A stretch of 64,000 nucleotides of DNA from Buttiauxella gaviniae ATCC 51604. Lineage in GTDB: Bacteria; Pseudomonadota; Gammaproteobacteria; Enterobacterales; Enterobacteriaceae. Shown piece by piece: positions 1 through 64,000 of the stretch (positions within the stretch are counted from its first letter, which is position 1; the number at the start of each line of letters is the position of its first letter). The translations under genes and the position numbers were made by a program. The notes beneath the pieces were generated by a model. That model ran no database searches. It saw only the letters and a program-made list of their open reading frames with translations, and was not told where the DNA came from. The stretch is from the NCBI RefSeq assembly GCF_001654835.1, contig NZ_LXEP01000008.1, positions 124,001 through 188,000 on the forward strand, read 5' to 3'.

Positions 1-817
1 CTTGTTCAGCTTCATTCAAACGCAGCAGGCCGTTATCCACGAACACACAAGTCAGACGGTCGCCAATCGCGCGGTGAAGCAGCATGGCGGTAACGGATGA
101 ATCCACGCCACCGGACAGGCCAAGAATCACCTTGTCGTTGCCCACTTGTTCACGCAAACGAACAATCGCGTCTTCGATAATTTTTGCCGGAGTCCACAGC
201 GCTTCGCAACCGCAGATATCCAGAACAAAACGCTCCAGCAGACGCTGGCCCTGGCGGGTATGGGTCACTTCCGGGTGGAACTGCACGCCATAAAAACGTT
301 TTTCTTCGTTTGCCATAATCGCAAACGGGCAAGTCTCGGTGCTTGCAACGGTGACAAAGTCAGAAGGGATCGCGGTGACTTTATCGCCGTGGCTCATCCA
401 GACATCCAGCAAAGGTTTGCCGTCTGCACTCAGGGAGTCTTCAATGCCGCGAACCAGTGCGCTGTCAGTTTTCACTTCAACCTGCGCATAGCCGAACTCA
501 CGTTCGTTGGAACCTTCAACATGGCCGCCAAGCTGCATCGCCATGGTCTGCATGCCGTAGCACACACCAAACACGGGTACACCTGCAGTAAACACATATT
601 CAGGCGCACGTGGGCTGTTCAGCTCAGTAGTACTTTCCGGGCCACCAGAAAGGATGATACCGCTTGGATTGAATTCACGAATCTGTGCTTCCGTGACATC
701 CCATGCCCACAGCTCACAGTAAACGCCCAGTTCACGCACACGGCGTGCAACCAGTTGAGTGTACTGAGAACCGAAATCAAGGATAAGTATGCGATGTTTA
801 TGGATATTTTCCGTCAT
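1..817 (-). CDS. guaA: GMP synthase (glutamine-hydrolysing), N-terminal 272 residues, cut by window edge
   Basis: GuaA converts XMP to GMP in the cytoplasm, using ammonia released from glutamine. The frame is open from the ATG at 817 to the left edge, so only the N-terminal half of a roughly 525-residue enzyme is present. It covers the class I glutamine amidotransferase domain and the start of the ATP pyrophosphatase domain: the PP-loop SGGVDSS is encoded near 100-120 and the reading continues as [20 protein letters not shown] at the edge, matching GuaA. The start [16 protein letters not shown] is that of the family. It lies 68 nt downstream of guaB in the same direction, the usual guaBA operon, so it should share the PurR-controlled guaB promoter. 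Confidence 0.97.
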
Positions 818-885
818 TGACGCTTATTCCGAGGCAAGTGAAACAGAGAAAGAAAATCGCCTGGCATAAAGCCAGGCGAGGAGAA

Positions 886-2352
886 TCAGGAGCCCATGCG
901 GTAATTTGGGGACTCTTTAGTAATCGTCACATCGTGCACGTGACTTTCCTGAATACCCGCACCACTGATGCGTACAAATTCCGCTTTGGTACGCAGGTCG
1001 TCGATGGTAGCACAGCCGGTCAGACCCATGCAGGAACGCAGGCCGCCCATCTGCTGGTGAACTATCGCTTTCAGGTGACCTTTGTACGCCACACGACCTT
1101 CGATACCTTCCGGTACCAGTTTATCGGCTGCGTTGTCAGTCTGGAAGTAACGGTCAGAAGAGCCTTTGGACATCGCGCCCAGAGAACCCATACCGCGGTA
1201 GGATTTGAAAGAACGGCCCTGGTAAAGTTCGATTTCACCAGGAGATTCTTCAGTCCCTGCCAGCATACCGCCAACCATTACCGCAGATGCGCCAGCCGCG
1301 ATGGCTTTAGCAATGTCACCAGAGAAACGGATACCGCCGTCAGCGATAACGGGAATGCCCGTCCCCTCCAGTGCTTCAACAGCATCAGCAACCGCAGTAA
1401 TTTGCGGAACACCTACGCCGGTAACGATACGAGTAGTACAGATTGAACCAGGACCGATACCCACTTTAACCGCGCTCACACCGGCTTCAGCCAGAGCACG
1501 TGCACCAGCTGCAGTCGCGACGTTACCGCCGATGATTTGCAGGTCAGGATATTTAGCACGAGTATCACGAATACGTTGCAGAACGCCTTCGGAATGGCCA
1601 TGAGAGGAGTCAATCAGTAAAACATCGACACCAGCGGCTACCAGAGCGTCGATACGCTCTTCGTTGCCCGCACCTGCGCCAACGGCTGCCCCAACACGCA
1701 GGCGGCCCTGGTCGTCCTTACAGGCGTTAGGTTTACGTTCTGCTTTCTGGAAGTCTTTTACGGTGATCATGCCGAGCAGATGGAAATTGCTGTCTACAAC
1801 CAGCGCTTTCTCAACACGTTTTTCGTGCATTTTGGATAACACGACATCACGCGCTTCGCCTTCTTTCACGGTAACCAGACGCTCTTTCGGAGTCATGTAC
1901 ACGCTAACAGGCTGGCTCAGATCGGTAACGAAACGAATATCACGGCCAGTAATAATACCAACCAGTTCGTTACCTTCGGTCACGACAGGGTAACCCGCAA
2001 AGCCGTTACGCTCGGTGAGTTCTTTAATTTCGTGCAGGGTGGTTGTCGGCAGCACGGTCTGTGGGTCAGTAACAACGCCACTTTCGTGTTTCTTGACGCG
2101 TTTGACTTCAGAAGCCTGGCGTTCAATCGACATGTTTTTGTGAATGAAACCAAGTCCACCTTCCTGAGCCAATGCAATGGCCAGACGGGCTTCCGTTACG
2201 GTATCCATTGCTGCGGACAGCATAGGGATATTCAAACGAATAGTTTTGGTCAATTGGGTGCTGAGATCGGCCGTGTTAGGCAGAACTGTAGAGTGAGCTG
2301 GAACGAGGAGAACGTCATCAAACGTCAGTGCTTCTTTAGCGATTCGTAGCAT
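886..2352 (-). CDS. guaB: IMP dehydrogenase
   Basis: GuaB oxidises IMP to XMP with NAD+, the committed step of guanine nucleotide synthesis. The 488-residue product has the family length. The N terminus is [20 protein letters not shown], two CBS modules interrupt the barrel at about residues 90-205, and the catalytic loop GPGSICTTR with the active-site cysteine near residue 305 is intact, as is the flap region around [10 protein letters not shown]. It is the first gene of guaBA and diverges from xseA; a PurR-type operator and a TATAAT box lie in the 169-nt gap. Confidence 0.98.
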
Positions 2353-2403
2353 GGCAATATCTCAACCTGGGGTGAATGAGAACAGATAAAATATTGCCGC
2401 GGC

Positions 2404-2432
2404 ATTATACAGAGCGGAATCGATTGCATCCA
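2404..2432 (-). promoter_or_regulatory. guaB promoter with PurR operator
   Basis: Read leftward, a TATAAT -10 box lies at 2409-2404. The 16-mer at 2429-2414 reads ATGCAATCGATTCCGC, a recognisable match to the PurR operator pattern (ideal ACGCAAACGTTTGCGT) and similar to the E. coli guaB operator as I remember it. It overlaps the spacer, so PurR would block RNA polymerase. The -35 hexamer (TGGATG at 2432-2427, 17-bp spacing) is weak. Confidence 0.7.
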
Positions 2433-2521
2433 CACTTTTTTCAGAAAACTCCTTGCCAAGTACGATATGGAAGGTACTATCGACCGAATAACTTGCTGAT
2501 TTAGAATTTGATCCAGGTCAC

Positions 2522-3904
2522 ATGTCAACGATAAATACTCCATCAATTTTTACCGTCAGCCGCCTGAATCAGACGGTCCGCATGCTGCTGGAACAAGAGA
2601 TGGGGCAAGTGTGGATCAGCGGTGAAATTTCCAACTTTACCCAACCGGCTTCCGGTCACTGGTACTTCACACTTAAAGACGATACGGCTCAGATTCGCGG
2701 AGCGATGTTTCGCAACAGCAATCGGCGTGTCACCTTCCGCCCACAACATGGGCAACAGGTTTTGGTGCGTGCCACCATCACGCTTTACGAGCCGCGTGGC
2801 GATTACCAGATAATCGTGGAAAGTATGCAGCCTGCTGGCGAAGGGCTGTTGCAGCAGCAGTATGAAGAATTAAAACAACGCCTCACAGTTGAAGGTTTGT
2901 TCGACCAAATTCACAAGCAGCCATTGCCTACGCCTGCACGCCAGGTTGGCGTCATCACGTCAAAAACCGGTGCTGCGCTGCATGACATTTTGCATGTGCT
3001 CAAACGTCGTGACCCCTCTTTGCCAGTGATCATTTACCCGACTGCGGTACAGGGCAACGATGCGCCATTGCAAATCGTTCGCGCCATCGAGCTTGCCAAC
3101 CTTCGCAAAGAGTGTGATGTGCTGATTGTCGGACGCGGCGGCGGTTCTCTGGAAGACTTGTGGAGCTTTAACGATGAGCGCGTTGCACGGGCGATTTTCG
3201 CGAGTGCGATTCCGGTCGTTAGCGCCGTAGGGCATGAAACTGACGTCACGATCGCCGATTTTGTGGCAGATATTCGCGCGCCGACCCCTTCCGCTGCGGC
3301 GGAAATTATCAGTCGTAATCAGACAGAACTCCTGCGCCAGATTCAGTCTCACCAACAGCGTATGGAAATGGCGATGGATTATTATCTTGCCCAGCGCATG
3401 CAGCGTTTCACTCGTTTGTATCACCGTTTACAACAGCAGCATCCGCAGCTGCGTTTAGCGCGTCAGCAAACGACGCTTGAGCGCTTGCAGCAACGCTTAA
3501 ATGTCGCGATGGACGCAAAACTGCGCCGCAGCAATCAGCAGCAGCAACGTTTGATGCAGCGTTTGAATCAGCAGCAGCCTCAGTCACGAATCCATCGAGC
3601 TCAAACTCGCTTGCAACAGCTTGAATACCGTTTATCGCAAGTCGTTACCGCACGCCTGAATAATACCCGGCAGCGCTTTGGCACCGCTATCGCCCAGCTT
3701 GAAGCAGTCAGCCCTCTGGCAACGCTTGCACGTGGTTACAGTGTGACAACGGCGACAGATGGAAAAGTGCTGAAGAAAACCAACCAGGTGCAGTCCGGAG
3801 ATACGCTAACAACGCGCCTGGAAGATGGGTGGGTGGAAAGCCAGGTCACCGGAATTACACCGGTGAAACCTGTTCGCAAGCGTAAAGTTGCGGCGAAAAG
3901 TTAG
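2522..3904 (+). CDS. xseA: Exodeoxyribonuclease VII large subunit
   Basis: XseA pairs with several XseB subunits to degrade single-stranded DNA from both ends. The 460-residue protein begins with the OB-fold DNA-binding domain ([16 protein letters not shown], about residues 8-110), followed by the catalytic domain with [26 protein letters not shown] and [17 protein letters not shown], and then a long glutamine- and arginine-rich coiled coil (about residues 270-400) that carries XseB. The closing [13 protein letters not shown] motif is present. The ATG at 2522 follows an AGG with 5-nt spacing. It is divergent from guaB and ends 3 nt from yfgJ, tail to tail. Confidence 0.97.
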
Positions 3905-3907
3905 AAC

Positions 3908-4129
3908 TTAGTTAGCAACAGGCACGAACTGAACACGTTTTTTTGAAATCAATCCGTGGCCGTTCTGGCAGAAATAGTCGACGGCCCCACAAGCTTTTAA
4001 GACTTCCAACGGTTTGTGGCAATCCGGGCAGCGGGCTTCCAGGTGAAAATCCTGCTGGCAGGCTTCGCAGTGCGCACCTGAGTCTGTTTGCAGCAACTGT
4101 TTTTCACAGTTTGGGCATTTCATTTCCAT
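3908..4129 (-). CDS. yfgJ: Small double zinc-ribbon protein YfgJ
   Basis: This 73-residue protein carries four CxxC-type pairs (CPNC, CEAC, CPDC, and a cysteine/histidine set in ACGAVDYFCQNGHG), so it should bind two zinc ions. It matches E. coli YfgJ in length and in its C-terminal half (PLEVLKACGAVDYFC, HGLISKKRV). Its function is unknown. Three possible starts lie close together: a GTG at 4135 and ATGs at 4132 and 4129. The AGGAG at 4140-4136 is 5 nt from the ATG at 4129, which also matches the E. coli start (Met-Glu), so I chose that. It converges on xseA with 3 nt between stops. Confidence 0.88.
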   Translation of the reverse strand: MEMKCPNCEKQLLQTDSGAHCEACQQDFHLEARCPDCHKPLEVLKACGAVDYFCQNGHGLISKKRVQFVPVAN

Positions 4130-4135
4130 CATCAC

Positions 4136-4664
4136 TCCTGACTACATTCAACAACAGTCTGCGGCTTAAACCGCAATAACTTATTGGGTTAATGATAAAG
4201 ACAAACCGATCATTAAGCACCAACAACGCTTTGACGTTGCTCTCCCCCAAATGTCGCAACATGACTCCCTGAAAGGGTGCAACACTGCAGCTGATTGAAC
4301 GTGGCGCACCCGTGGACTTAGTTTTCAGTCTGTAGCGGGAACCGAAGCCGCCAAAAGTGGTTTGGGAATTAATCTGCCGCTGATGCAAGAGGCTTACGAT
4401 GCAGCGAACCGGAGCGCAAACGCCTGGGGTCAGAACGCAACTGTATTTCTAATATTCGCCCGGAAGGACTAAGTCATCATGCACGCGCATTTAAACTCAC
4501 CGGGTTACTAGAGCAGGCATTTTTGCATCGTTTAACTGGTGTAAAACTGAAAGGGAAAGTTATAAGCCCGCTTTGCACCAAAAAGTCAGACCGCTAACCG
4601 GGCAGAAATGAGCATGCATAAAGTGGGCTATGTTATTTTTGTATTTTAATGGATATTAAGAAAA
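4136..4664. other. Gene-poor gap with a possible decayed coding remnant
   Basis: No intact gene is supported in these 529 bp. On the + strand, one frame is open from about 4299 to 4472 (includes GTEAAKSGLGINLPLMQEAY) and the neighbouring frame from about 4436 to 4597 (includes ISNIRPEGLSHHARAFKLTG). Both read like protein rather than noise, have no start codon with a ribosome site, and overlap as if one gene had suffered a frameshift. I do not recognise the family. Alternatively both are chance open frames. Confidence 0.25.
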
Positions 4665-5579
4665 CTATTGTTTTCCCGGTAACCCAGGAAACTCAGCTCT
4701 CCATTTTGCAATATCCTTCTTCAACTTCTCCGACATTGGCATGTTAATCAATATATTATCTGGCGGAATACGGGATAAAAACCATTTGTTATATATTCTG
4801 TTAAATTCACCTTCAGCAAATATTTCCATCATCGCATTGTTAACTTCTTTTTGTAGAGTGCGGGATTCATGGGATAACGCTAAAGCAAAGGGTTGTGCAT
4901 CGATGAGATTATCATTGGAAAGAGCATATTCTTCGGGATTCGAACTCGTTGCCCTAAGCGAATACAGCAAAATATCATCAGCAACAAATACGGAGTTGTC
5001 TGTCGATTTCATATCTTCAAAGCCGGAAAGCGCTGATTGAGTTAAATGAGTGAAAAGTGAATAACCTAATTTAGTATTGAGTTTCGTCACCGCTTGCACC
5101 GCTATATCACCTGATGTAACGAAAATGGTGTGGCCGGAGAGCACTTTCGTGTTACTGAGGTGATTAGCTTTGTGGGAAATAAATGCGGTGGATGCGTAAA
5201 AATAAGGTATAGAAAACAAGAGATATTGCTGGCGCTCGATAGAGTTTGTAATGTTTGAGCACTCAATATCAGACTGGTGGTTTATCAATGACTGGAAGCG
5301 TGCTGCCGGGGCCACTTTAATCCACTTAATCTGAAGCGGCGTGCCCCCCATCTCCTTGCTGATATGTTGAGCAACGCTTTCACATAAATCAATTGCCACA
5401 CCAGTAGGCTTACCTGCAAGCGTATAAGAGAAAGGAAATTCTCCATCTAAATACGACAAGGTTATACTGTGGCTGTTTTTAATGTTTTGAATTAAGTCAT
5501 CAGCCTTTGCAAAAAAAGATAACAAAGAAGCAAACATTATCACAACATATTTTATTCCCTGCAGGATAGCCATTAACAT
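4665..5579 (-). CDS. Orphan periplasmic solute-binding protein, family 3 (amino-acid type)
   Basis: The 304-residue product starts with a signal peptide (hydrophobic stretch YVVIMFASLLSFF, cut near AKA-DD) and then shows the class of fold seen in amino-acid binding proteins: ITLSYLDGEFPFSYTLAGKP, GVAIDLCESVAQHI, the DIECSNITNS turn, and a C-terminal EIFAEGEFNRIYNKWF. The family usually delivers amino acids to an ABC permease, but no permease or ATPase gene is beside it. The gene is AT-rich compared with its neighbours, suggesting later acquisition. A GTG at 5585 is an alternative start; neither start has a strong ribosome site. The 292-nt region upstream, up to the divergent gene at 5872, is very AT-rich and should hold both promoters, but I see no clear operator. 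Confidence 0.8.
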   Translation of the reverse strand: MLMAILQGIKYVVIMFASLLSFFAKADDLIQNIKNSHSITLSYLDGEFPFSYTLAGKPTGVAIDLCESVAQHISKEMGGTPLQIKWIKVAPAARFQSLINHQSDIECSNITNSIERQQYLLFSIPYFYASTAFISHKANHLSNTKVLSGHTIFVTSGDIAVQAVTKLNTKLGYSLFTHLTQSALSGFEDMKSTDNSVFVADDILLYSLRATSSNPEEYALSNDNLIDAQPFALALSHESRTLQKEVNNAMMEIFAEGEFNRIYNKWFLSRIPPDNILINMPMSEKLKKDIAKWRAEFPGLPGKQ

Positions 5580-5871
5580 TTTCACCGCGTATTTATGTGT
5601 TTTATTTTGTATAATTAATACATAGCAAAGAAGATAAAATCAAGGTTTCAACATCACTAAAATGTATCAGTGATAAATTAAAACCCCTTACCTTCATTTA
5701 TGTTAGAAACAAATTATCTTTCATTAAAATTCAGGAGGGAGTTATTTAAAGATAATCATATTATGTAAATGACATGTGCTGAATATGGATTTATGACTTG
5801 TCGGGTATGGATTTGCTACTTATATTATAACTATCAACTGAATATCACCGGCTTCATCTAAAGGTTTGAAA

Positions 5872-6483
5872 ATGAAAAAACTAACGTTAATTGCGCTTGC
5901 CCTACTTCCTCTGGCTTCATTCGCAACTCCTCCACAGTCATTCAATTTTAGCTGCGGAAAAACTGGGGGCGTATACAGCGACGGTAATGGTGACGTTTGG
6001 GTTGATGGCCAAAAAGCGACGATTAAACAGAGCAGCCCAACCTATTGGGAGGCAACCAGTGGAAAAACGGTTATCAGTATTATGCGTTCAACAGAAGGTA
6101 ACCCTGACATTTCTTACACAGGTCCAAACCGTATCCATGGTGTCTGTTTAGCCGAGGATGAAATAAGTTTTGCGCCGGCTGCGCAGAAGAAAACCACAAC
6201 GAATGCTGGCCCATCATTTTCTTGTGCTGCGGTAACTAAAGGCAGCATGGAAGACCTTATCTGCCAAAGCACCACGCTATCAGCAATGGATCTTAAGTTG
6301 ACCGAAACCTACAAACAGGCGCTGGCAAAATCCCATAATAATTCAACGCTTAAAGCCGAGCAGCGTGGATGGATTAAAGGAAGAAATGAGTGCTGGAAGG
6401 AAGATGATAAAAACGCATGCCTTGCAGGCTCTTATCAACAACGTTTGAGTGAACTGCAAAGTAAGTATCAAATTAAGGAATAA
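5872..6483 (+). CDS. Secreted two-part protein with C-terminal LprI/DUF1311 domain
   Basis: The 203-residue product has a signal peptide (MKKLTLIALALLPLASFATP). Residues about 22-100 form a cysteine-containing module (FNFSCGKTGG ... HGVCLAE) that looks like a small beta domain. After a threonine-rich linker, residues about 118-200 carry the LprI-type pattern: CAAVTKGSMEDLICQSTTLS, LKAEQRGWIKGRNEC and CLAGSYQQRLSEL. LprI-family proteins include periplasmic lysozyme inhibitors; that this one inhibits lysozyme is inference. A TTG at 5866 is possible, but AAAGG at 5860-5864 is 7 nt from the ATG at 5872. It is divergent from the binding-protein gene, in the same AT-rich patch. Confidence 0.78.
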   Translation: MKKLTLIALALLPLASFATPPQSFNFSCGKTGGVYSDGNGDVWVDGQKATIKQSSPTYWEATSGKTVISIMRSTEGNPDISYTGPNRIHGVCLAEDEISFAPAAQKKTTTNAGPSFSCAAVTKGSMEDLICQSTTLSAMDLKLTETYKQALAKSHNNSTLKAEQRGWIKGRNECWKEDDKNACLAGSYQQRLSELQSKYQIKE

Positions 6484-6488
6484 CGGTT

Positions 6489-6521
6489 ATAAAAAAACCC
6501 GGTGTAAAAACCGGGTTTTTT
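6489..6521. terminator. Bidirectional rho-independent terminator
   Basis: A perfect stem AAAAACCCGG (6493-6502) / CCGGGTTTTT (6511-6520) with an 8-nt loop has a T-run on either side. It lies between the convergent LprI-type gene and der, and can end both transcripts. Confidence 0.88.
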
Positions 6522-6552
6522 ACTCTTCGTAAGCGGTTATCTCCGCGACGAA

Positions 6553-8058
6553 TTATTTGCTTTTCTTGATGTGTTTAATCAAACGCTGGCGCTTACGCAG
6601 CTGGTTCGGTGTCAGAGTGTTACGTTTGTTAGCAAACGGGTTCTCCCCTTCTTTGAACTGAATACGGATTGGCGTACCCATTACATCCAGCGATTTGCGG
6701 AAGTAGTTCATCAGATAACGTTTGTAGGAGTCTGGCAGGTCTTTTACCTGGTTACCGTGAATCACAACAATTGGTGGGTTATAACCACCGGCGTGAGCAT
6801 ATTTCAGCTTAACGCGACGGCCACGTACCAACGGCGGCTGGTGATCTTCAGCAGCCATAGACATAATACGCGTCAGCAGCGCAGTACTTACACGGCGCGT
6901 TGAGCTGTCATAGGCTTCACGAACGGACTCAAACAAGTTGCCCACACCGCTGCCATGCAGCGCAGAGATGAAGTGCACGCGAGCAAAGTCGATAAAGCCC
7001 AGACGATAATCCAGCGTCTCTTTAACTTGCTCTCTGACTTCGTTGCTCAAGCCATCCCACTTGTTGACCACAATTACCAGTGAGCGCCCACTATTCAGGA
7101 TAAAGCCGAGCAGAGAGAGATCCTGATCGGAAATACCTTCACGCGCATCAATCACCAGCAATACAACGTTGGCATCTTCAATGGCTTGCAGCGTTTTGAT
7201 TACCGAGAATTTCTCAACGGTTTCCGTGATTTTGCCACGCTTACGTACACCCGCGGTGTCGATAAGAATGAATTCACGTTCATCACGTTCCATTGGGATG
7301 TAGATGCTGTCACGGGTGGTGCCCGGCATGTCGTAAACCACAACGCGGTCTTCGCCAAGAATACGGTTAGTAAGCGTTGACTTACCTACGTTCGGACGGC
7401 CAACAATCGCCAATTTGATTGGGAGATCCTGAGGGTTGAAAGGTTCTTCTTCCTCTTCTTCAATCTCTTCGTCATCTTCAGACACAATGCCATGTTTAGC
7501 ATTGAATGCTGCCCAATAGGCTGCATCTTCATCAATTTCTTCTTCCGGCTCACGCGGATTTTTTTCGTCGATGAAAGGAATCAGAACGTGTTCGAGAAGC
7601 GTTGTCACGCCGCGGCCATGAGAAGCAGCAATCGGGTGAATTTCACCTAAACCCAGGGAGTAGAAATCAATAACCGCCTGATCCGGGTCCATGCCATCAG
7701 TTTTGTTTGCCACCAGGAAGGTTGGCTTCTGACGAGAACGCAGGTGTTTAGCAATGGCTTCATCGGCAGGCATCAGACCAGCACGTGCATCCACCATAAA
7801 CAGCACCACATCAGCTTCTTCAATCGCTAACAGCGACTGCGCAGCCATATGCGTTTCAACGCCGTCTTCCGTGCCATCAATACCACCGGTATCAATAGCA
7901 ATAAATTCGCGACCTTCCACTTCAGCACGACCATACTTGCGGTCGCGAGTCAGCCCCGGGAAATCCGCGACCAGCGCATCTCGGGTACGCGTCAAGCGGT
8001 TAAACAACGTGGATTTTCCGACATTAGGGCGCCCGACAAGCGCAACCACAGGTACCAT
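6553..8058 (-). CDS. der: Ribosome biogenesis GTPase Der (EngA)
   Basis: Der is an essential GTPase that binds the 50S subunit during assembly. The 501-residue product has two tandem G domains: the first P-loop GRPNVGKS at residues 9-16, with DTGGIDG and NKTDGMD; the second P-loop GRPNVGKS near residue 211, with DTAGVRKRG and NKWDGL. An acidic linker ([13 protein letters not shown]) separates them, and a KH-like domain ends the protein with the basic tail [17 protein letters not shown]. The frame extends upstream to 8079, but the ATG at 8058 (MVPVVALVG) matches E. coli and has GAGG upstream. It is the last gene of the leftward bamB cluster, separated from bamB by a terminator-like hairpin. 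Confidence 0.97.
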
Positions 8059-8115
8059 GATTAAAACCTCATAACTCAAAATTCATCTTAAAACGACGTC
8101 AAATCACATCGTTTC

Positions 8116-8155
8116 TAAAAACAGGAAACGGCTCCTGGACTACCGGAACCGTTTC
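8116..8155 (-). terminator. Terminator-like hairpin between bamB and der
   Basis: Read leftward, an 11-bp stem GAAACGGTTCC / GGAGCCGTTTC (one G-U pair) at 8155-8125 is followed by CTGTTTTTA. It could end or attenuate transcription from bamB, giving der a degree of independent expression. Confidence 0.65.
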
Positions 8156-8180
8156 GCACTTAAAAATACTTCAGGCAAAT

Positions 8181-9362
8181 TTAACGCTTGATAGCGTACA
8201 ACGTACCGTCTTTCGCCTGAATCAGCAGCTTGTCGCTGGCAACAACTGGCTCAGTCTGGAAACCAGAACTGTCCACTTTTTGTTGAGCAACAAAGCGGCC
8301 GTCATCGGCATTGATCCAGTGCATATACCCTTCGCTGTCACCTACAACCAGATAACCGTTGTACAAAACAGGAGAGGTCAGATTACGGTGCAGCAGGTCG
8401 CTTTGCGTCCACAGAGTTACACCGCCATCAGCATTCAGAGCAACAACGCGGTCATTCTGATCGACAAGGAAAATACGGTTCGCATCAACGATGAAATCGT
8501 TTACTGAACCCAACTCACGTTTCCACATCACTTGGCCTGAACGCAGATCCAACGCAGTCAGGTTGCCGTTATATGCCAGAGCATAGACCACACCATTAAC
8601 AATGACAGGCGTGGTATCAACATCGCTCAGACGGTCAATTTCTGTAGCACCGGTTGCCTGAGAGATACGCTGTTGCCAAATAAGTTGGCCTTGTTTCATT
8701 AACACAGCGCTAACGCGACCGTTATCACCACCAACAACTGCGGCACCAAACGCTATTGCAGGTGCAGATTCACCGCGCAGAGAAAGTGCTGGCATATCCA
8801 GGTTTACGGTCCATTTCACTGCACCGTCAGTTTCATCAAATGCCTGAAGCTGGCCATTGCTGGTGTGAACCAGAACTAAACCGTCGCTGACCACAGGACG
8901 AGAAAGGACTTCGCCTGCAGCTTTGCTTTGCCACGCAATACTACCATCAGAGGTGTTAAGCGCATAAACCTGCGCTTTCTCACTACCAACGTATACGTGC
9001 GCACCATCAACCGTTACACCACCAGAAAGCAGTGCTGGCAGGTTGCTTGAGTAGAAGTTTGTCTTTTCAGACAGATCAACAGACCAGACTTCTTTACCAT
9101 CATCCGCGTTAACGGCTTTAACGGTACCACGGCGGTCTGCGGCGTAAATGTTGCCGTCCTGCCATGCTGGGTGCAGATTGGAATAGAAATCACCAATACC
9201 GCTACCAACAGAAGTACTCCATGATTTTTCAGGTTCAAACTGGTTTTCAACTGTCGGCAGTGGAGACATCTTTACCACGTCTTCTTCACCGCTAAACAGT
9301 GAACAACCGCTGAGCAGCGTCAGAGAAATCAGCCCTGGTACAAGTAGTTTACGCAATTGCAT
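8181..9362 (-). CDS. bamB: Outer-membrane assembly lipoprotein BamB
   Basis: BamB is a lipoprotein of the BAM complex that inserts beta-barrel proteins into the outer membrane. The 393-residue protein has a lipoprotein signal MQLRKLLVPGLISLTLLSGC, with Cys20 as the lipidated residue. The rest is an eight-bladed propeller built from PQQ-type repeats, visible as repeated patterns such as ADDGKEVWSVDL, TSDGSIAWQSKA, ETDGAVKWTVNL and LRSGQVMWKREL. It follows yfgM by 10 nt in the same direction, and an AGAGGG ribosome site precedes the ATG. Confidence 0.97.
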   Translation of the reverse strand: MQLRKLLVPGLISLTLLSGCSLFSGEEDVVKMSPLPTVENQFEPEKSWSTSVGSGIGDFYSNLHPAWQDGNIYAADRRGTVKAVNADDGKEVWSVDLSEKTNFYSSNLPALLSGGVTVDGAHVYVGSEKAQVYALNTSDGSIAWQSKAAGEVLSRPVVSDGLVLVHTSNGQLQAFDETDGAVKWTVNLDMPALSLRGESAPAIAFGAAVVGGDNGRVSAVLMKQGQLIWQQRISQATGATEIDRLSDVDTTPVIVNGVVYALAYNGNLTALDLRSGQVMWKRELGSVNDFIVDANRIFLVDQNDRVVALNADGGVTLWTQSDLLHRNLTSPVLYNGYLVVGDSEGYMHWINADDGRFVAQQKVDSSGFQTEPVVASDKLLIQAKDGTLYAIKR

Positions 9363-9372
9363 CCGGTCCCTC

Positions 9373-9993
9373 TTAGCTCGACAAATTATTAATTTTCATC
9401 TGCATCATTTCGCGCAGGGCTGGAGAAGCATCAGTTTGTGAGCCTTTGCTCCACGCATCGCGTGCACCTTGCTTATCCCCTTTGCTGAGCAGCGCTTCAC
9501 CGCGCAAATCAGCAACAATCGCTACCCAACCTTCGCCTTTAATACTGTCGAGGGTTTTCAGCGCCGCATCAGATTGCTTTTGTTGTATTTGAATACGCGC
9601 CAGACGTGCGTTGATCAGCGCCTGCAAATTTGCATCGCTGGTGCTGCTCAGGCCTTGCTGCAATTGAGCTGCTGCTTTCGCCAGATCATTGTTATCAGCA
9701 TATTTCTGAGCCAATTCCAATGACGCTAAAGCACCATATGTATTCTTCGTGCTTGCAGCGAATTTCTCTGCTGCACTCAGTGTTGCAGGTTGATCGGCAC
9801 GCACAGCATCTGTCACAGTTTGATACTCGAGGGAAGAAGCCATCGAGCTTTCAACCTGGTGGCTGTTCCAATAACGCCAACCAACCAGTGCGCCAATACC
9901 TAATACGACACCAACCACTAGCGCTTTGCCGTTTTCAGCAAAGAAGCGTTTTACTGCATCAACCTGTTCGTTATCGTTTTCGTAAATTTCCAC
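9373..9993 (-). CDS. yfgM: Ancillary SecYEG translocon subunit YfgM
   Basis: YfgM is an inner-membrane protein with a periplasmic TPR domain that associates with SecYEG and PpiD and helps secreted proteins pass to periplasmic chaperones. The 206 residues match E. coli in length. A single membrane segment lies at about residues 24-42 (ALVVGVVLGIGALVGWRYW), with TPR-like helices after it. The start is GTG at 9993 (MEIYENDNEQ), as in E. coli. It lies between hisS and bamB in the leftward cluster, with 36 nt to hisS. Confidence 0.95.
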   Translation of the reverse strand: MEIYENDNEQVDAVKRFFAENGKALVVGVVLGIGALVGWRYWNSHQVESSMASSLEYQTVTDAVRADQPATLSAAEKFAASTKNTYGALASLELAQKYADNNDLAKAAAQLQQGLSSTSDANLQALINARLARIQIQQKQSDAALKTLDSIKGEGWVAIVADLRGEALLSKGDKQGARDAWSKGSQTDASPALREMMQMKINNLSS

Positions 9994-10029
9994 GCAGTCC
10001 TTCTCCTTAACGATTTATCACTGGGGAAA

Positions 10030-11304
10030 TTAACCCAGTAGCGCCTGCAAATGAGCGACCGCGTTTACTTGCTCAACGGTAGTTTGCTCACCTGTGCGCA
10101 GATCCTTCACGACGACTTGACCATTTGCGACTTCAGTTTCACCCAGCACCAGGGCTGCACGCGCGCCCCATTTATCTGCACGGACGAACTGCTTCTTGAA
10201 GTTGCCACCGCCGTAGTTAGTCATCAGCTTAATAGCCGGGACCTGATCACGTAATTGCTCAGCTAACAGCATCGCTGCAGCTTGCGTTCCCTGACCTGAC
10301 GATATCAGGTAAATATCGACAACAGATTCAGCTTTAAATTCCGGGTTGATAGCTTGAACCAGTAAAACAAGTCGTTCCAGACCCATAGCGAAGCCAACAG
10401 CAGGTGCCGCACGGCCCCCCAGTTGCTCGACCAAACCGTCGTAACGGCCACCCGCGCAAACGGTGCCCTGAGAACCCAGGCTGCTTGTTACCCATTCGAA
10501 AACGGTACGGTTATAGTAATCCAGACCACGCACCAGGCGCTGATTCACGGTATACGCGATACCCGCAGCGTCAAGGTATTGGCAAAGGCCAGCGAAATGT
10601 TCACGAGAATCTTCATCCAGATAATCACCCAGCGTAGGTGCATCATCCAGCAGAGCCTGAACTTCCGGATTTTTAGAGTCCAGTACACGCAACGGGTTGC
10701 TGTACATGCGACGCTGGCAATCTTCGTCAAGCTTCTCTTTATGCTGCTCCAGGAACGCAACCAGCGCTTCACGGTAGTTAGCACGTGCTTCAAGCGAACC
10801 AATTGAGTTCAGTTCCAGGCTAACATGCTGGTCGATACCCAACGCACGCCACCAGCGCGCGGTCAGCATGATCAGCTCAGCATCAATATCAGGCCCTTGC
10901 AGACCAAAGACTTCGACACCCAACTGATTGAACTGGCGGTAACGCCCTTTTTGCGGACGTTCATGACGGAACATCGGCCCGATGTACCACAAGCGCTGTT
11001 CCTGATTGTACAGAAGACCATGTTCGATACCGGCACGCACGCAGCCCGCGGTGCCTTCAGGACGCAGAGTCAGGCTATCGCCGTTGCGGTCCTCAAAGGT
11101 ATACATCTCTTTTTCAACCACGTCGGTCACTTCACCGATTGCGCGTTTGAATAACGGGGTCTGCTCTACAATCGGCAAACGGATTTCACTGTAACCGTAG
11201 CTGCCGAGCACCTGTTTCAGAATGCCTTCAATCCGCTGCCAAATGGCGGTTTCGCCAGGCAGGTAATCGTTCATGCCGCGGATGGCTTGAATGTTTTTTG
11301 CCAC
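10030..11304 (-). CDS. hisS: Histidyl-tRNA synthetase
   Basis: HisS charges tRNA-His. The 424-residue class II synthetase shows motif 2 ([27 protein letters not shown]), the histidine-binding [15 protein letters not shown] and AGGRYDGL motifs, and motif 3 ([14 protein letters not shown]), followed by the anticodon-binding domain from about residue 325. The start is GTG at 11304 ([16 protein letters not shown]), as in E. coli. It lies 117 nt downstream of ispG; that gap contains the short palindromes TTTGCTTTAGCAAA (11354-11367) and GGGAAGC/GCTTCCC (11393-11411), without a T-run. Confidence 0.97.
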
Positions 11305-11421
11305 GTTTATTCTCTACCGAATTTATACAAAAAATGAACCCGAAATCAGACTGTTTGCTTTAGCAAAACGTCTGGCGGGTTCAATCATACACGGGAAGCC
11401 GAATGCTTCCCATGTTTCGCA

Positions 11422-12543
11422 CTATTTTTCCAACTGCTGGATACTAATCCGCTGCGATTCATCAAGCATGGAAGCCTTGGCACGAATACGCGCTTCAAGC
11501 TGCGCAATCATGTTTTCGTTATCCATTCGCTCGCGCTGACGCACACCGTCTTCGTAGAAACCACTCATCTTGTGGCCACCGGTCACACCTAAAGTGGAAA
11601 CCAGCGCTTCGCCCGGCCCGTTCACCACACAACCAATAATCGAAACATCCATTGGCGTGATGATATCTTCCAGGCGCTCTTCGAGAGCGTTCACGGTACC
11701 GATCACATCGAACTCCTGGCGCGAACAGGTTGGGCAGGCGATAAAGTTAATACCGCGTGCACGGATACGCAAAGATTTCAGAATGTCGAAACCGACCTTG
11801 ATCTCTTCAACCGGATCGGCAGCCAGTGATACGCGCAGCGTGTCACCGATCCCTTCGGAAAGCAGTAAGCCGAGGCCAATCGCTGATTTCACTGAGCCGC
11901 TACGCATGCCGCCAGCTTCGGTGATCCCGAGATGCAGCGGTTGATCAATTTGCTTAGCCAGTAAACGATAAGATTCAACCGCCAGGAAAACGTCGGAGGC
12001 TTTTACGCTCACTTTGAACTGATCAAAGTTGAGACGATCCAGATGATCCACGTGACGCATCGCCGATTCTAACAACGCCTGGGGCGTTGGCTCGCCATAC
12101 TTTTCTTGCAGATCTTTTTCCAGCGATCCGGCGTTAACACCGATACGGATCGGAATGTTTTTGTCCCGGGCACAATCTACAACGGCGCGAATACGCTCTT
12201 CGTTGCCAATGTTGCCGGGGTTGATACGTAAGCAATCGACGCCATACTCAGCAACTTTGAGGGCGATACGATAGTCAAAATGGATATCAGCGACCAACGG
12301 GACGTTGACCTGCTGTTTGATAAGCTTGAACGCCTCTGCTGCGTCCATCGTTGGCACGGATATACGAACGATATCGGCCCCAACTCTTTCTAAGGCTCGA
12401 ATCTGATTAACAGTGGCTTCAACATCCGTGGTTCGGGTGTTGGTCATAGACTGAACGGCGATCGGTGCCCCGTCGCCGATTGGCACATTCCCGACGTAGA
12501 TCCGTTTGGATTTTCTACGTTGAATTGGGGCTTGATTATGCAT
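11422..12543 (-). CDS. ispG: 4-hydroxy-3-methylbut-2-enyl diphosphate synthase
   Basis: IspG reduces methylerythritol cyclodiphosphate to HMBPP in the MEP isoprenoid pathway, using a 4Fe-4S cluster. The 373-residue protein has the barrel start [17 protein letters not shown] and the cluster cysteines in [10 protein letters not shown] and [12 protein letters not shown]. The frame extends to 12558, but the ATG at 12543 ([12 protein letters not shown]) matches the E. coli start. It sits between rodZ and hisS in the same direction. The iron-sulfur dependence links it functionally to the isc genes in the window. Confidence 0.97.
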
Positions 12544-12580
12544 TACAAATCTCCACAATTACGCGTCATGCTGGCTGCAA

Positions 12581-13597
12581 TTATTCAGCACTTACTGTCA
12601 GACGTGCAACCTGGCTAGTTCTGATAAAGCGACTCAAATCGACAGGTTTACCCTGGAACTGAATCTGAACCGCAGCTGGAGCACCAATTTTCAACTTATA
12701 CGGTGCCTGACCGGCTAAATTCAAATTGCCATCTTTACGCTGCATACCGCTAAACAATTTCTTGCCGGTTGCGTCAGTCACTTCAAGCCAGCAATCGGCG
12801 TTAAAGTTCATCACTAACGCATTCGGGTCAGTTGCAGGAGCCGTAGTCACAGCAGCCTGATCGGTAGGGAGTGCGGCATTTTGCGCCGGAGCCGCTGGCG
12901 TTGCAGTGGCTTGCGCATTGTCTACAGGTGCCTGGCTTGGTGCCACTACTGCGGAAGAATCCGCTGTAGTGGTTTGCTGAGCCGTTGCTGCTGGAGTCTG
13001 ATTTGATGCTGAATCAGTCACTGGAGCAGGCTGCGATGCCGCTGGGGTCTGCACAGGTTGCTGTGCAGAAGTATCAGCAGTAGATGAGTCGCTGGTAGTT
13101 AAAGGTACTGACTGAGAGTTACTGTTGCTGGCAGAAAGTTCAGCTGAAGATTGATCGGCCATAGTCGAAATCTCTTCCTGCTGCGCTTTGTGGTTTTGCC
13201 ACCACCATGCACCCGTCAGGCCGATAACGACGAACAAAACGAGCCAGGTTACGCTCATCAGCCAACCGTCACGTTTCTTACGGCGTTTCCCCAGTGAAAA
13301 ACTTTGCATCGGAGCCACTTTAGCAGCTCTGATAGGTGCCTGTTTTTCCATCATTGGCAACAGTTCTTCTTCCGGAATACGCACAAGACGTGCATAAGAA
13401 CGGATATAACCACGCAGGAAAGTAGAGGCTAACTCGGCAGGTGCCTTGTCATCTTCAATATCCCGAACGGTAGAAACTTTCAGGCACAGGCGTTCGGCCA
13501 CGGCTTGTTGGCTAAGACCGAGTTCTTCACGGGCAACACGTAAACGTTCACCCGTGGTTTTTTCTGCATTTGATTCGTGAGTGGCTTCAGTATTCAT
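12581..13597 (-). CDS. rodZ: Cytoskeletal protein RodZ
   Basis: RodZ links MreB filaments to the cell-wall elongation machinery. The 338-residue protein has an N-terminal helix-turn-helix domain ([20 protein letters not shown], about residues 16-82) that binds MreB, a basic patch [10 protein letters not shown], a membrane segment at about 111-133, and a periplasmic low-complexity linker rich in Ser, Thr, Ala, Gln and Pro (about 140-255). A C-terminal beta domain follows ([20 protein letters not shown] to the end). It starts the leftward rodZ-ispG-hisS series, 37 nt upstream of ispG. Confidence 0.96.
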
Positions 13598-14037
13598 TAG
13601 CTACAATTGCTGGGACTGTTCGATTGAGGAATTAGGCCGGAGTCTTGTAGCACAGCGTTTCCGCTTCACCACGCTCTCCCGCTTCGCGAAACAAATCTGT
13701 GTTCTGGAGGATAAACCCCAGACAACATAACATTCAGCTCAAACTACTTGTTCACATAAACATGCTGCATTGTGTGAACGACTTAATCACTGATGAGTTA
13801 ACCATAGACACCATTTTTAATGTTGTCAGTCAATTGCGACCAGCGATGATTTAAATAGATGCGCCTAAACTATTGTTGTACCGTTACATACTGCCTTAAA
13901 GCGCTATGAAACGCACCGTAATTATTAATCTTAAAGTCACTCGCTAAACTTGCATAACTGCAAGATATAACTATGTGTTTTTTGAACCCCGAGGCATCGC
14001 TGTCACAGGGTTCTTATCTGACAAAGGCAATAGTTTA
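13598..14037. other. 440-bp intergenic region between rlmN and rodZ
   Basis: No gene is supported here. It contains the inverted repeat GTTCACA (13750-13756) / TGTGAAC (13773-13779), possibly an operator, and the arms GAACCC and GGGTTC at about 13983-14012, without a T-run in either direction. The rodZ promoter should be in the part next to 13597. Confidence 0.4.
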
Positions 14038-15204
14038 TCAGACTGCTTTAACATCAATAGGTTCACCTTGCATACGCTTACGTAACGTACGTTTGGTGCG
14101 GTCAATCACTTCGCCAGCCAGCTGACCACAAGCCGCGTCAATATCATCACCACGCGTTTTACGCACGATGGTAGTGAAGCCGTAACTCATTAATACTTTT
14201 GAGAAACGGTCGATACGGCTGTTGGAGCTACGGCCATATGGCGCCCCAGGGAACGGGTTCCATGGGATCAGGTTAATTTTACATGGCGTATCTTTCAGGC
14301 ATTCTGCCAATTGATGCGCATGATCAGTACCATCGTTGACGTGATCCAGCAGAACGTATTCCACGGTTACACGGCCCTGGTTGGCGTTGGATTTCTCCAG
14401 ATAACGACGCACAGAGGACAGGAAAGTCTCGATGTTGTACTTTTTGTTGATCGGCATGATCTGGTCGCGAATTTCGTCGGTGGGAGCATGCAGAGAAATG
14501 GCTAATGCCACATCAATCATGTCACCCAACTTATCGAGCGCCGGAACCACACCTGAAGTAGAAAGAGTAACGCGACGTTTGGAAAGCCCGAAACCAAAGT
14601 CATCAAGCATGATTTCCATTGCTGGAACCACATTGTTGAGGTTCAGCAGCGGTTCACCCATACCCATCATGACGACGTTGGTAATAGGACGTACGCCGGT
14701 TTTCTTTTGCGCGCCGATAATTTTCGCCGCACGCCATACCTGCCCGATGATTTCGGAAACACGCAGGTTACGGTTGAAGCCTTGCTGAGCTGTTGAGCAG
14801 AATTTACATTCCAGAGCACATCCAACTTGAGAAGAAACGCACAGTGTGGCGCGGTCTTCTTCAGGGATATACACCGTTTCAACGAGCTGGTCAGCGATGC
14901 GGATTGCCCATTTAATGGTGCCATCGGCAGAACGCTGTTCTTCGGCAACTTCAGGAGCGCGGATTTCAGCGACTTCTTTAAGTCTGTTACGCAGAACTTT
15001 GTTGATGTCAGTCATTTCATCGAAGTCATCACTGCAATAGTGATACATCCATTTCATGACCTGATCGGCGCGGAATGGTTTTTCGCCCATTTCGGCAAAA
15101 AACTCACGCAGTTGCTGGCGGTTAAGATCCAACAGGTTGATTTTTTCGGACTTGTTGGAAACGACTGAAACTGGTGTCTCAGGAGTGATAATTTGCTCTG
15201 ACAT
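14038..15204 (-). CDS. rlmN: Dual-specificity rRNA/tRNA adenine-C2 methyltransferase RlmN
   Basis: RlmN is a radical-SAM enzyme that methylates C2 of A2503 in 23S rRNA and A37 of several tRNAs. The 388-residue product has the CALECKFCS motif (CxxxCxxC, about residues 129-136) that holds the 4Fe-4S cluster, [12 protein letters not shown], the [11 protein letters not shown] segment, and the mechanistic cysteine in [11 protein letters not shown] near residue 359. It has the E. coli length plus four residues in the N-terminal tail. A 176-nt gap with a terminator separates it from ndk upstream. Confidence 0.97.
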
Positions 15205-15250
15205 AATTTCTTCCGGCCTCGTTGTTACACGTTACGGCCCCAGGTGGGTT

Positions 15251-15290
15251 AAAAAGATACGCCCCGAAGAGCAAGCTCATCCGGGGCGTA
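15251..15290 (-). terminator. Rho-independent terminator downstream of ndk
   Basis: Read leftward, the arms TACGCCCCG and CGGGGCGTA (15290-15258) enclose an inner GAGC-TT-GCTC stem and are followed by TCTTTTT. It ends the ndk transcript upstream of rlmN. Confidence 0.88.
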
Positions 15291-15380
15291 GCATTGTACA
15301 AATTCTATGGCACAGAAGCCATGGCTGAAAGCGACGTACATACAAATAAAATGTAACTGTCGCTTAACAGTTAATGCTTA

Positions 15381-15812
15381 TTAGCGAGTGCGTGGGCAAA
15401 CTTCGCCTTCAGCGAAGAAATAAGCGATTTCACGCGCAGCAGATTCGGCAGAATCAGAACCGTGAGTGCCGTTTTCGGTGAAGCTGTCAGCGTAATCTGC
15501 ACGCAGAGTACCAGCCAAAGCGTTTGCCGGATTGGTTGCACCCAAGATGTCACGGTGACGCTGAACGGCATTTTCGCCTTCCAGTACGCTAACCATGATT
15601 GGGCCGGAAGTCATAAACGCAACCAGACCATCGAAGAAAGGCTTGCCTTCGTGCTCAGCGTAGAAGCCCTGAGCCTGTTCAGAAGTCAGGTGCAGCATTT
15701 TTGCGCCAACAATCTTAAACCCTGCGGATTCAAAACGAGCATAAATATTACCAATAACGTTTTTTGCCACCGCGTTTGGTTTGATGATGGAAAAAGTACG
15801 TTCAATAGCCAT
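15381..15812 (-). CDS. ndk: Nucleoside diphosphate kinase
   Basis: Ndk transfers the gamma-phosphate from ATP to other nucleoside diphosphates through a phosphohistidine. The 143-residue product has the family length, with catalytic His117 in NGTHGSDS and the N terminus [15 protein letters not shown]. The frame stays open to 15923, but the extra residues are not part of the family, and the ATG at 15812 has GAGGTAAT upstream. It is a single-gene unit between pbpC and rlmN. Confidence 0.98.
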
Positions 15813-15988
15813 GATTACCTCTGTGTCTGTTCTGTTTGCCCGGCCCCTGAAGGGATAACCGGTTATGATTTGGCGCCGATTATAATGAGCAAGTCTCGCG
15901 TTGCCTATGGATACAGGTAACATTTTTTTAAAATAAGATGAATATCGGCAACATTTTAATGCGAACGCCTGAAAATTAGACTAACGCT

Positions 15989-18310
15989 CTACTGCAATAC
16001 GAAATGAGCGGCGGCAATCTGCCCAGCTTCATCAAGAACCAAAACCTGGTACGCTCCCGGTTTATCCAGATTTAGTGCGATTGCGCTACTATTTCCACTA
16101 ACCGGTTCACCGTTTAAAAACCACCAGCGATCGCCCTGTCCTCCCTGAACACTTAAACGAAGCGGTAAGCGCAATTCACCAGGAAGACGCTTCAAAATAG
16201 CGCCCTCGCGAACCCCTAACAACAATAAAGGCGTAACTTCATCTTTCTGCTGGGGCGGGCATTGCTCTGACAATTCCGGCAAACGGGCTGCACGTCTTTC
16301 ACTCACCGGTAACCATGGTTCAAGCGGCAGCGGCCACAAAGAGATAGTCTGCTGCCTTGCTCCCGAGCAATCAGCAGCCACGCGTTTTCCCTGTCCATCT
16401 AACCAGACGACCTTTCTTAATCCCTGAATTCCTTCCTGGCCTGGTGCTTCAAGCGTGGGCGGCTCGCTGTTATCGAGTAACCAACCCGTTAATTTGCGCC
16501 GGCAATTACTGTCTGCGGCTGGCAAATTCTGCCCACCCGGCCAGCAAATTTTCCCTTCGGAAACAGAAGACGGACGAGGGTCAACGGGCAGCCGCGCCTG
16601 CTGCACACCAGAGTTGGCTTGTAGTAAGTTGTTAACTTGATTAAGTAACGGCACGGCACTTCCTAAGCCAAACTGCCCGGCAACCGGTGTGCTATCCGGG
16701 CGTCCTGTCCAGATACCAATCAAATAACGTGGGTTAATTCCAATGGCCCACGCATCGCGATATCCATAACTGGTGCCTGTTTTCCAGGCCAAAGGCACAA
16801 CGGCAGGCAATGTGGCATCGGGCTGCGGCTGTGCCTCTCCTGCCAGAATACGGCGAATAATCCAGGCCGCACCAGCCGACATCAATGGGCGCTCGACTAA
16901 TGGTTGCTCTGGCTGTAAACGTAACTGAGCAGCTCTACCATGACGGGCAAAGGCGCTATATGCAGCGACAATCTGATCAAGACGCGCACCGCCGCCGCCA
17001 AGAATCAGCGAGAGATTAGGTTCACTGCCTTGCGGGAACCGCAAATCCAAACCAATGTTTCGCAATTGTGCGGCAAAACGTTTCGGGCCGTAGGCTTCGA
17101 GTACCTGAACCGCCGGGAGATTGAGGGAACGCACCAGCGCTTCACTCATACTGACCGGGCCATGAAAACCAGTATCAAAATTTCCTGGCCGGTAATCACC
17201 GAAGCGGCGCGGTACGTCCTGTAACAATGACGTGGCGTGAATCAGCCCATCATCCAGCGCCAGGCCATAAACAAAGGGTTTCAGCACCGATCCGGGTGAA
17301 CGAATTGCGGTGACCATATCGACATGCCCGAAACGACTTTGATCGGTGATATCGGCTGAACCAACCCAGCCATGCACTTCCATGGTGGTATGATCGACAA
17401 CCAATATCGCCATTGATGAACGTGGCGGGAGCTGAGCTTTCCAGTTCAGTGCCAGCTCTTCCAATTGGCGCTGCAATGGCGCATCCAGCGTTGTCGTTAT
17501 TTTCTGTTCTTTGCTGCGGTTCACCAGATAGCGTGAAAACAACGGCGCCAATTGCGGCATTTGCCGTGGCGCCAGCCATACCGGTTCTTCGAGAGATTCT
17601 TTTACCTGCTGTGGCTCCCAGACGGCTTGCTCGGCCATACGCATAAGAACTTTGTTACGGGCGGCTTGCGCCCGCTCAGGCCAGCGATCCGGGCGCAAAC
17701 GGCTTGGCGCTTGCGGAAGAACCGCCAGTAAAGCAGCTTCAGCATAACTTAGGTGTTGAGGGGATTTTCCGAGGTAAACCCAACTGGCAGCCCCCACTCC
17801 TTGTAACGTCCCGCCAAACGGTGCGCGGTTAAGGTAGAGCGTGAGAATTTGTTCTTTCGATAGATGCCATTCGAGTTGCAAAGCGCGCCAAACCTGGCGG
17901 ATTTTGCCCCCAAATGTGCGAGGGTGCGGGTCGAGCAAGCGGGCGACTTGCATCGTCAAGGTACTGCCACCGGAAATCACTTTGCCGCTAAGCAAATCCT
18001 GCCCGGCTGCACGCAAAATCGATAGAGGATTAATTCCCGGATGATCCCAGAACCAGCGATCTTCATAGTTGATTAAAGCTTCGAGATAACGAGGTGAAAC
18101 ATCGTTTAACGTAACCGGATAGCGCCAGATCCCGTTCTCATCAGCGAAACGCCACAAGGGTGTGCCATCAGCCGCGACGACAACCCGTGCGGTATTCACC
18201 TGAGAAAGCGGCAGCGGCCAAAGCCGGTCTGCCAGCCAAATCCCCAGACATAAAATAATTGGCAGCACCACCAGGAAATAGCGGCGCTGCCAGCGAAATG
18301 GCTTTAGCAT
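15989..18310 (-). CDS. pbpC: Penicillin-binding protein 1C
   Basis: PbpC is a class A penicillin-binding protein of the inner membrane. The 773-residue protein has one N-terminal membrane segment (YFLVVLPIILCLGIWLADRL), a GT51 glycosyltransferase domain (NYEDRWFWDHPGINP, GGSTLTMQVARL), a transpeptidase domain with the SxxK serine in SPGSVLKPF and KTGTSYGYRDAW, and a C-terminal beta domain from about residue 685. It lies 13 nt downstream of yfhM in the same direction. This pbpC-yfhM pairing is widespread and suggests joint work in envelope repair and defence. Confidence 0.96.
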   Translation of the reverse strand: MLKPFRWQRRYFLVVLPIILCLGIWLADRLWPLPLSQVNTARVVVAADGTPLWRFADENGIWRYPVTLNDVSPRYLEALINYEDRWFWDHPGINPLSILRAAGQDLLSGKVISGGSTLTMQVARLLDPHPRTFGGKIRQVWRALQLEWHLSKEQILTLYLNRAPFGGTLQGVGAASWVYLGKSPQHLSYAEAALLAVLPQAPSRLRPDRWPERAQAARNKVLMRMAEQAVWEPQQVKESLEEPVWLAPRQMPQLAPLFSRYLVNRSKEQKITTTLDAPLQRQLEELALNWKAQLPPRSSMAILVVDHTTMEVHGWVGSADITDQSRFGHVDMVTAIRSPGSVLKPFVYGLALDDGLIHATSLLQDVPRRFGDYRPGNFDTGFHGPVSMSEALVRSLNLPAVQVLEAYGPKRFAAQLRNIGLDLRFPQGSEPNLSLILGGGGARLDQIVAAYSAFARHGRAAQLRLQPEQPLVERPLMSAGAAWIIRRILAGEAQPQPDATLPAVVPLAWKTGTSYGYRDAWAIGINPRYLIGIWTGRPDSTPVAGQFGLGSAVPLLNQVNNLLQANSGVQQARLPVDPRPSSVSEGKICWPGGQNLPAADSNCRRKLTGWLLDNSEPPTLEAPGQEGIQGLRKVVWLDGQGKRVAADCSGARQQTISLWPLPLEPWLPVSERRAARLPELSEQCPPQQKDEVTPLLLLGVREGAILKRLPGELRLPLRLSVQGGQGDRWWFLNGEPVSGNSSAIALNLDKPGAYQVLVLDEAGQIAAAHFVLQ

Positions 18311-18323
18311 TTTGCCTTGCCAG

Positions 18324-21300
18324 TTACGGATGAACAGTCAGCATGCCGGTGCTGGTTCCTGTTGCCCGCCACTGAGGTACATACATCGACTCCACTTGTG
18401 AAACCGGCACGTTATAGCTTCCCGGAGTCACAGCGCGAGCAAGGTAAACCAGGGTCGCATGCTGGCCTTCATTGAGCGGTAACGCGGCAACAAAGCGATC
18501 GTCACGGAACTCCATATGCTGGATATCCGCCTGCTGCATCTGGTTCAACAAGCCCTGAATCTGGCTATCACTGTCACTCAGGTTGGCGCTGCTTTCAGAA
18601 AGGTTCTGGTTTTCCAACTCAAGCCCGGCAGGCAGCAAATCAACGACCAGAGCATCAGGCACATTTTTATCTGCCCATACATCCAGCCAGACCATCACCA
18701 ATTCACCACTTTTCAATTCTGACAACGACTTGCTGTTACCTTTCGCATCAAGGAAATGGCGTTCGATGTGCAACACGTTGCTGTAAGGCGCTGGAGCCTG
18801 TTGTGGATAACCAACCGTATCTAATCGAAGATAGAGATTACCCGTCCCGTTATTAGTAATCTGTAGGCCAGCGAGTTGTTCAGCAGACAAATTACGAGTC
18901 GCTGATTGAGTACCCGATAATGATTCGGTTGCAAAAGATACCTGTGACTGCCAATCCCCTTTCGCCGTTTGCCAGTTGCGACCCGCCAGGAACAACGCAT
19001 TACTTTCCTGCGTGGAAAGCCAGCGCTGGCTGTATGCAAGATTAGAGAGGTCCATCAGCAATTGATTCTGCTGTTCTGGTAGCAATTTGTTCTCTTCCAG
19101 CAGGCTCAGCATCATCGCTTTGTCACGCAACTCACTGCCATAATCTGCCATCCAGATACGTTCGTCGCTACGGCTGGTTTGCAAACCTAACTTGATAGCT
19201 TCATCACCTCGTGGTGCATCTCCCATCAACTTCAGTGCCACACCAAGTTGTACCAGCGGTAAGCCTGCACGAGCGCTGCTATGGCGCAACCAAAGTTCAC
19301 GCAAGGCGCCCAATGGTGCTTTTTGCTGACGAGCTAATACCTGAGCGGCGTACGCTTGAACAGCAAATTTACTGGCAGCAGCATCATCGCTGTAGCGTAA
19401 AGCGATAACTCCGGAATCCTGGAGATAACGTAGCAGGCGCTGGTTAGCTTTATTTAGCGAGTCAGTATTAACGCTATAACCCTGCTCACTCGCACGAACA
19501 AGGAAATCGGTCACATACGCTGTTAGCCAGTATTCTTCTGGCCCTTCTTTGTCCCATAGGCCGAAACTGCCGTTGTCGCGTTGCATGTCCAGCAGGCGAG
19601 CAATCCCCAGGTCGATTGCAGCGCGGCGCTGTTCATCGCTAGTTCCTGTAATGCCCAGAGCTGCTAACTGTGCCTGGTTGGTATAAAGCGACGGGAACAA
19701 CCCACTAGTAGTCTGTTCCAGGCAGCCATATGGATAGGCTTTCAGTTCGCGAATATAGCGAGCGAGGTTTAGCGGCGGCCGACCACTCAATAGCACCTGG
19801 CCTTCAAGTGTTGCAGGTGCCAGGCCGGAAATGTGTTGCGGTGGAATATCCCAAACTTCACCCGCTGCAAGCACCGCACCACTGTTGATGTTTTGCGCCG
19901 GGAACGGAGGACGAACACCTAATTTCCACTGTTTTTGCTGTGGGGCAAAAGTTTCACCAGGCAAGCTAAGTCCGGTAATTTGTGCTGCTAACTCCCCATC
20001 ACCGAAGCCGTTCAATGCGCGAACCGGAATAAACACGGTTTTGCGTGCACCCGGTAGTAACGTCACGGATTGCACTGAAGCAGAGTTCAATGCAATCAAG
20101 CCGGTAGTTTTCAGGTTAATACTAAGTTGTTGAGGTTGGTCTGTCAGGTTGGTGAGGTCCATAGCCAAACGGCTACTGTCACCACTGGCCATGAAGCGTG
20201 GTGCTGCAAGTTCAGTAACCAACGGAGCCGCAACAACAACTTTTTCGTCACTGTTACCAAAGTGGTCGTTGGTCCAGGCTTGCGCCATAACCCGTAGCTC
20301 ACCATTAAAATCACCAATAGGGAGCGTGACAGTACCTTCACCATTTGCGTCTAATTGCACTGGCTGAGCTTGCTGAGCGATGATAGTGACATGGTTTACC
20401 GGCTTTTTACCGCCACGGCTTAATTCGTCACCTTCATCGCCATCACCACCAAAACGTAAAGCCGCAAGCCGCCCTTCCCCCTCAATGACCTGGCCATAGA
20501 TATCGTATAAATCCGCTCCATAACGTTTACGGCCAAAGAAGGCTTCCCAAGGATCTGGGGTTTTGTAGTCGGTAATATTCAGCACGCCGCTATCCACAGC
20601 TGAAACCAGCACATGAATTTGCTTTGGCATTTCACCGTTAATCGGCTTGGTTTTTACTTTAACCGTGAGGTTTTGATTCGGACGCATTTTAGTTGGTGCT
20701 TCTAAAGAAAGCGCCAGTCTGCGGCTTTCGTCTCCCAGTGGCAGATGCAAAATCCCAACAGAACGTTTTGGCGTGGAGGCACGGCTCTTATCTCCAGGTC
20801 GAATAACAAGCGTGCTGAGATACAGATCATGCCGCTGCCAGCTTTTATCGACCGGAATAGCGATATCCAGACCTTTCTCCGGAACATCAATTTCTTTCCA
20901 CCACAGCGGGCCATCGCTGGACTCAACCATTGCATAGCCTTTGCCAGCCGCCGGAGCAGAAATATGCAGATTGATGGTGTCACCAGGCTTATAACTCGGT
21001 TTATCAATTTTCAGCGTTACACGGTCAGGGCGCACAGCCCCCTCTCCATCGCTGTTGTCCTGCCAGGTGTAGCCTGCCCAAAAACGAATGCTACTGACGA
21101 TATTAGTGTCAGGATCGCGAACTTCCAGACGGTAGGAACCCCACTCAACCGGGAAAGCCACTTTGCCGGTTTCACCTGCGGCAAGATCCAGTTTTTGTTC
21201 AGCCTCTACGAGATCTTTCTGATCGTATTGAGACTGCCAGCCCTGGCCCTCTTCCCAGTTCCAGAAGTAATCCCGACGTTCGCGAATTAAACGCACCTCA

Positions 21301-23288
21301 AGACCAGAGACCGCCAGTTTCTCACCTTTAGCATTGGCATAAACGATATCAAAACCTGCGTTCGTGTCCTCGTCGACTATCGGCTGGATTCGTGTGCTGT
21401 CGGTGCGGTAATCGTAAATTTCTTTACTCGCAAATTGAGGACGAATGCCCGGTAGTGCTTCCGCAGGCCAAATAGCTTGCTCCGCACGGCGTGTTACCGG
21501 ACGGCCACCTGACTCTAGCAAGCTGGCTTGCAGTACCAGCCGTAATGGTGAGTGAACATCTGCCCATTGACTATCTGTGCTTACCGTTGTTTTGCCTTGT
21601 TCATCAAGCTGAAGCTGAACCTCATCAAGATTTCGGGTGAGGTTTTCCTCGTTAATGTCGCCAAACTGGAAGCCTGGTAAGGCCGATACAGCTTCACGTA
21701 ATGGGCGCAGGAACAATTGCCCTTGCAAGCTGTTCCCGGAAGCTGGTGCACCGTACAAATAACGCCCGGCAATCTGGAAATTCACAGACTCATCAGGGCC
21801 AACGGATTGCGATTGGTTTGCGATGTTCAGAGCCATACGCTCCGGCATGAAGTCTTCAACTTTAAAAGCCCAAATGCGTGGCTGGTTATCACCCGTATTT
21901 ACACGCACTTGCCAGTTACCCGTTTGTACATCCTGACTTAGCGGATAACTGAACTGATATAAGCCATTTTCTGATTGCCAGACCTGCGTTCTGGCGACTT
22001 GGCCATCAGGTTTTACAACTTCCAGTTTTACTGGCTGTGCTGGTAATACCTTCCCGTCACTATCACGTAACAATGCATTCAGCAGTACTGTTTCCCCAGG
22101 GCGGTAGAGATCCCTTGGGCCAAACATAAACAGCTCCTTACTGAAACCGGGCTCACCAGCAATGTTAAACTCGGCCAGATCCAGCGCCGGGCGGTTTAAG
22201 TCTAGCATCGTCGTCTGCTCGCTTGTTCTCGCCAGCAACAACGTGCCTTTTTCTATTTTCTCAAGCACCGCATGACCATCGCCATCACTCTTAGCCTGTG
22301 CAAGCGTGTGCCCTTTTTCATCAAGCAACGTGATTTCGACATCTGATTGTGCAGCACCATTTTCAAGACTTTGAGTAAACACATCCAGGCGGTCATGGTA
22401 GCGGTGAGCTGACACCCCGATATCACTTAAAGTAAACAACGTCGCCGCGTTGCTGTAACTGTAATGGCCTGCCTGATTCATAATGGCGATATAGACGCCT
22501 GGCTGTTGCAGCGGCTTAATCTCGCCTAACGGTAGCAATAATTTTTCGCGGGTATTACGTGCCGGATTAAGATCGAACCTGCCGCTGTAAACTAAGTCAG
22601 CAAGTTTTAATAGATTGTCCGATTCCCAATTAGATACTGAGTTTCGGTATTGCCACTGGCTAACAAAGGAACCTAGTGATTCACTTTTTATACGGTAGAA
22701 ATTGACGTCAATTTTATCGACGTTGAGCGCCATGACCGGTAAACCGGCAATAACTTTGGTCGGAAGTAATGACCCCCGGCTGGCAAAACCAACGCTCGGT
22801 TGAATATCACGGGTTGAAATTTGCTTCTCAAAATTACTATCGAATGTCGCTTTATTTAGTGCAAGCAGCCCACTATCAACGGTCAAAATCAGTTCACGTT
22901 TCGGCTCGAGATGGCGTAAACGCAATTCTTTGAGGTCGGCTGAAAGCTCCCACGCACCATCAACTTTCCCGCTGGTTTTATCGACTAAATGCGCCACCCG
23001 GGAGAAATCCTGGTTGAGATCTAAGGGAATCGAGAACGTGAGTACCAACGTGCTTGCGCCATCAAGCTGTACTTCAGAGGCATCAAGCAATTTAAGCGGC
23101 TTGCCTGCTGAATCCTTCGCCAGTTTTTCAAGCTGCGGGGCATCAGGCTTAACTGGGGCAGCAACCTGTTGCTGAGCGGAAGTTTCGCTCTTCGCCACCG
23201 GTTTTGGTTTGTCGTTATTGTCACAGCCCGCAAGTGCCAAAGCAGCCATTAGCGTTGCTGCCAGTCCTACCAGACGAATTGATCTCAT
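18324..23288 (-). CDS. yfhM: Bacterial alpha-2-macroglobulin lipoprotein YfhM
   Basis: This 1654-residue periplasmic lipoprotein is a protease trap modelled on eukaryotic alpha-2-macroglobulin: cleavage of a bait region exposes a reactive thioester. The signal peptide ends in LALAGC, so Cys22 is lipidated. The thioester motif YGCLEQTT is present, with the reactive cysteine at residue 1189, close to the position in E. coli. Repeated MG-type beta domains precede it (for example RDLYRPGETVLLNALLRD and KPSYKPGDTINLHISAP). It starts the yfhM-pbpC unit; its promoter should lie in the gap up to 23609. Confidence 0.96.
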   Translation of the reverse strand: MRSIRLVGLAATLMAALALAGCDNNDKPKPVAKSETSAQQQVAAPVKPDAPQLEKLAKDSAGKPLKLLDASEVQLDGASTLVLTFSIPLDLNQDFSRVAHLVDKTSGKVDGAWELSADLKELRLRHLEPKRELILTVDSGLLALNKATFDSNFEKQISTRDIQPSVGFASRGSLLPTKVIAGLPVMALNVDKIDVNFYRIKSESLGSFVSQWQYRNSVSNWESDNLLKLADLVYSGRFDLNPARNTREKLLLPLGEIKPLQQPGVYIAIMNQAGHYSYSNAATLFTLSDIGVSAHRYHDRLDVFTQSLENGAAQSDVEITLLDEKGHTLAQAKSDGDGHAVLEKIEKGTLLLARTSEQTTMLDLNRPALDLAEFNIAGEPGFSKELFMFGPRDLYRPGETVLLNALLRDSDGKVLPAQPVKLEVVKPDGQVARTQVWQSENGLYQFSYPLSQDVQTGNWQVRVNTGDNQPRIWAFKVEDFMPERMALNIANQSQSVGPDESVNFQIAGRYLYGAPASGNSLQGQLFLRPLREAVSALPGFQFGDINEENLTRNLDEVQLQLDEQGKTTVSTDSQWADVHSPLRLVLQASLLESGGRPVTRRAEQAIWPAEALPGIRPQFASKEIYDYRTDSTRIQPIVDEDTNAGFDIVYANAKGEKLAVSGLEVRLIRERRDYFWNWEEGQGWQSQYDQKDLVEAEQKLDLAAGETGKVAFPVEWGSYRLEVRDPDTNIVSSIRFWAGYTWQDNSDGEGAVRPDRVTLKIDKPSYKPGDTINLHISAPAAGKGYAMVESSDGPLWWKEIDVPEKGLDIAIPVDKSWQRHDLYLSTLVIRPGDKSRASTPKRSVGILHLPLGDESRRLALSLEAPTKMRPNQNLTVKVKTKPINGEMPKQIHVLVSAVDSGVLNITDYKTPDPWEAFFGRKRYGADLYDIYGQVIEGEGRLAALRFGGDGDEGDELSRGGKKPVNHVTIIAQQAQPVQLDANGEGTVTLPIGDFNGELRVMAQAWTNDHFGNSDEKVVVAAPLVTELAAPRFMASGDSSRLAMDLTNLTDQPQQLSINLKTTGLIALNSASVQSVTLLPGARKTVFIPVRALNGFGDGELAAQITGLSLPGETFAPQQKQWKLGVRPPFPAQNINSGAVLAAGEVWDIPPQHISGLAPATLEGQVLLSGRPPLNLARYIRELKAYPYGCLEQTTSGLFPSLYTNQAQLAALGITGTSDEQRRAAIDLGIARLLDMQRDNGSFGLWDKEGPEEYWLTAYVTDFLVRASEQGYSVNTDSLNKANQRLLRYLQDSGVIALRYSDDAAASKFAVQAYAAQVLARQQKAPLGALRELWLRHSSARAGLPLVQLGVALKLMGDAPRGDEAIKLGLQTSRSDERIWMADYGSELRDKAMMLSLLEENKLLPEQQNQLLMDLSNLAYSQRWLSTQESNALFLAGRNWQTAKGDWQSQVSFATESLSGTQSATRNLSAEQLAGLQITNNGTGNLYLRLDTVGYPQQAPAPYSNVLHIERHFLDAKGNSKSLSELKSGELVMVWLDVWADKNVPDALVVDLLPAGLELENQNLSESSANLSDSDSQIQGLLNQMQQADIQHMEFRDDRFVAALPLNEGQHATLVYLARAVTPGSYNVPVSQVESMYVPQWRATGTSTGMLTVHP

Positions 23289-23609
23289 TTTTATCCCTGG
23301 CCGATAGGGCCCATTAAATCACCAAGTTCTACAACTATTATGCGGGTTCATCAGAAAAACGAAAGTATCCAAATTCTGCATTGCGTACTCGCTCGCAAAG
23401 GGAAGCTGGCATCGTGCAACGGTTTCATCAGCGTGTCGTTTCAAAGTGCAAGCGCGATCACAACCTGAAAGGTTACATGTTACTTTGTGAGTCATTTGTT
23501 TTTAAAACAATAGGATAGATAGATGAAGTGCCTTTTTTCTTGCTACATTTCTGGCTGAGTCGCTGCCTCAACGCGGTGTTTAGCCAAAGTAATAATAAGA
23601 GACTGCTAA
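23289..23609. other. Divergent promoter region with AT palindrome
   Basis: This 321-bp region separates yfhM from the rightward alpha-glucoside genes and holds no ORF I can support. A 15-bp palindrome TTGTTTT-T-AAAACAA lies at 23496-23510, about 100 nt upstream of the permease start. It is a reasonable candidate operator for the RpiR-type regulator encoded at the other end of the cluster; no binding data support this. Confidence 0.35.
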
Positions 23610-25154
23610 ATGAAAAGTGCCGTTAATGCCCTACAAAACTTCGGAAAATCGCTCTACGGCCCAGTACTTATTTTACCCATCGTCGGTTTATTTATCGCGT
23701 TTGGTAATGTATTGGGCAATGGAAACCTGGCCGAGTACTTACCGTTCCTCGGTCACTCTTCTATTCAGCATACGGGTGTGCTGATCGCTAAATCTGCCGT
23801 TTCGGTACTGGCAAACCTGGCTCTGGTGTTTGGCGTTGGGATCCCAATTGGCCTTGCTGCAAAAGACAAAGGATATGCAGCATTGATTGGCCTGGTCACT
23901 TTTATCGTCTTCATTAATGCGATGAATGTAACGTTGCAATTGCAGGGCGAATTAGCACCTGCCGACCAAATGCGGGCCGCTGGGCAAAGCATGGTTTTAG
24001 GTGTGCAAGTGCTTGAGATGGGTGTTTTTGCCGGGATACTGACCGGGGCGCTTTCAGGATATCTGTACAACCGCTATTCCAGCGTACAGTTTTCTGGCGC
24101 GATGGCCATTTACTCCGGCCACTGTTTTGTCGCCATTATTATACTGCCGGTTTCAATGTTGCTTGGCGTGGTGATGAGTGAACTCTGGCCATTTGCTCAG
24201 CATGGTATCAGCGCACTGGCGCTGGCTATTAAAGGTGCCGGGGCATTTGGCGTTGCCATCTACGGTTTCCTGGAGCGCATTCTGGTGCCAACGGGTCTAC
24301 ATCACCTTGTTTATACCCCATTCCTGTATACCGAATTAGGGGGGACTGCCGATGTTTGCGGCAGCGTTTACCAGGGCGCGCGCAATATTTACTTCGCAGA
24401 AATGGCATGTCCGAGCGTCCATCAACTTAGCAGCACCGTTGTTTGGGATGCACGCGGCATAAGCAAAATGTTCGGCCTCCCTGCTGCGGCCCTTGCGATG
24501 TATATGACGGCGAAACCTGAGCGCAATGCAGCAGCCAAAGCCATTCTCATCCCGGCAGCCCTGACATCCATGCTGGTTGGTGTTACGGAGCCACTGGAGT
24601 TTTCCTTCCTGTTTGTCGCCCCACTGCTGTTCGGCGTGCATGCGGTACTGACTGGTATTGGCATGATGCTGTTCTATCTGCTGGGCGTTCACGCCATCGG
24701 TGCCAACGGAATTATCGATTTCATTCTCTATAACCTGCCGCTTGGCACCGAGAAGTCCAACTGGCCGATGTACATCGCGGTCGGGCTGGTGATGTCGGTT
24801 ATCTATTTCTTGGTGTTCCGTTTCCTGATTCGCCGTTTCGATATGAAAACGCCGGGGCGTGAGAGTGATGACCAGGAGACAAAACTGTATAGCAAACAAG
24901 AGTATCAAGCCAAAGGCAGCAACGATGGCTTGGGTGAAGCGATTATCGAAGGCCTCGGTGGCCGGGCCAATATTGAAGTAGTCGACAACTGTTACACCCG
25001 CTTGCGAGTCACGGTGCGCGATGTGTCAGTTATCGACGAACCCCGCCTGAAATCAACGGGTGCGAAAGGGGTCATTAAACAAGGTAATAACGTTCAGGTG
25101 GTCTACGGGCTGCATGTCAAAAAAATGCGTGAAGCAGTAGAGACATTTCTCTAA
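23610..25154 (+). CDS. PTS alpha-glucoside-type permease, EIICB
   Basis: The 514-residue product is a phosphotransferase permease with an N-terminal EIIC membrane domain (about residues 1-415; YGPVLILPIVGLFIAFG, FLERILVPTGLHHLVYTPF, GVTEPLEFSFLFVAPLLFGVH) and a C-terminal EIIB domain with the phosphocysteine at residue 461 (NCYTRLRVTVRD). It lacks an EIIA domain, so it probably takes phosphate from the glucose EIIA (Crr). The EIIC signature and the GH4 gene 8 nt downstream point to alpha-glucosides such as maltose, palatinose or sucrose isomers (compare Klebsiella AglA). The exact sugar cannot be read from sequence. Confidence 0.88.
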   Translation: MKSAVNALQNFGKSLYGPVLILPIVGLFIAFGNVLGNGNLAEYLPFLGHSSIQHTGVLIAKSAVSVLANLALVFGVGIPIGLAAKDKGYAALIGLVTFIVFINAMNVTLQLQGELAPADQMRAAGQSMVLGVQVLEMGVFAGILTGALSGYLYNRYSSVQFSGAMAIYSGHCFVAIIILPVSMLLGVVMSELWPFAQHGISALALAIKGAGAFGVAIYGFLERILVPTGLHHLVYTPFLYTELGGTADVCGSVYQGARNIYFAEMACPSVHQLSSTVVWDARGISKMFGLPAAALAMYMTAKPERNAAAKAILIPAALTSMLVGVTEPLEFSFLFVAPLLFGVHAVLTGIGMMLFYLLGVHAIGANGIIDFILYNLPLGTEKSNWPMYIAVGLVMSVIYFLVFRFLIRRFDMKTPGRESDDQETKLYSKQEYQAKGSNDGLGEAIIEGLGGRANIEVVDNCYTRLRVTVRDVSVIDEPRLKSTGAKGVIKQGNNVQVVYGLHVKKMREAVETFL

Positions 25155-25162
25155 AGGAGTCA

Positions 25163-26530
25163 ATGATGTTTAAACCCCCATTTATTTTGTCCATTGCCGG
25201 TGGCGGTAGTACTTACGCGCCGGGCATTGTTAAAAGCCTGATGGTTCGCCTGGCTGATTTCCCCTTAGCTGAGATTCGCCTCTACGATATTGATGGTGAG
25301 CGCCAGTCAGTGATTGCGCCGGTGGTTGAGAAAGTCATTCGCGACCATAGCCAAAGCATAAAATTCACCGTAACTACTGACCCAGAAGTTGCCTTTAGTG
25401 GTGCCCATTTTGTCTTCGCACAAATGCGCGTCGGGCAATATAAGATGCGTGAGCAGGATGAAAAAATCCCTCTACGCCATGGTGTGGTTGGGCAAGAAAC
25501 CTGCGGGCCAGGCGGCCTGGCATATGGCCTGCGCACCATTTTGCCTATGGTCGAGTTATGTGATTTTGTTGAGCGTTACGCCCATCAAAAAGCGTGGATT
25601 GTGAACTATTCCAATCCGGCGGCAATTGTTGCTGAAGGGGTTCGTCGTCTGCGCCCGAAAGCTCGCGTGTTAAATATTTGCGATATGCCGGTGGCGGCAA
25701 TGCGCAATATGGGTGCCATTCTTGGGGTTGATCGCCACAAGCTGGAAGTCGATTACTTCGGCCTGAACCATTTCGGCTGGTTTACCCGCGTGCTGGTTGA
25801 TGGAGAAGACCGCCTGCCGGAGCTGCGCCGCCATATCGCTAAGTTTGGCCTACTGACAGAAGATGCCGCACAAACCGATCCGCAACATTCCGACCCGTCA
25901 TGGGTGAAAACCTGGCGTCACATTAAGCCGATTATGGACCATTTCCCGGAATATCTGCCGAACCCGTATTTGCAGTATTACCTAATGCCAAACGACATCG
26001 TTGAGCACCAAAACCCTGATTACACTCGTGCCAACGAAGTGATGGATGGGCGCGAGAAGAAGCTGTTTGCAGCGGCGGATGAATACAAAAAAACCGGGAT
26101 TTTGCCGGACGCATTCCATGTTGGCGTACACGGTGCCTTTATTGTTGATGTCGCTTGTTCACTGGCCTTTGATTTGCGCCAGCGTCACCTGGTGATTGTG
26201 GAAAACAAAGGGGCGATTGCCAACCTGCCGTATGACGCAATGGTTGAAGTCCCGGCTTATATCACTTCCGAAGGGCCAGAACCGGTACGCATGGGTGCGG
26301 TTCCACTGTTCCATCAGACATTATTGATGCAGCAGCTAGCTTCAGAACAATTGCTGGTCGAAGCCACTATCGAAGGCAGTTATGAAAAGGCATTGCAGGC
26401 GTTTACGCTCAACCGCACCGTGCCTACTATGCAACATGCAAAAGCGATTCTCGACGATATGATTGAAGCTAATCGCGATTACTGGCCGCAACTGCAACAG
26501 GCCTGGAAAGATGGCGAGGCTGTGAAATAG
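25163..26530 (+). CDS. 6-phospho-alpha-glucosidase, glycoside hydrolase family 4
   Basis: GH4 enzymes cleave phosphorylated glucosides by an NAD+- and Mn2+-dependent redox mechanism. The 455-residue product has the NAD-binding AGGGSTYAPG at the N terminus, the GVVGQETCGPGG loop, Cys173 in ICDMP and His203 in LNHFGW, which bind the metal. It resembles AglB/GlvA proteins, so it should hydrolyse the phosphorylated sugar delivered by the adjacent permease. ATGs occur at 25163 and 25166; AAGGAG at 25154-25159 is better spaced for the second (6 nt), giving 454 residues. No terminator follows before sseA. Confidence 0.9.
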   Translation: MMFKPPFILSIAGGGSTYAPGIVKSLMVRLADFPLAEIRLYDIDGERQSVIAPVVEKVIRDHSQSIKFTVTTDPEVAFSGAHFVFAQMRVGQYKMREQDEKIPLRHGVVGQETCGPGGLAYGLRTILPMVELCDFVERYAHQKAWIVNYSNPAAIVAEGVRRLRPKARVLNICDMPVAAMRNMGAILGVDRHKLEVDYFGLNHFGWFTRVLVDGEDRLPELRRHIAKFGLLTEDAAQTDPQHSDPSWVKTWRHIKPIMDHFPEYLPNPYLQYYLMPNDIVEHQNPDYTRANEVMDGREKKLFAAADEYKKTGILPDAFHVGVHGAFIVDVACSLAFDLRQRHLVIVENKGAIANLPYDAMVEVPAYITSEGPEPVRMGAVPLFHQTLLMQQLASEQLLVEATIEGSYEKALQAFTLNRTVPTMQHAKAILDDMIEANRDYWPQLQQAWKDGEAVK

Positions 26531-26562
26531 TTTTGCAATAAATACGAGGCACCTCGCGCACC

Positions 26563-26641
26563 TGGACATGGTTGCTTGTCGGTTTGGTGAAAAACACCGA
26601 CAATCCGAGAGTAAATAACGATTCGGAGGCAACCATGTCCA
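26563..26641 (+). promoter_or_regulatory. Predicted three-way-junction RNA covering the sseA ribosome site
   Basis: A perfect 13-bp inverted repeat (26563-26575 and 26629-26641) closes a 79-nt segment whose 3' arm contains the sseA ATG (26635). Inside are an 8-bp hairpin (TTGTCGGT 26576-26583 / ACCGACAA 26596-26603) and a 5-bp hairpin (TCCGA 26604-26608 / TCGGA 26623-26627) that takes in part of the GGAGG ribosome site. The helices abut almost without unpaired bases. If formed in the mRNA, translation of sseA would be off until the fold is opened. The structure is read by eye; its function is inference. Confidence 0.5.
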
Positions 26642-27489
26642 CCACTTTCTTCGTTGCGGGCGACTGGCTCGCAGAACATATTAATGATGAGAACATCCAG
26701 ATTATTGATGCTCGCATGGCACCAGCTGGTCAGGAACATTTACGTGATATGCAGGCTGAGTACCGTGCCGGCCATCTGCCTGGCGCAGTGTTTTTCGATA
26801 TCGAAGCCCTTTCCGACCACACCAGCCCTTTACCACATATGATGCCGCGTGCTGAAGCCTTTGCTGTCGCCATGCGAGAGCTGGGTATCAGTAGTGATAA
26901 ACATCTGGTTGTTTACGATGAAGGCAACCTGTTCTCCGCACCGCGGGCATGGTGGATGCTGCGTACTTTCGGCGTTGAAAGTGTGTCGATTCTGGCTGGT
27001 GGCCTGGCCGACTGGCAGCGTGAAGAACTGCCTCTACAGCAAGGTGATGTTGAATTGCCGGAAGGCGATTTCGACGTGAATTTCGATCCAATGGTGATTA
27101 AGCGCCTGACCGATGTTCTGCTGGTTAGCCATGAAGGCACTGCGCAGATTGTTGATGCTCGCCCTGCTCCACGTTTTAACGCACAAGCGGATGAACCTCG
27201 TCCTGGTTTAAGGCGTGGGCATATTCCAGGTGCGCTGAACGTACCCTGGGGCGATCTGGTAGAAAATGGTCAGTTGAAAACTACCGATGAACTGAGTGAA
27301 ATCTTTACCCGCCAGGGCGTGAGCTTTGATAAACCGATTATCGCCAGTTGCGGTTCAGGCGTAACAGCAGCAGTGGTGGTATTGGCGTTAACCACGCTTG
27401 GCGTTAACGGTGTTTCATTGTACGACGGCTCCTGGAGTGAATGGGGAGCACGACCGGATTTACCCGTCGAACCTGCTCAAGCACAGTAA
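26635..27489 (+). CDS. sseA: 3-mercaptopyruvate sulfurtransferase
   Basis: SseA transfers sulfur from 3-mercaptopyruvate to cyanide or thiol acceptors in the cytoplasm. The 284-residue protein has two rhodanese domains: an inactive N-terminal one (ending in ILAGGLADWQ) and a catalytic C-terminal one with the active cysteine at residue 239 in CGSGVTA, the loop sequence of mercaptopyruvate enzymes. The frame extends upstream to 26572, but the ATG at 26635 follows GGAGG and matches E. coli (MSTT). In E. coli it directly follows the yfhM side; here the permease and GH4 genes come between, and its stop overlaps the next regulator start (TAATG). Confidence 0.95.
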   Translation: MSTTFFVAGDWLAEHINDENIQIIDARMAPAGQEHLRDMQAEYRAGHLPGAVFFDIEALSDHTSPLPHMMPRAEAFAVAMRELGISSDKHLVVYDEGNLFSAPRAWWMLRTFGVESVSILAGGLADWQREELPLQQGDVELPEGDFDVNFDPMVIKRLTDVLLVSHEGTAQIVDARPAPRFNAQADEPRPGLRRGHIPGALNVPWGDLVENGQLKTTDELSEIFTRQGVSFDKPIIASCGSGVTAAVVVLALTTLGVNGVSLYDGSWSEWGARPDLPVEPAQAQ

Positions 27490-28262
27490 TGGACAACCGA
27501 CTGGCAGGTCTTCTTGAGCGCGGGGAATCTTTAACCCGCGCTGAATACCGCGTTCTCTCGCACGTGACAAACCACCCATTGCTGGTAGGTAATATCACGG
27601 TGCGGGAACTTGCTCAGGTGACTTTTGTTTCCAGCGCCACCATTATGCGACTGTGCCAGAAGCTCGGATTTAGCGGTTACAGCGAGTTTATCTGGCATTG
27701 TAAGCAGCTACTTTCCAGCACCCCGCACATTGCTAACCAACCTGCTCAGTCCACCAGCGAACTGCCGGTTTTATTTGATCAGTTTGTCGATAATTACCGC
27801 CAGACTTTCCGTTGGGTCACGCCTGAACTGATGGCGGAGTTTGCGACATTACTGCGGGAAAAAGAGAGTTTCTTTTTGTACGGAGCCGGGTTTTCTTATT
27901 TATTCGCGGAATACCTGACCAAGAAACTTCAGGTGTTGGGGAAAACGGCGTTTATTTCCGGGCCGGGCGACAGTCGGGGCATCTTTTTAAGTAACGCCTC
28001 AAAGTATCAGGTGTTTGTCGCCATTTCTCGCAGCGGTGAAACAGAGCAAGTATTGGATAAGGCGCGGGTCGCGCAAAATGTGGGGATGTCGATTGTGGCG
28101 TTCACGCGAGCATCGCCAAACAGTTTATCCGAACTGGCTGATGTGCATTTTCCGCTGTATGACGAGGCAATCCACTATGCGGCAGAAGCCGCCGGGATCA
28201 CTTCATTTGAGTCGAATCTGGTGATGCTGATTGATTTATTGCTGTTGCAGGCAACAGCATAA
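27489..28262 (+). CDS. RpiR/MurR-family transcriptional regulator
   Basis: The 257-residue protein has an N-terminal helix-turn-helix domain (GNITVRELAQVTFVSSATIMRLCQKLGFSGYSEF, split here as its first and last parts, about residues 33-70) and a C-terminal SIS sugar-phosphate domain (about 115-245; FLYGAGFSYLFAEYL, AISRSGETEQVL). Such proteins commonly control nearby sugar-phosphate genes, so the likely targets are the permease and GH4 genes at 23610-26530, with a phosphorylated glucoside as effector. The ATG at 27489 overlaps the sseA stop by one base; the longer frame from 27441 only runs inside sseA. It ends 4 nt from the convergent sseB. Confidence 0.85.
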   Translation: MDNRLAGLLERGESLTRAEYRVLSHVTNHPLLVGNITVRELAQVTFVSSATIMRLCQKLGFSGYSEFIWHCKQLLSSTPHIANQPAQSTSELPVLFDQFVDNYRQTFRWVTPELMAEFATLLREKESFFLYGAGFSYLFAEYLTKKLQVLGKTAFISGPGDSRGIFLSNASKYQVFVAISRSGETEQVLDKARVAQNVGMSIVAFTRASPNSLSELADVHFPLYDEAIHYAAEAAGITSFESNLVMLIDLLLLQATA

Positions 28263-28266
28263 AAAA

Positions 28267-29043
28267 TCAGATAATCCGGTTGGTTTTAAAATCACGCAGG
28301 AAACTGCCCCAACGGCGTTCATAGAAAGGTGTAATGTGCGCCATCATAAAGTGGCTGATGCCCTTCTCACCTTCCGCCACCAGGCAAATATCGACTGGCT
28401 CGTCGCCCGGTAAGGTGTCCGTTGCAACACTTCCCGCCTGGCGAATAATCGCGTCGATATCACCTTCAGCTTCAATACCAATCAGCAGGTTCGGTTGTTC
28501 ATCTGCATGTTCTTTAATGGAGCAGATAAACGCACGTTTTACCGTTTTCAGGTTTTTAAACAGCGTAGTGAGCGAGTCGACCATTTGTGCCGGTGGCTCA
28601 GCCACTTCGGAAAGCAGCAAAGATGTCCCGCCATCCAGCACTTCCTGCTGAGTTAACGGGTCGCTTTCGTCGCTGATTAAATGGGTGATTTCACGCGGGG
28701 TGAATTCTTTGCCGGTTGGCAATTTCGCGTTCAGGAACAGCGTCGCGCCCTGCGTCATTTCAAACAGTGTGCGCACCGGCATTACCACAAACGCTTGCTC
28801 GTGGCTGATGGCTTGTTGCAGCGCTTCAACGGAGGTGAAGAAGGGAATGACGGATGTGCCGTCATCTTTTTCCCAGTGCTGCAATTCGACTGCACTATCG
28901 GCGTCAATAGCTTCGCCTTCAGCGGCGGTACCCGGTACCCAAACGGTGGATTCCAGTAACACGCGGAAGAATGCCGGGCGGTGAGCGGGTTCCGTGGCGG
29001 CCTGCTCAAGCAGCGTTTCGAGTTCGTTTTTTGCTTCTGACAT
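28267..29043 (-). CDS. sseB: Serine-sensitivity-associated protein SseB
   Basis: SseB is a cytoplasmic protein named because its gene, with sseA, alters serine sensitivity in E. coli; its biochemical role is unknown. The 258 residues match E. coli in length, with the SseB domain in about residues 20-140 (PAFFRVLLESTVWVPG, GTSVIPFFTSVEALQQA, FVVMPVRTLFEMT) and a C-terminal domain ending FYERRWGSFLRDFKTNRII. The frame continues upstream to 29199, but the ATG at 29043 (MSEAKNELE) matches the family. It is not the unrelated Salmonella pathogenicity-island SseB. Confidence 0.94.
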   Translation of the reverse strand: MSEAKNELETLLEQAATEPAHRPAFFRVLLESTVWVPGTAAEGEAIDADSAVELQHWEKDDGTSVIPFFTSVEALQQAISHEQAFVVMPVRTLFEMTQGATLFLNAKLPTGKEFTPREITHLISDESDPLTQQEVLDGGTSLLLSEVAEPPAQMVDSLTTLFKNLKTVKRAFICSIKEHADEQPNLLIGIEAEGDIDAIIRQAGSVATDTLPGDEPVDICLVAEGEKGISHFMMAHITPFYERRWGSFLRDFKTNRII

Positions 29044-29124
29044 GGTAATTCCAGGGGAAAACAGAATGAGAATTTGTTTGGTAGATAAATGAAGTGCCAT
29101 CCACCGCTCGCTTACCAGCAATAT

Positions 29125-29205
29125 GGTGGATGTCGCTTCGCTAATCCACCCTACAACTGCTTTCATTACCTTCGTATGTCGGATTAGCGTTAGCGACATC
29201 CGACA
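29125..29205. repeat. Two REP-like palindromes between sseB and pepB
   Basis: Two imperfect stem-loops lie in tandem: 29125-29150 (GGTGGATGTCGCTTCGCTAATCCACC as two arms, GGTGGAT and ATCCACC) and 29177-29205 (arms TGTCGGAT and ATCCGACA). Both contain the TAGCG-type core typical of enterobacterial extragenic palindromes. They could stabilise or end the pepB-side transcript. Confidence 0.6.
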
Positions 29206-29221
29206 TTAACTTGAGGTAACG

Positions 29222-30508
29222 TTACTTTCCAGTCAACAAATTCGCAATCGCGCGTACACCAATGCCTGTTGCGCCAGCGGACCACTGCTCAACCGCACCT
29301 TTACGGTAAGTAGCAGAGCAGTCAATGTGCAGCCAACCTTCATGATAGTTTTCCACGAAGTGGGACAAGAAGCCTGCCGCCGTGCTGGCACCTGCTGGGA
29401 AGGACGCGTTTGAAGTGTTGTTCAGCTCGGCAAAGTTAGATGGCAACTGGTTGCGGTGAAACTCGGCCAGCGGCAAGCGCCAGAACGGTTCGCTTTCTGC
29501 CGCGGCACTCGCCATCAAACGGTTGACCAGGCCATCGTCGAAGCTAAACAGCGCGTGGTAATCGTTACCCAATGCGGTTTTCGCGGCACCGGTTAAGGTT
29601 GCGCAGTCGATGATCAGTTCAGGTTTCTGGGCGCTGGCGTCGATCAGGCCATCGGCCAGCACCAGGCGGCCTTCGGCATCGGTGTTCATCACTTCAACGG
29701 TTTTGCCGTTGCGATACTTAATGATGTCGCCCAGTTTAAACGCGTTGCCGCTCACCAGGTTGTCGGCACAGCACAGGAAAAGCTTCACGCGCTTGTCCAG
29801 ACCGCGAGTGATAGCGAACGCCAGCGCGCCGGTAATGGTGGCAGCGCCGCCCATGTCGGATTTCATGGAGTCCATGAACGCGCTTTGTTTCATGCTGTAG
29901 CCGCCGGAATCAAAGGTGATGCCTTTCCCGACCAGGCATGCGTAAACCGGTGCGTCCGGGTTGCCGGTTGGGTTGTAATCGAGCGCCAGCAATACCGGGG
30001 CGCGTTCAGAACCACGGCCAACGGTGTGCAGCCCCATATAGTTCTGCTCGCGCAGGTCTTCGCCTTTGGTGATGCGGTAGGAAACGTGGTCGCAGGCTAC
30101 GTCACACAGCAGGTCAACCGCGCGGGAAGCCAGCTGCTCCGGGCCAAGTTCTTCGGCTGGCGTGTTGATGGTGTGGCGCACCCAGTCGATGATTTTCAGG
30201 CGGTTGTTCAGCTCTTTTTGCTCGGCTTCACCCAACTGCGCCCACTCAACTTTGCGCGTGCCTTTTGGTGCGCGGTAGCCCTGCCAGAATGCCCAGCTTT
30301 TCTCGACATCCCAGCCTTCACCTGCCAGCTGTAGGTGCTTCAAACCCTGGCCGTCGATTTTACGTGCGGCGCGTTGGATTAACCCCAGGTCATCTTTGCC
30401 TGTCAGGTGCAGGGTAATCCCTTCGTCGTTGATGCTGTATGCGGCTTTTTCGCCCCAGCGCGCATCGGCAGGCGCGGTGGAAAGCGTGATTTTCATGGCT
30501 TCTGACAT
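29222..30508 (-). CDS. pepB: Peptidase B (leucine aminopeptidase family M17)
   Basis: PepB is a cytoplasmic, metal-dependent aminopeptidase with broad specificity. The 428-residue product has the M17 signature [12 protein letters not shown] and the metal and catalytic residues in [14 protein letters not shown] and [11 protein letters not shown]. The start [10 protein letters not shown] corresponds to the E. coli start. It lies downstream of iscX in the same direction, but a rho-independent terminator between them suggests separate transcription. Confidence 0.96.
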
Positions 30509-30545
30509 TTTCTTTTCCTTATACTTTTCAGCTCATGCTTCATAT

Positions 30546-30571
30546 AAAAACGGGCCGCCTGAGGCAGCCCG
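30546..30571 (-). terminator. Terminator at the end of the isc operon
   Basis: Read leftward, CGGGCTGCC-TCA-GGCGGCCCG (30571-30551, one G-U pair) is followed by TTTTTA. It lies between the iscX stop and the pepB start. Confidence 0.85.
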
Positions 30572-30581
30572 CTTGGTTCAA

Positions 30582-30782
30582 TTAATCAGTCTCATCTAAC
30601 CAGACTAACAGAATCGCTTCCAGAATTTTTTCATTGGATGCGCCTGGATCATCATCAAAATCTTCCAAATCGCAGATCCACTGGTGCAGATCGGTAAAAC
30701 GTACCGTTTTTGGATCAAGATCCGGACGGCTGTCATACAGAGCTTCACCAATTTCGCGGCTATCGGTCCATTTCAGTCCCAT
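30582..30782 (-). CDS. iscX: Fe-S assembly accessory protein IscX
   Basis: IscX (YfhJ) is a small acidic protein that binds IscS and iron and modulates cluster assembly, probably tuning cysteine desulfurase activity like frataxin. The 66 residues match E. coli in length; the acidic binding face is seen in [13 protein letters not shown] and [13 protein letters not shown]. It is the last gene of the isc operon, 12 nt after fdx. Confidence 0.96.
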
Positions 30783-30794
30783 AAGCTACTCCTG

Positions 30795-31130
30795 TTAGTG
30801 CTCACGTGCATGGTTGATGGTGTAACGTGGCATTTCTACCACCAGATCCTCATCCGTTACACGCGCCTGGCAGCTTAAACGGCTTTCAGGCTCGAGACCC
30901 CATGCTTTGTCCAGCATGTCGTCTTCGTCTTCCGTGCTTTCAGCAAGGGAGTCGAAACCTTCACGCACGACACAGTGGCAAGTGGTGCAGGCACAGGATT
31001 TTTCACAGGCGTGTTCAATCTCGATGCCGTTGCGCAGTGCAACGTCAAGAATGGTTTCACCGACATTCGCTTCCAAAACTGCACCATCTGGACACAAATC
31101 CTGATGAGGCAGAAAAACAATCTTTGGCAT
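30795..31130 (-). CDS. fdx: [2Fe-2S] ferredoxin of the ISC system
   Basis: Fdx supplies electrons for cluster assembly on IscU. The 111-residue adrenodoxin-type ferredoxin has the ligand cysteines in HACEKSCACTTCHC and a later cysteine in RLSCQARV. It lies 1 nt after hscA, so the two are translationally linked. Confidence 0.97.
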   Translation of the reverse strand: MPKIVFLPHQDLCPDGAVLEANVGETILDVALRNGIEIEHACEKSCACTTCHCVVREGFDSLAESTEDEDDMLDKAWGLEPESRLSCQARVTDEDLVVEMPRYTINHAREH

Positions 31131-31131
31131 G

Positions 31132-32982
31132 TTAAACCTCGTCCACGGAGTGGCCTTTCAGCGCCTTACGGATTGATTCATCCATACGACGTGCGGCGAA
31201 ATCCTGTGTTTGTTTGTCTACGTTTTTAATGGCTTGTTCAATAGCATCGGTGTCATCGCCCGCTGCAGCAGCACTTAACGCCGCAACCGCTGAGTCAATT
31301 TCCGCTCGCTCATGAGCGCTTAATAGCGCGGCATCGCTGGTTAATGCACCCTGCAGGCTTTCCAGAACCCGGGCTGCATCGACTTTTTGCTCTGCAAGCA
31401 TGCGCGCTTTCACATCATGCTCGGCATAGCTCATGGAGTCCTGAATCATGCTGGCGATTTCGCCATCACTCAGGCCATAAGAAGGTTTCACCTGGATTGA
31501 TGCTTCAACGCCGGTGGATTTCTCCATCGCGGTGACGCTCAGTAAACCATCAGCATCAACCTGGAAGGTAACGCGAATATGCGCCCCACCCGCTGGCATC
31601 GCAGGTATTCCGCGCAGCGCAAAACGAGCCAGTGAACGGCAATCTTGTACCAGTTCGCGCTCGCCCTGTAACACCTGAATCGACATTGCCGTCTGGCCGT
31701 CTTTGAAGGTCGTAAAGTCCTGCGCACGCGCCACTGGAATGGTGGTATTACGTGGAATGACTTTCTCTACCAGGCCGCCCATGGTTTCGAGGCCAAGCGA
31801 CAGTGGAATCACATCCAGCAACAGCATTTCGCTGTCTGGCTTGTTACCCACCAGTATATCCGCCTGAATTGCCGCACCAATGGCGACAACTTTGTCCGGG
31901 TCGATGGAAGTCAGCGGCGTGCGGCCAAAGAATTCGCCAACACGTTCACGCACTAATGGTACGCGAGTTGAACCGCCAACCATGACCACTTCCAGCACTT
32001 CATCTGCTTCAACGCCTGCGTCTTTGAGCGCACGGCGGCAAGCCAGTAAAGTACGTTTAACCAGCGCTGCAATCAGCTCGTTAAACTGCTCGCGCGTCAC
32101 GCTGCCCGTCCAGCCTGCGACTTCTACCGTCGCGGTTTCGGCATCGCTCAGGGCGATCTTCGCAGCAATCGCAGCGTCGAGTAACTGGCGCTGCACACGG
32201 TCATCGCTACGGTCAGCAACACCGGCTTGCTCACGCAGCCAGTCGGCTAACAGGTGGTCAAAGTCATCGCCGCCCAGCGCGGAATCGCCGCCGGTTGCCA
32301 TCACTTCAAACACGCCGCGGCTTAAACGCAGAATGGATATATCAAAAGTACCGCCGCCCAAATCATAGACCGCGATAACGCCTTCTTTGCCAGAATCCAG
32401 GCCGTAGGCGATAGCCGCTGCGGTCGGTTCGTTAAGCAGGCGCAACACATGCAGGCCAGCAAGGCGCGCTGCGTCCTTGGTGCCCTGACGTTGTGCATCG
32501 TCGAAATAAGCAGGAACAGTAATCACCACGCCATCAAGTTCACCTTCTAACGCTTCGGTGGCGCGAGCGGAAAGTGCTTTAAGGATGTCGGATGAAATAC
32601 GAATAGGGTTCAGCAGCCCGGCCGGGGTGTCGATCATCGGCAGGCCGTTTTCACTCGCTTTGAGTGAATAAGGCAGATGCGGGTAACGCGCCTGGATATC
32701 GGCAAGCGAACGGCCCATCAGACGTTTTACGGAGCTGATGGTATTTGCCGGATCTGTTGCGGCTTGCGCACGCGCGTCCCAGCCTACATTCAGGCCTTGT
32801 TGCTGATAGTGCACCACAGAAGGCAGCAGATGACGGCCTTCATGGTCAGGCAGCGTTTCAGCTTGCCCGCTACGAACAGTTGCAACCAGTGAATTTGTGG
32901 TGCCTAAATCGATACCCGCCGCAAGCTTACGCTGATGGGGTGCCGCACTCAGGCCCGGCTCACTAATTTGTAATAACGCCAT
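31132..32982 (-). CDS. hscA: Fe-S assembly chaperone HscA (Hsp70 class)
   Basis: HscA is the specialised Hsp70 that, with HscB, drives transfer of clusters from IscU. The 616-residue protein has the ATPase motifs [25 protein letters not shown] and MVGGSTRVP, and a shortened substrate domain that in this family recognises the LPPVK motif of IscU, which is present in the iscU product here. The gene lies between hscB (13 nt gap) and fdx. Confidence 0.97.
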
Positions 32983-32995
32983 ATTGAGCTTCCAG

Positions 32996-33511
32996 TTAAA
33001 AATCGAGCAGCTTTTCTTCGAGTTGTTCTATTTGGCTGCGCAGTTTATCGAGAAAACGCAGTTTACGCACAGTATCCGCCGCCTGCGTCCAGTCCTGATT
33101 ATCCAACTGCTCTACCATCAAAGTCATGCGGGTTTTCACCATCGCATTAACATTGGCGCTGAAGGATTCCAGGCGGTCGCTATCTTTGGCGTGCTCGATA
33201 TTATCAAGCTCTTCGCGCAATTCGAGTTGTTCCATCAAAAACGCGGTGTCACGCACGGTATGCTGTTCGTTCGCCAGATCAAAACCGTTGAGGGAAAGGA
33301 TGTACTCTGCGCGCGGCAATGGATGACGCAGTGTTTGCCATGCCTGATTGATGGTCGCCGACTGTTGCACCGCCAGCAGAATTTCTGCCTGGGGGCGACT
33401 GGCGTATTTATCAGGATGGAACTGGCGTTGCAGCTCCTGGTAACGGGTAGCCAACAGCTCAGTGTTGAGGGCAAATTCTGGCGGTAACCCAAAGAGGGTG
33501 AAGTAATCCAT
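32996..33511 (-). CDS. hscB: Fe-S assembly co-chaperone HscB
   Basis: HscB is a J-domain protein that delivers IscU to HscA and stimulates its ATPase. The 171-residue product starts [13 protein letters not shown], has the HPD motif in [10 protein letters not shown] within a J domain of about 75 residues, and a C-terminal helical domain that binds IscU. It lies 71 nt after iscA; an intercistronic hairpin occupies that gap. Confidence 0.97.
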
Positions 33512-33541
33512 AACAGACTCGGGGTTTCATAGTAGAGCGTG

Positions 33542-33573
33542 ATACCCCGTACAACTTGCGCTACACGGGGTAT
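33542..33573 (-). other. Intercistronic stem-loop between iscA and hscB
   Basis: A perfect 9-bp stem ATACCCCGT (33542-33550) / ACGGGGTAT (33565-33573) with a 14-nt loop lies in the transcribed gap. No T-run follows in the leftward direction, so it looks like a stability or processing element rather than a terminator. Confidence 0.5.
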
Positions 33574-33582
33574 TTGCGAGTA

Positions 33583-33906
33583 TCAGACGTGGAAGCTTTC
33601 ACCGCAGCCACACTCATCTTTCACGTTAGGGTTAGTAAATTTAAACCCTTCGTTAAGACCTTCTTTGACGAAGTCGAGCTCGGTACCGTCTAAAAATTGC
33701 AGGCTTTTACCATCGACGACCACTTTCACGCCTTTGTCTTCGAACACGGTGTCTTCTGCCATCGGTGCGTCAACAAATTCAAGAACATAAGCCATACCAG
33801 AACAGCCAGAAGTACGAACGCCTAAACGCAGACCAAAACCTTTACCGCGGTTAGCTAAAAAGGCATTCACACGATCGGCAGCGCTGTGGCTAAGGGTAAT
33901 CGACAT
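33583..33906 (-). CDS. iscA: Iron-sulfur carrier IscA
   Basis: IscA is an A-type carrier that moves Fe-S clusters to target enzymes. The 107-residue protein has the three conserved cysteines: one in [14 protein letters not shown] (about residue 35) and two in DECGCGES near the C terminus (about 99 and 101). An ERIC element separates it from iscU upstream. Confidence 0.97.
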
Positions 33907-33924
33907 ACAACAACCTCAATCAAT

Positions 33925-34045
33925 TTTTCTTCATTCTTCGAGCCGCAGGGTGTTGGCTACTCTCACTCACTCCAGTCACTTACTTTAGTAAGCTCCTGGA
34001 GATTCATAAGCTTGCCGCCTGGCTGCAACTCAAATTATTTTGAAA
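33925..34045 (-). repeat. ERIC element between iscU and iscA
   Basis: The roughly 120-bp element carries the diagnostic ERIC core in reverse orientation: CCAGTCACTTACTTTAGTAA and AGCTCCTGGAGATTCA in the middle, TTGCCGCCTGGCTGCAACTC on the right and CTTCGAGCCGCAGGGTGTTGG on the left. The terminal CCCGTCATA end has diverged. It is transcribed within the isc mRNA. Boundaries are good to about 10 bp. Confidence 0.85.
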
Positions 34046-34060
34046 AAGACTCAACAATAA

Positions 34061-34447
34061 TTATTTAGCTTCACGCTTGCTTTTGTAATCCGCGATAGCC
34101 GCTTTGATAGCGTCTTCTGCAAGGATTGAGCAGTGAATCTTCACCGGTGGCAGTTCGAGTTCTTCTGCGATGTCGGTGTTTTTGATTGCCTGCGCTTCAT
34201 CCAGAGATTTACCTTTGACCCATTCGGTCACCAGCGAGCTGGAAGCGATGGCAGAGCCACAGCCATAGGTCTTAAAGCGTGCGTCTTCAATAATACCTTC
34301 ATTGTTAACTTTGATCTGCAACTTCATCACGTCTCCGCAGGCTGGTGCACCCACCATGCCGGAACCGACGTTGTCATCGCTATTATCAAAAGAACCAACG
34401 TTGCGTGGGTTTTCGTAGTGATCGATTACTTTTTCGCTGTAAGCCAT
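34061..34447 (-). CDS. iscU: Fe-S cluster assembly scaffold IscU
   Basis: IscU is the scaffold on which IscS-derived sulfur and iron are built into a 2Fe-2S cluster. The 128-residue protein has the three ligand cysteines and the key aspartate in APACGDVMKL, YGCGSAIASS and KIHCSILAED, and the HscA recognition motif LPPVK. The frame runs upstream to 34576, but the ATG at 34447 (MAYSEKVIDHYENPRNVG) is the family start. It follows iscS by 43 nt. Confidence 0.98.
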   Translation of the reverse strand: MAYSEKVIDHYENPRNVGSFDNSDDNVGSGMVGAPACGDVMKLQIKVNNEGIIEDARFKTYGCGSAIASSSLVTEWVKGKSLDEAQAIKNTDIAEELELPPVKIHCSILAEDAIKAAIADYKSKREAK

Positions 34448-34490
34448 TTTTAATTTTCCTGAATCCGATATCGACGTTCGAAGCGAACGA

Positions 34491-35705
34491 TTAGTGATGA
34501 GCCCATTCGATGGAGTTAATATCCACGCCCTGCTTAAACATGTCCCACAGTGGAGAAAGTTCGCGCAGACGGCCAATGGACTTACGTACCAGTTCGATGG
34601 TGTAGTCGATCTCTTCTTCAGTTGTAAAACGACCCAAAGAGAAACGGATAGAGCTGTGAGCCAGTTCGTCGGTCATGCCCAGTGCGCGCAGCACGTAGGA
34701 TGGCTCGAGGCTTGCTGATGTACAGGCAGAACCAGAAGAAACCGCGAGGTCTTTGAGCGCCATAATCAGTGACTCACCTTCAACGTAGTTAAAGCTCACG
34801 TTGAGGATAGTTGGCACGCCATTTTCCAGGTCGCCATTCAGATAGACTTCTTCCATATCTTTCACGCCGTTCCACAAACGGTTACGCAGCGTGCGCAGAC
34901 GGGACATCTCTGTCTCCATCTCTTCTTTCGCGATACGGTAAGCTTCGCCCATGCCAGCAATCTGGTGAACAGGCAGAGTACCAGAACGCATACCGCGTTC
35001 GTGACCGCCACCGTGTACCTGAGCTTCGATACGAATACGTGGTTTACGGCGAACATACAGCGCGCCGATGCCTTTAGGGCCATAAATTTTGTGACCAGAG
35101 AACGACATCAGGTCAACTTTCAGGGTGCTCAAGTCGATAGGCAGTTTGCCCACGCTCTGAGTCGCATCAACGTGATAGATAATGCCACGTGCACGGCACA
35201 TTTCGCCGATTGCCGCGATATCTTGCACCACGCCGATTTCGTTGTTCACGTGCATGATAGAAACCAGAATGGTGTCGTCACGCATCGCTGCTTCCAGCAC
35301 GCTCAGGTCAACGATACCGTTGCTCTGTGGTGCCAGATAAGTCACTTCAAAACCTTCACGCTCAAGCTGGCGACAGGTGTCCAGCACAGCTTTGTGTTCG
35401 GTTTTAACGGTGATGATGTGCTTGCCTTTCTTCTGATAGAAGTTAGCGGCACCTTTGATAGCGAGGTTATCAGATTCAGTTGCACCGGAGGTAAAGACGA
35501 TTTCACGCGGGTCTGCACCAACCAGTTCAGCGATTTGGTTACGGGCGATATCAACAGCTTCTTCCGCCTGCCAACCGAAACGGTGAGAACGAGAAGCCGG
35601 GTTACCGAAGGTTCCGTCCATAGTCAAAAACTGCATCATTTTCTGCGCAACACGCGGGTCAACCGGCGTAGTCGCAGAGTAATCGAGATAAATCGGTAAT
35701 TTCAT
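34491..35705 (-). CDS. iscS: Cysteine desulfurase IscS
   Basis: IscS is a PLP enzyme that takes sulfur from cysteine and passes the persulfide to IscU, TusA, ThiI and others. The 404-residue protein matches E. coli in length. PLP is bound by the lysine in [12 protein letters not shown] (about residue 206); the persulfide cysteine is in [10 protein letters not shown] (about residue 328), on the mobile loop. The frame extends to 35732, but the start is the ATG at 35705 ([14 protein letters not shown]). An ERIC element lies upstream in the iscR-iscS gap. Confidence 0.98.
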
Positions 35706-35820
35706 TGCTCTTAAACTCCGTACATCACTCAATGCAATGAATCAGGCAACTGGCTGAATGAACGACCTTTTTGACGGGATGTGACACCCCGGCCTGATTC
35801 TGAAATCTATTTTATTTTTG

Positions 35821-35942
35821 CCCTAAATAGATCGTGTTGCAGCAAGGCGGCAAACTTGAGAGTCCCCAGGAGCTTACATCAAGTAAGTGACTGGGGTGAA
35901 CAAGTGCGGCCAACACAATTGCAACCCGAAATATGACGGGTA
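35821..35942 (+). repeat. ERIC element between iscR and iscS
   Basis: The element is in forward orientation: TGTTGCAGCAAGGCGGCAA, then the core CCCCAGGAGCTTACATCAAG and TAAGTGACTGGGGTGA, and the closing ATATGACGGG. It fills most of the iscR-iscS intergenic region and ends 3 nt from the iscR stop codon. It should fold into a long hairpin in the isc mRNA. Confidence 0.9.
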
Positions 35943-35944
35943 AA

Positions 35945-36433
35945 TTAGGCGCGCAGTTTGACGTCGATCGCGTCTTGAGAGCGCGTACTGCGAAGGTTTT
36001 CATTTTGCTGACGGCCAGAGACATCCAGCACTTCCTGGTTATTCACCAGTTCACCCAAGGTGATGTTATTCAGAAAACCAGTCAGACGGTCACTCAGATC
36101 GCGCCACAGTGCGTGAGTCAGGCATTTATCGCCGCCCTGACAACCGCCTTTGCCCGCGCAACGCGTGGCATCAACAGATTCATCTACAGCACTGATAACT
36201 TCGCCAACTGCGATGCTATTTGCTTCTTTACCCAGCAGATAACCACCGCCTGGACCACGTACGCTGGCAACCAGGCCATTTTTACGCAGACGGGAGAATA
36301 ACTGCTCCAGGTAGGAGAGAGAGATTCCCTGACGTTCAGAAATATCAGCCAACGGTACCGGGCCTGATTCGGAGTTCAACGCAACGTCAAGCATTGCGGT
36401 CACGGCATAACGTCCTTTCGATGTCAGTCTCAT
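35945..36433 (-). CDS. iscR: Fe-S cluster regulator IscR
   Basis: IscR is an Rrf2-family regulator that, with a 2Fe-2S cluster, represses the isc operon, and without it activates alternatives such as suf. The 162-residue protein has the N-terminal winged helix ([19 protein letters not shown]) and cluster cysteines in [13 protein letters not shown] (about residues 92, 98 and 104). It is the first gene of iscRSUA-hscBA-fdx-iscX. Two operator-like sequences lie upstream, consistent with autoregulation. Confidence 0.98.
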
Positions 36434-36514
36434 GTCTTACTTAACCTCAAATCGCCCCTCGAACCGGGGGTTTTTTATAAATGTGATTGTCACATAGCAG
36501 GTCGCAAGTCTGAC

Positions 36515-36564
36515 ATTCCCGAGTAAATTGGTCAACTATTTAACCTAGTAATTTACTCAAGTAT
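36515..36564 (-). promoter_or_regulatory. iscR promoter with paired IscR operators
   Basis: Read leftward, ATAGTTGACCAATTTACTCG and the following GGAAT (36539-36515) fit the type 1 IscR pattern and contain the -35 TTGACC. A second copy-like element, ATACTTGAGTAAATTACTAG and GTTAA, lies directly upstream (36564-36540) and reaches the trmJ stop codon. The sequence closely follows the E. coli iscR promoter as I remember it. Confidence 0.75.
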
Positions 36565-37304
36565 TATTTGCCGGATTTTTTCTCGTTATCAATAGAAGAA
36601 AGCATGCCGCGCAGAATGTTAAGTTCTTGAGTTTCCGGGCGTGCACGGTTATACAAGCGGCGTAATTTGCTCATAATCTGGCCCGGATGACTGGTGCGAA
36701 TAAAGCCGGTTTTCAGCAATACTTGCTCCAGGTGAACGTAAAAACGCTCGAGATCGTCAGCCGATGGATACTGAGTCTGGTCCTCAACAACGACCGCTTC
36801 TTTGCCTTCTTCTTGCGTAGCAAGCCAGGCGATGCGTACTTCATAAGCGAGGATTTGCACGGCCATAGCCAGGTTCAGCGAGCTGTATTCTGGATTTGCC
36901 TGAATCGCAACGTGGTAATGGCATTTCTGCAATTCGTCATTGGTCAAACCAACACGTTCACGGCCAAACACAATCGCCACTGGCGCATCTTGCGCTTCAG
37001 AAATGGTCTTTAGACCACATTCGCGTGGGTCGAGCATAGGCCATGGCAGCGTGCGTGAACGAGCGCTCGTTCCTACCACCAGACTACAACCCGCCAGTGC
37101 TTCATCCAGCGTATCGACAATTTTCGCTTCACCAATAACATCACTGGCACCAGCAGCGAGCGCGATTGCCTGAGAGTCAGGTTTCACCAGTGGATTAACC
37201 AACCACAGATTTGTCAGCCCCATGGTTTTCATTGCACGGGCTACGGAGCCCATGTTGCCGGTGTGGGAGGTTTCAACCAGCACTATACGTACGTTTTGCA
37301 GCAT
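36564..37304 (-). CDS. trmJ: tRNA (cytidine/uridine-2'-O-)-ribose methyltransferase TrmJ
   Basis: TrmJ methylates the ribose of nucleotide 32 in several tRNAs. The 246-residue SPOUT enzyme has the family motifs [47 protein letters not shown] and the knot region [18 protein letters not shown], followed by a C-terminal extension. It lies upstream of iscR in the same direction (130 nt apart) and divergent from suhB. Confidence 0.97.
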
Positions 37305-37373
37305 CGTTGACTCATAGCCTGAAAAGATTATCGCGATATCCTATCATAACCCTGGGACATATTCCGAACGCTC

Positions 37374-37408
37374 TGCTATACTCCGCCGCGTTTTCCCGTT
37401 CTTTAACA
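37374..37408 (+). promoter_or_regulatory. suhB promoter and leader boxA
   Basis: An extended -10 (TG at 37374, TATACT at 37377-37382) is followed in the predicted leader by CGTTCTTTAACA (37397-37408), which matches rrn boxA (TGCTCTTTAACA) in ten of twelve positions. BoxA recruits the NusB/NusE/SuhB antitermination complex, and E. coli suhB is reported to be autoregulated through such a leader boxA. Confidence 0.72.
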
Positions 37409-37423
37409 TCCAGAGAGAGACCG

Positions 37424-38227
37424 ATGCATCCGATGCTCACCATCGCCGTGCGCGCTGCGCGCAAGGCGGGCAATTTAATTGTCAAGAACTACGAAACCCC
37501 TGACGCTGTAGAAGCGAGCCAAAAAGGGAGCAACGATTTTGTGACTAACGTAGATAGAGACGCCGAGCGTCTGATTATCGAAATTATCCGCAAATCCTAC
37601 CCGCAACACACCATTATCGCTGAAGAATCAGGCGAACTGGCGGGTACCGAGCAGGATGTGCAATGGGTTATCGATCCTCTGGATGGCACTTCAAACTTCA
37701 TCAAACGTTTGCCACACTTCTCTGTATCTATCGCTGTCCGTGTTAAGGGCCGCACCGAAGTTGCTGTTGTTTATGACCCAATGCGTAATGAGCTGTTCAC
37801 AGCCGTTCGTGGTCAAGGCGCACAGCTGAACGGTTACCGTCTGCGCGGCAGCAATGCACGCGACCTCGATGGCACCATTCTGGCAACTGGCTTCCCGTTC
37901 AAACTGAAGCAACACGCTACTCCTTATATGAACATCGTGACCAAACTGTTCACTCAGTGTGCTGACTTCCGTCGCACCGGTTCTGCTGCGCTGGATCTGG
38001 CATACGTTGCGGCTGGCCGTGTTGATGGTTTCTTCGAGATTGGCCTGAAACCTTGGGATTTCGCAGCAGGTGAATTGATTGCTCGCGAATCTGGTAGCCT
38101 GGTATGTGATTTCACCGGCGGCCACAACTACCTGACCAGCGGTAACATCGTTGCAGGTAACCCACGTGTTGTTAAAGCGATGCTGGCAGCAATGCGTGAT
38201 GAACTGAGCGAAGCGCTGAAGCGTTAA
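37424..38227 (+). CDS. suhB: Inositol-1-monophosphatase / Nus factor SuhB
   Basis: SuhB has inositol monophosphatase activity and is a component of the rRNA antitermination and processing complex with NusA, NusB, NusE and NusG. The 267-residue protein has the metal-binding motifs AEESGELAG, WVIDPLDGTSNFIKRLPHF and PWDFAAGELIARESG. The frame extends upstream to 37211, but the ATG at 37424 (MHPMLTIAVRAARKAG) matches the family and follows an AGAGAGA ribosome site. Confidence 0.97.
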   Translation: MHPMLTIAVRAARKAGNLIVKNYETPDAVEASQKGSNDFVTNVDRDAERLIIEIIRKSYPQHTIIAEESGELAGTEQDVQWVIDPLDGTSNFIKRLPHFSVSIAVRVKGRTEVAVVYDPMRNELFTAVRGQGAQLNGYRLRGSNARDLDGTILATGFPFKLKQHATPYMNIVTKLFTQCADFRRTGSAALDLAYVAAGRVDGFFEIGLKPWDFAAGELIARESGSLVCDFTGGHNYLTSGNIVAGNPRVVKAMLAAMRDELSEALKR

Positions 38228-38235
38228 TCTCAGAA

Positions 38236-38260
38236 AATGCCTTCCCGTCGGGAAGGCATT
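38236..38260. terminator. Terminator between suhB and the ZevB-like gene
   Basis: A perfect 11-bp stem AATGCCTTCCC (38236-38246) / GGGAAGGCATT (38250-38260) with a 3-nt loop lies between convergent genes. Leftward it is followed by TTCT; rightward the T-run is poor. It probably serves both. Confidence 0.75.
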
Positions 38261-38263
38261 CAA

Positions 38264-39247
38264 TTAAAACGGTCGAATCCCACGCATTACCGGTTGAGCA
38301 CTCAGCCACATCACCACTGCTGCTAATACTAAAATTCCACCACCTGCAAATGCCAGTGTCGCCCAGGCGACTTGCCGCCATAAAACCGGTGCTTTATTAC
38401 CGCTAATGCGTACCGCAAGCTGACGGAATCCGTGGACCAAAAAGGCCAGGCCAGAAATGGTAATAGATGTGCCTGCAGCCATCGCAAGCGTCGACAACAC
38501 TCCCCAGCTATACACGCCAATCACTTTGCTAAACAGCAGCACCATAATTGCCCCAGAGCATGGGCGCATGCCCATGGATAAAACAATCATCATTCGGGCA
38601 CGCCAGTCTTCTCCTGCTGCAAGCTGTTGCTGCGTGGGTAAATGCTGATGGCCACAGCCACATTTTTCATCATGTACATGATGAGGCGTGAATGAAGTGA
38701 AACGCTTCGGTTTTCGCAGCACACGTTGCAATTTACGTAGGGCCCGACCGCACAACATCACACCTAAAACACCCACCAGTAAATAGCTTCCCTTCTCGAG
38801 CCAAAAACTGCTCATATGCAATTGGCGCGAAGGCAGAGCCAGAATCCCCAGCACTATCGTTACCAACCCAATCGCCACTAATCCTTGCAATAAAGATGCT
38901 GCAAACGTCAATTTAAGGCTGCTTTTCAAGCGCGAAGGATGTGTCGCAAGCCATGTCGTAATAACTATTTTCCCATGACCTGGCCCCAATGCGTGAAGCA
39001 CACCGTAAACAAAACTAAATGACAGCAATGACCAACCCGCCCGCTCCGGGTTCTCGGCAACCTCACGCAGGAGTGTGCTCATTTGCTGGTTAATCGATTT
39101 CTGCCACATCGCACTGTCGATGAGGAGTTGTGGCCAGTAATGCCAGAGGCTGTAAAGTGCTCCAGCACAAACCAGCAGGAAAAATGCCAGCGGCCACAGC
39201 TGAAGCCAGTGGCGTGAATGGGGTTTAGCTGAAGGCATTACTGACAT
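38264..39247 (-). CDS. NicO/ZevB-like metal transport membrane protein
   Basis: The 327-residue protein belongs to the nickel/cobalt transporter (NicO) superfamily. It has an N-terminal membrane segment, a periplasmic stretch, and about six further segments including SFVYGVLHALGPGHGKIVI, with the HALGPGHGK signature, and MRPCSGAIMVLLFSKVIG. A histidine/cysteine-rich loop (HHVHDEKCGCGHQH) could bind metal. Its start overlaps the end of the upstream DUF1007 gene by 10 nt; an alternative ATG at 39238 would give a TAATG overlap. The pair corresponds to ZevAB, described in Haemophilus as a zinc importer. The metal here is not determined. Confidence 0.82.
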   Translation of the reverse strand: MSVMPSAKPHSRHWLQLWPLAFFLLVCAGALYSLWHYWPQLLIDSAMWQKSINQQMSTLLREVAENPERAGWSLLSFSFVYGVLHALGPGHGKIVITTWLATHPSRLKSSLKLTFAASLLQGLVAIGLVTIVLGILALPSRQLHMSSFWLEKGSYLLVGVLGVMLCGRALRKLQRVLRKPKRFTSFTPHHVHDEKCGCGHQHLPTQQQLAAGEDWRARMMIVLSMGMRPCSGAIMVLLFSKVIGVYSWGVLSTLAMAAGTSITISGLAFLVHGFRQLAVRISGNKAPVLWRQVAWATLAFAGGGILVLAAVVMWLSAQPVMRGIRPF

Positions 39248-39885
39248 TGCAATATCACCTGTTGAGCAAACTGTTTACCCAGTTCCATATCTTCGGGAGG
39301 CGCATCGGCTTTATCCAGCGATTGTGCGAAGGCCAGCGTATCTTCGTTCGGCTGCGGGGTTTTCACTGAGATTTTGCAAAGTGAGGCTAATGTTTTCGGC
39401 AATTTGGCATCACTGGAGTTGTCGTAACTCATATCGACAAAATAGGTCGGGTCGAATGTCGCAAACTGATACGTCTGCCCCTTCAATGGCTGCGGGTGAG
39501 CAAGCGGTAAAACAAAGGTCAACACGGCCTGATGCCCTACTCGCGCAAGGCCATACTCTGGTGGCAGGTTATTAAAGGTCACTTTTTTACCGTTATGCCA
39601 GAATTCGGTGAAGTAGTGCTGGCCTAAAACATTGGCCATCACTTCGGCGGCAAGCTTCTTCCACACCGGTGAGTCAGGTTTGGCATTACCTGCGTCATAC
39701 AGTAGATCTGCTGAAGTGATTTCATCCATCGTCCACTGCATTTTAAGGCCAGTAAGCTGGTCATTTTCGGTCATCACCGTGGTCACGAGAGTGATAAAAC
39801 TGTGCGGATGAGCCGAAGCCACTGGGCTAAAAAGTGCAGAAATTAAGGTAAAAAACGCAATTCTGTTACACATTTTCCTGCTCAT
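39238..39885 (-). CDS. DUF1007 periplasmic protein, ZevA-like
   Basis: The 215-residue product has a signal peptide (CNRIAFFTLISALFSPVASA) followed by HPHSF, so the mature protein begins with two closely spaced histidines likely to bind metal. The remainder fits DUF1007 (QWTMDEITSADLLYD, FDPTYFVDMSYD). In Haemophilus the homologue ZevA works with ZevB in zinc uptake; here the two genes overlap, which supports a joint role. It is divergent from csiE. Confidence 0.8.
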   Translation of the reverse strand: MSRKMCNRIAFFTLISALFSPVASAHPHSFITLVTTVMTENDQLTGLKMQWTMDEITSADLLYDAGNAKPDSPVWKKLAAEVMANVLGQHYFTEFWHNGKKVTFNNLPPEYGLARVGHQAVLTFVLPLAHPQPLKGQTYQFATFDPTYFVDMSYDNSSDAKLPKTLASLCKISVKTPQPNEDTLAFAQSLDKADAPPEDMELGKQFAQQVILQCQ

Positions 39886-40004
39886 TATTCTCTCGAGATT
39901 ATAATTCTGTGAGCCAGTCAGAATTCCGTAATTAAAAAGCTCAAATGTGACTCTCTACGACAAAAGGTTTAGCTACTCTTAGCATTAATTACTTTGACTC
40001 GGTT

Positions 40005-41291
40005 ATGCGGATGATGACACTGCTCTCCCTACCACCATCTGTACTCTCCAGTCCGCAGCGCCGCTGCCACCTGCTTTTGTTGCTTTACTTACCGGGCCAA
40101 ACCGTCACTCCAGAGATCCTCGCAAGGCTCAACGGGGTCGATGACATCAAAGCCCTGCAAGATATAGCCGACACCGGCGATGAAATCCAGCGCTATCACC
40201 GGCTGAGGCTTATCACACAACAGGACGGCAGCTATCGGATTGAGGGTACGCCTCTGGACTGCCGCCTGTGCTTGTTGCACTGGCTACGCCGCGCATTGCG
40301 ATTATGCCCGCACTTTGTGCAGCAGCATTTTACGCCGGCACTCAAAACCCAGCTTAAACAACAAGGGGTTCTGACGGCATTGTATGACGAGAAAAACCTC
40401 CAGGCGTTGATAGGCCTCTGCGAACGGCGCTTACAGCGGCAGTTTGACAGCCGCGATGTGCAATTTTTAACGCTGTTTTTGCAGTACTGTTTGCACCAGC
40501 ACCATGCTGGGATCACGCCAGAATTCACTGAGCAGCAACGCGCGTGGACACAGATTCGCCCGGAGTTTGTGGCAGCACTTGAGATTGCCCGCCATTGGAA
40601 GCGCCGCGTGCTGCAATCAGCCAACGAAAACGAGCAGTTATTCCTGGCGCTTTTATTCCAGTTACTCCGCACTCCCGACCCGATTCGTGACAATCATGAG
40701 CAAGATTTACGCTTACGCTCGGCCATTTTCGGAATGATTGCGCGCTTTCGCGAGCTGGCGGGTATGTCCTTTAGCGATGAACAAGGCCTGAGCGACCAAC
40801 TCTACATTCATCTTGCTCAGGCATTGGATCGTTGCCAGTTCGGTATTGGGATTGATAACAGCCTACCGGAAGAAATAACCCGCCTTTATCCACGCTTGAT
40901 GCGCACCACACGTGAAGCGTTCAATGATTTTGAAAACCATTTTGAAATGCGTTTTTCAGATGAAGAAGTTGGACTAGTGGCGGTGATATTCGGAGCGTGG
41001 TTAATGCAGGAAAATGACCTGCATGAAAAGCAGGTTTTGCTGCTTACTGGCAACAACATTGAACTTGAACAGAGTATTGAACAACAGTTGCGCGAGCTCA
41101 CGTTACTGCCGCTAAATATTAAACACCTGACGATTCACAGTTACCAAAAAGAGGGGGCACCGAAAGAAGTGGTGTTGGTGATTACACCCTATTCCACCAC
41201 CTTACCACTTTACTCACCGCCACTGATTCACGTAACGCTGCCGCTGGGTGAACACCAGCAGCAGCAGATCCGTAAGATTATTGAGTGTTAA
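40005..41291 (+). CDS. csiE: Stationary-phase-inducible protein CsiE
   Basis: CsiE is a carbon-starvation-induced protein of unknown biochemical function that contains PRD-like domains. The 428-residue product aligns with E. coli CsiE along its length: PPSVLSSPQRRCHLLLLLY at the start, QYCLHQHHAGITP in the middle, and GLVAVIFGAWLMQENDLHEK and RELTLLPLNIKHL near the end. Its last 14 nt overlap the convergent hcaT. ATG 40005 is taken as the start; ATGs at 40011 and 40014 are possible. Confidence 0.92.
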   Translation: MRMMTLLSLPPSVLSSPQRRCHLLLLLYLPGQTVTPEILARLNGVDDIKALQDIADTGDEIQRYHRLRLITQQDGSYRIEGTPLDCRLCLLHWLRRALRLCPHFVQQHFTPALKTQLKQQGVLTALYDEKNLQALIGLCERRLQRQFDSRDVQFLTLFLQYCLHQHHAGITPEFTEQQRAWTQIRPEFVAALEIARHWKRRVLQSANENEQLFLALLFQLLRTPDPIRDNHEQDLRLRSAIFGMIARFRELAGMSFSDEQGLSDQLYIHLAQALDRCQFGIGIDNSLPEEITRLYPRLMRTTREAFNDFENHFEMRFSDEEVGLVAVIFGAWLMQENDLHEKQVLLLTGNNIELEQSIEQQLRELTLLPLNIKHLTIHSYQKEGAPKEVVLVITPYSTTLPLYSPPLIHVTLPLGEHQQQQIRKIIEC

Positions 41292-42429
41292 CGCAATATG
41301 AGACTGGGCGTGGCCGAATGAACAATGCTGGAACGGCCACCAACGCCATAATCCAGAACACCCCACCCTGCACATGCTGGTAAAGGTAGCCAGAGAACAT
41401 CGTCATAATGGCGATACCACCGCCCATCGCCACCGCGGAATAGACGGCTTGTAAACGGATAACTTCATTGCCCTCGCGAGCCGAGATATAACGCATCGCC
41501 GCGAGGTGGCACACAGTGAAGCTGCCGCAGTGAAGGATTTGTGCAGCAATCAGCCACGGTAAATCGGTGGTGTACGCCATCAGGCTCCAGCGCAAAATCC
41601 CCGTCACACCAGAAAGCAGCAGCAAATCGCGCGCGCTCCAGTTGCGGAACAGCTTGTTGCTCAGGGCAAAAATCACAATTTCCGCTACAACACCCAGCGA
41701 CCACAGATACCCGACAACCGACGCGGAATAACCCGCTCCTTGCCAGTAAATCGCACTGAATCCGTAGTAAGCCGCGTGTGCGCCTTGAAGTAATGTCACG
41801 CAGGCCAGGAATCGCCATGAACCGAGCACCAGTTTTTTCCAGGCAGGCCAACCCGCACCTTCTTTATGGCGTGTTTCACCTTGCGGCATCACGGATGGGC
41901 GCAGCATCATGCCGATTAGCATCGACGCGACACCAATACTCAGCAGCACCAGAATCGCCTGGTAGCTATACATGCTCACCAGCTTGCCCGTCATGGCGGA
42001 ACCGATCACAAACGCCAGCGATCCCCACAGGCGCACACGACCATAATCCATGGTGATTTGCTTCTGCCAGGTGCCAGCCAGCGCATCGGTCAGCGGCACC
42101 AGGGGTGAGAAGAACAGGTTAAAACCGACCATCACAATCAATAGCCAGGTGGCGGTTTGCCCGAACCAAAAAGCGACGGCAAAAAGTAATGTGAGTAAGG
42201 CGAGGATTCTGAGGGCCAAGACAAGTCGGGAGGGGTCGGTAACTCGGGGTGCCAGCAGCAAGCTGCCGAGGAAACGGGCGATTAATCCTGCCCCTAACAA
42301 CAGCCCGATGGTTTCAGGCGGTAGTCCTACTCCAGCGAGCCAGACGCTCCAGAAAGGTAAGAAAATCCCGTAGCTAAAGAAGTAGGTAAAATAACTGAGC
42401 GCCAGCCAGCGCGTTGAATGCAAAACCAT
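41278..42429 (-). CDS. hcaT: MFS transporter HcaT (3-phenylpropionate type)
   Basis: The 383-residue protein is a 12-segment major facilitator that aligns with E. coli HcaT (MVLHSTRWLALSYFTYFFSY, GFNLFFSPLVPLTDALAGTW, QGAHAAYYGFSAIYW). HcaT is proposed to import 3-phenylpropionate. In E. coli it is next to the hca dioxygenase operon; here those genes are not in the window and a type VI effector module follows, so the substrate may differ or be degraded elsewhere. The frame runs to 42486, but the ATG at 42429 has GGAGGG upstream and matches the family start. Confidence 0.9.
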   Translation of the reverse strand: MVLHSTRWLALSYFTYFFSYGIFLPFWSVWLAGVGLPPETIGLLLGAGLIARFLGSLLLAPRVTDPSRLVLALRILALLTLLFAVAFWFGQTATWLLIVMVGFNLFFSPLVPLTDALAGTWQKQITMDYGRVRLWGSLAFVIGSAMTGKLVSMYSYQAILVLLSIGVASMLIGMMLRPSVMPQGETRHKEGAGWPAWKKLVLGSWRFLACVTLLQGAHAAYYGFSAIYWQGAGYSASVVGYLWSLGVVAEIVIFALSNKLFRNWSARDLLLLSGVTGILRWSLMAYTTDLPWLIAAQILHCGSFTVCHLAAMRYISAREGNEVIRLQAVYSAVAMGGGIAIMTMFSGYLYQHVQGGVFWIMALVAVPALFIRPRPVSYCVNTQ

Positions 42430-42644
42430 GATCCCTCCCGTTTTGGAGGCGTTAGTGTGTCCGAGCGTAGGCTGGCTTGCAAGCAATCATTAACAGACTA
42501 ATAACACGCTGAAATTGTAGGGTTATGGTGATTGGATTGTCGGATGACGCTGCGCTGGTGGAGGAAAAAATTGACCTTCCAGGTGGTTAGCCACAAAGAG
42601 GGCTCGATTAAGCGTTTATACCAAATCATAGTTAGGCTCAATTA

Positions 42645-42845
42645 ATGATAAACCCCTTAAGCCGATATGTTCTGATTTCACATTTTCTAATCCCCCTCTT
42701 CTTGATAACAGTCACAGTTTTCATTCCCGTCTGGTTCTACCCTCACACTCCCACCATCAAATATCTTCATGATTTTATTGTATTAATTTCAATGATGAGC
42801 GGAGTGAAATTACTTAGCCTGCTCAATGAGTCCATACACAGTTGA
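42645..42845 (+). CDS. Small two-segment membrane protein of unknown function
   Basis: This 66-residue ORF contains two hydrophobic stretches, about residues 9-32 (ISHFLIPLFLITVTVFIPVW) and 41-58 (HDFIVLISMMSGVKLLSL). It ends 11 nt before the effector start, so co-expression is likely. I recognise no family. The ribosome site is weak, and it could be a chance ORF in AT-rich DNA. If real, it is the first gene of the effector module. Confidence 0.45.
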   Translation: MINPLSRYVLISHFLIPLFLITVTVFIPVWFYPHTPTIKYLHDFIVLISMMSGVKLLSLLNESIHS

Positions 42846-42856
42846 AGGAACACTGC

Positions 42857-45451
42857 ATGATTACGATTAACGTCAACGGACTGACACTGTGCCATAAAGG
42901 CAGCGGTGGCGTGACACACAATACCTTGCCCGATGTCTGCAAAACTCCGCCACTCGCCATTCCGGTCCCTTTTGAAAACGAAGCCTATTCAGCCGATCTG
43001 ATAAAAGGCACCAGCAGCGTGTTTGCCGATGGCAGCAACATGATTGCCAATTTTGGCTCGTGTTTTGCAAAAAGCGTATTTGATGAAGCGGGCAGCATGG
43101 GAGGCGTAAAATCAGGCACCTTCAAGGCCGAGGCGGACTGGATAAGCCATTCGTTTGATGTGTTCTTTGAAGGCAAGCCTGCGTGTCGCCTGACAGACAA
43201 AATGTTTATGAACCATCGTAACACGGTGAATATGGCCGGTTTGATTCAGCCACCGCTTCCGGAACTGGATGTTGCCAGCGATATGAACGACACCGGCAGT
43301 GCTGCCGGTGATGAAAACGCAAATAAAAATGCGGCTGGCAACACTTCTGCTCAAAAGGGTGGGAAGGATAAAAAACCGGCTGACAAAGCGCCTCAAACCA
43401 AAGAAGACAAGACGGATGACGAGGAAACCCCTCTGCTGCCCTGTATTGTTATCCTTATCCATGGTGTGAATGACGTGGGCGAAGCCTATGAGAATCAGGA
43501 TAAAGGCATTTGTACCGGGTTAAATAACCGACTCGGGCGTGGCGATTTGCACCCGCATGACTGGATCCCTGAAAAGTTTATGATTTCGGACACCGATGGC
43601 AATCCTACGAGTAAAAGCGATGCCGCAATGAAACAAACTTGTAAAGGCACCATCAACCGCTCGCCGATTATTCCGTTCTACTGGGGGTACCGCCCTGTCG
43701 ATCATGATACCTGGAAAGCAGATCAGGTGCGTTACCGCCAGGACGTGGAAGACCTGAAAAAGAAAGGTCAAGAAAGTAACGCCGATATTCCTTATGACAC
43801 CTACCTCGAAGATGACGAAAAAAGAAAGGTAGAACACAACAATGCGAACATCGATAACCTGGATAACTGGGTAGACAGTGCAAACGTCAAAAACGGCGGC
43901 ACATTTGCCAATGCCACCACCTGTATTCCCGATATGTTTGGCCCGGGAGCTGCCGGTAAAATTCTGGAAAAAATTGCCGAACTCAGTTCCCGTGGTGGGC
44001 CATTTAGCGACAAGGAAGACTGGAGCCACCCCATTTATCAGAACCCGCACCGGATTTACCAGGCTTATGCAGCGCGGCGTTTAGCGGATTTGATTATTGA
44101 TATCAGGCAAAACCCTGACACGGAGAATGACACGATTAATATCGTGGCACACAGCCAGGGCACCATTATCACCATGCTGGCAAATATGTGGGTCAATGCC
44201 AAAGGGCTTGCACCGGCGGACTGCGTTATCTTCAACCATTCACCGTATGCGCTGGAAAACCGCTGGCTGGAAAATTTCCTGCCGGGAAACCAGCAAACCA
44301 CCAATGGCCGACTGCATACACTGACTCATTTTTGTGCATTGATGGCCAAAAACCCGCTATACAGTGCGGGAAATATCCCACATACCCCTGATTACAGGCA
44401 AAAATTGAAAGAGAGCGGTTGCCTGTCAGAAGGCGCTGATAAATCACTGTGGAACAATCCACAATACAGCCGCAATAATTTTGGCATGGTCTACAACTAT
44501 TTTTGCCCTAATGACCAGATTGTATCCATGTCACCTATCCAGGGTTTTGGCTGGCGAGGAATACCAGATGAGTACAAGGCGCAAATCGGTAATAACCTCT
44601 GGCAGCGTGTATTTTGCCGGGGCGTTACAGTTGGTGACAGAACGGGGTTTCATTTTGAAATGCCAGCCCACAGGAATGATGATTCGAAAAAAACCGGTTT
44701 TAACTACCAGGATATCACCATCAACGCCCCTCTGTTACCCGAGCCGTTCATCTTTAAACTGATGGGTGAAGGGGAAAATTATAAAGCACCGCTCAGTGGT
44801 AACGATCCGGCTATTGCCAAAGCAGCAATGAAAGCGGAAAAATTTATTTCCCAAACTATAGACGCCCCCAAGACCCGCAATTTCAATTATTTAACTAATA
44901 ACCAAACTCTTAATGAAGTACAGTGCAAAGAAATAAGCAATTTAAAAAACTGGGAAGTCATTAATGGGGTTGCGGTGGGCCAACGCGGCACACCTCAAAT
45001 GCTGGTGGTGAAACGCAGAATGACCGACAAAGAACTAGAGACAGCAGTACAAATTAAAATTCCTTTTAGTCAGCATTCATCTATTGTCGCCAGTAAAAAA
45101 GCACCGTCCAACTCAATGACCTATGATTTGGCGATCGGCAAGTGTAAGGCATTTGAACAGCCGGAATTCTGGAAGCGATTATTATTACGCGCTGACTGGC
45201 GCAGGGCAGAACATCCAATAGCAGATGAAAGAAAATATTATCAGGAAGGTATTTTGCCAAGTAAGTTCAAAATATTTATGAATAAACCGGAAACTACCCA
45301 TGGAATGCCGCTTGGCAATTTGGGGGTTGAGAATGATTATGGTGCCCGTGAAGCAGTTGTGATTGTTGACAAGCGCGCAACAGAAAACCCTACCAAACCC
45401 ATATTGCAGTGGGATATGCCTGCAACACTGGATGACAAGGAAATTATATGA
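42857..45451 (+). CDS. T6SS effector: PAAR-like DUF4150 domain fused to Tle3-type lipase
   Basis: This 864-residue protein has an N-terminal PAAR-like DUF4150 domain (about residues 1-125; MITINVNGLTLCHKGSGG, VFFEGKPACRLTDKMFMNHR), which would cap a VgrG spike. A charged low-complexity linker (about 130-195) leads to an alpha/beta hydrolase with the oxyanion His-Gly at 202-203 (LIHGVND) and nucleophile Ser433 in AHSQGT, with the DUF3274-type C-terminal region (VSMSPIQGFGWRGIP). This layout is that of Tle3 phospholipase effectors. There is no signal peptide. The start is the ATG at 42857 with AAGGAA upstream. No other secretion genes are in the window, so it depends on an apparatus elsewhere. 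Confidence 0.85.
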   Translation: MITINVNGLTLCHKGSGGVTHNTLPDVCKTPPLAIPVPFENEAYSADLIKGTSSVFADGSNMIANFGSCFAKSVFDEAGSMGGVKSGTFKAEADWISHSFDVFFEGKPACRLTDKMFMNHRNTVNMAGLIQPPLPELDVASDMNDTGSAAGDENANKNAAGNTSAQKGGKDKKPADKAPQTKEDKTDDEETPLLPCIVILIHGVNDVGEAYENQDKGICTGLNNRLGRGDLHPHDWIPEKFMISDTDGNPTSKSDAAMKQTCKGTINRSPIIPFYWGYRPVDHDTWKADQVRYRQDVEDLKKKGQESNADIPYDTYLEDDEKRKVEHNNANIDNLDNWVDSANVKNGGTFANATTCIPDMFGPGAAGKILEKIAELSSRGGPFSDKEDWSHPIYQNPHRIYQAYAARRLADLIIDIRQNPDTENDTINIVAHSQGTIITMLANMWVNAKGLAPADCVIFNHSPYALENRWLENFLPGNQQTTNGRLHTLTHFCALMAKNPLYSAGNIPHTPDYRQKLKESGCLSEGADKSLWNNPQYSRNNFGMVYNYFCPNDQIVSMSPIQGFGWRGIPDEYKAQIGNNLWQRVFCRGVTVGDRTGFHFEMPAHRNDDSKKTGFNYQDITINAPLLPEPFIFKLMGEGENYKAPLSGNDPAIAKAAMKAEKFISQTIDAPKTRNFNYLTNNQTLNEVQCKEISNLKNWEVINGVAVGQRGTPQMLVVKRRMTDKELETAVQIKIPFSQHSSIVASKKAPSNSMTYDLAIGKCKAFEQPEFWKRLLLRADWRRAEHPIADERKYYQEGILPSKFKIFMNKPETTHGMPLGNLGVENDYGAREAVVIVDKRATENPTKPILQWDMPATLDDKEII

Positions 45452-46200
45452 AATGGACAAGGTTAGCAGTTATATTTATGGCGAGTGCAATAAGTGCCTG
45501 CCATTCAACCCCAAAATCGCCACCGACTCAGGTGGTATATCGTTTTGACGACCATCGTTATCTTGAGTTAGTTGGTTTTAACTGTGAAGGAGCATTGTGG
45601 TATACCGATACATCCATGAATATCCACACAGAAGTTACCAGCCAGTTTTATCGCATATTCACAAAAAAATATATCCATCCTTCCCAGAGATATATTTCCA
45701 TTACTGGTTATGAAGGTGGTGGATTCCTGATATCTAAAGATTATGGTCGTACCTGGGATCGGGCCAGATATTCACCAGGTACTGGTGCTATTAAATATGG
45801 TGCATCCTACCCTGTGCGAGATGAAATTGATTCATTCACCGTCGTCAATGACCAGGGTTATATGCTGACAAAAAATGGTGATCTCTATTTAAGTTCCAAA
45901 CCCTTTGATGATCCACGCCTTGAACCGGGTGGTAGTGGGATTGATTATGTTCGAACATCGAAAAAAGGGATCGATGAAACTATGCATCTTCTTCGTCCGG
46001 GAGAAGGTGGTGGAGCCTGGGGGAAAAACTACATTTCATGGAATTCAATTCAAGGTACTATGCCATGGACAATCTATGCATACCGCTCCAACTTCCAGGA
46101 TATCCCCAATAAAGTCCCCGAAGTTAAAAATTACACCGGCTGGGATCATATGCGCTGCGATATGGATTCAGGACTTTCGACATCGGAAAAACAAAAATGA
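45448..46200 (+). CDS. Tli3-type immunity lipoprotein, copy 1
   Basis: The 250-residue product has a lipoprotein signal ending ISAC, with Cys18 lipidated, so it should sit in the periplasm, where Tle lipases act. Its ATG overlaps the effector stop (ATGA), typical of effector-immunity pairs. The body has WYTDTSMNIH, GGGFLISKDYGRTWDRA and the C-terminal KNYISWNSIQGTMPWTIYAY. It is very similar to the next gene except for residues about 53-122. Identification as Tli3 rests on position, lipobox and overall pattern. Confidence 0.75.
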   Translation: MKWTRLAVIFMASAISACHSTPKSPPTQVVYRFDDHRYLELVGFNCEGALWYTDTSMNIHTEVTSQFYRIFTKKYIHPSQRYISITGYEGGGFLISKDYGRTWDRARYSPGTGAIKYGASYPVRDEIDSFTVVNDQGYMLTKNGDLYLSSKPFDDPRLEPGGSGIDYVRTSKKGIDETMHLLRPGEGGGAWGKNYISWNSIQGTMPWTIYAYRSNFQDIPNKVPEVKNYTGWDHMRCDMDSGLSTSEKQK

Positions 46201-46940
46201 AACCGATAAAATGCACGCTTTTAATACTGAGTATTGTATTAATTACCGCCTGCCATGCAAAACCAAAATCCCCTCCCACGCAGGTGGTATATCGCTTTGA
46301 CGACCATCGTTATCTTGAGTTAGTTGGTTTTAACTGTGAAGGCGCATTGTGGTATACGGACACGCAGCAAGGAATTCACTCCGAAATAGTTGATCAATTT
46401 TATCAAGTTTTTACAAAAAAATATCTGCACCCTTCGGAACGTTACATTGCAGTTCCTTTTTATGATGTATCTGGTTTTTTGATATCGAAAGACTATGGAA
46501 AAACCTGGGATGGTGCTAGTTATTCTCCAGGTAGTGGTGCAGTAAAATATGGTGATGATCGACCACAGCGAGATGAAATTGATTCATTCACCGTCGTCAA
46601 TGACCAGGGTTATATGCTGACAAAAAACGGTGATCTCTATTTAAGTTCAAAACCCTTTGATGATCCACGACTTGAACCGGGTGGTAGTGGGATTGATTAT
46701 GTTCGAACATCGAAAAAAGGGATCGATAAAACTATGCATCTTCGTCCGGGAGAAGGTGGAGGAGCCTGGGGGAAAAACTACATTTCATGGAATTCAATTC
46801 AAGGTACTATGCCATGGACAATCTATGCATACCGCTCCAACTTCCAGGATATCCCCAATAAAGTCCCCGAAGTTAAAAATTACACCGGCTGGGATCATAT
46901 GCGCTGCGATATGAATTTAGGGCATGAAACCTCAAAGTAA
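46197..46940 (+). CDS. Tli3-type immunity lipoprotein, copy 2
   Basis: This 247-residue paralogue of the preceding gene overlaps it by 4 nt (ATGA). The signal peptide ends ITAC with Cys19 lipidated. Its first about 25 mature residues and last about 115 residues are almost identical to copy 1 in DNA as well as protein, while a 210-nt middle block is clearly diverged (QQGIHSEIVDQFYQVF, PFYDVSGFLISKDYGKTW). It lacks one leucine codon present in copy 1. It may give protection against a variant effector or be a back-up. Confidence 0.75.
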   Translation: MKPIKCTLLILSIVLITACHAKPKSPPTQVVYRFDDHRYLELVGFNCEGALWYTDTQQGIHSEIVDQFYQVFTKKYLHPSERYIAVPFYDVSGFLISKDYGKTWDGASYSPGSGAVKYGDDRPQRDEIDSFTVVNDQGYMLTKNGDLYLSSKPFDDPRLEPGGSGIDYVRTSKKGIDKTMHLRPGEGGGAWGKNYISWNSIQGTMPWTIYAYRSNFQDIPNKVPEVKNYTGWDHMRCDMNLGHETSK

Positions 46941-46949
46941 GGATACAAG

Positions 46950-47417
46950 ATGCTTAATAGTATTAAAGGGACTCAGCTGATAATACTCTCAGTATTACTG
47001 GGAATAGCTCCTCCTCTACTGGCCTGCCCGGATATGCAGGGGAGCTATGGAACTGAAAATGGCGGAATACATTTTTATCTACAAACTAACAGAATAAAGG
47101 AATTTAAAGCAGTAATAGATATTGCTGATTATCCCTTAACAATTAGATCGGCTGTGTTCGTCAGCGAGGAAGATCGCCATGCACAACCTTACCAGCCGTT
47201 GCCGGATTGTACATTGTCGATTGATGGGTTTGGATATCTGCTCCCCCATAACAAAGGCCAGATATTACGTCTGCACTTTGACTCGCAAGATTTTGAGAAA
47301 ATATTTAACACGTCATATATTTTAAAACTCAGTGATGCTCCATCCGAAAATCTTGGTGTCAATAAAACCTCATTGATTATTCCCGTTAAGATTCTCACCA
47401 CGTTGAATAATCATTAA
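46950..47417 (+). CDS. Small secreted protein downstream of the immunity genes
   Basis: The 155-residue product begins with a hydrophobic signal (LIILSVLLGIAPPLLAC); cleavage could be by signal peptidase I, or by the lipoprotein peptidase at LLAC, although leucine at -2 is unusual. The mature part has two further cysteine-containing or aromatic patches (PLPDCTLSIDGFGYLLP). I recognise no family. It lies 9 nt after immunity copy 2 and in the same direction, so it is probably part of the same unit. Confidence 0.6.
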   Translation: MLNSIKGTQLIILSVLLGIAPPLLACPDMQGSYGTENGGIHFYLQTNRIKEFKAVIDIADYPLTIRSAVFVSEEDRHAQPYQPLPDCTLSIDGFGYLLPHNKGQILRLHFDSQDFEKIFNTSYILKLSDAPSENLGVNKTSLIIPVKILTTLNNH

Positions 47418-47462
47418 TTTCCATAGGCAACTAATCTAATAGAAGCCGCGGTTCTGCAATAT

Positions 47463-47488
47463 AAAAAAACCCCGGCGAGCCGGGGTTT
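47463..47488. terminator. Terminator downstream of glyA
   Basis: The stem AAACCCCGGC (47467-47476) / GCCGGGGTTT (47479-47488) is followed leftward by a run of seven T. It ends glyA and may also stop the convergent effector-module transcript. Confidence 0.9.
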
Positions 47489-47504
47489 CTCATATCAGGT
47501 GCGA

Positions 47505-48758
47505 TTATGCGTAAACAGGCAGACGCGCGCAAATATCCAGAACTTTTTGCTTAGTACGTTCGATAACCGCTTCGTCGTTGATGCTATCCAACACATCACA
47601 CATCCAGCCAGCCAGTTCACGGACGTCTGCTTCAGTGAAGCCACGGCGCGTAACAGCAGGCGTACCGATACGGATACCGGAAGTCACGAACGGGCTCTTA
47701 GGATCGTTTGGCACGCTGTTTTTGTTCACGGTGATGTTTGCACGGCCCAACGCTGCATCCGCTTCTTTGCCGGTCAGGTTTTTATCAACCAGGTCCAGCA
47801 AGAACAGATGGTTATCAGTACCGCCGGAAACCACTTTGTAGCCACGTTCCAGGAACACGGCAACCATCGCTTTCGCGTTTTTGGCAACCTGGTGCTGGTA
47901 AGTTTTGAACTCAGGTTCCATGGCTTCTTTCAGTGCCACAGCTTTACCCGCGATGACGTGCATCAGTGGGCCGCCCTGCGCGCCTGGGAATACCGCGGAG
48001 TTCAGTTTCTTGTACAGCTCTTCGCTGCCGCCTTTCGCGAGGATTAAACCACCGCGTGGGCCTGCCAGCGTTTTGTGCGTTGTGGTTGTCACAACGTGAG
48101 CGTGCGGAACCGGGTTCGGGTAAACGCCAGCCGCAATCAGGCCTGCAACGTGCGCCATATCGACGAACAGCTTCGCATCAACCATGTCAGCGATTTCACG
48201 CATTTTTGCCCAGTCAACCACGCCGGAATAAGCAGAGAAACCACCGATGATCATTTTCGGTTTGTGTTCTTTGGCTTGTTTTTCCAGATCTGCGTAATCA
48301 ATGTGACCGGTTTCATCGATGCCGTAAGGAACGATGTTGTACAGCTTGCCGGAGAAGTTAACCGGGGAGCCGTGAGTCAGGTGGCCGCCGTGCGCCAGGT
48401 TCATACCCAGAACGGTGTCGCCTGGTTCCAGCAAAGTGGTGTATACCGCGAAGTTAGCCTGTGAACCGGAGTGCGGTTGCACGTTAGCGTAATCAGCGCC
48501 GAACAGCTCTTTTGCACGGTCGATAGCCAGTTGTTCAACGACATCAACGTATTCGCAGCCGCCGTAGTAACGTTTGCCTGGGTAACCTTCGGCATATTTG
48601 TTAGTTAACTGAGAACCCTGAGCCTGCATCACGCGCGGGCTGGTGTAGTTTTCGGAGGCGATCAGTTCAATGTGCTCTTCCTGACGTACTTTTTCTTGCT
48701 CCATGGCCTGCCATAAATCGGCATCGTAATCGGCAATGTTCATTTCACGTTTTAACAT
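47505..48758 (-). CDS. glyA: Serine hydroxymethyltransferase
   Basis: GlyA interconverts serine and glycine with tetrahydrofolate and is the main source of one-carbon units. The 417-residue PLP enzyme matches E. coli in length; PLP is bound by the lysine in [15 protein letters not shown] (about residue 229). [16 protein letters not shown] and [11 protein letters not shown] are intact. The start is ATG 48758 ([12 protein letters not shown]). It diverges from hmp, and a PurR operator lies upstream. Confidence 0.98.
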
Positions 48759-48876
48759 TCGCATCTCCAGACTCAGCTAACAGTAAAAATTCGAACAGCT
48801 TTGAGGGCTCTCTCAAACAACGGGCAACAGTGTAAACCGAATTGGTATCAGGTGATAGGTCTTGACAGAGGTTTTT

Positions 48877-48892
48877 ACGCAAACGATTGGCT
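48877..48892 (-). promoter_or_regulatory. PurR operator of glyA
   Basis: Read leftward, AGCCAATCGTTTGCGT matches the PurR operator pattern and resembles the known E. coli glyA site. It lies about 120 nt upstream of the glyA start, in the glyA-hmp divergent region (48759-49150). Confidence 0.75.
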
Positions 48893-49048
48893 CGGCGTCC
48901 TGCAAGGGTTTGAAGCCAAAAGTGGCAAGCTATTTCTGCGGATATTAATTCATCATCAACATGCAGAAATTTCACGTTCTGTGAGCCGAATCGACTCAGT
49001 AAGTATCCATTTACAATGTAGTGCTTTTTTTTAATCCGATAATTTTAT

Positions 49049-49071
49049 AAGATGCATTTAAAATACATCAA
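49049..49071 (+). promoter_or_regulatory. NsrR operator of hmp
   Basis: AAGATGCATTT (49049-49059) and AAAATACATCAA form an inverted repeat that fits the NsrR consensus AAGATGCATTTNAAATGCATCTT-type site. NsrR is the nitric-oxide-sensing repressor of hmp. The site lies about 80 nt upstream of the start codon because an ERIC remnant separates them. Confidence 0.8.
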
Positions 49072-49080
49072 TTAGAAAAC

Positions 49081-49135
49081 CCTAAATAATTCGAGTTGCA
49101 TCTATCACCCCTGCGGCTTGAAATATGACGGGTAT
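49081..49135 (+). repeat. Internally deleted ERIC remnant in the hmp leader
   Basis: The segment has both ERIC ends in forward orientation, CCTAAATAATTCGAGTTGCA on the left and CGGCTTGAAATATGACGGGT on the right, but the central core with the AGGAGCTTAC/AAGTAAGTGA motif is missing. About 55 bp of the usual 120-127 bp remain. It ends 15 nt before the hmp start codon. Confidence 0.8.
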
Positions 49136-49150
49136 AAAAGGAGCCATACC

Positions 49151-50341
49151 ATGCTTGACGCACAAACCATCGCTGTTGTGAAATCCACCATTCCCCTGCT
49201 TGCCGCAACCGGCCCAAAACTTACCGCTCACTTTTACGATCGCATGTTCAGCCATAATCCTGAGCTGAAAGAAATCTTCAATATGAGCAACCAGCGCAAT
49301 GGCGATCAGCGTGAAGCGCTGTTCAATGCCATCTGTGCATACGCGGCTAATATTGAAAATCTGGCGGTGTTACTGCCAGCGGTAGAAAAAATCGCGCAGA
49401 AACACACCAGCTTCCAGATCAAACCGGAACAGTACGACATCGTCGGCGGTCACCTGTTAGCAACGCTGGATGAAATGTTCAGCCCGGGCCAGGAAGTATT
49501 GGATGCATGGGGCAAAGCGTATGGCGTGCTGGCAGGCGTGTTTATCAATCGTGAAGCGGAAATCTACCAGCAAAACGCGGCGAAAAATGGCGGATGGGAA
49601 GGCACTCGCGCCTTCCGCATTGTGGCAAAAGAGCCGCAGAGCTCACTTATCACCAGCTTTGAATTTGAACCGTTGGATGGCAAACCAGTCGCTGATTACC
49701 AGCCAGGTCAATATCTTGGTGTATGGCTGAAACCTTCAGGTTTCCCGCACCAGGAAATTCGCCAGTATTCCCTGACCCGCAAGTCAGATGGCAAAAGCTA
49801 TCGCATTGCGGTGAAACGCGAAGATTTAGGCCAGGTTTCAAGCTGGTTACACAACCACGCGCAGATGGGCGATGAAGTGCATCTGGCTGCGCCTGCTGGT
49901 GATTTCTTTATGGATGTGAACGGGCAAACGCCAGTTACGTTGATTTCAGCAGGTGTTGGCCAAACGCCGATGCTGGCAATGCTCGATACGCTGGCGAAAA
50001 ATGGGCATAACGCGCAGGTGAACTGGCTCCATGCCGCTGAACATGGTGACGTACATGCATTTGCGGATGAAGTGAATCATCTGGGTAAACAGTTGCCACG
50101 CTTTGAGCGCCATGTCTGGTATCGCACACCATCCGAAAGCTGCCGTGCACAGGCAAAATTTGATAGCGAAGGTTTGATGGATTTACTGACCCTGGAAAGC
50201 AAAATCAGTGCACCAGATATGCAGTTCTATCTTTGCGGCCCGGTGAGTTTTATGCGTTTTGCGGCGGAGCAGTTGGTGAAGCTAGGCATAGGGCAGGACC
50301 GAATTAATTATGAGTGTTTTGGCCCGCATAAAGTGATGTGA
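49151..50341 (+). CDS. hmp: Flavohaemoglobin, nitric oxide dioxygenase
   Basis: Hmp converts nitric oxide to nitrate with O2 and NAD(P)H. The 396-residue protein has an N-terminal globin domain ([17 protein letters not shown]; proximal histidine in [10 protein letters not shown]), an FAD-binding domain (about 150-255; [11 protein letters not shown]) and an NAD-binding domain (about 260-396; [27 protein letters not shown]). The frame extends to 49118, but those residues are translated ERIC sequence; the ATG at 49151 follows AAGGAG and matches the family. Confidence 0.97.
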
Positions 50342-50350
50342 TTTTTACTC

Positions 50351-50466
50351 TTCATACTTCGAGTTGCAGGTGCGTTGGCTGCACCCGTTCGCCCCAGTCA
50401 CATAGTTATCTATGCTCCTGGGGACTTGCGGCCTGGCCGCCTTCCTGCGACTCGAATTATTTTGAG
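50351..50466 (-). repeat. ERIC element between hmp and glnB
   Basis: A nearly full ERIC in reverse orientation: CTTCGAGTTGCAGGTGCGTT on the left, core GCCCCAGTCACATAGTTATC and TATGCTCCTGGGGACTTGCG, and CTGCGACTCGAATTATTTTG on the right. It lies between the convergent hmp and glnB genes and may act as their shared 3' hairpin. Confidence 0.9.
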
Positions 50467-50515
50467 TATTGAAAATGGCGAGTAATATCAATTTAACTCC
50501 CGCCATAAAGGCCAG

Positions 50516-50911
<396 letters not shown>

Positions 50912-50926
50912 TCAAATTACCACAAA

Positions 50927-52264
50927 CTACTCTTTAAAGTCATTGGCATCGAGTTCATGCCTTGAGAGTAATTTGTAGAATTCAGTACGGTTACGCCCCG
51001 CTACGCGCGCGGCCTGGGTAACATTACCTTTGGTCATTTGCAGCAATTTTCGCAGATAGTTCAGCTCGAACTGGTTACGTGCTTCAACGAAAGTAGGCAG
51101 CGCAGTATTCTCACCTTCCAGAGCCTGCTGAACCAGCGCCTCGCTGATAACGGGAGCGGATGTCAAAGCTACGCACTGTTCAATCACGTTAACCAACTGG
51201 CGCACGTTGCCAGGCCAACTTGCCGCCATCAGGCGCTTCATGGCGTCGGTCGAAAAACTGCGCACAAACGGCTTATGGCGATCGGCAGACTGGCGCAATA
51301 AATGATTTGCCAGTAAAGGCACATCTTCCGCGCGTTCTTGCAGCGCCGGGATCTTCAGGCTCACCACATTGAGACGGTAGAACAAATCTTCACGGAACTC
51401 ACCGCGCTCCATCGCTTTGGGTAAATCACGGTGGGTGGCAGAGAGAATACGCACATCAATATCGAGATCACGGTTGCTGCCTAGCGGACGCACTTTGCGC
51501 TCCTGCAACACGCGCAGTAATTTGACCTGCAAGGGAATCGGCATATCACCAATTTCATCAAGGAATAACGTTCCGCCTTCTGCGGCCTGGAACAGCCCTT
51601 CTCTGCTGCTGACTGCACCGGTAAAGGCACCACGCGAATGGCCAAACAGTTCAGATTCCAGCAACTGTTCTGGTAATGCTCCACAGTTAATAGCGATAAA
51701 TGCCTTCTTGCTGCGCGGACTGGCGTTGTGAATGGCCTGCGCAAGGATCTCTTTGCCGGTTCCGCTTTGCCCGTTAATCAGCACGCTGACATCCGACTGG
51801 GCCACCATGCGCGCCTGATCCAACAAGCGCAGCATCGTCGGGCTGCGTGTAACAATAGTGTCGCGCCACATATCATCACCGGCAGTGACTGTATGCTCGA
51901 GAGCATCGTCAATCGCCTTGTAGAGCGCATCTTTATCAACCGGTTTCGTCAAGAAACTAAACACGCCCTGCTGTGTTGCAGCCACGGCATCAGGAATAGA
52001 ACCGTGAGCGGTAAGAATGATAACCGGCATTCCCGGTTGTGCTTTCTGGATTTCGGCAAATAGCGCCATGCCATCCATCTCATCCATCCGCAGGTCGCTA
52101 ATCACTAAGTCGATTTTTTCTCGCCCCAGGAGACGCAACCCTTCAGCACCACTTTCCGCAGTGGAAACGGTATAACCTTCACTGGTCAGGCGCATACCGA
52201 GAAGTTTAAGCAGGCCCGGATCGTCATCAACCAGCAGTAATCTGGCGGGTTTACGTTGCGTCAT
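50927..52264 (-). CDS. glrR: Sigma54-dependent response regulator GlrR
   Basis: GlrR (QseF) is phosphorylated by GlrK and activates sigma54 promoters such as glmY. The 445-residue protein has a receiver domain with phospho-acceptor Asp57 (DLVISDLRM), an AAA+ domain with Walker A GQSGTGKE, the sigma54-contact loop GAFTGA and the LFLDEIGDMP box, and a C-terminal Fis-type helix-turn-helix (GNVTQAARVAGRNRTEFYKL). Its ATG overlaps the qseG stop by 4 nt (ATGA). Confidence 0.97.
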   Translation of the reverse strand: MTQRKPARLLLVDDDPGLLKLLGMRLTSEGYTVSTAESGAEGLRLLGREKIDLVISDLRMDEMDGMALFAEIQKAQPGMPVIILTAHGSIPDAVAATQQGVFSFLTKPVDKDALYKAIDDALEHTVTAGDDMWRDTIVTRSPTMLRLLDQARMVAQSDVSVLINGQSGTGKEILAQAIHNASPRSKKAFIAINCGALPEQLLESELFGHSRGAFTGAVSSREGLFQAAEGGTLFLDEIGDMPIPLQVKLLRVLQERKVRPLGSNRDLDIDVRILSATHRDLPKAMERGEFREDLFYRLNVVSLKIPALQERAEDVPLLANHLLRQSADRHKPFVRSFSTDAMKRLMAASWPGNVRQLVNVIEQCVALTSAPVISEALVQQALEGENTALPTFVEARNQFELNYLRKLLQMTKGNVTQAARVAGRNRTEFYKLLSRHELDANDFKE

Positions 52265-52980
52265 GGTTTCGCCTCCTGCGCGGGTTTGGTATTGTCCGGC
52301 AATTCGGCACCGGCAGGTTTGCGGCTGGAAAGCTGGCGTTCGATGTCCGTCAGGTTTTCTAGTTTGCGAGTCGTCAGGCTTAGCTGGCCTCTGAGGCGTT
52401 GCTGTTGTTCACGCAACGTATCCAGCTCGTTGTCTGACGACTGTTGTAATTTGCTGTAGCGGGTACGTTCATCTGACAGCGCCAGTAACGACGCTTGCCC
52501 ATCACGCCACACCTGGAATAACGAGCGCACCTGTGAAGGCACTTCTGTCGTCATCGCATCCAGCTTAACCATGTAACGGCGGCGCTCGGTTGGGCTAATT
52601 TTGGCATTCGCCAACAAAATCCCTCTTTTGAACGTGTCGGGCCAACTATCAGATGGCCAGCGGCGTGCTTCAGCTCGCGCCTGAATCGGCGCTAAACGTT
52701 CTGCGCAGTCCATCGCCCGAAGCCAATACAGAGGGTTACTCATTGAGTCGTGGCTCTGATTTTGCCAGATATCCTCACAATCCGTAGACAAGTAATCGGC
52801 CAGTTGCTGTTCCGGCTCTTCTGCTAGTTGTGGGTGTTTAACATCTTTCGGCACAGTACTCTGAACACAACTCGCCAGTAGTAATGGCACAAGTAATGCG
52901 GACAGCGGGCGAATTGAAACTGGGCTGCGTAGGCATGGGATTAAGCCGTTACGCAACACGTGAAAAATAGTCGCTTTCAT
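52261..52980 (-). CDS. qseG: Outer-membrane lipoprotein QseG
   Basis: QseG is a lipoprotein that interacts with and stimulates the sensor kinase GlrK/QseE. The 239-residue product has a long N-terminal signal ending LLLASC, followed by a helical body and a coiled coil (LRGQLSLTTRKLENLTDIERQ as two parts near residues 195-215). It lies between glrK (3 nt gap) and glrR (4 nt overlap), so the three are one unit. Confidence 0.93.
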   Translation of the reverse strand: MKATIFHVLRNGLIPCLRSPVSIRPLSALLVPLLLASCVQSTVPKDVKHPQLAEEPEQQLADYLSTDCEDIWQNQSHDSMSNPLYWLRAMDCAERLAPIQARAEARRWPSDSWPDTFKRGILLANAKISPTERRRYMVKLDAMTTEVPSQVRSLFQVWRDGQASLLALSDERTRYSKLQQSSDNELDTLREQQQRLRGQLSLTTRKLENLTDIERQLSSRKPAGAELPDNTKPAQEAKP

Positions 52981-52983
52981 TTT

Positions 52984-54411
52984 TTATTTGTTCTCGGGAA
53001 AGACAGGTAACTCGATTCGGAAGCAGACATCTGCCGTTTCATCATCAATCAGGTGCAATTCGCCATGCATACGACGGATACAATCCTGGGCGATACTCAA
53101 TCCCAGGCCGCTACCTTTAACTGCACCTTTACGCTGATGGCTTCCCTGATAAAAAGGTTCAAAGATCATCTCTCGCTCCGCGGACGGAATGGGGTCGCCT
53201 GTGTTACAGACATCAATAAAGAGCAAGTGACCCACCTGCGAGCTTCGTAGATAAATGGTACCGGATTCAGACCCATAGTGCACCGCATTGGAATAGAGAT
53301 TATCCAGCACGCTCATTAACAACATCGGCTCAGCCAGGCAAGCAACCGGGCTAATATCACACTCGGTACGCATCATTTTAGCCCGCGCAGGCAAACTGTG
53401 AGCGGCGATAATGACATCCACCAGCGGTGCCAATTCAACTTTACCCATCTCGAGTGGGACATCGGCCAGTTTACGGTTGTAATCCAGTAACTGCTCAATC
53501 AATTTTTGTAAGTGGCGGCTACTATTATCAAGAATTTCCACCACCTCTTTTTGATCGTTGGTCAGCGGCCCAACAACCTGATCGGCAAGCAATTCGGTAC
53601 CTTCACGCATACTGGCTAGCGGTGTTTTTAATTCATGGGAAATATGGCGCAAAAATTCGTGGCGCTGGGATTCAAGCCAGGAAAGACGCTCACTGAGCCA
53701 GACAATTCGCTGCCCAACAGAACGTAGTTCACTCGGCCCTTTAAACAACACCGAATTACCTAATGAACGCCCTTCACCGAGTAAATTAATCATCTTCTCG
53801 ATACCTTTAACCGGGCCGATAATCATGCGCGTAAAGATAATGACCAATGCAAAGCTCAGCAGGAATAACACCAGCGCCTGCCAGCCAAAAAACTGTCCGC
53901 GCTCGGCAATCTCTTGTTGAAGTTGCTGTCCACGGGAAAACACCACCGCGCGCGTCGCTTGTACCATTTCAGCATTTTTGGCCGCGAAGTTTTCAAGGTG
54001 TGCAGCAGCAGCGGTATCTGGGCCGCTATTTTTGCATTGTATATTGGCAAGGTCTGTTAACGACTGGCTGAGGTCTTTATAAAGATGGTTATCAGGCAAA
54101 ACTCCGGCATGCGCTTCAAGCATTTGCGTGTAACGCTTACGCTGCCCCTGGTAGACAGTCTCAAGCGTTGCATCATCCAGCACACAATATTGGCGATAAC
54201 TACGTTCCATTTCCAGAGCAACATTTGTCATAGCTTCACTGCGGCGAGCATCCACCAGCGTGGTGCGATTTGTTAACGCAGCCTGGTCGCTGAGCGCATT
54301 AAGGCTTTGCCACGCTTGCCATGCCAGAACCAACAGCGGAACCAGCACCAGCAAAAAGGCCATCATGACGAGCTGACGTAAGGATCGCGGGAAAAAATGC
54401 CACTGGTTCAA
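52984..54411 (-). CDS. glrK: Sensor histidine kinase GlrK
   Basis: GlrK (QseE) is the inner-membrane kinase that phosphorylates GlrR. The 475-residue protein has two membrane segments (about residues 13-33 and 168-190), a periplasmic helical domain between them, a HAMP region, the phospho-acceptor histidine in FLRHISHELKTPLAS, and an ATPase domain with DNLYSNAVHYG and GSGLGLSIAQD. The start is TTG at 54411 (MNQWHFFPRSLRQLV), which corresponds to the E. coli start. It lies just downstream of glmY in the same direction. Confidence 0.95.
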   Translation of the reverse strand: MNQWHFFPRSLRQLVMMAFLLVLVPLLVLAWQAWQSLNALSDQAALTNRTTLVDARRSEAMTNVALEMERSYRQYCVLDDATLETVYQGQRKRYTQMLEAHAGVLPDNHLYKDLSQSLTDLANIQCKNSGPDTAAAAHLENFAAKNAEMVQATRAVVFSRGQQLQQEIAERGQFFGWQALVLFLLSFALVIIFTRMIIGPVKGIEKMINLLGEGRSLGNSVLFKGPSELRSVGQRIVWLSERLSWLESQRHEFLRHISHELKTPLASMREGTELLADQVVGPLTNDQKEVVEILDNSSRHLQKLIEQLLDYNRKLADVPLEMGKVELAPLVDVIIAAHSLPARAKMMRTECDISPVACLAEPMLLMSVLDNLYSNAVHYGSESGTIYLRSSQVGHLLFIDVCNTGDPIPSAEREMIFEPFYQGSHQRKGAVKGSGLGLSIAQDCIRRMHGELHLIDDETADVCFRIELPVFPENK

Positions 54412-54485
54412 TAGACTTATCTCATTGGGATTCTGGATAATTTGATGCTAGCGGGGATTGGCGGGAGTTTAAAGTCTTGAACGCA

Positions 54486-54688
54486 GAAACAACAAAGGCA
54501 GAGAATAATCTCTGCCTTTGTTTTGGAATCAGGCGGTGCCTTACTCAACGTTTCGCCCGGAGCATGATAAAGCAGTACAAGACTGGCAATAATCAAAAGT
54601 CGGACGGCAGGCACCTTGAGTGCATCATTCTATGGTTTATGTAGCACAACCCTTGCGGGGGCAGACATAAGGAGGTGAATGAGCCACT
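54486..54688 (-). ncRNA. glmY: Small regulatory RNA GlmY
   Basis: GlmY sequesters the adaptor RapZ, sparing GlmZ so that glmS mRNA is translated when glucosamine-6-phosphate is low. Read leftward from 54688, the 5' end AGTGGCTCATTCACC, a stem with TTATGTC ... TGCTACATAAA, matches E. coli GlmY closely. The RNA ends in a strong hairpin (AAAGGCAGAGA / TCTCTGCCTTT, 54520-54493) followed by a broken T-run. About 200 nt is slightly longer than in E. coli. It lies between purL and glrK, the E. coli position. The ORF of 65 codons that overlaps it is not a gene. Confidence 0.9.
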
Positions 54689-54698
54689 GCGCAGTATT

Positions 54699-54715
54699 AT
54701 GCATTATATGTGCCA
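54699..54715 (-). promoter_or_regulatory. Sigma54 promoter of glmY
   Basis: Read leftward, TGGCACATATAATGCAT has the -24 GG and -12 GC at the required distance (TGGCAC-N5-ATGCA). The -12 GC lies about 12 nt before the predicted first base of GlmY at 54688. Confidence 0.85.
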
Positions 54716-54804
54716 CAGTTGCTACAAGTTATATATACCAATGTTTCTATTATGTTTATTTGCTATAACACACATGAATGATGCAGGCTATTTTTTGCAC
54801 ACAC

Positions 54805-54917
54805 TGTCGCTATTCAGCAACACCATAAGAACCCCATCTCACACACCTTTAAAATCAACAAGTTAAACGTCTCCATTTGGAGACAGTAAAAATAGTGAAT
54901 GTCGGGTTTTAGTGACA
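54805..54917 (-). promoter_or_regulatory. Three GlrR activator sites upstream of glmY
   Basis: Three copies of the TGTC-N10-GACA pattern are present: 54805-54822 (TGTT-N10-GACA read leftward), 54868-54885 (TGTC-N10-GACG, around the palindrome GTCTCCATTTGGAGAC) and 54900-54917 (TGTC-N10-GACA, perfect). They lie about 115-230 nt upstream of glmY, as expected for a sigma54 activator working by looping. Confidence 0.8.
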
Positions 54918-54943
54918 AAAAAATCCCTGCCGTAGCAGGGATT
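54915..54943 (-). terminator. Rho-independent terminator of purL
   Basis: The stem AATCCCTGC / GCAGGGATT (54943-54922) is followed leftward by a run of seven T. Its tail overlaps the most distal GlrR site by 3 nt. Confidence 0.92.
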
Positions 54944-54953
54944 CTATTAGAGC

Positions 54954-57900
54954 TTAACCAAGTTGCTTACGCGCATTGCGGAAAATACGCATCCACGGGC
55001 TATCTTCGCCCCACTCGGCTGGGTGCCAGGAGTTGCTAACAGTACGGAACACACGCTCCGGGTGCGGCATCATAATCGTGACGCGCCCGCTTTCGTTGGT
55101 GACCGCAGTAATACCATTTGGCGAACCATTCGGGTTTGCCGGGTAGTTCTGCGTGACCTTGCCGAAGTTGTCGATAAAGCGCAGCGCCACCAGGCCTTTG
55201 CTTTCAAGCGCCGCAAGATGTGCCGCATCGCGCACTTCCACATGCCCTTCGCCGTGAGAAACCGCGATTGGCATATGCGAACCGACCATGCCTTGCAGCA
55301 GCAGCGACGGGCTTGAAGTCACTTCAACCAGGCTGAAGCGCGCTTCAAAGCGGTCTGAATGGTTACGCACAAAGCGTGGCCACAGGTCGCTGCCCGGAAT
55401 CAGTTCACGCAAGTTCGACATCATCTGGCAACCGTTACACACGCCCAGAGCCAGGGTTTGCGGACGGTGGAAGAAGGTTTCGAACTCGTCACGGACACGT
55501 GAGTTAAAGAGAATGGACTTCGCCCAGCCTTCACCTGCACCCAACACGTCACCATAAGAGAAGCCGCCACACGCCACCAGCGCCTGGAAATCGTCCAGAC
55601 CACGGCGACCCGCCAGCAAATCACTCATATGCACGTCGATGGCATCAAAGCCCGCACGGTGGAAGGCTGCCGCCATTTCAACGTGAGAGTTAACACCCTG
55701 CTCGCGCAGTACAGCAACTTTTGGACGTGCACCTTTAGCGATAAACGGTGCCGCGATATCTTCTTTGATGTCGAAGCTGAGCTTAACGTTCAGGCCAGGA
55801 TCGTTGTCATTGGCTTTCGCTTCATGCTCTTGATCGGCACATTCTGGGTTATCACGCAGGCGCTGCATCTGCCATGTGGTTTCTGCCCACCACATACGAA
55901 GCGTGGTGCGGCTTTCGCTAAACACCGCGTGCTTATCAGCGGTCAGCGTGAAACGGTCACCCACAACAGCTTTACCGAGGAAATGAACGCAATCTGCCAG
56001 GCCGTGGTCTGCCAGTGTTTTCTCAACCGCTACGCGATCTGCCGCTTTAACCTGGATTACTGCACCTAACTCTTCATTAAAGAGGGCCGCCAGATGGTCG
56101 CTACCCATTGTGGCGATATCCGCTTCCACGCCACAGTGACCAGCAAATGCCATCTCTGCCAGCGTCACTAGCAGGCCGCCGTCAGAACGGTCGTGGTAAG
56201 CCAGCAGTTTCTGCTCAACCACCAGCGCCTGAATCGCGTTAAAGAAGCCTTTAAGCTGCTCAGCGCTGCGAACGTCAGCAGGTTTGTCGCCCAGTTGGCG
56301 GTATACCTGAGACAGCGCAGTGGCACCCAGCGCGTTGTGGCCAACGCCTAAATCGATAAGCAACAAGGCGTTGTCTTCAGTTTGCAACTGTGGCGTAACA
56401 GTACGGCGAACATCTTCAACACGGGCAAATGCGGTGATAACCAGCGACAGCGGAGAGGTCATCTCGCGTTGCTCGGTGCCCTCCTGCCAGCGGGTTTTCA
56501 TCGACATAGAATCTTTGCCGACCGGAATGGTCAGGCCAAGCGTTGGGCAAAGCTCTTCACCCACCGCTTTTACCGCTTCATAAAGACCAGCGTCTTCACC
56601 CGGGTGACCCGCAGCAGACATCCAGTTAGCAGAAAGTTTAATACGATTTAACGCGCCGATTTGCGTAGCTGCAATGTTAGTCAGTGCTTCACCCACAGCC
56701 AGGCGGCCCGATGCTGCGAAATCGAGCAGCGCAACAGGTGCGCGTTCGCCCAGAGACATCGCTTCGCCGTAGTAGCTATCGAGGCTTGCCGTGGTGACCG
56801 CACAGTTGGCAACCGGGATCTGCCACGGGCCAACCATCTGGTCGCGAGCAACCATGCCGGTCACCGAACGGTCACCGATAGTCACGAGGAAAGTTTTTTC
56901 TGCAACCGTTGGCAAATGCAGCACACGGTTTACCGCATCAGCAATCGTGATATGGCGGCAATCCAGCGCATCGCCCTTCGCTTTCAGGGTTTCAACGTTA
57001 CGTTCCATTTTCGGCGTTTTGCCGAGCAGCACGTCCAGCGGCATATCAATCGGCTGGTTGTCGAAATGGTTGTCGTTAAGCGTCAGGTGTTTTTCTTCGG
57101 TGGCTTCGCCGATAACGGCATATGGCGCACGTTCACGGCGGCACAGCTCGTCAAACAGCGGCAACTGGTCTGGAGCAACCGCCAGAACATAACGCTCCTG
57201 GGATTCGTTACACCACACTTCCAGCGGGCTCATACCCGGCTCGTCGTTCAGAATATCACGCAGTTCGAAACGGCCACCGCGCCCACCGTCGCTCACCAGT
57301 TCAGGCATTGCGTTGGAAAGACCACCCGCGCCCACATCGTGGATAAACAGAATTGGGTTGGCATCACCCAACTCCCAACAGCGGTCGATAACTTCCTGGC
57401 AGCGGCGTTCCATTTCTGGGTTGTCACGCTGTACGGATGCAAAATCCAGATCCGCATCGGACTGACCGGATGCCATAGAGGATGCAGCGCCGCCACCCAG
57501 ACCAATGTTCATTGATGGGCCACCGAGCACGATAAGTTTCGCGCCTACGGTAATTACGCCTTTCTGAACGTGGTCAGCACGAATGTTTCCGATACCACCC
57601 GCCAGCATGATTGGCTTGTGGTAACCGCGTAATTCTTCGCCGTTATGGCTGTTTACTTTCTCTTCGTAAGTACGGAAGTAGCCAGTCAGAGCCGGGCGAC
57701 CGAATTCGTTGTTAAACGCCGCACCACCCAGAGGGCCGTCAGTCATGATGTCCAGCGCGGTAACAATACGGTCCGGCTTGCCAAAATCTTCTTCCCACGG
57801 CTGTTCAAAACCAGGGATACGCAAGTTTGAAACGGAGAAACCAACCAGGCCCGCTTTCGGTTTAGCACCACGGCCCGTCGCACCTTCATCACGGATTTCG

Positions 57901-58841
57901 CCACCGGAACCGGTCGCAGCACCCGGCCATGGGGAAATGGCTGTTGGGTGGTTGTGGGTTTCAACTTTCATCAGGATGTGCGCATCTTCCTGGTGATAGT
58001 CGTAACGGCCCGCTTCGTGGTCGGCAAAGAAGCGCCCTACCTGTGAGCCTTCCATCACTGCGGCGTTATCTTTATAGGCAGATAACACGTAGTCAGGCGT
58101 TTTCTCGAAGGTGTTTTTAATCATTTTGAACAGCGATTTAGGCTGCTCTACGCCGTCGATAATCCAGTCGGCGTTGAAAATTTTGTGGCGGCAATGTTCG
58201 GAGTTAGCCTGCGCGAACATATACAGCTCGATGTCGTTCGGGTTGCGCCCCAGTTTGGTGAACGCATCCTGCAAGTAGTCGATTTCATCTTCTGCTAAAG
58301 CCAGCCCTAAACGGATGTTGGCTTCAACCAGTGCTTCGCGACCTTGTGTGAGCAGGTCAACACTTTGCACCGGCGCAGGCGTGTGATGAGAGAACAACTG
58401 CTGTGCATCATCAAGAGAACCAAATACGCTTTCCATCATGCGGTCATGCAGCAATGTGGCAACGTCCTGGCGCTGTGCGTCGGTCAGTTGGCTTGCAGTG
58501 ACGTAATATGCCACGCCACGTTCCAGGCGCTTAACTTTCGCCAGGTCGCAATTATGGGCAATATCAGTCGCTTTAGAGGACCAGGGTGAGATGGTACCAG
58601 GACGCGGCGTTACCAGAATCAGGTGGCCTGTCGGGGCGTGGTCGGCAAGGGTTGGACCATATTTCAACAACCGTTGCAGACGGGCGTGCTCATCAGAGTC
58701 GAGCTGCGCGTCGAGATCGGCAAAGTGAACATACTCGGCATAAATGTCGCTGACCGGAAGGTTGGCGTCATTAAAGCGGGCCAGTAATTTGTTAATACGA
58801 AATGCCGATAAAGCGGGCGAACCACGCAGAATTTCCATCAT
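54954..58841 (-). CDS. purL: Phosphoribosylformylglycinamidine synthase
   Basis: PurL carries out the fourth step of purine synthesis, converting FGAR to FGAM with glutamine and ATP. The 1295-residue single-chain enzyme has the E. coli length: an N-terminal PurS-like domain, two AIRS-type synthetase halves ([32 protein letters not shown]) and a C-terminal glutaminase with the nucleophile in GVCNGCQMM and the histidine in [10 protein letters not shown]. The frame extends to 58970, but the ATG at 58841 ([14 protein letters not shown]) is the family start. Confidence 0.98.
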
Positions 58842-58907
58842 CAAAGATCTCTCGTCTTCGAAACGCCAGGGGGACGCTTCAGTGGGCGCAAGGGGAAAAC
58901 GGGCGCC

Positions 58908-58946
58908 ATTATAGATAATCCATCGCCGTGACGAAACCGTTTGCGT
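58908..58946 (-). promoter_or_regulatory. purL promoter with PurR operator
   Basis: Read leftward, ACGCAAACGGTTTCGT (58946-58931) is a strong PurR operator, and a TATAAT box lies at 58913-58908. The operator overlaps the -35 region (TTTCGT, 17-bp spacing), so PurR binding would exclude polymerase. Confidence 0.88.
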
Positions 58947-59111
58947 ATAAATAAGTGGATTACTTTTCATTGCTTAAAATTCAGCCAGAAATGTTGAATA
59001 AGTTGCGCGGTGGCGTTTTGTTAAGCAAAATGCGCCACACCTTTTTGTATAACCTCAACTTTTGAAGCCTGTTGTTAGCGAAGACTCGACGCACCGCAGA
59101 AGATTAACTAT

Positions 59112-61086
<1,975 letters not shown>

Positions 61087-61114
61087 TTATACACAGTCGT
61101 TATGCCAGACGGAA

Positions 61115-61753
61115 TTATTCGAGCTGCTGTAACTGACCCTGTGGCGTAACCCGCCAGCGGTGCTGACAAAAATAGAGCAGAGGGTTGTCCTGATTGCTGT
61201 CGCTGTAACCACTGTAGAGTTGCAAAGGTGTGCCGATTTGCTGTTCCAGCTGTGAGACTTTTTCATGCCCAAGGCAGCGTAATGTGAGCACCCACCCACC
61301 GTGGGAACGCTTGATTTGGCTGGCAATCAGCTTCACTTTCGGTAACCACGGCGTATCGAAATAAACCTGCTGAACAAGCGGTTGCGGTGAGCCAGTAATC
61401 AGCCAGACATCAGCATCTGAACTTGTCAGATAATCGGTAAGGCGCTGCTGCACAACCGGAAAAGCTGTAACTTGCCCACGGAACCAGGTGACGAAGTTTG
61501 CTTCCAGCTCTTTGAGGCGCTTTTCACTGTGGCCGAAAGTCGCGCCCCACAGCAACAGGCTCATCGGCCAGCGGGCGGCACGCCCTTTAATCAGCAACGT
61601 GCCCCCGATCACCGGCAAAAGCGGGATGACAAGTAACAGATTGAGTGGTTGATGGCGCAGCAGGTAGCGCAAGAAGCTGCCAAACATATCCTGCTGATGC
61701 AGCGTGCCATCTAAATCGAAAAATACTACCCGACGCTCACTCTGAGTTGTCAA
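61115..61753 (-). CDS. pgpC: Phosphatidylglycerophosphatase C
   Basis: PgpC (YfhB) dephosphorylates phosphatidylglycerol phosphate in the inner membrane. The 212-residue HAD-family protein has the nucleophile motif FFDLDGTLHQQD, a hydrophobic segment (LNLLLVIPLLPVIGGTLL), motif II in WLITGSPQPL and the C-terminal YSGYSDSNQDNPLLYF. The start is TTG at 61753 with AGGAG 6 nt upstream. Only 3 nt separate it from the murP stop, so the two are probably coupled. Confidence 0.94.
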   Translation of the reverse strand: MTTQSERRVVFFDLDGTLHQQDMFGSFLRYLLRHQPLNLLLVIPLLPVIGGTLLIKGRAARWPMSLLLWGATFGHSEKRLKELEANFVTWFRGQVTAFPVVQQRLTDYLTSSDADVWLITGSPQPLVQQVYFDTPWLPKVKLIASQIKRSHGGWVLTLRCLGHEKVSQLEQQIGTPLQLYSGYSDSNQDNPLLYFCQHRWRVTPQGQLQQLE

Positions 61754-61756
61754 ACG

Positions 61757-63124
61757 TTACTCCTCTGGATCGTTAAAGCCCATAAACCATGTAAATAAGA
61801 ACCCTGCGATAACCGCTATCAGAAAGCCTAACAGATAGAGCATCACTTTTCCGGTAACAATGGTTAATGCCAGCGGCAAACCTGAAATGCCAAATGTAAT
61901 AACCGTCGCCACTTTCCAGTAACTGATCAGCGCCCCGCCAACCGCACCACCCAAACACGCGCCGATAAACGGCTTGCCCAGCGGTAAAGTCACACCAAAA
62001 ATGAGCGGTTCGCCAATACCCAGCAGCCCGACCGGCAACGCCCCTTTGATAAGTTTTTTCAGGCGCTGATTGCGCGTTTTCATGAAGACCGCGATAGCTG
62101 CACCCACTTGCCCGACTCCTGCCATGGCCAGAATGGGCAGCAATGCGTTCTGGCCATGAGTCTGGATTAGCTCGACATGAATGGGCACCAACCCCTGATG
62201 CAAACCGGAAAGCACCAACGGCAAGAATGCACCGGAAAGCACTGCACCAACCACCAGGCCACGTTTGTCGATTGCCATTGTTGCGCCGTGAGCAATCGCG
62301 TCAGAAATCAGGCCACCTAACGGCTGCAAAGCAACAATCGCAATCGATGCAGTAATGAGCGTCGTCAGAAGCGGATTGAGGATCAGCTCAATCGAACCAG
62401 GCAACAACTTGCGTAAACGTTTTTCAATCCAGCACATCAACGCCACCACCAGCAACACGGCGATAACGCCGCCACGACCTGGCTGGAGGTTTTCACCAAA
62501 CAGGTGGATTTGCGCGAGTTGCGGGCTGGAAAGTATCCCCGCCATCACGCCACCCATCGCCATCGAACCACCGAATACTTTGGCGGCATTGACGCCGACC
62601 AGAATATTCATAATAGCAAACACCGCACTACCAAAGATGGCGAGTAAGCCGAGAATGTTCGGGTACTGGGTTGCAAGGTCACCCACAATATCCGGGCGTT
62701 TGAGGATATTAATAATCCCGGTAATCAGCCCGGAAGCAATAAAAGCCGGAATCAATGGAATAAAGACGTTTGCCAGTTTACGCAGCGCTTCGCTCATCGG
62801 CGCCTGGTAACGCGCTTTGGCCTGAGCCTTATTCTGCGCAATATCATCTTCACTTGAGGTAGTCTGGCCATTGCTTTGCAGCAGCTCGCGCATGGCATCC
62901 ACCACTTGTGCGGCACGCCCTGGCCCGACAATCAGTTGATGCTGCGCACCCTGCTTCACATAGCCGCTGACACCTGGCAGTTTTTTCAGACCAGCAATAT
63001 CCAGCAGTCCATCGTCATTCACTTCTACCCGCACGCGGGTCATGCAGTTTTCGAGACGGGCGATGTTTGCCTGCCCACCGATGCCAAGCAAAATCTCACT
63101 GGCCAGAGCCGCTGTCTTATCCAT
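61757..63124 (-). CDS. murP: PTS N-acetylmuramic acid-type permease, EIIBC
   Basis: MurP imports and phosphorylates N-acetylmuramic acid. The 455-residue product has an N-terminal EIIB domain with phosphocysteine Cys27 (ENCMTRVRVEV) and a C-terminal EIIC domain (from about residue 110; LIPAFIASGLITGIINI, GLHQGLVPIHVELI, GLLGIGEPLIFGVTLPLGKP). It has no EIIA. The assignment to MurNAc rests mainly on the adjacent murQ, 12 nt upstream; similarity to E. coli MurP is moderate to my eye. E. coli has murQP at another locus. Confidence 0.82.
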   Translation of the reverse strand: MDKTAALASEILLGIGGQANIARLENCMTRVRVEVNDDGLLDIAGLKKLPGVSGYVKQGAQHQLIVGPGRAAQVVDAMRELLQSNGQTTSSEDDIAQNKAQAKARYQAPMSEALRKLANVFIPLIPAFIASGLITGIINILKRPDIVGDLATQYPNILGLLAIFGSAVFAIMNILVGVNAAKVFGGSMAMGGVMAGILSSPQLAQIHLFGENLQPGRGGVIAVLLVVALMCWIEKRLRKLLPGSIELILNPLLTTLITASIAIVALQPLGGLISDAIAHGATMAIDKRGLVVGAVLSGAFLPLVLSGLHQGLVPIHVELIQTHGQNALLPILAMAGVGQVGAAIAVFMKTRNQRLKKLIKGALPVGLLGIGEPLIFGVTLPLGKPFIGACLGGAVGGALISYWKVATVITFGISGLPLALTIVTGKVMLYLLGFLIAVIAGFLFTWFMGFNDPEE

Positions 63125-63136
63125 GATTCAGTACCT

Positions 63137-64000
63137 TTATTTTAAGGCGGAGCGGAGGTAACCGTGGCTAACTGCCAGGCGCACTTGCGCGGTTTGAGCA
63201 TCAACACCGGTGAGTAGCATGAGAATGGCGGGCTTAACTTCATAATCCGTTTGTTTCAGGGCGTTTTCTGCGTCTTCACGGCTGGCACCGGTCGCTTCAA
63301 CAACAATACGGCAGGCGCGGTCTACCAGCTTGATATTGGTGGCTTTCATGTCCACCATCAGGTTCTGGTAGACCTTGCCCAGTTTGACCATCGAGCCTGT
63401 GGAAATCATATTCAGTACCAGCTTCTGTGCAGTGCCAGATTTCAGACGAGTGGAACCGGTCAACGCTTCCGGGCCTACGACCGGAGAAATGGCAATTTCA
63501 GCTTCCAGCGCAATAGCGGAACCCGGATTACAGGAAATAGCAGCAGTACGGCAACCGAGGTTACGGGCATAACGCAGGCCGCCAATAACGTATGGCGTAC
63601 GGCCTGATGCAGCAAGCCCAACCACCATATCGTTAACCGTCAGGTCTAACGCTTTCAGGTCGTCTTCACCCAATTGCTGATTGTCTTCGGCACCTTCGAC
63701 AGCTTTCAGCAATGCCCCAGGACCTCCGGCAATTAAACCAATCACCAGACCGTGTGGCACACCAAATGTGGGTGGGCATTCGGAGGCATCCAGAACCCCA
63801 AGGCGCCCGCTGGTTCCCGCGCCCATATAAATCAAACGCCCGCCAGCCTTGAGTGATTCACTTGCGGCATCGACGGCAAGGGCAACTTCCGGCAATGTTT
63901 TTTCAACTGCCCCCGCCACCAACGCATCTTGTTGATTAAAACGCTCAACCATTTCGAGCGTTGAGAGGCAATCGAGATCCATTGTTTGTGGATTACGAGT
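63137..64000 (-). CDS. murQ: N-acetylmuramic acid 6-phosphate etherase, cut by window edge
   Basis: MurQ removes the lactyl ether of MurNAc-6-phosphate to give GlcNAc-6-phosphate. The C-terminal 287 residues are present; the frame remains open to the right edge ([19 protein letters not shown]), and the family usually starts 10-15 residues earlier, so an internal Met at 63982 is not the start. SIS motifs are intact: [52 protein letters not shown]. It is upstream of murP in the same direction. Confidence 0.95.

Follow-up and report, generated by a model that had tools for sequence, protein, structure and literature searches.

What purpose could be served by an arrangement in which the start codon of a gene is able to pair with the sequence lying directly upstream of its own promoter? 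We encountered this question at sseA of Buttiauxella gaviniae, which encodes a 3-mercaptopyruvate sulfurtransferase and stands between two sugar-use genes and an rpiR-type gene, all on the same strand of the window (the whole stretch of 64,000 nucleotides that was analysed). Positions of the genes and of the elements discussed below are collected in Table 1.

Table 1. Genes and sequence elements around the sseA start region of B. gaviniae (positions within the 64-kb window)
Feature	Position	Strand	Remarks
aglA-like PTS EIICB gene	23610-25154	+	Pfam PTS_EIIC, PTS_EIIB; first of upstream pair
aglB-like family 4 glycosyl hydrolase gene	25163-26530	+	Pfam Glyco_hydro_4, Glyco_hydro_4C
5' arm of fold	26563-26575	+	directly upstream of -35; pairs with 26629-26641
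Putative -35 element TTGTCG, sseA promoter	26576-26581	+	within 5' strand of inner 8-bp hairpin
Inner 8-bp hairpin	strands 26576-26583 / 26596-26603	+	
Putative -10 element GACAAT	26599-26604	+	overlaps 3' strand of inner hairpin (26596-26603)
5-bp hairpin	26604-26627	+	TCCGA 26604-26608 / TCGGA 26623-26627
Predicted transcription start	26611, +/- 2 nt	+	placed from -10 position; 24-nt leader
Ribosome-binding site GGAGG	26625-26629	+	read from sequence
3' arm of fold	26629-26641	+	holds sseA ATG (26635)
sseA, 3-mercaptopyruvate sulfurtransferase	26635-27489	+	NF008557 equivalog, 536.9 bits (cut-off 250)
rpiR-type regulator gene	27489-28262	+	Pfam HTH_6, SIS

The fold over the sseA start region

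A preliminary description made from the letters alone had reported a perfect 13-bp inverted repeat whose 3' arm contains the sseA ATG and which encloses an 8-bp and a 5-bp hairpin. A mechanical repeat search recovered the 13-bp arms, which match at 100%, and the 8-bp hairpin, and the 5-bp hairpin can be read from the sequence. The description was also correct that the second hairpin takes in part of the ribosome-binding site (the GGA of GGAGG lies within 26623-26627, the TCGGA strand of TCCGA/TCGGA) and that 52 of the 79 nt are paired, as we count 26 pairs. The arms are 53 nt apart and surround the shared inner hairpin. Folding of 26553-26661 gave -44 kcal/mol with a z score of -4.7, and none of 200 shuffled sequences folded as well. 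The window contains no second perfect inverted repeat of 13 bp at an arm spacing of 20-80 nt, the expectation per Markov-shuffled window (n = 40) being a mean of 0.05 and a maximum of 1. With the ribosome site and the ATG both buried in the predicted fold, such a structure would, as previously supposed, block translation.

No Rfam family scored above its cut-off at the sseA leader, where the best local match was the microRNA family MIR2617 at 23.7 bits (cut-off 46.5), and no curated Rfam family of riboswitches or RNA thermometers matched there. In the whole window only the GlmY sRNA (54530-54688) and the iscR stability element (35707-35813), both on the minus strand, exceeded their cut-offs. 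When 26480-26900 was compared with E. coli, similarity in the best five matches listed began at the sseA ATG and left the leader unaligned. We also observed a CGAG-N4-CTCG inverted element at 26545-26556, upstream of the sseA promoter and terminator-like on the minus strand, which was seen again by eye in several genera, with aglB present or absent.

A putative promoter inside the fold

The preliminary description overlooked that the inner hairpin is also a -35/-10 pair: the putative promoter TTGTCG-N17-GACAAT coincides with it and recurs before sseA in most relatives examined, and on sequence grounds the 8-bp hairpin has the appearance of a promoter for sseA. Of 189 loci, 184 have a 17-nt spacer; among these, TTGTCG occurs in 96 of the 102 with aglB upstream, whose -10 boxes are GACAAT (83) or AACAAT (19), and GACAAT is the -10 box in 60 of the 82 others, these counts being partly built in because our promoter finder favours the TTGTCG-N17-GACAAT pattern. 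A consensus promoter scan with a threshold of 9 of 12 matches misses the putative promoter, which scores 8 of 12. The promoter-like box usually lies about 30 nt before the ATG. Pantoea-type loci carry TTGAGA-N17-GACACT or GAAACT, in which the promoter positions are kept and the palindrome is gone.

The predicted transcription start would place the 5' arm outside the sseA transcript. As each of the three helices has its 5' strand upstream of this predicted start, the three-way junction could not form in the primary sseA mRNA, and the 5' arm is apparently to be expected solely in RNA running in from aglA-aglB. This speaks against the metabolite, protein, sRNA or temperature switch on the sseA mRNA that had been proposed for the fold, as does the lack of an Rfam family above cut-off. 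The preliminary description had further suggested that a 16-codon ORF beginning in the 5' arm encodes a leader peptide. The frame exists (ATG 26568, TAA 26616) but the role is not borne out by conservation: among ten Buttiauxella leaders the ATG is present in eight, and ATG and uninterrupted frame together in seven (lost in three), and by eye no ribosome site could be recognised within 12 nt upstream of the ATG in any of the ten.

In three lineages a repeat that we take to be ERIC-like separates the sseA -10 box from the ribosome site (L020, which is Buttiauxella genome G001, at about 1545-1675, and also L040, L210 and L044), so that the native mRNA leader there would begin with the repeat. 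A similar repeat precedes sseA in L250 and L172.

Genes on either side of sseA

The 5' arm begins 32 nt after the aglB stop codon, and no terminator-like site was found on the plus strand in 26400-26700. We presume that agl is the fitting name for the two upstream genes; a sugar substrate is not part of this naming, and the aglA-like protein scores below cut-off against the NCBIfam IIBC models for glucose, maltose and alpha-glucoside. The SseA protein shares 95% identity with its B. brennerae counterpart. Downstream, the rpiR start codon overlaps the sseA stop codon (TAATG, 27487-27491). The rpiR-type gene, which is probably a regulator of the sugar operon, adjoins sseA in all 83 aglB-upstream loci with enough downstream DNA (duplicates kept), with its start overlapping or abutting the sseA stop in 79 of them, and in two of 49 other loci (L201 and L046). 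Translation of this probable sugar-operon regulator may be coupled to that of a sulfurtransferase gene under the control of the sseA promoter.

Covariation of the arms in relatives

To the preliminary proposal that the arms be compared in related genomes we can answer that they covary at loci where the next gene upstream is aglB, read in the same direction and no more than 250 nt away. We computed the duplex energy between X, the 16 nt upstream of the -35 element, and Y, positions -12 to +12 of sseA, and compared it with a null in which Y was swapped among haplotypes. Relatives comprised 32 of the 80 loci of one set (L060-L090 and L105; the other 48 are more distant) and, in a second set, 30 loci plus 40 more from 111 matches, the remainder being the most distant. 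For Buttiauxella the set (A1) covers 11 genomes out of 12, G001 being excluded for its insert. Duplicated loci, and leaders in which an insert separates the -10 box from the ribosome site, were left out of the counts (L001, L020, L021, L030, L031, L032, L040, L044, L172, L210, L219, L230, L238 and L250), and 12 further identical leaders were removed before the covariation test (189 to 177). Kosakonia and Kluyvera groups were named from records with identical leaders, and genus g144 is probably Enterobacter.

With aglB upstream (94 loci, 64 haplotypes) the arms' own pairing was -11.86 against -10.26 when swapped (p = 0.0001). Relatedness inflates some of the p-values given here, and they are imperfectly calibrated, since shifted control windows without aglB reach p = 0.0015 and 0.044. 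Where aglB was not upstream (83 loci, 75 haplotypes) the arms did not covary (p = 0.63). The signal persisted when Buttiauxella was removed (84 loci, 56 haplotypes, p = 0.0001) and when both Buttiauxella and g144 were removed (35 loci, 30 haplotypes, p = 0.0024), and it was present within g144 (49 loci, 26 haplotypes, p = 0.0001) and within Buttiauxella (10 loci, 8 haplotypes, p = 0.0145). Kosakonia showed no arm covariation (12 haplotypes, p = 0.43) and gave p = 0.028 for one control pair; in Kluyvera, with four haplotypes, the null had no spread. Taking one locus per genus with aglB upstream gave a median p of 0.005 (14 genera, range 0.0002-0.137), or 0.026 without Buttiauxella (13 genera, range 0.001-0.21), and one locus per clade with aglB absent gave p = 0.50 (43 clades). 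The three shifted control windows by genus gave p = 0.46, 0.55 and 0.14 with aglB upstream and, adding the third value to the two above, 0.21 with aglB absent; by haplotype they gave 0.24, 0.97 and 0.29 with aglB and 0.034, 0.57 and 0.003 without.

Several other comparisons bear on the arms. Permuting clades across the full set of 100 distinct leaders, with aglB present or absent, gave p = 0.18, and pair counting in 11 Buttiauxella leaders found one double-changed pair, a result matched by 143 of 500 shuffles. Nine loci labelled as co-directional without aglB gave p = 0.10, the label being taken from the longest ORF and wrong for L016. An extension of helix 2 into the promoter spacer did not covary with aglB upstream (p = 0.47) and gave a weak signal with aglB absent (p = 0.014). 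In nine Buttiauxella leaders conservation was 0.86 in the 5' arm against 0.70 and 0.68 in the two flanks.

Compensatory changes and losses of aglB in one genus

sseA is present in 60 of 61 g144 genomes, and 59 leaders were counted. On the sseA tree of this genus X4 changed to G on five branches, each time with a change of Y4 from A to C. Y4 = C spans 23% of the tree length, so that five of five by chance has a probability of 0.0006 as a simple product; because the L198 and L228 leaders are near-identical, four independent events is a safer count than five. The sequences suggest that the compensation arose four or five times independently, L198 and L228 perhaps representing one event. L220, inside one of the five compensated clades, has an uncompensated T at X4, and uncompensated Y4 = C arose twice, in the clade of L182, L201, L203, L204 and L231 and in L226, a locus that lacks aglB upstream. 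The coupling calculated from double-change cycles was -6.1 to -8.1 kcal/mol.

Four g144 loci have a long divergent frame and no aglB in the 1.4-1.5 kb upstream, and their arms are weaker: the arm scores are -7.2 (L206), -6.2 (L225), -9.9 (L226) and -8.2 (L247), against a median of -12.6 in g144 loci with aglB (n = 53, counted before duplicate removal; p = 0.0011). L226 and L247 sit side by side on the tree and could go back to a single loss, so that the four loci represent three or four losses. L206 retains a remnant resembling the end of aglB and differs from L185 in three 5'-arm bases, the rest of the 30 nt before the -35 element and the promoter being identical; its sister on the tree, L228, has aglB and a compensated arm. 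In L201 and L232 about 1 kb is inserted between aglB and sseA, and the arms score -10.1 and -10.6. The L201 insert carries a small co-directional ORF that appears bacteriocin-like by eye.

Predicted cost of opening the ribosome site

We computed the cost of opening positions -13 to +6 of sseA and define the gain as the difference between read-through and primary RNA. For B. gaviniae (G000) we predict a cost of 21.3 kcal/mol for read-through RNA against 4.7 for the primary mRNA, and across the ten Buttiauxella loci with aglB upstream the gain is 6.1-17.6 kcal/mol. In the sole Buttiauxella species without aglB in the examined stretch (G011, with ndk and rlmN divergent upstream by eye and no rpiR downstream) the gain is 1.5 and the 5' arm pairs at chance level. 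The gain was higher in 94 aglB-upstream loci than in 83 others (p = 2.6e-8) and also by genus (14 with aglB against 43 without, p = 0.011); the clade-level test without Buttiauxella gave p = 0.099 (7 against 40 clades). The median gain in g144 is small, at 1.6 kcal/mol, and the mean is negative in three of 14 genera. Support for the strong form of the fold is best in Buttiauxella and a small number of other genera.

Discussion

We consider it somewhat probable, at roughly 0.55, that the fold is a read-through silencer, or fold-back insulator, of sseA. sseA would be transcribed from a promoter of its own, with the inner hairpin made up of its -35 and -10 boxes, and this mRNA, lacking the 5' arm, would be translated freely. 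Polymerase reading through from aglA-aglB would make a long RNA with both arms, in which the fold would cover the ribosome site and start codon, so that sseA would not be made from that transcript. rpiR would be silenced too, through its start codon overlapping the sseA stop. With both genes silent on read-through RNA their levels would stay tied to the sseA promoter, and the benefit would be that sseA and the probable regulator are independent of sugar-gene induction.

Two alternatives would account for the complementarity of the arms in other ways. Template switching between near-inverted arms, which the promoter palindrome could bring together, may have copied one arm onto the other and left a functionless palindrome, and a TT to GG difference in L089 that makes an 11-bp stretch perfect would agree with such copying. 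We nevertheless think this unlikely, because the haplotype shared by L180, L198, L221 and L228 has a compensated base beside an uncorrected bulge that templated copying should also have removed, and because arms are weaker where aglB is absent and covariation is limited to aglB-upstream loci; even as the origin of the arms, template switching leaves the link between pairing and an upstream aglB unexplained. Alternatively, the start of the sseA mRNA might be bound in trans by the agl mRNA through its 3' end, or by an sRNA processed from that end, which would give equal covariation and equal dependence on aglB. This seems quite improbable, given that two arms separated by 53 nt, with the inner hairpin shared between them, favour pairing in cis and that no Rfam sRNA family matches the leader.

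There are two further alternatives. The TTGTC/GACAA symmetry found in many genera might mark the binding site of a dimeric regulator, an operator in place of the promoter that we propose; the near-constant 17-nt spacing, the usual distance from the ATG and the promoter-like, non-palindromic versions in Pantoea-type loci make this very improbable. A switch within the sseA mRNA itself would agree with a ribosome site and ATG hidden by the fold, but is highly improbable with the 5' strands of all the helices upstream of the predicted start, with loci lacking aglB pairing their arms no better than chance, and with no Rfam match above cut-off.

The proposed silencer has parallels in known systems. 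In fold-back inhibition of the IS10 and IS50 transposases, outside transcripts fold over the ribosome site and transcripts from the element's own promoter do not; unlike the sseA locus, IS10 and IS50 are mobile elements. For lysozyme gene e of phage T4, PMC3014915 describes a helix over the ribosome site in long upstream transcripts, with poor translation (a reported 100-fold reduction), and transcripts from late promoters a short way before the ribosome site, which are without the 5' strand and are translated well; the same paper describes I-TevI of the T4 td intron, whose ribosome site is hidden in read-through RNA and whose expression rises when the promoter-proximal 5' part of the structure is deleted. 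Gene e resembles what is predicted for sseA, an occluded long RNA and a free short RNA without the 5' strand, and the computed fold of the long sseA RNA pairs the ribosome site and start codon. Gene e is a phage gene under temporal control, whereas sseA is chromosomal and lies beside sugar-use genes; moreover, unlike in gene e, the -35 and -10 boxes of sseA themselves make up the inner hairpin, and the pairing of the arms tracks whether the upstream gene is present. I-TevI shares the read-through RNA with a hidden ribosome site that we propose for sseA, but is an intron homing endonuclease with no operon boundary. In the open-licence PMC literature searched, judged by titles and the opening lines of abstracts, we found no description of an sseA arrangement of this kind, and nothing on sseA together with aglB.

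If the silencer reading is correct, a gene with its own promoter could stay independent inside another operon without a terminator, the read-through RNA being untranslatable. It would also supply a search rule, namely complementarity between the sequence just upstream of the -35 element and the start region of a gene with a co-directional gene upstream, and relatives with and without the upstream genes would serve as natural experiments. More tentatively, and with less confidence than we place in the silencer itself, we suggest that an RNA insulator evolved around the promoter of a gene lodged in a sugar operon, that several genera of Enterobacteriaceae keep the read-through-silencing arms for as long as the sugar genes are found upstream and lose the arms once these genes are gone, and that sseA may represent a bacterial chromosomal class of translational insulator that could be found genome-wide by comparing promoter-upstream sequences with start regions.
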